Under the pieces are notes generated by a model that was given only the letters and a program-made list of their open reading frames with translations, did no database searches and was not told the DNA's origin. From the IMG/VR virus record IMGVR_UViG_3300037153_000545, positions 1 to 30,165 of that record: a stretch of 30,165 nt of DNA; one strand, 5' to 3'. This document shows, piece by piece, positions 1-30,165 of this stretch. Each line of letters opens with the position of its first letter. Position 1 is the first letter of the stretch. The translations under genes were made by a program, and so were the position numbers. The DNA comes from a virus.

Positions 1-118
1 CGCGGACGCTGTACGGCCTTCGAGAGAAGTTCAACGTGCCCTGGCCACCGTTCGACGATTGGGATGCGCTCCTCAGGATGGCTGGCGGGGGCGAGCAAGC
101 CATAGCCGAGACGGTGCC
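1..118. repeat. Left copy of the terminal redundancy (circular closure)
   Basis: These 118 bases match 30048-30165 at every position except base 15 (G here, C at 30062). A gene that starts at 29918 continues in frame through the overlap into 251, so the two ends describe the same stretch of a circular molecule. The overlap is best read as an assembly overlap, not a biological terminal repeat. The C version encodes Arg in the recognition helix of the HTH protein and the G version encodes Gly. Arg is the more likely residue there. Confidence 0.9.
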
Positions 119-251
119 GACGTCCTGGCTGATCAGCTACACGCTGAGCGGGCAGCGCTGGGTGACCGCCACAACCATTGACGAGGCCCTTGCCAAGATT
201 CGCGCTGAACTTGGCCCGCGAGTCGTCATCAACAGCGTCCAGCAAGCCTAG
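1..251 (+). CDS. HTH DNA-binding regulator, C-terminal part (continues from 29918)
   Basis: This is the 3' part of a gene split by the linear representation. The whole product is 126 aa, starting with ATG at 29918. A helix-turn-helix lies at about residues 34-53, with the pattern DDMARAINVAPRTLYRLREK. It is followed by a Pro-Trp-rich stretch (VPWPPFDDW) and a C-terminal domain (YTLSGQRWVTA onward) that I do not recognise. It is transcribed towards the excisionase gene and away from another HTH gene ending at 29295, across a 281-bp region with two dyads. That position suggests one half of a lysis-lysogeny switch. The function is inferred from the HTH and the position. The reading frame in this part begins with codon 3-5. 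Confidence 0.75.
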   Translation, partial: RTLYGLREKFNVPWPPFDDWDALLRMAGGGEQAIAETVPTSWLISYTLSGQRWVTATTIDEALAKIRAELGPRVVINSVQQA

Positions 252-380
252 TCGCCGGCATCGTCTGTCAGCTGTCCAACCTGACGACACACGCGGGACA
301 CTCCGCCCACCTGTCCTGACGTTGGCGTCGACGGCACGTGCGGCCCGCCACATACTGACTGGCATGTCAGGCTTGGCTAT
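252..380. other. Short intergenic region upstream of the excisionase gene
   Basis: No coding signal was seen. A short dyad, CTGAC-TGGCAT-GTCAG, lies at 355-370, just upstream of a possible -10 hexamer. It may be an operator for the downstream gene. Confidence 0.35.
375..380 (+). promoter_or_regulatory. Possible -10 hexamer for leaderless expression of the excisionase
   Basis: GGCTAT ends exactly 6 nt before ATG 387. That spacing would place the transcript start on the start codon. No convincing -35 box is visible, so the match alone is weak. It gains support because the Xre gene, the second hicA and the RHH gene show the same spacing. Confidence 0.35.
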
Positions 381-386
381 GTGCTG

Positions 387-701
387 ATGGCTGCCCGACC
401 TCGACCGCTCCCGTCAATCCCACCCCCGCTCTCGGTGGCAATCGACCTCGAGCCTCTGGTTGACCAGGTCGTGGCGCGCCTACGGCCACTGCTGACCAAC
501 TCCGAGACACGACCCGCCAAGCGAGCCTTCCGCACGCCCGAGGTCGCCCAGCTGCTGTCAATCAGCGACTCTGAGGTTCGCGAGCTGGTCTCCCGCGGCG
601 AGCTCGACTCGATCACGATCGGGCGCATCCGCCTCGTGCCACTGTCGGCCATCGACGAGTTTCTGCAGCGCAAGCTCGCCGCGGCGCGAACCATCCAATA
701 G
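387..701 (+). CDS. xis: Excisionase-type MerR/HTH_17 DNA-binding protein
   Basis: The product is about 104 aa from ATG 387; an in-frame GTG at 381 would add two residues. The C-terminal half is a winged helix of the excisionase/HTH_17 type. It has the pattern RTPEVAQLLSISDSEVRELV, then a basic wing (SITIGRIRLVPLSAIDEFLQRK) that ends in the usual helix. The first 50 residues are proline-rich and then helical. Proteins of this fold bend DNA at attachment sites and bias integrase towards excision. The gene sits directly beside attP on the side opposite the integrase, as expected for a recombination directionality factor. Its 3' end is 10 bp from the first arm-type repeat. A transcriptional regulator of the same fold is the alternative. 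Confidence 0.7.
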   Translation: MAARPRPLPSIPPPLSVAIDLEPLVDQVVARLRPLLTNSETRPAKRAFRTPEVAQLLSISDSEVRELVSRGELDSITIGRIRLVPLSAIDEFLQRKLAAARTIQ

Positions 702-710
702 GCGTACTCG

Positions 711-734
711 ACCGATAGGTGTACCGATAGATGT
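711..734 (+). repeat. Tandem 12-bp repeats, probable integrase arm-type sites (xis side)
   Basis: Two abutting 12-bp units, ACCGATAGGTGT and ACCGATAGATGT, lie about 58 bp from the tRNA-like core. The same unit, as CCCATAGATGTA twice, recurs at 937-960 on the other side of the core. Paired direct repeats flanking a core crossover site are typical of arm-type sites bound by the N-terminal domain of tyrosine integrases. Confidence 0.65.
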
Positions 735-791
735 ACTGTGCGCTCCGGGAGGTCGTGCTCGGGACTGCCATTGCCATAGCATTTCGAGTTG

Positions 792-847
792 TGCCGGGGG
801 CGGGATTCGAACCCGCACGCCCTTGTGGGGCCGTGGATTTTAAGTCC
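792..847 (-). other. attP core: 3' part of a tRNA-Leu(UAA) gene
   Basis: Read on the minus strand, this is the 3' two-thirds of a tRNA-Leu. It starts in the anticodon stem (GGA), continues through the loop CTTAAAA (anticodon TAA at 842-840), variable arm, T-arm with GGTTCGAATCC, and acceptor strand CCCCGGC, and ends with discriminator A at 792. Upstream of 847 the match ends: the bases that should pair with TCCAC and the acceptor strand do not, so it is not a functional tRNA. Phages that integrate into tRNA genes carry exactly this 3' fragment, which restores the host tRNA after integration. Crossover probably lies in the anticodon stem-loop. Confidence 0.85.
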
Positions 848-926
848 GACCGATACCCTATCCTGGGGCGCCACTGGCCCCTCCGTTGAGATCAGAATCA
901 GGGCCCGGAGCGGCGCCTGGCGGCCC

Positions 927-2138
927 TCAAAACGCTCCCATAGATGTACCCATAGATGTACCCAAACCTGCGAAGAACGCCGCCATTCGCGCCTTCGCGT
1001 CGTCGAGCATGGCGCTCTGGACGTGCGTGTAGCGCTCGGTCATCACCAGGGTCGAGTGTCCCATGATCGCCTGGACTGTCGGCAGCGGAATCCCCATCGC
1101 AATCAGAAACGTGCAGGCCGAATGCCGCAGATCGTGGACTCGCGTGTCGAGGTCGAGACCGGCACGCCCGAGCGACCGCTTCATAGCGTCCTGCACGCCA
1201 CGCTGGGCAACCACGTCGCCCACTTCGTTCGCGAATACGAAATCCTGTTCGACCCAGGCCTCGCGCGCGCGTTGACTCTCGAAGCGCTGGCGGTCGCGCT
1301 GCTGGCGTAGGACCTCGAGCGCCGCGGGCACCAGGGGCACGACGCGATCGCGTGACGGTCGAGACTTCGGGGGCACGAGATGCCACGGTTCGTTCGGCAG
1401 CTGCTCGAGGGTGTGCCTCACTTTCAGTTCGCCGCGGTGGTCGTTGACATCGCGCCAGCGGAGGGCCTGCGCCTCGCCGAGCCGCAAACCGGTCACGACC
1501 AGGAACGTCAACATCGGCCCATGCCGCTCGCTCACCGCGGCGGCCTGCAAGGCCTCGACCTGCTCGGGCTCAAGCGCCTTGCCGACCCGATTGTTGTCGG
1601 GCACGCTGATCTCGACGAGCTTGGCCACGTTGCGCGTGACGAGGCCCTGCTTGAGGGCTCGGCCGAGAGCAATCCGCAGCGTCGCGTTCACGCGCTGCAT
1701 GTTGGCCGGCGTTGCGCCGGCGGCAATCTTGTCGTCGTAGAACTGCTGAACGCGTTGGACCGCCAGCCGCGCCAGGGGCTCATCACCGAGCACAGGCTTG
1801 AGATGCACGCGGACGTGGACGTCGTAGCTGCGCCATGTGCCCCGCTTGGGCTTCCCGTGAAGCGATGCGACGCGGATCGATTCTATCCACCGATCGAGAA
1901 ACACACCGAGCGTGAGTTTTGCCGTCGGCGTCGGCTCGCCGTTGGCGATCGCTTGCAGCACCCTGTCGCGCAGTTGCTCGAGCTCGTGCGCCGACGTTTT
2001 GTGGGTGAGCGTGCGTTTGCTGCCGTCGGGCAGGGTGATGTTGAGCGTCCACCGCTGGCGTTTTTTGTCCCACCGTGGCGCGGTGCCACTGCCCTTCTCG
2101 CGGCGCGCCCCCTCGCCGGGTGCCTTACGTGCGGTCAC
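927..2138 (-). CDS. int: Tyrosine-family site-specific integrase
   Basis: The 403-aa protein has the usual three parts. The N-terminal arm-binding region (about 20-65) contains RWDKKRQRWTLNITLPDGS. A SAM-like core-binding domain spans about 75-175. The catalytic domain spans about 185-390. The catalytic residues are visible: R219 (TGLRLGEAQALRW), K258, H335 and R338 (HDLRHS), H361 (GHS) and nucleophile Y370 (ERYTH). The length is typical of phage integrases. It starts with GTG, and GTGA overlaps the stop of the Xre gene upstream, so the two are probably cotranscribed. Its 3' end is about 80 bp from the tRNA-like core and contains two arm-type repeats. It recombines attP with a host tRNA-Leu(UAA) gene. 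Confidence 0.97.
   Translation of the reverse strand: MTARKAPGEGARREKGSGTAPRWDKKRQRWTLNITLPDGSKRTLTHKTSAHELEQLRDRVLQAIANGEPTPTAKLTLGVFLDRWIESIRVASLHGKPKRGTWRSYDVHVRVHLKPVLGDEPLARLAVQRVQQFYDDKIAAGATPANMQRVNATLRIALGRALKQGLVTRNVAKLVEISVPDNNRVGKALEPEQVEALQAAAVSERHGPMLTFLVVTGLRLGEAQALRWRDVNDHRGELKVRHTLEQLPNEPWHLVPPKSRPSRDRVVPLVPAALEVLRQQRDRQRFESQRAREAWVEQDFVFANEVGDVVAQRGVQDAMKRSLGRAGLDLDTRVHDLRHSACTFLIAMGIPLPTVQAIMGHSTLVMTERYTHVQSAMLDDAKARMAAFFAGLGTSMGTSMGAF
937..960 (+). repeat. Tandem 12-bp repeats, probable arm-type sites inside the int 3' end
   Basis: Two exact tandem copies of CCCATAGATGTA match the pair at 711-734. They lie inside the integrase gene and encode its C-terminal repeat GTSMGTSMG, so coding sequence and presumed binding sites coincide. 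Confidence 0.65.
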
Positions 2139-2344
2139 GAGACTAACTCGACGTCGCCAATCAAGTCGGCAGGATCCACATTGAGCGCTCGCGCGATCTT
2201 CCGCAGTGTGCTGGGGCGAGCTGGGCGCAGGCCGCGCTCGATCTCGCTGAGCGAGCGCTGCGCGACACCCGAGAGTTTGGCCAGGTCATCCTGTGACAGC
2301 GCGCGCCGCTCGCGGATGGGCTTGAGGTTGGCCAACATTGGCAT
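2135..2344 (-). CDS. Xre/Cro-type HTH regulator
   Basis: The 69-aa protein is almost entirely one Xre helix-turn-helix domain. Residues 8-62 include RERRALSQDDLAKLSGVAQR followed by SLSEIERG and ALNVDPADLIG. It is the first gene of a two-gene operon with the integrase, which it overlaps by 4 bp. It is likely to control int or its own promoter. A TATGAT hexamer 6 nt before the ATG suggests a leaderless message. No dimerisation or cleavage domain is present, so it resembles Cro or a small antirepressor more than a CI-type repressor. Confidence 0.85.
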   Translation of the reverse strand: MPMLANLKPIRERRALSQDDLAKLSGVAQRSLSEIERGLRPARPSTLRKIARALNVDPADLIGDVELVS

Positions 2345-2551
2345 GTCGGGATCATAGCATTACTGCGATGCGTGCGCTACACTATGAGCGTGGCTCAGCC
2401 GAGAGGCATTCGGGGCCAGTCGTGTGCCGACGCTGAAGTCATCCGACGTACTCAAGCTGGCGGGCGTGTGGCTCGAGTGGGTCGAGGGTGACTGAGGTGC
2501 AACGCGTGCTCCATAGCGTCCGCAACGATCGGCTGTCATACTCGCTGCTGC
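2345..2551. other. Divergent control region between xre-int and hicBA
   Basis: This 207-bp gap holds the minus-strand -10 for xre and a possible plus-strand -10, CATACT (2537-2542), 9 nt before hicB. Short open frames exist, for example a 23-codon frame from a GTG near 2422, but none has a ribosome site or recognisable content. Confidence 0.4.
2351..2356 (-). promoter_or_regulatory. Probable -10 box of the xre-int operon, leaderless
   Basis: Minus-strand TATGAT is separated from the Xre start codon by 6 nt (CCCGAC). Transcription would therefore start at or next to the A of ATG. A -35 element is not clear. Confidence 0.5.
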
Positions 2552-2881
2552 ATGGCTGAGACCCGAGTTGTTGAGGGGTACGTGATCCTGACGCTCGCGT
2601 TTCACCAGGAAGGTCGCCGCTGGCTCGGCGAGTGCGTCGAACTCGGCACAGCCACACACGGCGCGAATCTGCAGCAGACCCTGCATGAACTCAAGGAACT
2701 AGTGCTGCTGCACCTGAACGAGCTCGAGGATGTCGGTGAGCGGCCCAGATTCTTCGCCGAGCACGGCATCAAGCTGTATCCGGCGCAACCCCGCATGGTG
2801 CAGCTCAAGCTGCCAGTATCGGACGACAACCTGATCGTCGCCCAAGCCTGGCCCGTGCACGTGCCCGCACGCGCCGCGTGA
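2552..2881 (+). CDS. hicB: HicB-like antitoxin
   Basis: The 109-aa protein has the HicB partial-RNase-H-like fold signature in residues 8-60: beta strands VILTLAFHQEGRRWLGECVEL, then a Thr-rich turn and the helix QQTLHELKELVLLHLNEL. The C-terminal part (about 65-109) is not a recognisable RHH. HicB binds and blocks HicA and usually autoregulates the operon. The gene precedes hicA with 3 bp between them, the reverse of the usual toxin-first order. An upstream CATACT hexamer leaves only a 9-nt leader. A neutral UPF0150-type protein is possible, but the adjacent HicA supports a toxin-antitoxin pair. Confidence 0.8.
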   Translation: MAETRVVEGYVILTLAFHQEGRRWLGECVELGTATHGANLQQTLHELKELVLLHLNELEDVGERPRFFAEHGIKLYPAQPRMVQLKLPVSDDNLIVAQAWPVHVPARAA

Positions 2882-2884
2882 GCG

Positions 2885-3142
2885 GTGGCTGAGCGGCTGC
2901 CAGCGATCAACGGTCCACAGTTGATCCGCTTACTCGAGCGCGATGGTTGGCAAGCCGGACGACATACCACGCACGGCCAGGCTCTGCGAAAACGGATCGG
3001 TGACCGCACGAGGGTGACGACGATCCCGACGAAGCAGATGTCGTTGCCGTCGGGCACGCTCGCTAAAATTCTCGGGCCGCTGCAGACGGGAATTGGGCGT
3101 GAAGGACTGCGCGAGCTCATCGAGCGCTACGGCTTGCGCTGA
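2885..3142 (+). CDS. hicA: HicA-like mRNA interferase toxin
   Basis: The 85-aa protein starts with GTG 3 bp after hicB. It shows the HicA dsRBD-like pattern: helix SGxELIRLLERDGW-like (residues 10-22), then basic R-H-x-x-H (26-30) and strands ending in VTTIPTKQ, with the final helix SGTLAKILGPLQTGI. HicA cleaves mRNA using a conserved His in this region, and H27 or H30 is the candidate. The sequence GRHTTHG departs from the usual GSHH, so activity is less certain. It probably acts with the upstream HicB in lysogen stabilisation or anti-phage defence. Confidence 0.8.
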   Translation: MAERLPAINGPQLIRLLERDGWQAGRHTTHGQALRKRIGDRTRVTTIPTKQMSLPSGTLAKILGPLQTGIGREGLRELIERYGLR

Positions 3143-3155
3143 ACGAAGTGCCGCT

Positions 3156-3659
3156 ATGACTGATAAATTTGACGCGGGACCGTACTGGGGGAACTCGAAC
3201 CTGCCTGTGAACGAAATGCCGGCCAGTGGGCTGGATCCGCTCACCACCGTGGGCTGGAACCTGCGCCAAAAGGAAGTCGACGAGCTGCGCGCCGCGGCGC
3301 AGGGTTGGTACGACATGGCTCAGAAAGCAAACGCCGGTGCTGATGCGCTTGGCATTCAGGTAGGCAAACTCAAGCGCGAGCGTGACGAACTCTGCGCCCA
3401 GGTCGAACGGCTCAGCGACAACAGCGTGCGGGCCGCTGACCGAATCAAGGAACTCCGCGCCGAGGTTGAGCGGCTGCGGGCGAAGATCACCGTTCTGCTG
3501 ACTGAGGACTCAGCCAATCGCGCCGAGAGCGCGCGGCTCAAGGTGCTGATCGTGGGCCTGCTGCACGCCGACGAGGACGCCTTCGAGCAGGCCGGGGCAC
3601 TAGATCAGGCTGGCGATCCACTCCAGCAACTTGGGCAGAATCCAGATCAGCAGGACTAG
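3156..3659 (+). CDS. Coiled-coil protein of unknown function
   Basis: The 167-aa product starts at ATG 3156; an upstream in-frame GTG would overlap hicA with an unlikely N-terminus. Residues 30-135 are a long amphipathic heptad region rich in Leu, Glu, Arg and Ala. Motifs include LKRERDELCAQVERLSD and RIKELRAEVERLRAKITVLL. No catalytic motif is seen. It follows hicA by 13 bp on the same strand and is probably cotranscribed. Its 3' end overlaps a convergent membrane-protein gene by 60 bp. I do not recognise the family. Confidence 0.7.
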   Translation: MTDKFDAGPYWGNSNLPVNEMPASGLDPLTTVGWNLRQKEVDELRAAAQGWYDMAQKANAGADALGIQVGKLKRERDELCAQVERLSDNSVRAADRIKELRAEVERLRAKITVLLTEDSANRAESARLKVLIVGLLHADEDAFEQAGALDQAGDPLQQLGQNPDQQD

Positions 3660-3776
3660 CACCACGGCCGCACCGGCGATGAACAAGGCCGCAGCGTCCA
3701 TACGTTGTTCAACCCTGTCAGTGGTGCTGGGCCGTTTTCTCTGATACCCGACGCTCACCGAGATGGTCACACTCAT
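3600..3776 (-). CDS. Small single-span membrane protein, holin candidate
   Basis: From ATG 3776 the product is 58 aa. A GTG at 3812 would give 70 aa and an ATG at 3704 would give 33 aa; no start has a strong ribosome site. The C-terminus is one clear membrane helix (AALFIAGAAVVLVLLIWILP) followed by KLLEWIASLI. It is the last gene of the late transcript, after another small membrane protein and a cysteine peptidase, so a holin or lysis-accessory role is plausible. Its 3' end overlaps the convergent coiled-coil gene tail to tail. Confidence 0.6.
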   Translation of the reverse strand: MSVTISVSVGYQRKRPSTTDRVEQRMDAAALFIAGAAVVLVLLIWILPKLLEWIASLI

Positions 3777-3821
3777 GCCGCTGTCCCGTTCATCGCGTGG
3801 CGACTCGTCCACGGCATCACG

Positions 3822-3968
3822 CTAGTGCAGGATCAGTCCCGAAAACGAGATGGCCAGGAACGCGAGCCCGAGCGCTGACAAGCGAGCGCCGGGTGCGTTC
3901 GGCACCCAACACAGAATGAAGTCCAAAAGGAATAAGACCGCGGCGACGATGATGAAAGCTTCGTGCAT
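3822..3968 (-). CDS. 48-aa two-span membrane protein, holin candidate
   Basis: The start ATG 3968 is fixed by an AGGGGAG ribosome site 4-5 nt upstream. The product has two hydrophobic segments, about residues 4-22 (FIIVAAVLFLLDFILCWV) and 29-47 (LSALGLAFLAISFSGLILH), joined by a short PNAPGAR turn. This is the layout of small two-helix holins or phage membrane modulators. It directly follows the C39-like peptidase gene (10 bp) and precedes another membrane gene, so the three make a plausible lysis cassette. The assignment rests on topology and position, not on a recognised family. Confidence 0.75.
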   Translation of the reverse strand: MHEAFIIVAAVLFLLDFILCWVPNAPGARLSALGLAFLAISFSGLILH

Positions 3969-3978
3969 GTGCTCCCCT

Positions 3979-4446
3979 CTAGAGACGTGACTCCACGTAA
4001 ATGGCCTGGAACGGGCCAAGCGAATTGAACTGGGCTCGAGTAAGGATTGAGTCCACGCCCTTGTAGCCCGGTGCGGAATTCGCGATGGCGATGTCACTCC
4101 CGGACGTGGCTCTGATTCCAACAAAGTGGTACCAGGCCATTCCGTTGAGTACGCCCGTGTTGGTCCTGGCGATCGCGTACGCCTGGTCGAACGTCACCCA
4201 CGCCTGAACCGCCTTCAGCCCGTAGTGCGCGAAGGTGTCGATCACGCATTGAGCGCTCATGCAGCCATACGTCGGATTGACGCAGCTCGGATACCCCATC
4301 ACCTCACCGACGGCATAGCGCGCGTCATAGATGTCCCAGTCCTGGTACGCCGTGGCCGACGCTTGGAGCACCCAGGCCGTAGACGCTACCGAACACGTCC
4401 AGTTGTAGGCCTGGGTAGGCATAAACCAGTTCGGGTCCCAGATCAC
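3979..4446 (-). CDS. C39-like (papain-fold) cysteine peptidase, lysis or virion candidate
   Basis: The 155-aa product starts at GTG 4446, which overlaps the previous stop as GTGA. A catalytic arrangement of the C39-like superfamily is visible: Cys18 in YNWTCSVAS at the head of a helix, His107 in MAWYHFVGI and Asn123 in IANSAPGYKG. Three further cysteines (55, 62, 67) lie in a loop, perhaps disulfide- or metal-bound. No signal peptide is present. In phage it could cleave peptidoglycan cross-links or help entry, and it sits between the receptor-binding-protein cluster and the small membrane genes. The peptidase fold is well supported; the substrate is not visible. Confidence 0.7.
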   Translation of the reverse strand: MIWDPNWFMPTQAYNWTCSVASTAWVLQASATAYQDWDIYDARYAVGEVMGYPSCVNPTYGCMSAQCVIDTFAHYGLKAVQAWVTFDQAYAIARTNTGVLNGMAWYHFVGIRATSGSDIAIANSAPGYKGVDSILTRAQFNSLGPFQAIYVESRL

Positions 4447-4679
4447 GCTTTTGGGTCGTCTTGCTCCACGTCGTACTCCGATTCGGTCACTGGTGGGTCG
4501 GGCGTGATGGTGCCCTGCAGCGTCGGATCCAGCGCGTACAAAAACGCTTCTACCGAGCCCGCCCCTACCCATTTGCCAGAAACCGCGGCGGCCAGTGCTT
4601 GGGTAAACAGTGCCTGCTGCTGTTGGAGCTGGGTAATTTGTGCCGCCTGATCGTCTGAATACTGGCTCACGTCGCTCAT
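4443..4679 (-). CDS. 78-aa glutamine-rich helical protein, virion-region hypothetical
   Basis: The N-terminal half is a polar helix with a glutamine run (QITQLQQQQALFTQALAAAV). The C-terminal part is acidic and proline-containing (TPDPPVTESEYDVEQDDPKA). Position 35-60 includes GKWVGAGSVEAFLYALDP. It lies 18 bp downstream of the receptor-binding protein gene and overlaps the peptidase start by 4 bp. It may be a small tail-fibre chaperone or structural accessory. The family is not recognised. Confidence 0.7.
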   Translation of the reverse strand: MSDVSQYSDDQAAQITQLQQQQALFTQALAAAVSGKWVGAGSVEAFLYALDPTLQGTITPDPPVTESEYDVEQDDPKA

Positions 4680-4697
4680 GGTGTCGCCTCCGCGTTT

Positions 4698-6965
4698 CTA
4701 CGTTCGTCCGTACAGCACGGCAGTCGTGCCCTGGACAAAATTGCCGCTCGCGGGCAGAAGCGTGAGCGACGTGATGGCTGAGGTCGAGCGCCACACGCCC
4801 CCGTGGTCCTGAACAAGCGGAGCGCCGGTGGCTTGCGAGGTGCTGCCGACGGCTCGCACGACCTTCTGGAACGTCGTACCGGCGTAGCCATCGAGACTGA
4901 TGCGGACGGAACCTGCCAGATTGCTCGGCGCCGTCGCCGCGGGCAGGATGCCGACCTGCATAGCGCTCGCCGCGCTGGCGCCCGTTCCGCCGGCTCCCGC
5001 ACCACTCCCAGCACCGGCATTTTTGTGGGCAAGGATCTGTGTTCCAGAGAGGGCGGTGCCGACCCAGACCGCAAACTCGTCGATCGTCCCGTTGAAGTAC
5101 TTCGTCGGGGACTGGTTGGAGTAACCCACCTGCCAGTACGCCGTGTAATTTTGTGGATTTATCTGAAGGGACGATGCGACCTGGGAGCCGTCAACGTACA
5201 GCGCCTGTCCGGACGCGCTCTGCGTATACACAACATGATGCGCAGCGTTGTCGTTGTAAGTAGCCGGACTCGTGATCGTCCGAGTGGCACCGTTGAAGAT
5301 GGCCGCGTTCACATGTCCGGTTGCATCCAACCAGACAGTCCTATCGAAATTCGCCCCGCCGGCAGCCTGCGTATTGGAAGCACAGATCAAGCCGCCAACG
5401 CTCCCGCTTGTTGACTTGAACCAGCACTCGATCGTGAATGTCTGTGGGTTCGACCACGAATTCGTGGTGTACAGCAGGCCAGTCGAACCATTGAAGACGA
5501 ACGCAGGATCGCTGCCCACGATCAGACTCGTCTGGTTGAGCGTGACGCCGCCGGAGATAGTGCCGTTATTGCCGTTTGTGGTCTGGTCGGCAACACTCGT
5601 TCCGCTCAACTCATTCAGCCGCCAGTAGAGCGTCGGACTATCGGCGATGACCGTGTTCCGGTAGGACGCGCTAGCGCTGTAATAGACACCCTGCACTGGT
5701 GTGGAGGCGAGCTGCCAGTCGTAGTTGTTGCCCGTGTCACCATTGCAGCGCAGACCGAAGCCGACCGCGGCCGCAGTGCCCAGATCGCCCCGACCAGTGA
5801 CGAAGCACTCGAGACTGTTGTAGGCTCCCGCAATAGACGAGAAGGTGATACTGCTCGCGCCACCGACACCGACGGTCTGAGCGCTGATCTGCGTCAGAGC
5901 GCCACTCCCACTGCCTCCGCCTCCGCTCGGTGTGGTCCATGCGACGTGGTGGCTCGAAGAATCGATAGTCAGAACCTGGCCGTCGAGGCCCTTCGCCAGA
6001 CGTCCAGGCGTACCGCTCGAGCCGCCGACGATGATGTCGTCCTGCATCGTCATGGGATTGGACATCCCGCCAGCAGCTTCCCAATCGAGCCCATTCGTCG
6101 CGGCCGAGTTTGCGGTGAGCACGTAGCCATTGGTGCCTACGCCCAGCCGCACGGGATTCGCTGAACTCGCGCCTACGATCACATCGCCTTTAGTGGTGAT
6201 GATCGACTTGGGGATGTACTGGGTATCAGTGCCCCCGCTGGCCGTCGACAGGTTCAGCCGATAGCCAACGTACGCGCCGGTGGGGTTGTAGTTGTAGCCA
6301 CGCACTGCGATGAGATTGGACGCACCGGGCGTCAGCAGGCTCACCGGTACGCTGTATGTGGCTTGCGCCACGATACCCGCGGCCTGCGGCATGCCATGAC
6401 TCGTCACAAACGTGCCGTTTATGTAGACATCCATCACCTCGTCGGCGCGTAGCGTGATCGTCGCCGCCGTAAGTGCGCCCGCCGTGATGGTGAACGTCTG
6501 ACGAAAGAGAACGTGTTGCGTATTGCTAGCCGGCGTAGCTGTTGACCAGATGGCAGTCGAGCCCGATGGTGGCCCGAACACGCCACTGGCACCAGTGTCG
6601 ACTGCTGCGGTCCAAGTCGTATCGCTATAGCCTGGGTTCTGCCACCCGGACGGCGGCGGGCTGTTCGCGCTGCCGGACCACAGGCTCAGCGCTTTAGCGG
6701 TAGTGTTGCTGACCACCACGGCCGTATCACTGCCTACGGGAGCGCCAGGAACAAAGATATTTACCCGGCGCATGCTCGGCTCATCGCTGACCACAACGCC
6801 TGGTCCCTGGAAGTTCATGATGCGGTGATCGTTGGCCACGACCGTGCCGTCGTCCTGGGCGGCGAAGTTCACGCCCGGCAGCATCGACGTGACGATGTCG
6901 CGCACTTGCTTGTCGACGCGCGAGTAGATGCCCTCGAGGAACTGGACGGCTTTCGGGTCAGCCAT
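4698..6965 (-). CDS. Tail fibre / receptor-binding protein with nested LamG domain
   Basis: The 755-aa protein is modular. Residues 1-60 are helical and probably attach it to the virion. About 95-245 resembles a galactose-binding jelly roll (VLFRQTFTI, ITLRADEVMDVYINGTFV). Two related fibre repeats follow at about 262-306 (TTKGDVIVGASSANPVRLGV) and 314-355 (MQDDIIVGGSSGTPGRLAKG), then a Gly/Ser linker. From 365 a domain begins with ITFSSIAGAYNSLECFVTGR and LRCNGDTGNNYDWQ, which resumes only after about 665 (MQVGILPAATAPSNLAG, RISLDGYAGTTFQKVV). Between them lies a complete LamG/concanavalin-like domain (about 446-655; LYWRLNELSG, FTIECWFKS, LYVDGSQVASS, FNGTIDEFAVW). LamG domains bind carbohydrate, so this insertion is the likely host-glycan reader. 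Confidence 0.85.
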   Translation of the reverse strand: MADPKAVQFLEGIYSRVDKQVRDIVTSMLPGVNFAAQDDGTVVANDHRIMNFQGPGVVVSDEPSMRRVNIFVPGAPVGSDTAVVVSNTTAKALSLWSGSANSPPPSGWQNPGYSDTTWTAAVDTGASGVFGPPSGSTAIWSTATPASNTQHVLFRQTFTITAGALTAATITLRADEVMDVYINGTFVTSHGMPQAAGIVAQATYSVPVSLLTPGASNLIAVRGYNYNPTGAYVGYRLNLSTASGGTDTQYIPKSIITTKGDVIVGASSANPVRLGVGTNGYVLTANSAATNGLDWEAAGGMSNPMTMQDDIIVGGSSGTPGRLAKGLDGQVLTIDSSSHHVAWTTPSGGGGSGSGALTQISAQTVGVGGASSITFSSIAGAYNSLECFVTGRGDLGTAAAVGFGLRCNGDTGNNYDWQLASTPVQGVYYSASASYRNTVIADSPTLYWRLNELSGTSVADQTTNGNNGTISGGVTLNQTSLIVGSDPAFVFNGSTGLLYTTNSWSNPQTFTIECWFKSTSGSVGGLICASNTQAAGGANFDRTVWLDATGHVNAAIFNGATRTITSPATYNDNAAHHVVYTQSASGQALYVDGSQVASSLQINPQNYTAYWQVGYSNQSPTKYFNGTIDEFAVWVGTALSGTQILAHKNAGAGSGAGAGGTGASAASAMQVGILPAATAPSNLAGSVRISLDGYAGTTFQKVVRAVGSTSQATGAPLVQDHGGVWRSTSAITSLTLLPASGNFVQGTTAVLYGRT

Positions 6966-6968
6966 GCT

Positions 6969-8243
6969 CTACACCGGAGGAGCCGGGTTCGTCTGCGGCA
7001 GGCCGCCGCCGGTCATGCCGTACGTGGCGATCCAGCCGTTGGGACCCACCTCCCAGGCGTAGCGCGCCACCCACATCTTCTCTCCGACACGCAGCCGGTC
7101 CAAGCAGTCGAGCAGACACGTCATGCCTGGACCGTGCGTATCGTCCCGCCAGCTCGGGATACTTGCCTCGACGAACTCTTTGTTGACGTCGGGAAGGATC
7201 AACTCGGCCAAGTCGTCGGCGCGCAGGCCATCGCGGCCGTCCCAATCATCATCGATGCCGTCGAGTCCACTCTCAATCAACGGTGATTGGAAGAGTTCCA
7301 CGTGTGCCAGGGATGGGTCAGCCGCAGCATCTCCCTGGAAGTGGTTGTTGCCGGCCGCTGTGCCATAGACGGGTCCGTGACCATCGCCATAATCGTGGCC
7401 CAGGACGACCACAAAGTTCCGCGTGCGCTCTGTGTCTCGACCGCTGCTGGCACCCTCGAGGATGTCGCCGTTGGCGAGCGTGAAGTCCTCGGTGCTATCC
7501 GGGTGGCCGATCATCCGCACACGGCGAATGGTGCCGTCGCGGGTCTGGTAGGTGCGATAGAGCGTTGCGCGGTCGAACTGCTGAATATATGCCCAGGCGC
7601 TGGTGCCAGAGGTCCAGTTGTTGGCTACCTGATACGGATTCGTCGTGCCTTTCCAGTCAAAATCGTTGAGTGCAAGTGGCTCAGTGCCAAGCGTGATGCC
7701 CGTGCCATCGATATTGCCCGAGCTATAGCTGATACCTGGCACCTGGTCGAGCGCCCAGCGCACGAGCTCCTGGTCGGTCGCTCCGGCTGGCCAGACTTCA
7801 TCGAAGTTGATGTCTTCGGGCGGCACCCACTCCGCGGCATAAGCCAGTGTCCCGGCGCAGACAATCTCGATGCCTTTGGGGAACGCTGACGGACGAAAGC
7901 GCCGCACCTTGCCGGTGAAGCGGGTGACGTTGTTGCCGGCGCCAGCGACGACCGTGATCGTCTCCTCTTCATCGAGCGGCACGCCAGGTGCTTCGGGCGT
8001 GCCTGGGTCATTGTCGACATAGGGATAGTCCTTGACGAAGACGCTGCACGTCGGCCAGCCACTATCGGCCGAGATCTCGCCGCGGGCACTGATGACGTCG
8101 TTGAGGACGGTGCTCGCCATGGTCACCGTGACTGACACCCTGCGGATGGTGGGTGGCGGGACAACAATGCCGCTCTCGAGCTCGGCGTAGGTGTAGGCTT
8201 CCAGTCCGGCGTAGGTGAACGCCTCGAGTTCGCTGTAGTCCAT
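6969..8243 (-). CDS. Tail-tip / baseplate hub protein (Gp37-like)
   Basis: The 424-aa protein resembles siphoviral tail-tip hub proteins of the gp27/late-control-D type. It has beta-rich N-terminal domains (about 35-130) containing ETITVVAGAGNNVTRFTGKV and AFPKGIEIVCAGTLAYAAEW, then a central helical part (DQELVRWALDQVPG) and a C-terminal domain ending in a Gly/Pro tail. The first 24 residues are an odd repeat, LEAFTYAG/LEAYTYAE/LES. The start overlaps the previous gene as TGATG, and the receptor-binding protein gene follows 3 bp downstream. This order (tape measure, distal protein, hub, fibre) is standard for siphovirus tails. Confidence 0.75.
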   Translation of the reverse strand: MDYSELEAFTYAGLEAYTYAELESGIVVPPPTIRRVSVTVTMASTVLNDVISARGEISADSGWPTCSVFVKDYPYVDNDPGTPEAPGVPLDEEETITVVAGAGNNVTRFTGKVRRFRPSAFPKGIEIVCAGTLAYAAEWVPPEDINFDEVWPAGATDQELVRWALDQVPGISYSSGNIDGTGITLGTEPLALNDFDWKGTTNPYQVANNWTSGTSAWAYIQQFDRATLYRTYQTRDGTIRRVRMIGHPDSTEDFTLANGDILEGASSGRDTERTRNFVVVLGHDYGDGHGPVYGTAAGNNHFQGDAAADPSLAHVELFQSPLIESGLDGIDDDWDGRDGLRADDLAELILPDVNKEFVEASIPSWRDDTHGPGMTCLLDCLDRLRVGEKMWVARYAWEVGPNGWIATYGMTGGGLPQTNPAPPV

Positions 8244-8590
8244 CAGATCGCCGTGCCCGTAATCAGAAACGTCGCCGTGCCCTGGCTGCGGTTGTAGGGC
8301 AGATAACTCGAGCGCTCGAGATTGATCAGGATGGCCGTCGTCGACCCCAGGCCGGCGATCACCAGGTCGCCCTCACCCGGTCCATTGACGACGTCGATGA
8401 CGGCGGCGCCACCGAGTGGGACGTGGACTGAATACTTGGTTGTCACCAGCGATTGCATGTCCGACCACTCGGTGGTGTCCCACAGTGTGATCGCACAAGT
8501 GAACTGCTGGAGGTCACCGATCGTCTGCCGTGAGCCGTCGATCCTCGCGCCGAAGACGGCCGTTGTCGTGTCAATCTGAAAGCTTGCCAT
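8243..8590 (-). CDS. Small tail-tip protein, probable distal tail component
   Basis: The 115-aa beta-rich protein lies between the tape measure and the hub, with both junctions overlapping by one base. Visible features are FQIDTTTAVFGARIDG, a WDTTEWSDMQSLV helix, HVPLGGAAVIDVVNGPGEGD and AILINLERSSYLPYN. Position, size and strand content fit a distal tail (Dit-like) or hub-adaptor protein. The family is not directly recognised, so the role is inferred from gene order. Confidence 0.65.
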   Translation of the reverse strand: MASFQIDTTTAVFGARIDGSRQTIGDLQQFTCAITLWDTTEWSDMQSLVTTKYSVHVPLGGAAVIDVVNGPGEGDLVIAGLGSTTAILINLERSSYLPYNRSQGTATFLITGTAI

Positions 8591-10728
8591 CAGCGCCGCA
8601 CTCCTGAGACCTGGGTCGTCGGTGGCTGTTTGGCTTGACCGTTGGCATCAATCAATTGGGTGTATGTGGCGACGGACCCGTCCGGTAATTGCACGTTGAT
8701 TGTCACTGGGATGTTGATGAGCTGCTGCTGGTAGTCCTTCGACGCCTGGAGGGTCGCGGCCACGATCTGGCCGACGAGTTGGTTCTGTTGTTGGGCACCC
8801 TGCACGCCGGCGAGCGCGCGCTGCTGGGCGATGTCGAGCAATTGGCCTTGCATGTCGAGTCTGGTCGCAGCCCGCCCCGCCAGCGTCACGCCGCGGCTGG
8901 CATCCAAGGCCGCCAGCTCAATGCCTGGTTCCGCACGGATCATCGAGCGCAAGTCACGGCGTGCCGCCAGCCGTTCATCTCTGGATCGATTCCGATCATT
9001 GAGAATCAGCTGGTCGCGCTGCTGGATATAGCGAAAGTCTTCGAGCGCTTCCTGGGCTGGCAAGGCGGCCTGTCTGGCCCGGATCTGTTGCTCCGTCATG
9101 TCGCGCTGCGCTGCGGCCATGCGTTCCATAGCCGGCATCATGCTCAGCCGAATGCGCGCCTCCTCAGCTGACAGATTGACCGCTTCATGTTGCAAGCGCA
9201 CGCGTTCCGCCGTTTGACTGATCACGTTCGCGCGTGCCGCGTCCAAGGCCGTCTGACGATCGGCCATCGCCGCGGCCGTGGCGGCTTTTCTTGCTTGGTC
9301 TGCCGCTGAAGCGGCGACACGGTCAGACGCGTCGGCCACCTTGCCGGCTGAGCTCGCGGTGTTGTTGTGCGCTTGTGCAAGCTTTTGATCGACGTCGATC
9401 AGTCGTTGTTGCGCATCGGCCAGGCTGACGGTGGCGCCAGTCGCAATGTCGATATAGTCGCCACTAAAGACATCACGCGCCAGTCCTGCTTGCCGATCAC
9501 GCAACGCCCGGTCATTGTTTGCCAGAAGATCCTGCGCCGCGGCAATGGCATCCTGGATTGGCTTGCCGATATCGCCAGGAAATGCGTTCTTGACGGCGTC
9601 GACAGCATTCTTGGCAGCATCGGCCACAGGATCTCGTGCCGGGCCTGCTGGCGGACCGTGCGCCTTATAGATGTCGTCAATGCCCGTGGCGATCTTGGCC
9701 AGGGTGTCGAGTAATGGTGGGCCGATATCGTTGACCAGACGCTCCCATTCGACGTTGAGCTTGCCCTGCGCGTCTCTTAGCTTGTCGATCTCTGGGGCGG
9801 TCACCCCCGCCTGATCGCCGGCCTGGCCGACTGCCGATTTGTAACGCAGCCATGCCTGGGTTCCCGGATCGAGCTGGGCAAAAACCTCACCTGTGACATC
9901 GTTTATCTGGGTGAAGGCGATGTACCCATCGTCCAGTTGCAGGTTCAGTGCATTGGCCGCCTGCTCGCTGCCCTGGAGTGCGGCGGTCAGTAATTTCATG
10001 CTCTCGTCCACACCGAGACCATGGATGCGGGCGAGCACGGTGGCCATCTGGACCAGACCCTGGACTCGCTCTGGCCCGAAGCCGATCGTGCGGCCGAACT
10101 GCTGAGCGGTCGTCCCCGCCTCGAGCAAGCTACGCTGGGTAACGCCGGCCTGTTGAGACGCAGTCGCCGCCCATTGCTGGAAACCCGCGGCCGACTGACC
10201 CATCGTGATCGTATTGGCACGCTGCGCGTCGCCAAAAGCGATCGTGCTGTCAATGATGTTCTGGAGCGTGGAGTGCGCGATGTTCCCGATGGCGGTGAAA
10301 CCGGAAAGCCCCACGCCGGCGCCGATGAACGCCAGCCCCATGCGCGCGAATTCGCTGCCGGTGAAGTGTGCCGCGACACCCGCCTCGCGGACCTCCTGGG
10401 CGACATGCGGTGGTACCGGTGGTCCACCAGGTGGACCCGCCGGTCCCGCTGCTGGCGGTGGTGCCAGTGCTGGTCGCGTTGCGACCGTGGGTCTGATGCC
10501 GAAGGCTTCCGGACCAAGCGTAGGTCGCAGACCCTGTGCCTGCATCTGCTTCAGGACGCTCTGGAAGTTCTGTAGAGTCTGTGGCCCAGCGGCCATCAGG
10601 CGCTGCATGTTCGCGTTATCCCGTTCAACCTGGCGGGACAACGCAGCTGATGCCTGTCCAAATTGCTGGATGCCGCTCGTGTCAGCGACGGTCGATATAA
10701 CGACCTTTAGTTCTTCCTGGGTCGCCAT
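8590..10728 (-). CDS. Tape measure protein
   Basis: The 712-aa protein sits directly downstream of the G/GT chaperone, as tape measures do. It has an N-terminal helical region, a Pro/Gly-rich stretch (about 86-107), and a hydrophobic segment at 128-150 (FARMGLAFIGAGVGLSGFTAIG). A tape-measure core follows (about 150-320) with TITMGQSAAGFQQWAATASQ and MKLLTAALQGSEQAANAL. Residues 470-620 are long Arg/Gln/Ala-rich coiled coil, and the C-terminus is beta-like. At the roughly 0.15 nm per residue seen for other tape measures, the tail would be about 105 nm long. A perfect palindrome, GCTAATTAGC (10731-10740), lies directly before the start codon where the ribosome site should be. Confidence 0.92.
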   Translation of the reverse strand: MATQEELKVVISTVADTSGIQQFGQASAALSRQVERDNANMQRLMAAGPQTLQNFQSVLKQMQAQGLRPTLGPEAFGIRPTVATRPALAPPPAAGPAGPPGGPPVPPHVAQEVREAGVAAHFTGSEFARMGLAFIGAGVGLSGFTAIGNIAHSTLQNIIDSTIAFGDAQRANTITMGQSAAGFQQWAATASQQAGVTQRSLLEAGTTAQQFGRTIGFGPERVQGLVQMATVLARIHGLGVDESMKLLTAALQGSEQAANALNLQLDDGYIAFTQINDVTGEVFAQLDPGTQAWLRYKSAVGQAGDQAGVTAPEIDKLRDAQGKLNVEWERLVNDIGPPLLDTLAKIATGIDDIYKAHGPPAGPARDPVADAAKNAVDAVKNAFPGDIGKPIQDAIAAAQDLLANNDRALRDRQAGLARDVFSGDYIDIATGATVSLADAQQRLIDVDQKLAQAHNNTASSAGKVADASDRVAASAADQARKAATAAAMADRQTALDAARANVISQTAERVRLQHEAVNLSAEEARIRLSMMPAMERMAAAQRDMTEQQIRARQAALPAQEALEDFRYIQQRDQLILNDRNRSRDERLAARRDLRSMIRAEPGIELAALDASRGVTLAGRAATRLDMQGQLLDIAQQRALAGVQGAQQQNQLVGQIVAATLQASKDYQQQLINIPVTINVQLPDGSVATYTQLIDANGQAKQPPTTQVSGVRR

Positions 10729-10730
10729 CA

Positions 10731-10740
10731 GCTAATTAGC
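10731..10740. promoter_or_regulatory. Perfect palindrome in the tape measure translation start region
   Basis: GCTAATTAGC is a 10-bp perfect palindrome 2 nt upstream of the tape measure ATG. It separates the ATG from the only purine-rich candidate ribosome site (AAAGAAAG). It could be a protein-binding site or a weak hairpin that shortens the effective spacing. It is also at the upstream edge of the control region of the plus-strand immunity gene. Confidence 0.35.
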
Positions 10741-10776
10741 ACTTTCTTTACCGATGCGACCTACGCTGGTGTGCGT

Positions 10777-10821
10777 CCGCCGGACACCGCGCGGTCCCAT
10801 AGCCGCCAGGGTTCGGCGGAC
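10777..10821. repeat. Inverted repeat upstream of the immunity-type gene
   Basis: GTCCGCCG near 10777-10784 is complemented by CGGCGGAC at 10814-10821. They enclose about 29 nt between the divergently placed starts of the tape measure and the immunity-type gene. It may terminate or attenuate late transcripts, or serve as an operator. No T-run follows on either strand. Confidence 0.35.
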
Positions 10822-10848
10822 GTTCTGCACCGTATGGGAGGTGCCATC

Positions 10849-11103
10849 GTGAAAGTCTTTTTGATTCTCCTGGCGTTGGTCGGGATCGTCGTGCTGTTTA
10901 TCAAAGCGCCAACGGTCCTGGTCGTTCTGCTCGGCGTGGCCATGTATTTCCTGCCTTCGCTGGTCGCCATCGAGCGACGCAAACAGAACGGCGCCGCTAT
11001 CTTCCTGCTCAATCTGCTCCTGGGTTGGACTTTGCTGGGTTGGGTTGTGGCGCTGGTCTGGGCAACCACCAGGGATGCGCAACTTCTCACAATGACTGTC
11101 TAA
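10849..11103 (+). CDS. Superinfection-immunity membrane protein (T4 Imm-like), moron
   Basis: The 84-aa protein starts at GTG 10849, chosen for the GGGAGGT ribosome site 6 nt upstream. Two or three membrane spans are visible (3-20, 22-41, 52-71). The conserved superinfection-immunity signature is present in residues 32-71: MYFLPSLVAIERRKQNG, then IFLLNLLLGWTLLGWVVAL. In T4, Imm sits in the inner membrane and blocks DNA entry from later phages. The gene is on the strand opposite the late operon, wedged between the tape measure start and the GT chaperone stop, with only one base between the converging stops. Such placement suggests independent expression in the lysogen. Confidence 0.85.
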   Translation: MKVFLILLALVGIVVLFIKAPTVLVVLLGVAMYFLPSLVAIERRKQNGAAIFLLNLLLGWTLLGWVVALVWATTRDAQLLTMTV

Positions 11104-11104
11104 G

Positions 11105-11673
11105 TCAGTCATCCACGAACTGGACGTCATCGCCCGGTGCCAAGCCCGACCAGGCCGCGGCGACCTCGCCTTCCACTGAGAGAATTGACAGGACCCGCTG
11201 ACGGCGGTCCGCGTCGACGTCCTCCCAGTACAAAGGTCCGGTGCCCTCGAAGCGATCGGCGAGGATGATCGGCACATACGCGACCGGTGGCCCTACACCG
11301 CGGCGCTGCTCGCGTGCGCGCCGTTGGTCCGAGAGGTAGTCGCGGAGCTCGGCTCGCGTGCTTTTGGGACAGCAGCTGAGTCGGCCATCGCCTCGACGTA
11401 GCGCAGCACTAGCGTGTTCAGGATGTCGATCGGGAGATCCCGCGGACCGAGTCCGTCTTTGGGTAGCAGCAGTGGCTGCCCATTTTCGTCGAGAAGATTC
11501 CAGCTAACCACGATCTCGCTGAACGCTTGCCAGAACTGCTCAGTGTCCTGAGACAAGAACGCGTCGTAGGTGCGGGCGCGCACATTGAGCCGCATCTCAA
11601 CGTGCCAACCGGGATAGTCGATTTCGTCCAGGTTGATGATGGCCGTCTTGATTGGCATGACAGTCGAGGTCAC
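11105..11673 (-). CDS. Tail assembly chaperone GT fusion made by -1 frameshift
   Basis: The G frame (11293-11673, 126 aa) encodes the short chaperone. A second open frame with clear coding content runs in the -1 frame from the slip site CCCAAAA (11368-11362) to TGA at 11107-11105. Slippage after residue K104 gives a 189-aa GT product whose unique 85-residue tail contains AELRDYLSDQRRAREQRRG, YVPIILADRFEGTGPLYWED and ends APGDDVQFVDD. G and GT chaperones bind the tape measure and recruit tail tube subunits, with the ratio set by the slippage rate. Position between tail tube and tape measure is canonical. The T frame has no start codon of its own in a plausible place. Confidence 0.88.
11293..11673 (-). 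CDS. Tail assembly chaperone, short form (G)
   Basis: This 126-aa product comes from the normal frame. It starts at GTG 11673 behind a GAGGTGG ribosome site; ATG 11658 is an alternative. Residues 10-100 hold a compact alpha/beta domain: IKTAIINLDEIDYPGWHVEM, RTYDAFLSQDTEQFWQAFSE, DLPIDILNTLVLRYVEAM. The last 22 residues (AREPSSATTSRTN onward) have low-complexity composition. They are the part replaced in the GT form. It probably wraps the tape measure during tail assembly and is absent from the virion. Confidence 0.85.
   Translation of the reverse strand: MTSTVMPIKTAIINLDEIDYPGWHVEMRLNVRARTYDAFLSQDTEQFWQAFSEIVVSWNLLDENGQPLLLPKDGLGPRDLPIDILNTLVLRYVEAMADSAAVPKAREPSSATTSRTNGAHASSAAV
11362..11368 (-). 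promoter_or_regulatory. Programmed -1 ribosomal slippery heptamer CCCAAAA
   Basis: In the G frame the site reads gtC CCA AAA, an exact X-XXY-YYZ heptamer at codons 102-104. Both tRNAs can re-pair after a one-base slip (CCC and AAA). The downstream -1 frame stays open for 85 codons, ending one base from the converging immunity gene. The heptamer lies in the last fifth of the G gene, as in lambda. Confidence 0.88.
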
Positions 11674-11735
11674 ACAACCACCTCTTTACCGTGAGTTATG
11701 CCTGGCTCTACCACCGATGGAGACGGTCTGCTGCG

Positions 11736-12119
11736 ATGAGACGTCTGCTCATGATTCCCCCAGCCGCGGCGCTGGTCCTGTCGATATTCGCCACAGGCGC
11801 AGCGAGCGCCCAAGTGCCATCCAGCACCAACGATCCTGTGCTCACTGGCGAACTTTCGCAATTGAAACGCGATGCACATGAGCTGCATAGCGCCTACGGC
11901 AGACTGCAACGCGCAGCCGATCATTGCCGCGGGTTTGATTCCAACGAAGTCATCGCCCTCCAAAGTTCGGCGAACGATGTCTCGCAACGCGCCGCGGCGC
12001 TCGCGCCCCAACTGCCAGGTCGTCAGCATGCCTCCGCATTGACGATCCAGAAGACTGCTGAATATGACTTTCTGATGTTGGGAAATCTGCACGACGCCAG
12101 CATCTGTTACCAGCCCTAG
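11736..12119 (+). CDS. Exported helical protein, moron candidate
   Basis: The 127-aa product from ATG 11736 has a textbook signal peptide: basic MRR, hydrophobic core to about residue 20, and ATGAASAQ with probable cleavage after ASA. The mature part (about 100 aa) is helical (GELSQLKRDAHELHSAYGRL, RGFDSNEVIALQSSANDVSQ) with two cysteines (C69 region and near the C-terminus) that could form a disulfide. Codon third positions support this strand over the overlapping minus-strand frame. Its TAG shares the palindrome CTAG with the convergent tail tube gene. It is a plus-strand insertion in the late operon, presumably expressed from its own promoter in the lysogen. The function is unknown; surface exclusion or envelope modification would fit. 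Confidence 0.75.
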   Translation: MRRLLMIPPAAALVLSIFATGAASAQVPSSTNDPVLTGELSQLKRDAHELHSAYGRLQRAADHCRGFDSNEVIALQSSANDVSQRAAALAPQLPGRQHASALTIQKTAEYDFLMLGNLHDASICYQP

Positions 12120-12520
12120 AGATTATCGACCGGTGACTGGCGGGCATAGGCATTGCCGCTGATCGTTTCAGCGGCCGTCGATCCACTGGCATAGTTGAAC
12201 TCGACGTCTCCCAGGACAGCCCAATACTTCGTCTTGTCAGTCTCATAGTTCGGATACACACCAACCATCACGCCGTTGGTAGCAAGCCTCGCTGCTTTGA
12301 GCACCGTGTCATCCAGATCGTAGAACCCTCTGAACTCGAGACTCGCATCGGGAAAGCCCATCACCGACGTCTTGGCGGTATCTCCGAACGATGTCGTGTC
12401 GACGCGGTCAGGGGTACGGGTGATCGTGACTTCATTCACCGAGCCGAGCAACTGAAACGGTCCAGTGGCCGTCGCGCTCATCAGCACTCTCGTGTACTTA
12501 CCGTGAATCCTGGTTGCCAT
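12116..12520 (-). CDS. Major tail (tube) protein
   Basis: The 134-aa beta-rich protein resembles siphoviral tube proteins. It has a short N-terminal arm (MATRIHGKYTRVLMSATATG), then PFQLLGSVNEVTITRTPDRVDTT (start of the beta sandwich), DASLEFRGFYDLDDT followed by LKAARLATNG, and a C-terminal GDVEFNYASGSTAAETISG. It lies between the tail terminator/glycosyltransferase and the G/GT chaperone, where tube genes usually lie. It polymerises around the tape measure. A glycosyltransferase gene sits immediately upstream with one base of overlap, so this abundant protein is a reasonable glycosylation target. Confidence 0.85.
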   Translation of the reverse strand: MATRIHGKYTRVLMSATATGPFQLLGSVNEVTITRTPDRVDTTSFGDTAKTSVMGFPDASLEFRGFYDLDDTVLKAARLATNGVMVGVYPNYETDKTKYWAVLGDVEFNYASGSTAAETISGNAYARQSPVDNL

Positions 12521-13581
12521 CAGGCGGCTCCCTTCTCAAGATCTGATGTGATTTGCATCGCACGTTGGCGATAGGTGTGCGGTGCTATTTGTGCGCGCAG
12601 ATGGTTCACCAGATCGACGCGCTCGGTGGGATGATCCAGGTAGTAGCGAATCTGCTGATTGAGTTCCTCCGCGCTGTTGAATATGGGCGCGTCGAGCGTC
12701 TCGGTGACTTCTTTCCGCGGATCAGTAATCAGCAACGCGCCACCAGTGGCTGGCTGCTGGTAGCAGCGAGGATTCATGCTCTCGGCGTAGGTGGTGATAC
12801 CGCCACCGGCGAGTTTGTTGGACCTGCGATGCAGATTGATGCCGATCTTTGCCTGGCTGTAGAGATCGACCGTGTCCTGCTCATCGACCGCGCCAGGATG
12901 GAGGTACGGCTCGAGATACTGTCGATACTGTCTGTGCTGCGGATATGCCTCGGTATCCAGGAGCGAGGTCACGCCATAAATCCCGAGGTCGATTCCGGAC
13001 CAATCGACCTGGCACAAGAGCTCGAGCCGTTCCTGCCAGAGGGTGCCAACGAACACCACGTCATGCCGGGGCCAGCGATCGGAACGTGTGCCTCCTGGCT
13101 TGTGAACCTCGGGATCATAGGCGTGTCGCAGATACGAGGCTTGCAGACGGTCGACCGACGTCCGCTCGTTCGTCCAGACGACGTCCACCATGCACGCGGT
13201 CTCAGCCTGGGTCTCATCCTGATAGGGGCTCTCCGTCAGGATGATCGCGGTGGGAACACCAGCTCGCCGCAGCATCTTGTACACCGCGTCGTGGACGAAT
13301 CCGCAAGCGACGAAGAGCACCCAGTCCACCTCGTGATAGAGCGCGTACTGGATGATTTCGGAACTGGCATGGAAAACGATTTCGTTGACACCGGGCTCGT
13401 TGTCCTCCGGACTCCCCGCGTCGTTCCACCTGAGCGTGAGACATCTGTCCGCGTGCTGAATACGGTTATGGAGCCTGAACTGGCCGACCTGGTGGCCGAT
13501 CTCTCGCAAGCCAGCGTACAGGCCATTGCAGACGTCAATCGTCGAATGCGACGGCCCAGGCTCAACCAGCAGAATTTTCAT
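12520..13581 (-). CDS. GT-B glycosyltransferase (CgeB-like) in the tail operon
   Basis: The 353-aa protein has two Rossmann-like halves. The N-terminal half starts KILLVEPGPSHSTIDVCNGL and includes HEVDWVLFVACGFVHDAVY, PTAIILTESPY and DVVWTNER. The C-terminal half includes VVFVGTLWQERLELL, GIYGV, YSQAKIGINLH and NPRCYQQPATGGALLITD, where the N-P-R and G-A-x-L-x-T-D motifs of CgeB-like/Glyco_trans_1_2 enzymes contact the sugar nucleotide. No membrane segment or signal is present, so it acts in the cytoplasm. It is cotranscribed between the tail terminator and tail tube genes (1-bp overlap with the latter). It is expected to transfer a sugar to a virion protein during assembly or to a host acceptor. 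Donor and acceptor cannot be read from sequence. Confidence 0.88.
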   Translation of the reverse strand: MKILLVEPGPSHSTIDVCNGLYAGLREIGHQVGQFRLHNRIQHADRCLTLRWNDAGSPEDNEPGVNEIVFHASSEIIQYALYHEVDWVLFVACGFVHDAVYKMLRRAGVPTAIILTESPYQDETQAETACMVDVVWTNERTSVDRLQASYLRHAYDPEVHKPGGTRSDRWPRHDVVFVGTLWQERLELLCQVDWSGIDLGIYGVTSLLDTEAYPQHRQYRQYLEPYLHPGAVDEQDTVDLYSQAKIGINLHRRSNKLAGGGITTYAESMNPRCYQQPATGGALLITDPRKEVTETLDAPIFNSAEELNQQIRYYLDHPTERVDLVNHLRAQIAPHTYRQRAMQITSDLEKGAA

Positions 13582-13583
13582 GC

Positions 13584-14006
13584 TCAGGCAAACACTTCGA
13601 CGTCAAAGCGCACGCCCATAAATTCAGGAGCGCGGCCGTCCTCATCGGCGCCGACGCGCATGGTTCCGCAGTCACGCCAGCCCGTGACGCTCGTGCTGTT
13701 CGCGGCACCGCCCAGCGTCGGGTCGGCCTCCAGCGCGATCGGAACGCTCAGCTCGCCTTCCGTGGCGATATACGCATCCAGTTGTTCCTGCGCCACGATC
13801 AGGTTGCCGAGCTGCAGCAGCAGCGTGATCTCGAAGTGGTGCGTCGCCGACCCGCCCTCGTCCTCGTGATACATCCCGCTCAGGGGGCGGACGACCGCTA
13901 CGGGAGGATTGATCGTCGTCGGCCAGACATCATAGGCGCGCAGCCCACTGATGGTTTCCAGCTGGGTCTGGAGTCCGAGCCGGATGGCCCGTAATGAGGA
14001 GCTCAT
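13584..14006 (-). CDS. Tail terminator-like protein
   Basis: The 140-aa protein has the gpU/tail-terminator-type layout. An N-terminal helix (LRAIRLGLQTQLETISGLRAY) is followed by a strand and loop with PPVAVVRPLSG. Then come HFEITLLLQLGNLIVAQEQLDAYI, the ALEADPTLGGAANSTSV turn, and C-terminal FMGVRFDVEVFA. Proteins with the pattern of a long helix and then LEADPTLGG-like turns cap the tail tube and join it to the head. It overlaps the gp10-like connector gene by 4 bp upstream and precedes the glycosyltransferase by 2 bp. Confidence 0.78.
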   Translation of the reverse strand: MSSSLRAIRLGLQTQLETISGLRAYDVWPTTINPPVAVVRPLSGMYHEDEGGSATHHFEITLLLQLGNLIVAQEQLDAYIATEGELSVPIALEADPTLGGAANSTSVTGWRDCGTMRVGADEDGRAPEFMGVRFDVEVFA

Positions 14007-14416
14007 GAGGGCGTCGCCCAGATTTGTTCGATCTGGCGCCTGGCCTCTTCAACGTGGCGCCTCAGGGCGGCCCTCACCGGGCGAACCGCTCCCCGAAACC
14101 AGCCCTGACGGGGCGACTTCGGGTTGTATTCGAGCCAGCCTGGATAGCGATAGCCACGCGGATTCGAGCGGCTGGGTCGTCGCGCGGTGACCGATACGCG
14201 GGCCCAGGTAGGGACCGGCCGCGCATCGATCCGAGACTTGATGCTGGCGGCAAGACGACCCGAGCGCCGCGGTGCCGCGCCCTCGACGAGCTGCACCGCA
14301 TCGGTGACCGTCGCTGCCATAGCGCCTTGCAGCGGCGGTGCGAGCAGCACCTCCTTGCGCAACTTGCGCTGCAATGCGGCGAGCCCCTCAACACGGACGT
14401 TGACAAATACCGGCAT
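14003..14416 (-). CDS. HK97 gp10-like head-tail connector protein
   Basis: The 137-aa product starts at ATG 14416, 5 bp after the gp6-like gene. It shows the gp10 family pattern: EGLAALQRKLRKEV at the start, a central helix APPLQGAMAATVTDAVQLVE, GAAPRRSGRLAASIKSRI (the conserved P-x-x-T/S-G-x-L-x-x-S-I core), and a C-terminal region with YPGWLEYNPKSPRQGWFRGA and PVRAALRRHVEEARRQIEQI. It connects head and tail. It is very basic, as is common in the family. Confidence 0.82.
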   Translation of the reverse strand: MPVFVNVRVEGLAALQRKLRKEVLLAPPLQGAMAATVTDAVQLVEGAAPRRSGRLAASIKSRIDARPVPTWARVSVTARRPSRSNPRGYRYPGWLEYNPKSPRQGWFRGAVRPVRAALRRHVEEARRQIEQIWATPS

Positions 14417-14421
14417 GTTGA

Positions 14422-15045
14422 CTAAGCGACCACCATGTGCTTGAACTGGGCCAGCATGAGCTTGCTGTAATTCGAGAGGCTGACCGTGGTGGGCGCCACG
14501 ACGCCACTGCCATCGCCCGCGGTCATCCCGTAGGGTGTGACGTTGGCTTGTGCCTGGAAGAGCGATTCGCGCAGGCACACGGCCTCAATCCCCTGGGGAA
14601 GGTCAGCCAGCTCGCAGAAGCCTCGGAGAGCGGTCATCCTGACGCCTCGATGCACGCCCAGAGGAAAGCGATAGCGCCCGGCAACCGCCGCCTCGATCCG
14701 CCAATATGGCCGCGGCTGGATGCCGGTCTGCGCGTTGTAGGGAGCCAGCACATAGTCGGCCGGATCCCAGGTCGTCGCGTAGGTGCCGTCGCCAACGGGG
14801 TCGGTCTCCAGGCTGTTGATCTCCAGGATGTCGTCGACCAGCAGCTCGTGACGGCACCGAGCCGTGTAATAGAGCGTCTCGGTGACGGCCGCGAACTGCG
14901 TCTTACACTCCGCATCGATCAGCCGACTGACGGCTTCGATGATGCCCTCGAGCGTCTCGTCCTGCCGCTCGTCAGTGGCAGGCACGGCCAGTTGCGCCTT
15001 CAACTGGCTAAGCGAGCAATAGACGGGCGCGGTGGGCATTGTCAT
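14422..15045 (-). CDS. Head-tail connector, gp6/gp15-like adaptor
   Basis: The 207-aa protein matches HK97-type DNA-packaging adaptors: YCSLSQLKAQLAVPATDERQ at the start, then the helix LEGIIEAVSRLIDAECKTQF. It continues with TETLYYTARCRHELLVDDIL and LETDPVGDGTYATTW, and a helical C-terminus containing ESLFQAQANVTPYGM. These proteins form a ring beneath the portal after packaging. The gene follows the small acidic gene by 3 bp and precedes the gp10-like gene by 5 bp. Confidence 0.82.
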   Translation of the reverse strand: MTMPTAPVYCSLSQLKAQLAVPATDERQDETLEGIIEAVSRLIDAECKTQFAAVTETLYYTARCRHELLVDDILEINSLETDPVGDGTYATTWDPADYVLAPYNAQTGIQPRPYWRIEAAVAGRYRFPLGVHRGVRMTALRGFCELADLPQGIEAVCLRESLFQAQANVTPYGMTAGDGSGVVAPTTVSLSNYSKLMLAQFKHMVVA

Positions 15046-15048
15046 CGA

Positions 15049-15186
15049 TCAGCTAGCTGGTGGCGCCGGTTCGGGTTCCGGATCCTTGTCAGTGTCATCA
15101 CCCTCTACGGGTGATTCTTCATCTTCTTCATGTTCGCTCTCCGGCTCGGGGTCCGGTCGTGGATCGGGTTGCTCGAAATGTCGCAT
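15049..15186 (-). CDS. 45-aa acidic Pro/Glu/Asp-rich protein
   Basis: A short gene on the minus strand between capsid and connector has a good ribosome site (GAGAGGAGG, about 9 nt before ATG 15186). It fits the operon with 3 bp to the next gene. The product is extremely acidic with PEPE/DPEP repeats (EQPDPRPDPEPESEHEEDEE and KDPEPEPAPPAS). Such composition predicts an extended disordered chain. It could be a capsid decoration or assembly factor, or a DNA-mimic-like binder of basic connector proteins. The family is not recognised. Confidence 0.75.
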   Translation of the reverse strand: MRHFEQPDPRPDPEPESEHEEDEESPVEGDDTDKDPEPEPAPPAS

Positions 15187-15204
15187 TTACGTGGCCCTCC
15201 TCTC

Positions 15205-16518
15205 TCAGGTGGCACTGTTGGCGTAGTACTTCACGGGCGAATTCGTGCCGCCCGCGTTCGCGAGCAGCCCATCGGTTCGCACGAAGGCCAGGAATCCGGC
15301 CTGCAAATAGTCGGCGTACCGCTCGTCCAGGCGCAGCACGCGCAGGTCCTGCACCTCGCGGATCAGGTAGTAGCTGAAGTCGCCAAACAGGATCGATTTC
15401 GCGTTCGCGGCCATCACCGCGACGTCCTGATTGATGACGTAGGGATACCCCAGAATGGTTGGCCGTTCGCCGAGCGCCATGTCCTGCTGCCACAGCGGGC
15501 GATTCTGGGAATCCTTGATCTGCTTGATGGCACGCAGCGTCGAATCGTTGAACATCCACTCGGCGTTGTCGCGGTACGCCGGGTCGACCGAGTGAATCAG
15601 GTTGACGAGGTTGTCGTAGGTCACCCCCGTCGCGTTGCCGGTCGCCGTCGTGCCGTACGACTGCGCACCCGTAACCACTCCCTCGGGTTGATTCGTGCCG
15701 GTGCCCGTGGTGAATTGCGCGTTGACCGCGCGAGCGACCCTGGTAGCCAGCGCGCGCGCCAGCCAGCCCTCGACGTCGAAGAACGCATCCTGCAGCATCT
15801 GGAAGCTGACGCGCACGAGCTTGGACGTGTAGACGTACGACTTGAGCGTCTTCTGCGCGAACGTGAAATCCTGTTCGGTGACCTGGGTGTTTTCGGTCAA
15901 GAGCGCGCCGACGTTGGCCGTGTCGTCGACCAGAGGAATCGGCATATCCGCGCCACTGGCGGTCTGCACCACGGTCGCGCGCGACAGGCGGACGCCCCCA
16001 ATGGCTTTCATCGCCTCGATCAAGCGGCGATAGAAGTCCTCGGGAATGAGCGCGCCGCCGGCGGTATCCGGCGTGGTCGCCATGGCACGCGTGTCGCTGG
16101 CGCCACTGAAGTACGGCTGAAACACCTCGCGATCCTCGGCGCTCATACCGCCGACGCCGCGCCGGATGTAGGCGCTGAAGGCGCGTGCGTAGCGCTCGTC
16201 ACTCGGGAAGAACGACCGCTCATTCGAGTTCGCCGCACGCACGATGCTGGGCGCCGGCGCCGGCCGCGGGACCGCGAGCGACTGTGCGCCATGGCTCGAC
16301 GGTTCCGAGATCACTGCGGTCTGTTCGTCCAGGTCGCGCAGATATTCCTGGTATTCGATAGTTTCACTCAGAACCGCCACGCGCGCCCGGCTGCGCTCGA
16401 CGGCCGAGCGCTCCTCGTCCGTCAGGCGGCGTTCTTCCCGCGCGGCCAGATCCGCCACGGAGCGAACATGTTCACGGAGCTCGGCGCGCTCGCGCCGGGC
16501 ATCGTTGATGTCAACCAT
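15205..16518 (-). CDS. HK97-fold major capsid protein
   Basis: The 437-aa protein has an N-terminal coiled-coil delta/scaffold region (about 1-75; ARRERAELREHVRSVADLAA, EERRLTDEERSAVERSRARV) and a linker rich in Pro and Ala. The capsid fold begins near residue 105 with ERYARAFSAYIRRG and MATTPDTAGGALIPEDF. Typical elements follow: MPIPLVDDTANVGALLTENT, YTSKLVRVSFQMLQDAFFDV (E-loop and spine helix region), TGTGTNQPEGVV, WMFNDSTLRAIKQIKD and ILFGDFSYYLIRE. The prohead protease upstream probably removes the delta domain. The order portal-protease-capsid is canonical. Confidence 0.95.
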   Translation of the reverse strand: MVDINDARRERAELREHVRSVADLAAREERRLTDEERSAVERSRARVAVLSETIEYQEYLRDLDEQTAVISEPSSHGAQSLAVPRPAPAPSIVRAANSNERSFFPSDERYARAFSAYIRRGVGGMSAEDREVFQPYFSGASDTRAMATTPDTAGGALIPEDFYRRLIEAMKAIGGVRLSRATVVQTASGADMPIPLVDDTANVGALLTENTQVTEQDFTFAQKTLKSYVYTSKLVRVSFQMLQDAFFDVEGWLARALATRVARAVNAQFTTGTGTNQPEGVVTGAQSYGTTATGNATGVTYDNLVNLIHSVDPAYRDNAEWMFNDSTLRAIKQIKDSQNRPLWQQDMALGERPTILGYPYVINQDVAVMAANAKSILFGDFSYYLIREVQDLRVLRLDERYADYLQAGFLAFVRTDGLLANAGGTNSPVKYYANSAT

Positions 16519-16533
16519 TGCGGTTACTCCTGG

Positions 16534-17247
16534 TCATGCTGGCTCAGACTCGAGCCAGGCTTGAAGTTCGGCGTTTTCCGACTGCCAGGAATTCGGCTCC
16601 GGTTGCGAGTGGTTGCCCGGCTCGGTTCCCGTAGTGACTGGCGCCTGCGTCGAGTGGTTGCCCGGCTCCGACAGCAGGTAATGCTCAATACTGGCGATGG
16701 CCGACCGCGCCCACGCCTCGGTCTGCGGGTACGCGGGGAAGGTGACCACCGACACGTCGAATAAGCGGGCCTCCTGAAGGGTCACGTCGAGTGGTTTGCC
16801 CGGATCATCGGCTGACTCCTCGGTCCACTTGACTGGGCGGAACCCGAAAGACATCTGCGAAATGTCGCCACGTTTCATGCTGACCACCAGGTCGCGCGCC
16901 CATTGTGCGTCGGGTGGCTCGATTTCCACGGCAAGCCCGTGGTTGTCCTCGCGCAGATGGAGCGTGCCGGCCCGGTTGCGGCCGAGCACGTAGTTGGGAT
17001 CGTGGTTGACCAGCGCGCGGACGTCGGCTTCGCGGATCGTTTTTCTGAAGGCGCCCGGTGCGATGCGTTCGCGCAACATGCCAGGGATGATGTCGGCCCA
17101 TTCATTGAAGACCGCGGCGTACCCGCGAATCATCGGCGCCTGGTCGCTGTCATCGTCCGCGCCCGACCGGATTTCGAGGTTCTGGAGGGTGACCGTCCGA
17201 TGACGGATCACGTCTGGATCGAATACCCGTGGCTCAGTCGCGATCAC
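16534..17247 (-). CDS. HK97-family prohead protease
   Basis: The 237-aa serine protease has the conserved motifs MIRGYAAVFNEW, ERIAPGAF, VRALVNHDPNYVLGR with the active-site His, and KRGDISQMSFGFRPVKW with the active-site Ser, then LFDVSVVTFPAYPQTEAW. It cleaves capsid scaffold regions during maturation. The C-terminal 45 residues are an extension with two EPGNHS units, encoded by exact 18-bp direct repeats at 16605-16622 and 16650-16667. It overlaps the portal gene by 4 bp. Confidence 0.95.
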   Translation of the reverse strand: MIATEPRVFDPDVIRHRTVTLQNLEIRSGADDDSDQAPMIRGYAAVFNEWADIIPGMLRERIAPGAFRKTIREADVRALVNHDPNYVLGRNRAGTLHLREDNHGLAVEIEPPDAQWARDLVVSMKRGDISQMSFGFRPVKWTEESADDPGKPLDVTLQEARLFDVSVVTFPAYPQTEAWARSAIASIEHYLLSEPGNHSTQAPVTTGTEPGNHSQPEPNSWQSENAELQAWLESEPA

Positions 17248-18518
17248 GCCGGGACCTCCTCCTTCGCTTGGGGGGGCGGCGCACTCGGCGGGGCGCCGGC
17301 TTCGGTGATAGGGACCATGTTCCCGTTGACCAGGAGCTCGTCGCCGCCCTCCGCCGGGTTCATATCCTCGAGCTCGCGAATCTCGTTGGCCGTCATCCAG
17401 CCGTTCTGGCGCGCCGTGGCGTACGCGTTAAATCGGCTCAGGATGTCGCCGCGCACCAGTCCGCCCAGGTTGAATTTGACGAACAGGCGCCCGCGCTCGG
17501 CTTCGGTGAACAGCGAGTAATTGAGCGCCTTTTCGATGCGGACACACCAGGGCGAGATACACAGCGTCGCGAACTCCAGGCCCTGTTGTTCGATGTTGGA
17601 AAACGTCGCCTTTTCGAGGTCGTTGATCAGGTGCGCGGGCACGCGGTAGATGCCGGCGATTTCGGAGCGCGTGTACTTGCGCGTCTCGAGCCATTGCGCA
17701 TCGTCGTTCGGCATGCCGATTGCCTGCCATTTGAGCCCGTTCTCGAGGACAGCCACCCGGTGCGAGTTGCCGGATATGTTGCTGTGCGCCGATTCCCAGG
17801 ATGCTTTGAGCCGCTCGATCGCATCGGGTGACAACTCCCCGTCGAGCTGCAATACGCCGCCTGGTCGCGAGTCATTGGCAAAGAAGCGCGCGCCGTAGGT
17901 CTCGGTCGCTTTGGCCATGCCGAGCGATTCACGCGCCAGGGCGACCGGGGTGTAGCCCACGAGCCCGTCGAAGCTCAGCCCGCGAAGGTGCAGGACGCGG
18001 TCGCTCCGCCGCCGGCGCGGCTGGCCGTCTTCATCGATCGATACGTACACCAGCGCGTTGCGCGAGTTGCGAACCGGCCTGGTCTGATCCGGGCGCAACG
18101 GCCAGATCGACACGAGACTCCCATCCGCGGAGCGCTGCACCTCGGCGTAGCCGTTGCCCCATAACAGCACGTGCCCCGTCAGCGTCTCGAACAGGTCGAC
18201 GGGCGACATCTCGTCGTTCGGCCCGAGGTCGAGCAGTCGAGCCGCGGGATGACTGGTCACGAGCTCGCGGCCGCGCGGCACCCGGCGGTACACGTGTACG
18301 GGTAGTGTCGCGATCGTCTCGGCGATGACGCGTACACACGCGTAGACCGTCGCAATCTGCAGGGCGTTTGAAGGGCTGACGTAGGTCCCAGACGCGGTCG
18401 GGATCGCTCCAAACGCCGCCAGGAGCGCCGCACCCGAGAGTGGCGTGGTCGGTCGCTCGAGGGGTGGCTGCTGCTGACGAAGCATCAGGAGGGAGCCGAG
18501 CCGGTCGAGAAACGACAT
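17244..18518 (-). CDS. HK97-family portal protein
   Basis: The 424-aa protein shows the portal pattern. It includes YVSPSNALQIATVYACVRVI, ETIATLPVHVYRR, HPAARLLDLGPNDEMSPVDL, FETLTGHVLLWGNGYAEVQR, VLHLRGLSFDGLVGYTPVAL and GGVLQLDGELSPDAIERLKA. It then has TRKYTRSEIAGIYRVPAHLI and NIEQQGLEFATLCISPW, and finally GWMTANEIRELEDMNPAEGG. It forms the dodecameric DNA gateway. The start directly follows the terminase stop with no gap. The Pro/Ala-rich C-terminus is normal for the family. Confidence 0.96.
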   Translation of the reverse strand: MSFLDRLGSLLMLRQQQPPLERPTTPLSGAALLAAFGAIPTASGTYVSPSNALQIATVYACVRVIAETIATLPVHVYRRVPRGRELVTSHPAARLLDLGPNDEMSPVDLFETLTGHVLLWGNGYAEVQRSADGSLVSIWPLRPDQTRPVRNSRNALVYVSIDEDGQPRRRRSDRVLHLRGLSFDGLVGYTPVALARESLGMAKATETYGARFFANDSRPGGVLQLDGELSPDAIERLKASWESAHSNISGNSHRVAVLENGLKWQAIGMPNDDAQWLETRKYTRSEIAGIYRVPAHLINDLEKATFSNIEQQGLEFATLCISPWCVRIEKALNYSLFTEAERGRLFVKFNLGGLVRGDILSRFNAYATARQNGWMTANEIRELEDMNPAEGGDELLVNGNMVPITEAGAPPSAPPPQAKEEVPA

Positions 18519-20132
18519 CTACACGACCAGCAGCCCGCGGTCCTCGTACACCGAGTGACCGGTCATGCCTTTGGCGACCGCATCGTTGCGTGCCTCCCAG
18601 GCGAGGATGGCGGCCATCGCCGCGTCGATTTTCGCCAGCGAGTCGGGCCGCTCCTTCTGGATGACCCAGAGGGGCTGGCCATCGTCGTCGACGATTGCCA
18701 CCGGACGGCGCACGGCATTGCCGATATGCTCCGCCAGGAACGGATCACCGTTGTGCGTGACCTCGCCCGCGCCGATGGCTTGTCCATAGGCACGTATGGC
18801 GTAGGCCATGGGTTTCAAGCGATTGGTCCACCATTCCACGACGCGCTCGGCGCCGAATTCCCCCGCCCATTTGGCGATGTAGGTCTCCCAGTACGGGGGG
18901 TCGGCGTACATGCGCCACACGGTCCAGCGACGGAATGCAGCCGCCACCGCGGCATCGACCTCGAGCACCGGGACTTCCCACTCCTGGACAGTGAGTGGCC
19001 GTTGCCAGATGCCAACCGGCCACTGGACGCCGGACGCCACATGCGTCGCGACCAGGGCGGTCGCGTCATTCCGGCGCGAGCCGTCGAAGCCCAGGACGAT
19101 CAACTCGCGGTCGGGTGGGAGGGAATCCCGAACCGCGAGCTGCCGCCACCGCTCCGCATCGAAGGCCCGTTCGGCGCCGCGGACCACACGGTTCAACCAC
19201 ACGCGCTCGAGGTAGGTTCTGTCCGAGCTGGGGTCGCGCCACTGCTCGACGATCGTGTCGATATCGGACCACTCGGCTACGGGCCCGGATGCCTCGAGCA
19301 CCGCGGCGCGCACACCCTCGTCTGTCGTCAGGTCGTGCTTGTCCGACGCCTGACGGTGGAAATAGAACAGTCGCGAGTCGGCGATGACGCCCGAGGCGAC
19401 TTGCCGCGCGTACGCCATAGTCGACTCGGCCACAGAACCCTCGCCGGGTGAGGGCGCCGTGGTCGTCTCGAGCGCCCACGCGTCTGCGAGCCGGCGCTTG
19501 GGGAGGTTGGCAATCATCGTCTGGTGCGCTTGCTTCAACCGCGGCAGCGTGAAGCGGTGTGTTTCGTCGAAGTGCTCGAACGTGGTCCGCGCGCCGTCCC
19601 TGGAATCCGGCGCCGTCGCCAGCGCGACCGCTTTCCCGTCGCCGCCGTTCCGCATGATCCGCTCGAGGCCAATGTCGAAGTCATCAGCGAGCGGACCCTC
19701 CGAGAGCATGACGTAGAGCGCGCCGTACGCCAGATCCTCCGATTGCTCCTCCGTGTAGGCGACCATCGGGATGTACGGGTCGCGCACGCTCGTCCCCACC
19801 GGCTGCCCCTGGTCGTCGAACCCGTCACACCGCACTGGTGCATCGCGATGCAGCTCGGCGGCCGCGATCGCCGCGGCAAACTCGGTTTTTGCGCTGCCCT
19901 TTCGCAGGGAAAGTGCACAACGCTTGAACCGCCGGCGACCCGCCTGCGGATGGTCAGGCGGATAGACCTCGTACATGCGATAGATCAGCGCGCGCTTCTC
20001 GTCGTCGAGACGGTACGGCTGGCCGCGGAGATCGCCCGGCCCGTAGACCAGGAACTCCTCGAGCCAATCGCATACAAGCGGTCCGAGCGTCGGCCAGCTC
20101 ATATCGAGCTCGGGCACCACCAGCGTGCTCAC
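18519..20132 (-). CDS. terL: Terminase large subunit
   Basis: The 537-aa packaging motor has an N-terminal ATPase with Walker A at about residues 75-83 (LSLRKGSAKTE), a VAYTEEQSEDLAYGALY segment and the Walker B/catalytic acid motif FEHFDETH. The C-terminal RNase-H-like nuclease has its first acidic residue in LIVLGFDGSRRNDATAL, a middle motif near MYADPPYWETYIAKW, and the last acid in SLAKIDAAMAAILAWE. It translocates and cuts DNA at the portal. It starts with GTG, overlapping the small subunit as GTGA. The sequence type is common in actinobacterial and Chloroflexota prophages. Confidence 0.95.
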   Translation of the reverse strand: MSTLVVPELDMSWPTLGPLVCDWLEEFLVYGPGDLRGQPYRLDDEKRALIYRMYEVYPPDHPQAGRRRFKRCALSLRKGSAKTEFAAAIAAAELHRDAPVRCDGFDDQGQPVGTSVRDPYIPMVAYTEEQSEDLAYGALYVMLSEGPLADDFDIGLERIMRNGGDGKAVALATAPDSRDGARTTFEHFDETHRFTLPRLKQAHQTMIANLPKRRLADAWALETTTAPSPGEGSVAESTMAYARQVASGVIADSRLFYFHRQASDKHDLTTDEGVRAAVLEASGPVAEWSDIDTIVEQWRDPSSDRTYLERVWLNRVVRGAERAFDAERWRQLAVRDSLPPDRELIVLGFDGSRRNDATALVATHVASGVQWPVGIWQRPLTVQEWEVPVLEVDAAVAAAFRRWTVWRMYADPPYWETYIAKWAGEFGAERVVEWWTNRLKPMAYAIRAYGQAIGAGEVTHNGDPFLAEHIGNAVRRPVAIVDDDGQPLWVIQKERPDSLAKIDAAMAAILAWEARNDAVAKGMTGHSVYEDRGLLVV

Positions 20133-20611
20133 GAGACAGCGTGCAGCACCACCCGCGGGTCGCCCTGAACGCGCTGCCTCGACGGCGCCGGGGGGTTACC
20201 AGCTTTTGCGTGCTCTACGCGCTGAACTTCCCATTGGAGCCGGCGCCGGTCAATGGGTGTCAACCCGAATCCCTGCCGCTGCTGGCGGATCTCTGCGGCG
20301 AGCCCGACTTTCGCGCTGATCGTCTCCACCCGCCAGAAGGCCTCGACCAGGTCGGCCAGCACGAACAATCCGTGCAGGTCGGCCTTGAGATACTCGGCCA
20401 CCATCGGCGAGCGCTGCACATCGCGCCAGAACGCACGGGTCAGCCGGTGCCACTCCCTGCCGTCCTCGCGCTTGGGCAGGTTCGGGAGCTTGCCGAGCCG
20501 CTCGGTCGCTTCCAGTTGCGCGTTCGAACTCGGGCGGTTGCGCCGCTGGCGCGTTTTCGGGTCTTTCGGCAGCGGTGGCACTCGGGTCAACTCAGAGTTC
20601 AGTACGCACAA
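20129..20611 (-). CDS. terS: Terminase small subunit
   Basis: The product is 160 aa from TTG 20611; GTG 20581, which gives 150 aa starting PPLPKDPKTRQRRNR, is an equally likely start because neither has a clear ribosome site. The pattern PKDPKTRQRRNRPSSN, WHRLTRAFWRDVQRSPMVAE and YLKADLHGLFVLADLVEAFW is that of small terminases of actinobacterial and related siphoviruses. It recognises the packaging site and recruits TerL. It is flanked by an HNH nuclease gene (49 bp upstream), as in cos-type HK97-like phages. Confidence 0.82.
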   Translation of the reverse strand: MCVLNSELTRVPPLPKDPKTRQRRNRPSSNAQLEATERLGKLPNLPKREDGREWHRLTRAFWRDVQRSPMVAEYLKADLHGLFVLADLVEAFWRVETISAKVGLAAEIRQQRQGFGLTPIDRRRLQWEVQRVEHAKAGNPPAPSRQRVQGDPRVVLHAVS

Positions 20612-20660
20612 AAATCAGCTCGGGCGGTGGTCTGGGGGGTCCTGGGCCGTAGAGATTTGC

Positions 20661-20972
20661 CTACCCCCTGCCCCAGCCGGACGACTGGACGGCGGTCTTG
20701 CGCTTGTGATGCCTCGAGCAGAGCGCCTGCAGGTTGTGTTCGTCGTCCGTGCCACCGAAGGCGCGAGGCAGGATGTGATCGACGTCGGACGCCCTGGCGT
20801 AGCACTGGTCGATCATGCACCAGTAGTGGGCTGCGAGGACGCGCGCACGGAGACGTTGCCAGGCCGAGTCATAGCCGCGCTGTGCCGCGCTCGGACGCGC
20901 CGGGGTGTGGCGCAAGCATCGCCCGGCGGTGACCAGCTCAGGACAACCGGGCTGCGAACACGTTCTAGGCAC
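20661..20972 (-). CDS. HNH endonuclease, packaging-associated
   Basis: From GTG 20972 the product is 103 aa; the frame is open further upstream, but that would overlap a clearly coding gene. The HNH motif is complete: D65-H66 in SDVDHILPRAFGGTDDEHN, N80, and the final H88-H89 in LCSRHHKRKT. Four cysteines in the N-terminal half could bind zinc (CSQPGC and WCMIDQC). HNH proteins next to small terminases, such as HK97 gp74, are needed for DNA cleavage at packaging. It overlaps the upstream small gene by 8 bp. Confidence 0.88.
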   Translation of the reverse strand: MPRTCSQPGCPELVTAGRCLRHTPARPSAAQRGYDSAWQRLRARVLAAHYWCMIDQCYARASDVDHILPRAFGGTDDEHNLQALCSRHHKRKTAVQSSGWGRG

Positions 20973-21225
20973 TAGGCTGAGCCCAATGACCACACCAGTC
21001 GGTGGCTTTGACCTCGGGCCACTCGACGCCCAGGACATACGACGTGCGTTCGCTGGGGTAGGAGGCAGGTTGACTGGCTGGTCGTTGTGCCGGTACGGGT
21101 TGCGCAAAGCGGCAATAGCCGATCTGCACACCGTCGACGGTGACTTCATGACCGTAGAACGCAAACGGACCGGCGAAGTCAATGAACGAACAGTTCCCAC
21201 AATTCTGGCCGTCAGGGATAGGCAT
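20965..21225 (-). CDS. Small cysteine-containing protein, first gene of the late operon
   Basis: The 86-aa product starts at ATG 21225. Four cysteines are visible: CGNC near residue 9, one in IGYCRF and one in ATDWCGHW. The spacing suits a zinc or iron-sulfur site. The central sequence (FIDFAGPFAFYGHEVTVDGV) has regular strands. I do not recognise the family. It precedes the HNH nuclease with an 8-bp overlap and is nearest to the presumed late promoter. A GAAGG ribosome site lies about 9 nt upstream. Confidence 0.72.
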   Translation of the reverse strand: MPIPDGQNCGNCSFIDFAGPFAFYGHEVTVDGVQIGYCRFAQPVPAQRPASQPASYPSERTSYVLGVEWPEVKATDWCGHWAQPSA

Positions 21226-21260
21226 GGAACTTGGCCTTCGTCCGGCTGCAGTCTAGGACA

Positions 21261-21294
21261 CCCGTGAAACAATCGCACGCCGGTGTTTCACGGG
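21261..21294. repeat. 11-bp perfect inverted repeat in the late control region
   Basis: CCCGTGAAACA and TGTTTCACGGG are separated by 12 nt. The dyad lies 36 bp upstream of the first late gene, just upstream of and partly in place of a -35 for the TAGACT hexamer. It is the strongest dyad near any operon start in this genome. It fits a binding site for a dimeric late activator or repressor. No T-run follows, so it is not a classic terminator. Confidence 0.6.
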
Positions 21295-21400
21295 AGCGGT
21301 CCCGACAAGCACCGCGGCGACGACCTGGGCGCGCAGCTCGGGCGAGTGCGGGACACCGCGCGGCACTACGCATTTCCTGACAGTGCGATACCACATGTGA

Positions 21401-21406
21401 TATCAT
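21401..21406 (+). promoter_or_regulatory. Probable hicA promoter, leaderless
   Basis: CTGACA (21378-21383 area) and TATCAT (21401-21406) form a reasonable -35/-10 pair with about 17-18 nt between them. The GTG start of hicA follows TATCAT after exactly 6 nt, so the transcript would begin at the start codon. A CACATGTG palindrome lies between the two hexamers and could be a HicB operator. Confidence 0.55.
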
Positions 21407-21412
21407 AAGTCA

Positions 21413-21652
21413 GTGTCGGAGAGCAGGCAGCAGAAGCAGTGGGCCAGGCTGAACGCGCATCCGCGCAGCGTTTCGTTCGACGAGTTGCGGCACCTGCTGG
21501 AACTCTCCGGGTGGACGCTGGTGCGGACCAGCGGCAGCCATCACACCTTTGAATCCGGCACCCAGCGACTGACGATTCCCTATCGTCGCCCGCACGTGCT
21601 GCCCATCTACGTTCGCCTGGTGCTCGCCGCCACCAACCCATCGAAGGAGTAA
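21413..21652 (+). CDS. hicA: HicA mRNA interferase toxin (second system)
   Basis: The 79-aa product has the HicA fold in residues 20-79: SFDELRHLLELSGWTLVRTS, then GSHHTFESG with the catalytic His (H43 or H44), and strands leading to LTIPYRRPHVLPIYVRLVL. The GSHH motif is intact, unlike the other HicA in this genome. The first 18 residues are an extra basic leader. The gene precedes hicB by 7 bp in the usual toxin-first order, and the start appears to be leaderless. It sits alone with its antitoxin between late and early operons on the opposite strand. Confidence 0.88.
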   Translation: MSESRQQKQWARLNAHPRSVSFDELRHLLELSGWTLVRTSGSHHTFESGTQRLTIPYRRPHVLPIYVRLVLAATNPSKE

Positions 21653-21659
21653 CCATCCC

Positions 21660-22094
21660 ATGAGCCCTCGCCTCAGTGCCACGGCTCGAGCGTCCAGCGT
21701 CGATCGTGATCCAGCACGACCGCCGGAGCCGGCCGTACTGGCCCGTGTCCACGCCATCATGCGCAAGCCGTATCACAAGACCATCGTCGGAGACATGGAT
21801 GAGGGATACCTCGGCATGGTCACGGAGCTCGACGGCTGCCTGACCGCGGGCGAGACCGAAGCCGAGACGCTCGAACTGCTCCGCGACGCCATGCAGTTGT
21901 GGCTGATTGTTGCCGTAGAGAGCGGTACCTCGATTCCGGAGCCCAGTCCGGCGGTGCCAGACGTGAGCGGCAAAATGCTGCTGCGCATGCCCAAGTCGCT
22001 GCACCGCGACCTGGCTGTGCAAGCCGAGCGCGAGGCTGTCAGCATCAACCAGCTGGCCGTGACGCTGATCGCACGGGGTCTGGCCCGCACCTAG
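21660..22094 (+). CDS. hicB: HicB antitoxin with C-terminal RHH domain (second system)
   Basis: The 144-aa product starts at ATG 21660, placed by an AAGGAG site about 10 nt upstream. Residues 1-33 are an Arg/Pro-rich leader. Residues 38-95 are the HicB domain (YHKTIVGDMDEGYLGMVTEL, GCLTAGETEAETLELLRDAM). Residues 105-144 are a ribbon-helix-helix/HicB DNA-binding domain (KMLLRMPKSLHRDLAVQAER, VSINQLAVTLIARGL). Such antitoxins neutralise HicA and repress their own promoter. The converging early operon ends 14 bp downstream. Confidence 0.9.
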   Translation: MSPRLSATARASSVDRDPARPPEPAVLARVHAIMRKPYHKTIVGDMDEGYLGMVTELDGCLTAGETEAETLELLRDAMQLWLIVAVESGTSIPEPSPAVPDVSGKMLLRMPKSLHRDLAVQAEREAVSINQLAVTLIARGLART

Positions 22095-22108
22095 CCTCGT
22101 CTGCGACA

Positions 22109-22231
22109 TCAGCGTTTGACTTTCTCGAGCAGCTCGTCCCAGCGCGGCCGCTGGTACCAGGCCAGGAGCGCGAGCAGCACGTCCAGGACCTGCGCCACGT
22201 GCTGCCGCTCGAGGTGCTCCTGCTCGGTCAT
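22109..22231 (-). CDS. 40-aa helical protein, last gene of the early operon
   Basis: The ATG at 22231 overlaps the previous stop as TGATG. The product is one amphipathic helix pair: EQEHLERQHVAQVLDVLLAL followed by LAWYQRPRWDELLEKVKR. It is too short for family recognition. Translational coupling and codon use support a real gene. It could assist the replisome-organiser-like protein encoded just upstream. Confidence 0.65.
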   Translation of the reverse strand: MTEQEHLERQHVAQVLDVLLALLAWYQRPRWDELLEKVKR

Positions 22232-22836
22232 CACGAATCGACCGCGACCCATTCTCGCTTGCCGTCGGCGCCGATGCGCTGGACGTACTCGGTCCCGTTT
22301 TCGTCGAAGGTGAGACCGTTTCGTCTTTTCGATCTTCGCCCCCCTTGGGGGGTAGGGGGGTCCTCACGGAGTGAGTTACGAGAAGGAAAAGAAGACGAAG
22401 AAGACGAAGAAGACGAAGGCTGGCCGGGCCGTGGCCGGGCCGTGGCCGGGGGAGCACCTAGGTCCGGCTCCGGGTCGTACCCAGGGTTAACCACAGGGGG
22501 GACCACGTAGCCCTCCGGAGCGGGCACCACTGAGACGTCTTCGCGCGGATGTGGACGCTGATGCTTATGCCAATTGTGGACCTGGATGCAGCGTTGTCCA
22601 TCCCGTTCGTAGCGCATGATGAATCCACACGCGGCAAGTCTGCTCAACGCACGGTCCACGTCCAACGTGTCGTAGGGAAACAACTCCGATTTGATCAACT
22701 TCGGACGGTCGAGCAGCCGTCCATCACGATCCGCCAGCGTCCACAGCCCCGCAAACAGCAGTCGGACCAACGGTGGCAACCCACACAGTTGCTCATTTTT
22801 GAAAAATCCGGGTCTCAACGAGCGTGTGCGAGGCAT
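22231..22836 (-). CDS. Replisome-organiser-like winged-helix protein
   Basis: The 201-aa product starts at ATG 22836, coupled to the previous gene by TGATG. Residues 8-98 carry the pattern of phage replication-initiation winged-helix domains: RPGFFKNEQLCGLPPLVRLL, FAGLWTLADRDGRLLDRPKL, IKSELFPYD, LSRLAACGFIMRYERDGQRC and VHNWHKHQRPHPRED. The rest is a disordered linker with nine serines in a row, encoded by three copies of the 9-mer GAAGACGAA on the plus strand (22391-22417), and a short conserved tail (LTFDENGTEYVQRIGADGKR). Such proteins bind the origin and load host helicase. No helicase or primase gene is present elsewhere. A transcriptional role is the alternative. Confidence 0.68.
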   Translation of the reverse strand: MPRTRSLRPGFFKNEQLCGLPPLVRLLFAGLWTLADRDGRLLDRPKLIKSELFPYDTLDVDRALSRLAACGFIMRYERDGQRCIQVHNWHKHQRPHPREDVSVVPAPEGYVVPPVVNPGYDPEPDLGAPPATARPRPGQPSSSSSSSSSFPSRNSLREDPPTPQGGRRSKRRNGLTFDENGTEYVQRIGADGKREWVAVDS

Positions 22837-23180
22837 CACCTCGCCCGGAGCGCCTGAACCTTGAGGGACGGCAGACGCACCCACCGGTTCAGTCCGAGCA
22901 ACCGGTAGGAAGTCGGACTGATCCGCGCCCACAAACCAGCAGTCACCATCGCTTCGCAGACCGCACCAATCTCGTCCGGCTCCAACTCGCAAATCGTCGG
23001 CACGTCACTGACATCGAAATCGACGTCGCGACGATGCTCTCGGCCAGCCCGTTCGTTCAGATGCCCGGCGGCCATCACGTACGCGCCAATCAGGAAAGTG
23101 CCATCAATGTCCAGGTTCCCGATGCCAGCCAAATGATCCCGAAGACTGCTACTCACCTCGATGTGGTCATCCTCGGCCAT
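22836..23180 (-). CDS. Early-operon hypothetical, possible winged-helix partner
   Basis: The 114-aa product includes HIEVSSSLRDHLAGIGNLDI, FLIGAYVMAAGHLNERA, ICELEPDEIGAVCEAMVTAG and RISPTSYRLLGLNRWVRLPS. The order of helices followed by a Y-R-L-L-G-L strand resembles a small winged helix. It is translationally coupled to the replisome-organiser-like gene and may work with it. The family is not recognised. Confidence 0.65.
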   Translation of the reverse strand: MAEDDHIEVSSSLRDHLAGIGNLDIDGTFLIGAYVMAAGHLNERAGREHRRDVDFDVSDVPTICELEPDEIGAVCEAMVTAGLWARISPTSYRLLGLNRWVRLPSLKVQALRAR

Positions 23181-23185
23181 GAAAG

Positions 23186-23485
23186 CTAGGCCTGTTCGCT
23201 CGCGCGCGTCCCACGTCGTCGGCGCCCCGCGGACGGCACCGCGACCTCGTCCTCGTCGACGTGGCCGTTGGTGCGATCCTCCACCTCCTCTTCGTCGGCT
23301 TCAAAGAGCGGCCCCATCGACGCCTGCGCCTCGGCCAGGCTGACGACCAGGTCCTCGCCGAGCTGCGAGAACAGCCAATCCGATGGAATGTCGTGCGCTT
23401 CCAGATTCAGCCGCACCACGGTGCGCACATCGTCGGCGCGTGAGGGCGTGCCGCGCACCGCGGCGAGGCGTGCTTTGAACTGCAT
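23186..23485 (-). CDS. 99-aa acidic early protein, unknown
   Basis: The start ATG 23485 follows a GAAGG/AAAGGA purine stretch. The N-terminal two-thirds look folded (VRTVVRLNLEAHDIPSDWLF, QLGEDLVVSLAEAQASMGPL). The middle is very acidic (EADEEEVED) and the C-terminus is basic (GRRRRGTRAS). No family is recognised. An upstream in-frame extension overlaps the neighbouring gene and is not convincing. Confidence 0.62.
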   Translation of the reverse strand: MQFKARLAAVRGTPSRADDVRTVVRLNLEAHDIPSDWLFSQLGEDLVVSLAEAQASMGPLFEADEEEVEDRTNGHVDEDEVAVPSAGRRRRGTRASEQA

Positions 23486-23492
23486 GGGGCCT

Positions 23493-23750
23493 TCAGTCCT
23501 TTCTCGGTCTGTCTCTACATGTACGCCAGTGACTCGTTCCTGTGCGTGTGCCGTCAGGTTTGATATCGAAGGGGCAGCGCTTGTTGTTTGCGCGAGTAAA
23601 ACCCCACCAGATCGGGGCTTTGCAGAGCGGTTGACCACACGTTGTAGATGGCGCCGCGCTCGGCAGCAGCAGTTCGCGCGCATCGTTCGGATAACAGCGC
23701 CAGGCGTACTCACGCTGCGTCTCGCCCTCGAGCGCCGGCGGCCGCGGCAT
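23493..23750 (-). CDS. Small zinc-ribbon-like phage protein
   Basis: The 85-aa product is coupled to the upstream gene by TGATG. It contains CGQPLCKAPIWWGFTRANNK followed by RCPFDIKPDG and TSHWRTC. C-x4-C-x-A-P-I-x-W spaced from H-W-x-x-C is a pattern common in small actinophage-type proteins of unknown function that probably bind zinc. Residues 1-30 include EGETQREYAWRCYPNDAREL. Confidence 0.72.
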   Translation of the reverse strand: MPRPPALEGETQREYAWRCYPNDARELLLPSAAPSTTCGQPLCKAPIWWGFTRANNKRCPFDIKPDGTRTGTSHWRTCRDRPRKD

Positions 23751-23914
23751 CAGCGCACCGCTGCAGACCGACGTCGGAACAGTCGCGAGTGGAACCGCCA
23801 CTTGCATCGCGGCGAGCAGAACGCACGCTCGCCCGCGCGCCCCGCGTGATCGCGCACAAAGGCGTCACCACATTCAGCGCACTTGTGTACCGGCACGAAG
23901 TACACGCGCGTCAT
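23750..23914 (-). CDS. 54-aa zinc-finger protein
   Basis: ATG 23914 overlaps the previous gene's stop, and the stop overlaps the next start as TGATG. The product has two cysteine pairs, KCAECGDAFVRD and FCSPRCKWRFHSR, the layout of a treble-clef or FYVE/FCS-like finger. The basic C-terminus (RRRSAAVR) could bind nucleic acid. It is one of several tiny zinc-binding proteins in this operon. Confidence 0.75.
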   Translation of the reverse strand: MTRVYFVPVHKCAECGDAFVRDHAGRAGERAFCSPRCKWRFHSRLFRRRSAAVR

Positions 23915-24159
23915 ATCCGATGGGCGCCGCCAATGTAGATGTCGGGCACCGTCTGTGTGAGCTGGGCCGCGTTGAACGATTGCGCGCCGACCACCGTCGG
24001 CAGGACCTGCGTCGTCATGCCGCCGTATGGATTCACGGCTTGCAGCTGAGCGAACGGATTCACCTGCGCCGCGGTCAGCGGGGTAGCCACGGTTGGATAG
24101 GTCTTCTCCTCAGATTTCTTGGACATCGGAGCAGACTTCACAGGAGCGGGCGCGCTCAC
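23911..24159 (-). CDS. 82-aa early hypothetical protein
   Basis: GTG 24159 overlaps the upstream stop as GTGA; an internal ATG at 24126 (MSKKSEEK) is an alternative. The sequence has a Lys/Ser-rich start, then Ala/Gln/Val-rich segments (PLTAAQVNPFAQLQAVNPYG, QVLPTVVGAQSFNAAQLTQT) and ends DIYIGGAHRI. The composition suggests low complexity and little globular core. The family is not recognised. Confidence 0.6.
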   Translation of the reverse strand: MSAPAPVKSAPMSKKSEEKTYPTVATPLTAAQVNPFAQLQAVNPYGGMTTQVLPTVVGAQSFNAAQLTQTVPDIYIGGAHRI

Positions 24160-24362
24160 GCAAAAGGGCGCACGAGGACCTCGAGCCGCGAGCGGTCGAC
24201 TGCCTTCAATTCGCCGTTGGAGTCCAGCACCGCGCTGATGGCGGCCGACTGCGCGTCACGTGCGATCACCGCCTTCGGGCCGAAGATCAGCTCCTGCCCG
24301 ATGCCATCCTCCGCGGCCTTCTTCGTCGGGTTCTGCAGGATCGCGACTTCAAACAAAGGCAT
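24156..24362 (-). CDS. 68-aa conserved early phage protein
   Basis: The product starts MPLFEVAILQNPTKKAAEDG and contains ELIFGPKAVIARDAQSAAIS followed by VLDSNGELKAVDRSRLEVLV. Small proteins with this MPLFEVAI-x-x-P-T-K-K pattern and GPKAVIA-x-D core are common in phage early operons. Their function is unknown. It overlaps both neighbours by 1-4 bp and lies immediately downstream of the annealing-protein gene. Confidence 0.72.
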   Translation of the reverse strand: MPLFEVAILQNPTKKAAEDGIGQELIFGPKAVIARDAQSAAISAVLDSNGELKAVDRSRLEVLVRPFA

Positions 24363-25084
24363 CAGAGCAGGCCTTCCTCTTTGCGCTGACGATCGATCTC
24401 GGCAATCTCCTGCTGGCGTCTGGCCGCCGCCGCGTGCGCCTGATCGACGATCGCCTTCGCCTCCGGTGGTCGGTCGATGACCTCGCCGGTCGACGTGTCC
24501 ACGTCGTACACGTCGCCGTCCTCGCCGAAGATCTCCACGTACCGCTGGGCGTCGCGCGCCAGTTTGCCGGGCTCATCCCGCTCGGCGATCGCGTCCTCGA
24601 CGTCGGTCGCATCCGGAATCTCCAGCCCAAATGCCAGCCTGCTCGCACGGGCAATCGCTCGCTTTTCGGCCATCTCCTGTGGGTGGCTGCCGGTCGGCGT
24701 GTTCTTACTGCGCTCCGCGGCCGTTACCTTGCCGCGCGCCACGATGTCGCCCCAGTCGCGAGTGTGCATGGTGCACTCGACCACCAGGTCGTCAGCCTTG
24801 TATCCCCAGGCGTTTTTCTCCTCCGCCGTCAGCGGCCGCGTCGCCAGACCGCGGAACTGTGGGTGCCGTCGCGCCAGATAAATACGCCCGTCGATGGTGT
24901 ACCACGGCTTGCCCTGGAACAACCCGACGTGAGTGAGCGGGTCGAGGTGATAGCGCTGCGACACCAGGTAGACCATGTTCAGCTGGTCTTTGGTCGCCCC
25001 CTCGAGCGAAAACCCCTTGCCCTGGGCGATGTCCAGACGCGTCCGTAATTGACGGTCACTCAATTTCTCAATGGCTTGCGTCAT
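24362..25084 (-). CDS. Redbeta/RecT-superfamily single-strand annealing protein
   Basis: The 240-aa protein has the Bet/RecT sequence logic in order. YHLDPLTHVGLFQGKPWYTI leads into DGRIYLARRHPQFRGL, matching Bet's N-P-F...G-W...H-P-Q-F. Then comes LVVECTMHTRDWG, matching C-x-I-x-R-x-D. Last is GSHPQEMAEKRAIARASRLA with FGL and DATDVE, matching H-P-x-R-M-x-x-K-A-x-x-x-A-R-x-A-F-G...D.E. It would anneal complementary single strands during phage replication and recombination. The C-terminal 60 residues are acidic then basic helical, perhaps a host-SSB contact. A DEDDh exonuclease gene is 15 bp upstream in the same operon, a likely partner. Confidence 0.68.
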   Translation of the reverse strand: MTQAIEKLSDRQLRTRLDIAQGKGFSLEGATKDQLNMVYLVSQRYHLDPLTHVGLFQGKPWYTIDGRIYLARRHPQFRGLATRPLTAEEKNAWGYKADDLVVECTMHTRDWGDIVARGKVTAAERSKNTPTGSHPQEMAEKRAIARASRLAFGLEIPDATDVEDAIAERDEPGKLARDAQRYVEIFGEDGDVYDVDTSTGEVIDRPPEAKAIVDQAHAAAARRQQEIAEIDRQRKEEGLL

Positions 25085-25099
25085 AGTCCTCCTCTCATC

Positions 25100-25639
25100 T
25101 CAGCCCTGCACTCCGCTGCACAACGCCAGGAACTCCCACGCGCGCTTGTTCCAGCGTGCGTCCGCTAAAGCGTGGTGTTCGCCCTTGCCCAGCTCGGGCA
25201 GTGCGGGATTGCCGAGCTGGGCCGCCCACTGCTTGATGTCGCGGCAGTACATCGGCCAGCCCTTCGGCAGGCTGACCATCGTGCCGAACAACTGGCACAG
25301 CACCACCCAGTCGTAGTCGGCGTAATAGCCCCAGAACTCAGGTTTGCCGTGCTGCTCCGGATCGCAGAAGGCGCGCACTGCGTAGGCGATACTTTTGCGA
25401 CTCAGCAGGCCTCCTGCGCCACCGTCACGACTCCAGACATTCGGAGCTCGCTTATCGGGCTGAAGCGACCACAACTGCGGGAGGACATTCTCTTTCACCC
25501 ACTCATTGGCACGCGAGAGATTGACGTCCGCGGACTCGGCGTAGAACTCGCGGGCGTCCTCCGCGACGATGCCGATGCTCAGCAGGTCGAGAGGCTGGCC
25601 CGGAGCCTCGATGAACTCGGTGTCGAGCCAGTAGCGCAT
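25100..25639 (-). CDS. DEDDh 3'-5' exonuclease (Rv2179c-like)
   Basis: The 179-aa protein has all DEDDh motifs: ExoI D6 and E8 (YWLDTEFIE), ExoII D108/D110 (WGYYADYDWVVL) and ExoIII with H156 and D160 (EHHALADARWN). Length and motif context match the Rv2179c-like family of mycobacterial and phage nucleases, known for 3' exonuclease action on RNA. Next to an annealing protein it may resect DNA or RNA-primed ends instead. The start overlaps the Rpf-like gene stop by one base. Confidence 0.85.
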   Translation of the reverse strand: MRYWLDTEFIEAPGQPLDLLSIGIVAEDAREFYAESADVNLSRANEWVKENVLPQLWSLQPDKRAPNVWSRDGGAGGLLSRKSIAYAVRAFCDPEQHGKPEFWGYYADYDWVVLCQLFGTMVSLPKGWPMYCRDIKQWAAQLGNPALPELGKGEHHALADARWNKRAWEFLALCSGVQG

Positions 25640-26127
25640 TAATGCAGCCCCACCACCCTGCTACAGACCGGCCACGCGCCCGGGCCTTGCATCGCGAGCG
25701 TGCGTTCAGCCACAACAATCTGTTGTTCGCGTGTCGCGTAGTCCGCGCGCCAGGCAAACGCCAATCCACCGTGCCGCGCCCAGGTCGCTGCGTCGAACTG
25801 GAGGCCGCCCTTGTACAGCGGGTTGGACCGCGACGCCCAGTTCCCGGAGGCCTCGCATTGGCTCAACCGGTCCCAGATCGTCACCACCGGCTTTCTCAAC
25901 GGTGGCGTGACACGCTCGAGCAGGCCCTCCGCGCGCACGTACACCCACGGGTCCACGCCCACGGTGTTGGCCGCGCCGGCCAGGTCCACCGCGTCGACAC
26001 CGGCCGCGGCGGCCGCGGTCTCCACGTCCGTCTTCGGGTCCTGGGCGCGAATGCCGAGTGCAGCGCCGACCAGCGCCATCGCCACGACACCACTGACAAA
26101 CCCGACGCCGAACCCCAGACGCAGCAT
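25639..26127 (-). CDS. Rpf-like muralytic transglycosylase with N-terminal membrane anchor
   Basis: The 162-aa protein has a hydrophobic N-terminus (6-27, FGVGFVSGVVAMALVGAALG), a linker and a resuscitation-promoting-factor domain at about 84-160. The domain is shown by WDRLSQCEASGNW with catalytic Glu92, KGGLQFDAATWARHGG, REQQIVVAERTLAMQG and AWPVCSRV. C91 and C155 match the family disulfide. Rpf enzymes cut peptidoglycan glycan strands and help dormant Actinobacteria resume growth. This one lies in the early operon, far from the lysis genes, between a zinc-ribbon gene and the exonuclease. It could serve as endolysin, cell-wall remodeller or host-reviving factor. The ATG follows the upstream stop directly. 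Confidence 0.88.
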   Translation of the reverse strand: MLRLGFGVGFVSGVVAMALVGAALGIRAQDPKTDVETAAAAAGVDAVDLAGAANTVGVDPWVYVRAEGLLERVTPPLRKPVVTIWDRLSQCEASGNWASRSNPLYKGGLQFDAATWARHGGLAFAWRADYATREQQIVVAERTLAMQGPGAWPVCSRVVGLH

Positions 26128-26340
26128 CTAAACAAGACTCCGCAGGGGATGACTGCTCGGCGTGGCCGTCCGCAGGCGCATCGCGCGCTGGCTCCTGAAC
26201 TCACCAGGCGCAGCCGCTTCCCGCTCGAGCCTGCACAGGGCTTCGAAGCACGGCCCACACACAGGAACGCAGCCCTGGTACACAACGAGGCGCCGCGTGC
26301 ACTCGGTGCACTTCGCCCAGACCCAGCGTCGACGCGCCAC
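26128..26340 (-). CDS. 70-aa zinc-ribbon protein
   Basis: The product begins MARRRWVWAKCTECTRRLVV and continues YQGCVPVCGPCFEALCRLER. The two C-x2-C pairs make a classic zinc ribbon. The C-terminus is Arg/Ser-rich. It abuts genes on both sides. A transcription or nucleic-acid adaptor role is possible, but no specific family is recognised. Confidence 0.72.
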   Translation of the reverse strand: MARRRWVWAKCTECTRRLVVYQGCVPVCGPCFEALCRLEREAAAPGEFRSQRAMRLRTATPSSHPLRSLV

Positions 26341-26574
26341 TCAGCCAGCCCTCGTCCCGCGCCACTCCCGACGGAATGGGTCGTGGTGGTGCAACCCGTA
26401 ACTCACGTCGCCGGAGCGAGCATGAATCGTCAGAATGCCGTCGCCATAGCTGGCGAGTTGTGGGTCCAGCTCCTCGAGAAAGGCCTCGGCCACGAGAATC
26501 TCGTCCGGCGCATCCAGGATCTCCACGGTCCGACCATCCGGACCCTGCGAAACAACCACGACGGGACGCGCCAT
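26341..26574 (-). CDS. 77-aa early hypothetical protein
   Basis: From ATG 26574 the product is MARPVVVVSQGPDGRTVEIL, then DAPDEILVAEAFLEELDPQL and ILTIHARSGDVSYGLHHHDP, ending FRREWRGTRAG. The strand-helix-strand pattern suggests a small alpha/beta fold. It overlaps the upstream 28-aa membrane peptide gene. No family is recognised. The longer upstream frame is Arg/Ser-rich and unlikely. Confidence 0.66.
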   Translation of the reverse strand: MARPVVVVSQGPDGRTVEILDAPDEILVAEAFLEELDPQLASYGDGILTIHARSGDVSYGLHHHDPFRREWRGTRAG

Positions 26575-26660
26575 CAGTCGAGACTCCGGATGACGATAAC
26601 CAGTACGAGCGCCACCAGTGCACCGAACACCAGCAGCACGTGGAAGTGCTCGTCGGTCAC
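26574..26660 (-). CDS. 28-aa membrane peptide
   Basis: The GTG start at 26660 overlaps the previous stop as GTGA. The product is TDEHFHVLLVFGALVALVLV then IVIRSLD, one hydrophobic span flanked by acidic and basic residues (N-out or N-in not resolved). Coupling to both neighbours supports translation. Its role is unknown. Confidence 0.55.
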   Translation of the reverse strand: MTDEHFHVLLVFGALVALVLVIVIRSLD

Positions 26661-27013
26661 GCGGCCTCGGCCCTTCCACGCAAGCAGTCGTGCTTCCTGA
26701 CCGGCACGAGCTCGTCGTGCTCGAGGCACAGGTAGGCGCGGCACAAGGGGCACCACGTCTCGGCTTCACGAGAGCAGCCGAATTGCTGGCACAACTCGGG
26801 ATCGGGCCACACGGCGGGACCCTCGATGTCCTCGACTGTGCAACTGAGCACGGGGCGCGCCCCGTCAGGTCCGGCGAGGGGTTGCGGAAAGGCGCGGCGT
26901 AAGCTGCTGGCTCGAGGACCAGCCCCAGGACATTGGGTACCGCGAGAAAGTCCGCTTTCCACCTTGTCGTTCACACCTGTCAAACGCGCCCCGATGCTCA
27001 TGCCCTCCGTCAC
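26657..27013 (-). CDS. 118-aa protein with C-terminal B-box-like zinc finger
   Basis: It starts at GTG 27013 overlapping the upstream stop, or at ATG 27001, which has GGAGG two bases upstream. The C-terminal half carries cysteines and histidines in a B-box or ZF-like array: LCQQFGCSREAETWCPLCRA followed by YLCLEHDELVPVRKHDC. The N-terminal half is Pro/Arg/Ser-rich and probably unstructured. It is another member of the zinc-finger cluster of this operon. Confidence 0.66.
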   Translation of the reverse strand: MTEGMSIGARLTGVNDKVESGLSRGTQCPGAGPRASSLRRAFPQPLAGPDGARPVLSCTVEDIEGPAVWPDPELCQQFGCSREAETWCPLCRAYLCLEHDELVPVRKHDCLRGRAEAA

Positions 27014-27441
27014 AGCGGCACCTCAGAGTGGTTCAGCGCCGACCGAGTCTCCGGACCGCCCTGATCCCACCGCCGGTGACACCTCGCACACAGCCAACGA
27101 ACACGTAGCCGCTCCGTGTAATTGAAGTGTGCGGCCTCAATTCGGCGCCCATGCTCGTCGCAGATCTCACACACCGACGGCCGGACCAAGTCTCCGTTGG
27201 CAATAGCACGTGCGACTGCGTTGTGAGCAGCCTGTTGTTCGGGCGTCCGGTACTTATTGCCAGTCGGACGCTGACGCTGTCGGTCACGTTCGCGAAGCAC
27301 CTCGCCGTCTAGCAGGCGCTTGAGGCGAGCCTTTCGGCGCTGGCAGTCCTTGCACGTCCTGAGGTAGCCATCAGGCATCGGTCGGTTCGCGTAGAACTCT
27401 GTAACAGGCTTCGAAGCGTGGCACTCTCGACAAACTCGCAT
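27010..27441 (-). CDS. Zinc-ribbon plus HNH-like nuclease/DNA-binding protein
   Basis: The 143-aa product starts at ATG 27441 (TAATG overlap). The N-terminal zinc ribbon reads CRECHASKPVTEFYAN with GYLRTCKDCQRRKARLKRLL. A central helix is rich in Arg and Gln. The C-terminal part has VCEICDEHGRRIEAAHFNYT followed by LRVRWLCARCHRRWD, the A-H-x-x-Y...WLC-x-x-CH pattern of HNH-type phage proteins, though the first His lacks its usual second His (AHF, not AHH). It may nick DNA or act as a DNA-binding regulator. The gene overlaps both neighbours. Confidence 0.75.
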   Translation of the reverse strand: MRVCRECHASKPVTEFYANRPMPDGYLRTCKDCQRRKARLKRLLDGEVLRERDRQRQRPTGNKYRTPEQQAAHNAVARAIANGDLVRPSVCEICDEHGRRIEAAHFNYTERLRVRWLCARCHRRWDQGGPETRSALNHSEVPL

Positions 27442-27869
27442 TAGAGGGGGAGGTCCTCCCCCTCGGCCCTGGCAAGCGCCGCTTCCGCGAACTGGACCTC
27501 TTCGTCGTCCTCTTCCTCCTGGCGTTCGTACTTGCGCTTCTGCTCCTGGTACTTGGCCTCGCGCTCGGCGTCCTCCGCCTCGCGACACGCCTGATGCTGG
27601 TAGCTCATCTCGTCGTCGGCGAGCGGCTCCTGGCAGCGATTGCAGCGGCGCACCTGGCGGATGACCGAGCGGCGGACCTTCAGATTCGCCGACTGGCTCA
27701 GGTCGCGCTCGAGGTGAATTCTCAGGTCGCCCATCAGGTTGTCGAGACACACGTGCGGGTCGTCACCGGGCTCCAGGTCGGCGAACAGCTCGGCCTTGCT
27801 CATTTCGTTTCCGTAGTCGCCGTCGCTGGCTCGCTTTTCGGCAGCAACGCTCAAACGGGTGATGCGCAC
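27441..27869 (-). CDS. 142-aa acidic protein with zinc motif, early operon
   Basis: GTG 27869 overlaps the previous TAG by one base. The N-terminus, MRITRLSVAAEKRASDGDYG followed by NEMSKAELFADLEPGDDPH, is of a type common in phage early genes: a strand followed by a glycine-tyrosine turn and acidic residues. The middle has RCNRCQEPLADDEMSYQHQA with C, a zinc knuckle. The C-terminus is a charged helix (AEREAKYQEQKRKYERQEEE). Function unknown; DNA-recombination support is a guess from position. Confidence 0.7.
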   Translation of the reverse strand: MRITRLSVAAEKRASDGDYGNEMSKAELFADLEPGDDPHVCLDNLMGDLRIHLERDLSQSANLKVRRSVIRQVRRCNRCQEPLADDEMSYQHQACREAEDAEREAKYQEQKRKYERQEEEDDEEVQFAEAALARAEGEDLPL

Positions 27870-28318
27870 TACAGAGCCTCCAGTCCATAGCGAAAGACGC
27901 GCTCGATGGTCGGCGCGTCCTTCGGATACCAGACAAAAACAGTGATCCCGCCGCGGCGGAGCGAGGCAATCGACGGTTTCTGATACTTGCCCAGCACACC
28001 GGTGGCGCCCTTCAGCTCCGCGCGGAAGTGCTGGCCCAGGTCCTCGTGCCAGAACTCCCAGTCGGGCAGCCCCAGCCCGTCGCAGAACCCGTCGAAGCGC
28101 AGCGTGTGGATGCTTTCGATGACGCCCTCGCTGTCGCGCAGGTGCCAACCAGACCACCCGTAGAACCTGGCGCACGCCTTGACGGCGCGGGTGAACTCCT
28201 CTTCGCCGGCACCCTCCAGCACGATGAGGCGCGCGCGGGTGAAGAACGGGCCCCGCGGCGCGACACGGTACGCCTGCGCCTGTGGAAACGCCAGGCCGCG
28301 GCGCAGCGCCAGGCTCAC
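27869..28318 (-). CDS. VRR-NUC-like PD-(D/E)XK nuclease
   Basis: The 149-aa protein carries the catalytic set of VRR-NUC/Holliday-resolvase-like nucleases: D86 in CDGLGLPDWEFW, E101 and K103 in FRAELKGATG, and Q113 in GKYQKPSIASL, followed by ITVFVWYPKD. Its upstream helix (EFTRAVKACARFYGWSGWHL) also fits. In phages such enzymes act as structure-specific nucleases or resolve replication intermediates. GTG 28318 overlaps the previous stop as GTGA. Confidence 0.82.
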   Translation of the reverse strand: MSLALRRGLAFPQAQAYRVAPRGPFFTRARLIVLEGAGEEEFTRAVKACARFYGWSGWHLRDSEGVIESIHTLRFDGFCDGLGLPDWEFWHEDLGQHFRAELKGATGVLGKYQKPSIASLRRGGITVFVWYPKDAPTIERVFRYGLEAL

Positions 28319-28605
28319 AGCGAGACCCTTTTGCGCGCTTGAGCGAACTCCGTGAATTGGCCGTCAACGAAGCGCTGGGCCCAGGTCGGGGTCAGGCCCA
28401 GCAGCACGAGTTCTTTGTGCAGCCACCGCTTCAGTTTGAACGCGGGCTCGTGCGCCGCCCGCTCCGCCGCCTCGCGCATCACGTTCGCCATTCGCGAATC
28501 GAGGCATGTCGGACAGACATTTGGACACGGGTCGTCGGGCCCGAAGCTGAACGCGTCGCCACCTGCGCGTCCGCAGTACTTGCACACCTCGATCGCGTCG
28601 CTCAC
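28315..28605 (-). CDS. 96-aa zinc-finger protein (ClpX-ZF-like N-terminus)
   Basis: GTG 28605 overlaps the stop of the 40-aa membrane gene. The N-terminus reads SDAIEVCKYCGRAGGDAFSF then CPNVCPTCLDSRMANVMREA, a four-cysteine zinc finger like those in front of ClpX. The rest is helical (AFKLKRWLHKELVLLGLTPT, AQRFVDGQFTEFAQARKR). It may be an adaptor that binds a host protein or nucleic acid. The longer upstream frame is a shadow. Confidence 0.7.
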   Translation of the reverse strand: MSDAIEVCKYCGRAGGDAFSFGPDDPCPNVCPTCLDSRMANVMREAAERAAHEPAFKLKRWLHKELVLLGLTPTWAQRFVDGQFTEFAQARKRVSL

Positions 28606-28724
28606 CAGATACCCCAGCGCTCGCGGTCGTCCTGCTCGCGCAGGAACCGGAACCACCTCGCCAGTCCGAGCGCGATGCACACGCTCGCCATGCACCAGCC
28701 GATGACGACCCAGGCCCACCACAT
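28602..28724 (-). CDS. 40-aa membrane protein
   Basis: The ATG at 28724 overlaps the upstream stop as TGATG. The product has one hydrophobic span (MWWAWVVIGWCMASVCIALG) and a cytoplasmic-type charged tail (RFLREQDDRERWGIW). Translational coupling on both sides supports it. Its role is unknown. Confidence 0.66.
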   Translation of the reverse strand: MWWAWVVIGWCMASVCIALGLARWFRFLREQDDRERWGIW

Positions 28725-28996
28725 CACGGCACCTCCTGAGTCGCAGAAAGCTCGGTGTTCCAGTACGGGCTTGGCTCGAGCGATTCGAACTCCTGGTCGA
28801 CGCGATCCTCGACGAGCTCCTCGAGCAGCGCCTGCAGCAGCGGCACGACCTGGACGTAGGCACTCGTCTGCAGCCCCTGCTTGCGGCCGGCCTTGACGCC
28901 CGCGGCGTACGCGGCCGCACGTGCCTGGCAGTCGCACGCACACTCGGCCTCAACCCCGTGGTAATAGCGCCACTTGAAGTACGAGTCGCCGCTCAC
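28724..28996 (-). CDS. 90-aa early hypothetical protein
   Basis: It starts with GTG 28996, 16 bp after the RHH gene. Cysteines in ECACDCQARAAAYAAGVKAG precede a helix (VVPLLQALLEELVEDRVDQE) and an acidic tail. YFKWRYYHGVEAE at the start is aromatic. No family is recognised. It is transcriptionally second in the early operon. Confidence 0.65.
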   Translation of the reverse strand: MSGDSYFKWRYYHGVEAECACDCQARAAAYAAGVKAGRKQGLQTSAYVQVVPLLQALLEELVEDRVDQEFESLEPSPYWNTELSATQEVP

Positions 28997-29012
28997 GCAA
29001 CTACCCGGTGCT

Positions 29013-29171
29013 CTAGGCGATCGCTTCGAGCTGTTGATCGAGAGCTTCGAGCGCCTTACGCAGAAGCACCGCGGCCTGGTCTCCCGGCGTACGTCGGTCT
29101 TCCGCGGCGCGTTTCCGCAACCGCTCGAAACTTTCCGGATCCAGCTTCACATAGAGACCCGTGTTGCTCAT
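29013..29171 (-). CDS. Ribbon-helix-helix (CopG/Arc-like) regulator
   Basis: The 52-aa product has the RHH layout: a short strand GLYVKLDPESFERLRKRAAE, a turn, then the second helix GDQAAVLLRKALEALDQQLE. Such proteins bind DNA as dimers of dimers. It is the first gene of the early operon, so it probably autoregulates it. A CATAGT hexamer (29184-29179, minus strand) lies 7 nt before the ATG, suggesting a leaderless start. The upstream in-frame extension is not supported. Confidence 0.8.
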   Translation of the reverse strand: MSNTGLYVKLDPESFERLRKRAAEDRRTPGDQAAVLLRKALEALDQQLEAIA

Positions 29172-29178
29172 GGCAGGC

Positions 29179-29184
29179 ACTATG
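29179..29184 (-). promoter_or_regulatory. Possible -10 box of the early operon, leaderless
   Basis: Minus-strand CATAGT stands 7 nt from the ATG of the RHH gene. No good -35 is seen. The interval 29172-29294 also has a GACAGG-TCAGC-CCTGTC dyad (29269-29285) just downstream of the HTH gene stop. That dyad may be a weak terminator or operator. Confidence 0.4.
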
Positions 29185-29268
29185 CACCCCGCTGACAGCC
29201 CGAGTAAATGCCAACGTGAGGACAGACAGCCGATGTGTCCGCTGAGTGTCGCCATGCATGACACCGAG

Positions 29269-29285
29269 GACAGGTCAGCCCTGTC
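29269..29285. repeat. 6-bp dyad between the HTH gene and the early operon
   Basis: GACAGG and CCTGTC are separated by 5 nt. On the minus strand the dyad lies just past the TAG of the HTH gene. Without a T-run it would be a poor intrinsic terminator, and an operator is equally possible. Confidence 0.35.
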
Positions 29286-29294
29286 ACATGGTGG

Positions 29295-29636
29295 CTATTG
29301 CTCGTGAGGCTCGCGTACCGCCAGCGTCCAAAATCGCAAAAATCCGTCCCAGCCAGGGATGCCGGCACGACTCAGCCAGCGACCGATGGTTCGGATGTTA
29401 CGTCCGAAGTAGCGCGCAGCATCATTCTCCCGTGGCGGCAGTTGTTCTGGCGGCAAGCCCGCTGTCCACTCACACAACTCGACCAGGAACTCAGATGTCG
29501 TAGACCAGGTCGCGATCGGGCTGGGGTGGCCGAGCCGATGGTTGCCCCGAATGGCGGACGCAAGTTGGTCGCGATCATCTGGCGACAACGAGCTCCGCTG
29601 GATTTCGTCGAGGATGCGCTGCGCCAAAGGATCCAT
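29295..29636 (-). CDS. HTH regulator, divergent partner of the 126-aa HTH protein
   Basis: The 113-aa product starts at ATG 29636 behind a GGGGAGG purine site. N-terminal helices (RILDEIQRSSLSPDDRDQLA, FLVELCEWTAGLPPEQL) precede a helix-turn-helix at about 72-91 (DAARYFGRNIRTIGRWLSRA), then GIPGWDGFLRFWTL. The HTH followed by a Pro-Trp stretch resembles the layout in the divergent protein that spans the genome ends. A GAAC-N4-GTTC dyad lies 27 bp upstream. It is likely one of the two switch regulators. The family is not recognised. Confidence 0.72.
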   Translation of the reverse strand: MDPLAQRILDEIQRSSLSPDDRDQLASAIRGNHRLGHPSPIATWSTTSEFLVELCEWTAGLPPEQLPPRENDAARYFGRNIRTIGRWLSRAGIPGWDGFLRFWTLAVREPHEQ

Positions 29637-29662
29637 GATCCTCCCCTTCGCCTCCCTAAAAT

Positions 29663-29680
29663 TTAGAACACTCGTTCTAA
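29663..29680. promoter_or_regulatory. LexA-like (SOS) box or repressor operator
   Basis: TTAGAAC-ACTC-GTTCTAA has 7-bp perfect arms and contains GAAC-N4-GTTC, the core of the LexA box used in Gram-positive and several other phyla. It lies 27 bp upstream of the minus-strand HTH gene. It may connect that gene to the host SOS response, or be the operator of a phage repressor. Confidence 0.55.
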
Positions 29681-29741
29681 GAATACTGGTCTGTCCTGGC
29701 TGCTTGCCAGTCGTGTCGTGCGAGCAGGAGCTTACTGCAAC

Positions 29742-29768
29742 CAGAACACAACCCTAACACGTGTTCTG
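29742..29768. repeat. 8-bp inverted repeat CAGAACAC ... GTGTTCTG
   Basis: CAGAACAC (29742-29749) and GTGTTCTG (29761-29768) are perfect inverted copies with an 11-nt spacer. The half-site AGAACAC is also in the dyad at 29663-29680, so both may bind the same protein. The right arm also forms the palindrome AACACGTGTT (29756-29765). Confidence 0.5.
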
Positions 29769-29874
29769 CCAAGGAAGGCGTCAAAGGTAGTATCTCGGAC
29801 ATATCACTGACCTACAGATGACATCTCCTGGCACAGCCGCCTGACAGACCGCCGATCCGTGGCGCAAGCGTGGC

Positions 29875-29880
29875 TATACT
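29875..29880 (+). promoter_or_regulatory. Likely -10 box for the plus-strand HTH gene
   Basis: TATACT is a good -10 match. Transcription would start near 29887, giving a leader of about 30 nt that contains AGGAGG (29889-29894) and a hairpin. No -35 match is clear, so an activator may be needed. Confidence 0.5.
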
Positions 29881-29895
29881 GCGCCACCAGGAGGA

Positions 29896-29914
29896 CGCGA
29901 CCACACCGGTCGCG
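29896..29914 (+). promoter_or_regulatory. Hairpin between ribosome site and start codon
   Basis: CGCGACC-ACACC-GGTCGCG forms a perfect 7-bp GC-rich stem with a 5-nt loop. It separates AGGAGG (29889-29894) from ATG 29918, which are otherwise 23 nt apart. When folded, the stem would bring them to within about 4 nt. It may therefore gate translation of the HTH protein, or serve as an operator. Confidence 0.5.
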
Positions 29915-29917
29915 CCA

Positions 29918-30165
29918 ATGTCAGCTCAGCGACGCAGTGTTTCGTATCGAACGCGCGAGCAGCTCGCCGAAGCGATGAGAGCCGCGATTCTCTCGGACGC
30001 CAGTGCCGCTAAACATGACGACATGGCCAGGGCAATCAATGTCGCGCCGCGGACGCTGTACCGCCTTCGAGAGAAGTTCAACGTGCCCTGGCCACCGTTC
30101 GACGATTGGGATGCGCTCCTCAGGATGGCTGGCGGGGGCGAGCAAGCCATAGCCGAGACGGTGCC
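29918..30165 (+). CDS. HTH DNA-binding regulator, N-terminal part (continues at base 1)
   Basis: This is the 5' part of the 126-aa HTH protein completed at 251. It encodes MSAQRRSVSYRTREQLAEAM, a helix, and the HTH (about residues 34-53) before running into the terminal overlap. ATG 29918 is the only reasonable start after the AGGAGG site. Here the recognition-helix codon is CGC (Arg), whereas the left copy of the overlap reads GGC (Gly). Confidence 0.78.
   Translation, partial: MSAQRRSVSYRTREQLAEAMRAAILSDASAAKHDDMARAINVAPRTLYRLREKFNVPWPPFDDWDALLRMAGGGEQAIAETV
30048..30165. repeat. Right copy of the terminal redundancy
   Basis: This duplicates bases 1-118 with a single difference (C at 30062 against G at 15). 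It marks the point at which the circle was opened. Confidence 0.9.

Follow-up and report, generated by a model that had tools for sequence, protein, structure and literature searches.

Genomic context of the switch region

The stretch of DNA analysed here, hereafter the window (30,165 nucleotides), is a single virus record holding a circular phage genome of ~30.0 kb with 63.6% GC. At its switch region, two genes for small HTH proteins are transcribed divergently from a 281-bp intergenic region that contains two dyads and a leader hairpin, as the original prediction had described. The leftward early operon opens with the gene for a 113-aa protein (29295–29636, minus strand), and a 126-aa protein is encoded on the plus strand from 29918. 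The window ends in a single 118-bp overlap (1–118 versus 30048–30165) with one mismatch, G at position 15 and C at position 30062, which is likely to be an assembly or strain difference. Because of this overlap the 126-aa gene crosses the join of the circle: its first part occupies 29918–30165 and its end lies within 1–251, of which 1–118 repeat 30048–30165, so that the reading frame goes on at 119–251. Codon 49 of this gene specifies Arg in the end copy and Gly in the start copy, and all relatives have Arg.

The genome also encodes a terminase, a portal protein, a RecT-like annealing protein, a replication protein, a tyrosine integrase (927–2138, minus strand; Pfam Phage_integrase 5e-31, phrog_1 2e-63) and an excisionase-like HTH protein (381–701, plus strand; TIGR01764 36.7 bits against a cut-off of 28.8, with HTH_17), whose gene follows the 126-aa gene in the same orientation. 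A small Cro/C1-type HTH protein (2135–2344, minus strand; HTH_3 1.5e-15) overlaps the start of the integrase gene. Beside the integrase gene, at about 798–872, a tRNA-Leu(UAA)-like 3′ half was read by eye; ARAGORN found no complete tRNA there, and the segment is likely to be the attP site. The integrase, the excisionase and this tRNA-like half together identify the phage as temperate.

The terminase shares ~51% identity with its counterparts in Gordonia and Mycobacterium phages, pointing to Actinobacteria, and the portal is ~51% identical to Firmicutes phage portals, pointing to Firmicutes; taken together, these relationships make a host of Gram-positive type likely, and that host is probably high-GC. 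A genome scan with the 126-aa profile returned no host match, and the tRNA-Leu-like attP sequence had no exact match in the genome collection. The first 25 kb of the window have no nucleotide relative among known phages and plasmids.

The two divergent HTH proteins

Both genes are genuine open reading frames that are kept in relatives. Scans of viral contigs recovered the 113-aa gene in nine further records, giving ten records in seven lineages with the window included, and each of the nine also carries a divergent homologue of the 126-aa gene. Across the seven lineages, homologues of the 113-aa protein are 53–89% identical to that of the window; the 126-aa protein evolves faster, with identity falling to about 30–41%. 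The module lies beside a tyrosine integrase in genomes G000 and G005 and beside a serine recombinase in G001 and G004. Among known phages and plasmids neither protein has relatives, the weak plasmid hits being unrelated.

It had been proposed that neither protein resembles CI, Cro or a serine-peptidase-fused repressor, and this agrees with our searches: the HTH_3 profile hit neither of the divergent proteins and no named family claims them, the plus-strand protein matching Xre-like-HTH PF20432 at 22.7 bits, under the cut-off of 25.8. The AlphaFold model of the 113-aa protein is all-helical (pLDDT 78), and the top six matches in a structural search were RpiR-family N-terminal domains, at Z scores of 4.5–6.0 that lie below the level at which chance is excluded. 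In the predicted fold a Gly-aromatic motif comes after the recognition helix and one last helix closes the domain, a possible likeness to the RpiR N-terminal HTH domain (HTH_6; NanR 4ivn, RccR 8k3b); the protein differs in lacking the SIS sugar-binding domain and any Pfam sequence match, and the best Z score is modest (6.0). HTH_6 was absent among the Pfam hits of six 113-aa homologues, and a sequence search of the 113-aa protein against solved structures gave no meaningful match. The next early gene (29013–29264) may encode a ribbon-helix-helix (CopG-like) protein, as judged by a weak RHH_5 match (E 0.063).

For the 126-aa protein, the AlphaFold model (pLDDT 70) combines an N-terminal HTH with a C-terminal beta-beta-alpha-beta domain, for which structural matches reached Z scores of up to 6.5, all below a trustworthy level; sequence searches against solved structures gave weak TetR-like HTH matches. 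A weak likeness to FlhF, in its N-terminal region, is seen at residues 99–125 (NCBIfam TIGR03499, E 0.0029, as measured with the homologue from L005).

The shared layout on which the two proteins had been proposed to be paralogues is present, as AARYFGRNIRTIGRW followed by IPGW and as MARAINVAPRTLYRL followed by VPWPP. BLASTP between the two proteins found nothing. Profile–profile alignment of the seven-lineage profiles with hhalign gave a probability of 94.2% (P 1.2e-7) over 33 columns, covering residues 68–101 of the 113-aa protein, and this probability climbed as lineages were added, from 27.6% with four sequences to 74.0% with six and 94.2% with seven. As controls, none of 200 column shuffles exceeded 8.4%, and the phage’s own Cro/C1 and excisionase proteins scored no higher than 14.9%. 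These results support common ancestry of the HTH and the Pro/Trp segment that follows it. The paralogue claim thus holds for this segment but not for the remainder of the proteins, and the structure predictions show an HTH in both models but differing N- and C-terminal architectures. Both proteins also match generic homeodomain-like HTH models weakly, so the link between them may reflect membership of one superfamily rather than a recent duplication.

Dyad 1, a putative LexA box

Dyad 1 (29663–29680; TTAGAACACTCGTTCTAA) is a perfect 7+4+7 palindrome with the core GAAC-N4-GTTC at 29666–29677. This core is the LexA motif of B. subtilis and M. tuberculosis and, by extension, of all Gram-positive bacteria (PMC3323433). 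The window contains one match to it (0.41 expected), and that match falls within the 281-bp switch. A box occupies the same place, 9–29 bp ahead of the 113-aa homologue's start codon, in 7/7 lineages and 10/10 records; twelve GAAC-N4-GTTC sites occur in the ten records, ten of them at this position, although these ten are not independent observations, the lineages being homologous. Each genome has the box once, except G002 and G009 with two copies.

The TAGAAC and GTTC halves are kept, and the N4 spacer varies (ACTC, ACAA, GTGC, ACAC, ATGC, ACTT), as does the DNA around the box; for G003, G004 and G006 the alignment of the intergenic DNA did not exceed that of the best shuffles. An A always flanks the core (TAGAAC), in contrast with the C of the Streptomyces motif, tCGAAC-N4-GNNCGa (PMC9380542). 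An A/T-flanked version, aGAACAaAcGTTCt, is found in an SPbeta promoter region bound by B. subtilis LexA at 3.9 nM (PMC8270828).

On the leftward side, a promoter scan found no consensus promoter; a candidate −10 element (TATTCT, 29680–29685, minus strand), read from the sequence, abuts dyad 1. No Peptidase_S24 (PF00717) gene was detected in any of the seven genomes (0/7, with 12/14 controls detected), so the SOS sensor that phages usually encode themselves is absent, and the phage itself carries no lexA gene. Dyad 1 is most simply read as a box for the LexA of the host, with the caveat that the consensus is a Gram-positive one and may not be that of this particular host. Against this, the box would be just as well conserved if it were the target of a phage protein that recognises the same sequence, for example the conserved 113-aa protein; the terminase and the portal point to Actinobacteria and Firmicutes respectively, with no host match found; and the invariant flanking A departs from the Streptomyces C.

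The original prediction had instead made the two dyads shared operators of the two HTH proteins, built on a common half-site AGAACAC. That half-site is not conserved as a shared unit: relatives keep TAGAAC-N4-GTTC in dyad 1, and dyad 2 reads AGAATGC in two lineages. The proposed operator role is likewise not supported, as dyad 1 matches the Gram-positive LexA box exactly and is conserved, and dyad 2 is restricted to some lineages. Where dyad 1 is kept, the start of the recognition helix varies in the 113-aa protein (GRNIR, GRTER, GRTTR, GCTGR or GCSAR) and also in the 126-aa protein.

Dyad 2, the rightward promoter and the leader hairpin

Dyad 2 (29742–29768; CAGAACAC-N11-GTGTTCTG) has 8-bp arms set 11 bp apart. 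It is kept only in the close relatives L005–L008 and is unrecognisable in L012 and L021. It matches only six to seven of the eight LexA core bases, and we rejected it as a canonical LexA box, sites with up to two mismatches being common in the window (nine found, 7.7 expected). It could possibly serve as a weak or half-site, non-canonical LexA box, or as a site for a phage protein.

Further to the right, TATACT (29875–29880, plus strand) forms part of a TATACT(G/T)CG sequence found in all seven lineages. It is probably the −10 element of the rightward promoter, as it is kept even in L047, where the overlapping frame differs. An upstream GTG at 29870 was considered as the start of the plus-strand gene and set aside: the frame is open in six lineages, but L047 reads other residues across the conserved TATACTGCG, for which reason we read the TATACTGCG block as promoter. 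A longer N-terminus for the 126-aa protein is rather unlikely.

Ahead of the start codon, a Shine-Dalgarno sequence (AGGAGG) is followed by a 7-bp leader hairpin (29889–29914 together, plus strand; hairpin 29896–29914). The hairpin folds with z = −4.0 in the window, and part of the Shine-Dalgarno sequence is paired within it in three genomes, those of the window, G001 and G003 (z −4.0 to −2.6); for G005 a similar stem without this pairing is predicted (z −1.2) and the other relatives have weak ones. It may possibly exert translational control over the 126-aa gene. A compensatory change from C-G to U-A is seen within 29889–29917 across the window, G001 and G003.

GACAG clusters around the module

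Three non-coding gaps were scanned for enriched k-mers: downstream of the 113-aa gene, between the two genes and downstream of the 126-aa gene. GACAG was the most enriched 5-mer of these gaps in G000, G001 and G003 and the second most enriched in G005, and none of 400 random placements per genome matched the best k-mer signal in any of these four. In G004 seven of 400 placements did so, and in G006 the GACAG signal was not significant against random placements. In all, GACAG clusters surround the module in five lineages. Copies of GACATTC occur in the same gaps of G006, which is suggestive only.

In the window, five copies lie downstream of the minus-strand gene (29194–29285; copies at 29194, 29221, 29225, 29269 and 29281), two between the genes (29691–29847; 29691 and 29843) and three downstream of the plus-strand gene (265–315; 265, 272 and 311). 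From this distribution, GACAG appears a better candidate than either dyad for the operator of a phage protein, and is our best candidate for that role. One of the strongest arrays is that of G001, which has no clear Cro/C1-type gene, and this favours the 126-aa or the 113-aa protein as the putative GACAG ligand.

Proposed mechanism and alternatives

We consider it fairly probable that the leftward early promoter is under repression by host LexA, with a phage HTH protein working through GACAG. The region would then be the genetic switch of a temperate phage in a Gram-positive host. The leftward promoter would drive the early lytic operon, with the 113-aa HTH gene first, and host LexA bound to dyad 1 would overlap the start region of that promoter and block it. 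After DNA damage, RecA-driven cleavage of LexA would lift the block and the prophage would be induced. The rightward TATACT promoter would express the 126-aa HTH protein as the phage’s own regulator, and either this protein or the related minus-strand HTH protein would act via the GACAG sites downstream of and between the two genes. The gene layout, the conservation of the box, the clustering of GACAG, the shared HTH segment and the S24 result (0/7) are read directly from the sequences; from them we infer LexA occupancy, repression, SOS induction and the identity of the GACAG-binding protein.

A more ambitious version of this scheme, which we hold only tentatively and think somewhat doubtful, is two-input immunity: host LexA would act at a single SOS box and a regulator from the phage HTH pair through GACAG arrays bracketing both genes. 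The regulators would be diverged HTH duplicates, immunity specificity would depend on the 126-aa protein with its faster evolution, and the LexA box would stay fixed across lineages and integrase types.

The strongest rival assigns GACAG to the Cro/C1-type protein (2135–2344) as immunity repressor, with both divergent promoters lytic, the left one serving the early operon and the right one the 126-aa protein and the excisionase, and it is compatible with LexA at dyad 1. The HTH_3 match of this protein, the presence of homologues close to the switch of G003, G005 and G006, and the position of the excisionase gene after the 126-aa gene on the plus strand all speak for it. However, the gene lies about 2.5 kb away from the switch, and by similarity no clear Cro/C1-type protein was found in G001 or G002, despite the strong GACAG array of G001; in the L010 and L009 genomes, the 2135–2344 protein likewise had no similarity match. 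We regard this explanation as unlikely.

Lower still stands an antirepressor role for the 113-aa protein, comparable to that of coliphage 186 Tum or N15 AntC: LexA would act only on the 113-aa gene, and the protein made on SOS induction would inactivate a separate repressor. The 113-aa gene is the first of its operon and lies directly under the SOS box, and LexA-controlled antirepressors are known (cited in PMC4551915), but the predicted HTH and RpiR-like fold would suggest DNA binding rather than protein antagonism and the early genes downstream are on the same strand, so this seems to us improbable.

The weakest is the original model, in which LexA is uninvolved and the two related HTH proteins would bind both dyads and set opposite transcription states like CI and Cro; the related HTH segments, the joint retention of the 113-aa protein and dyad 1 in all lineages and the loss of dyad 2 from all but the lineages with a close relative of the 126-aa protein fit this model, but dyad 1 matches a known foreign consensus base for base, the recognition-helix starts vary where the box stays and the AGAACAC half-site is not conserved, which leaves it very unlikely.

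Comparison with known systems

With host LexA on the leftward promoter, the region would be a variant of an SOS-controlled phage switch already known in kind. In GIL01 of Bacillus thuringiensis, host LexA represses promoter P1 via dinBox1, together with gp7 via the half-site-like dinBox1b (PMC4551915). The likeness, as proposed here, lies in LexA acting directly on an early phage promoter, at a canonical box near the start site accompanied by a weaker, non-canonical site in which a single half-site can be recognised (dyad 2 is the candidate in the present phage), and in LexA serving as the SOS sensor. The differences are that GIL01 is an unintegrated tectivirus whose gp7 does not bind DNA, whereas the present phage carries GACAG arrays together with genes for an integrase and two HTH proteins, and its LexA binding is predicted. 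SPbeta shares boxes of the AGAAC-N4-GTTCT type at divergent phage genes in a Gram-positive host, for example at the yolC/yolD promoters, where LexA binds in vitro at 3.9 nM (PMC8270828), but its boxes number seven and LexA by itself does not silence it, as against one box per genome in most of our records. Lambda CI/Cro offers the same arrangement of divergent promoters, its regulators and their operators being placed where the early genes meet those for lysogeny; here, by contrast, there is no S24 peptidase repressor, neither divergent gene has a clear Cro/C1 HTH, and the SOS link would be LexA itself.

If true, the proposed mechanism would add uncultured phages with tyrosine or serine integrases to the few in which a lytic promoter lies directly under host LexA, and would provide reporters for the SOS induction of environmental prophages. 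For the study of phage immunity, the analysis names two unannotated HTH protein families and offers a repeated candidate operator, GACAG.

Elsewhere in the genome, a HicA/HicB-like toxin–antitoxin pair lies at 21413–22094 (HicB family 9e-10). Another HicA-like gene, with a weaker match, is found at 2885–3142 and is accompanied by an upstream partner ORF (2552–3142 region).
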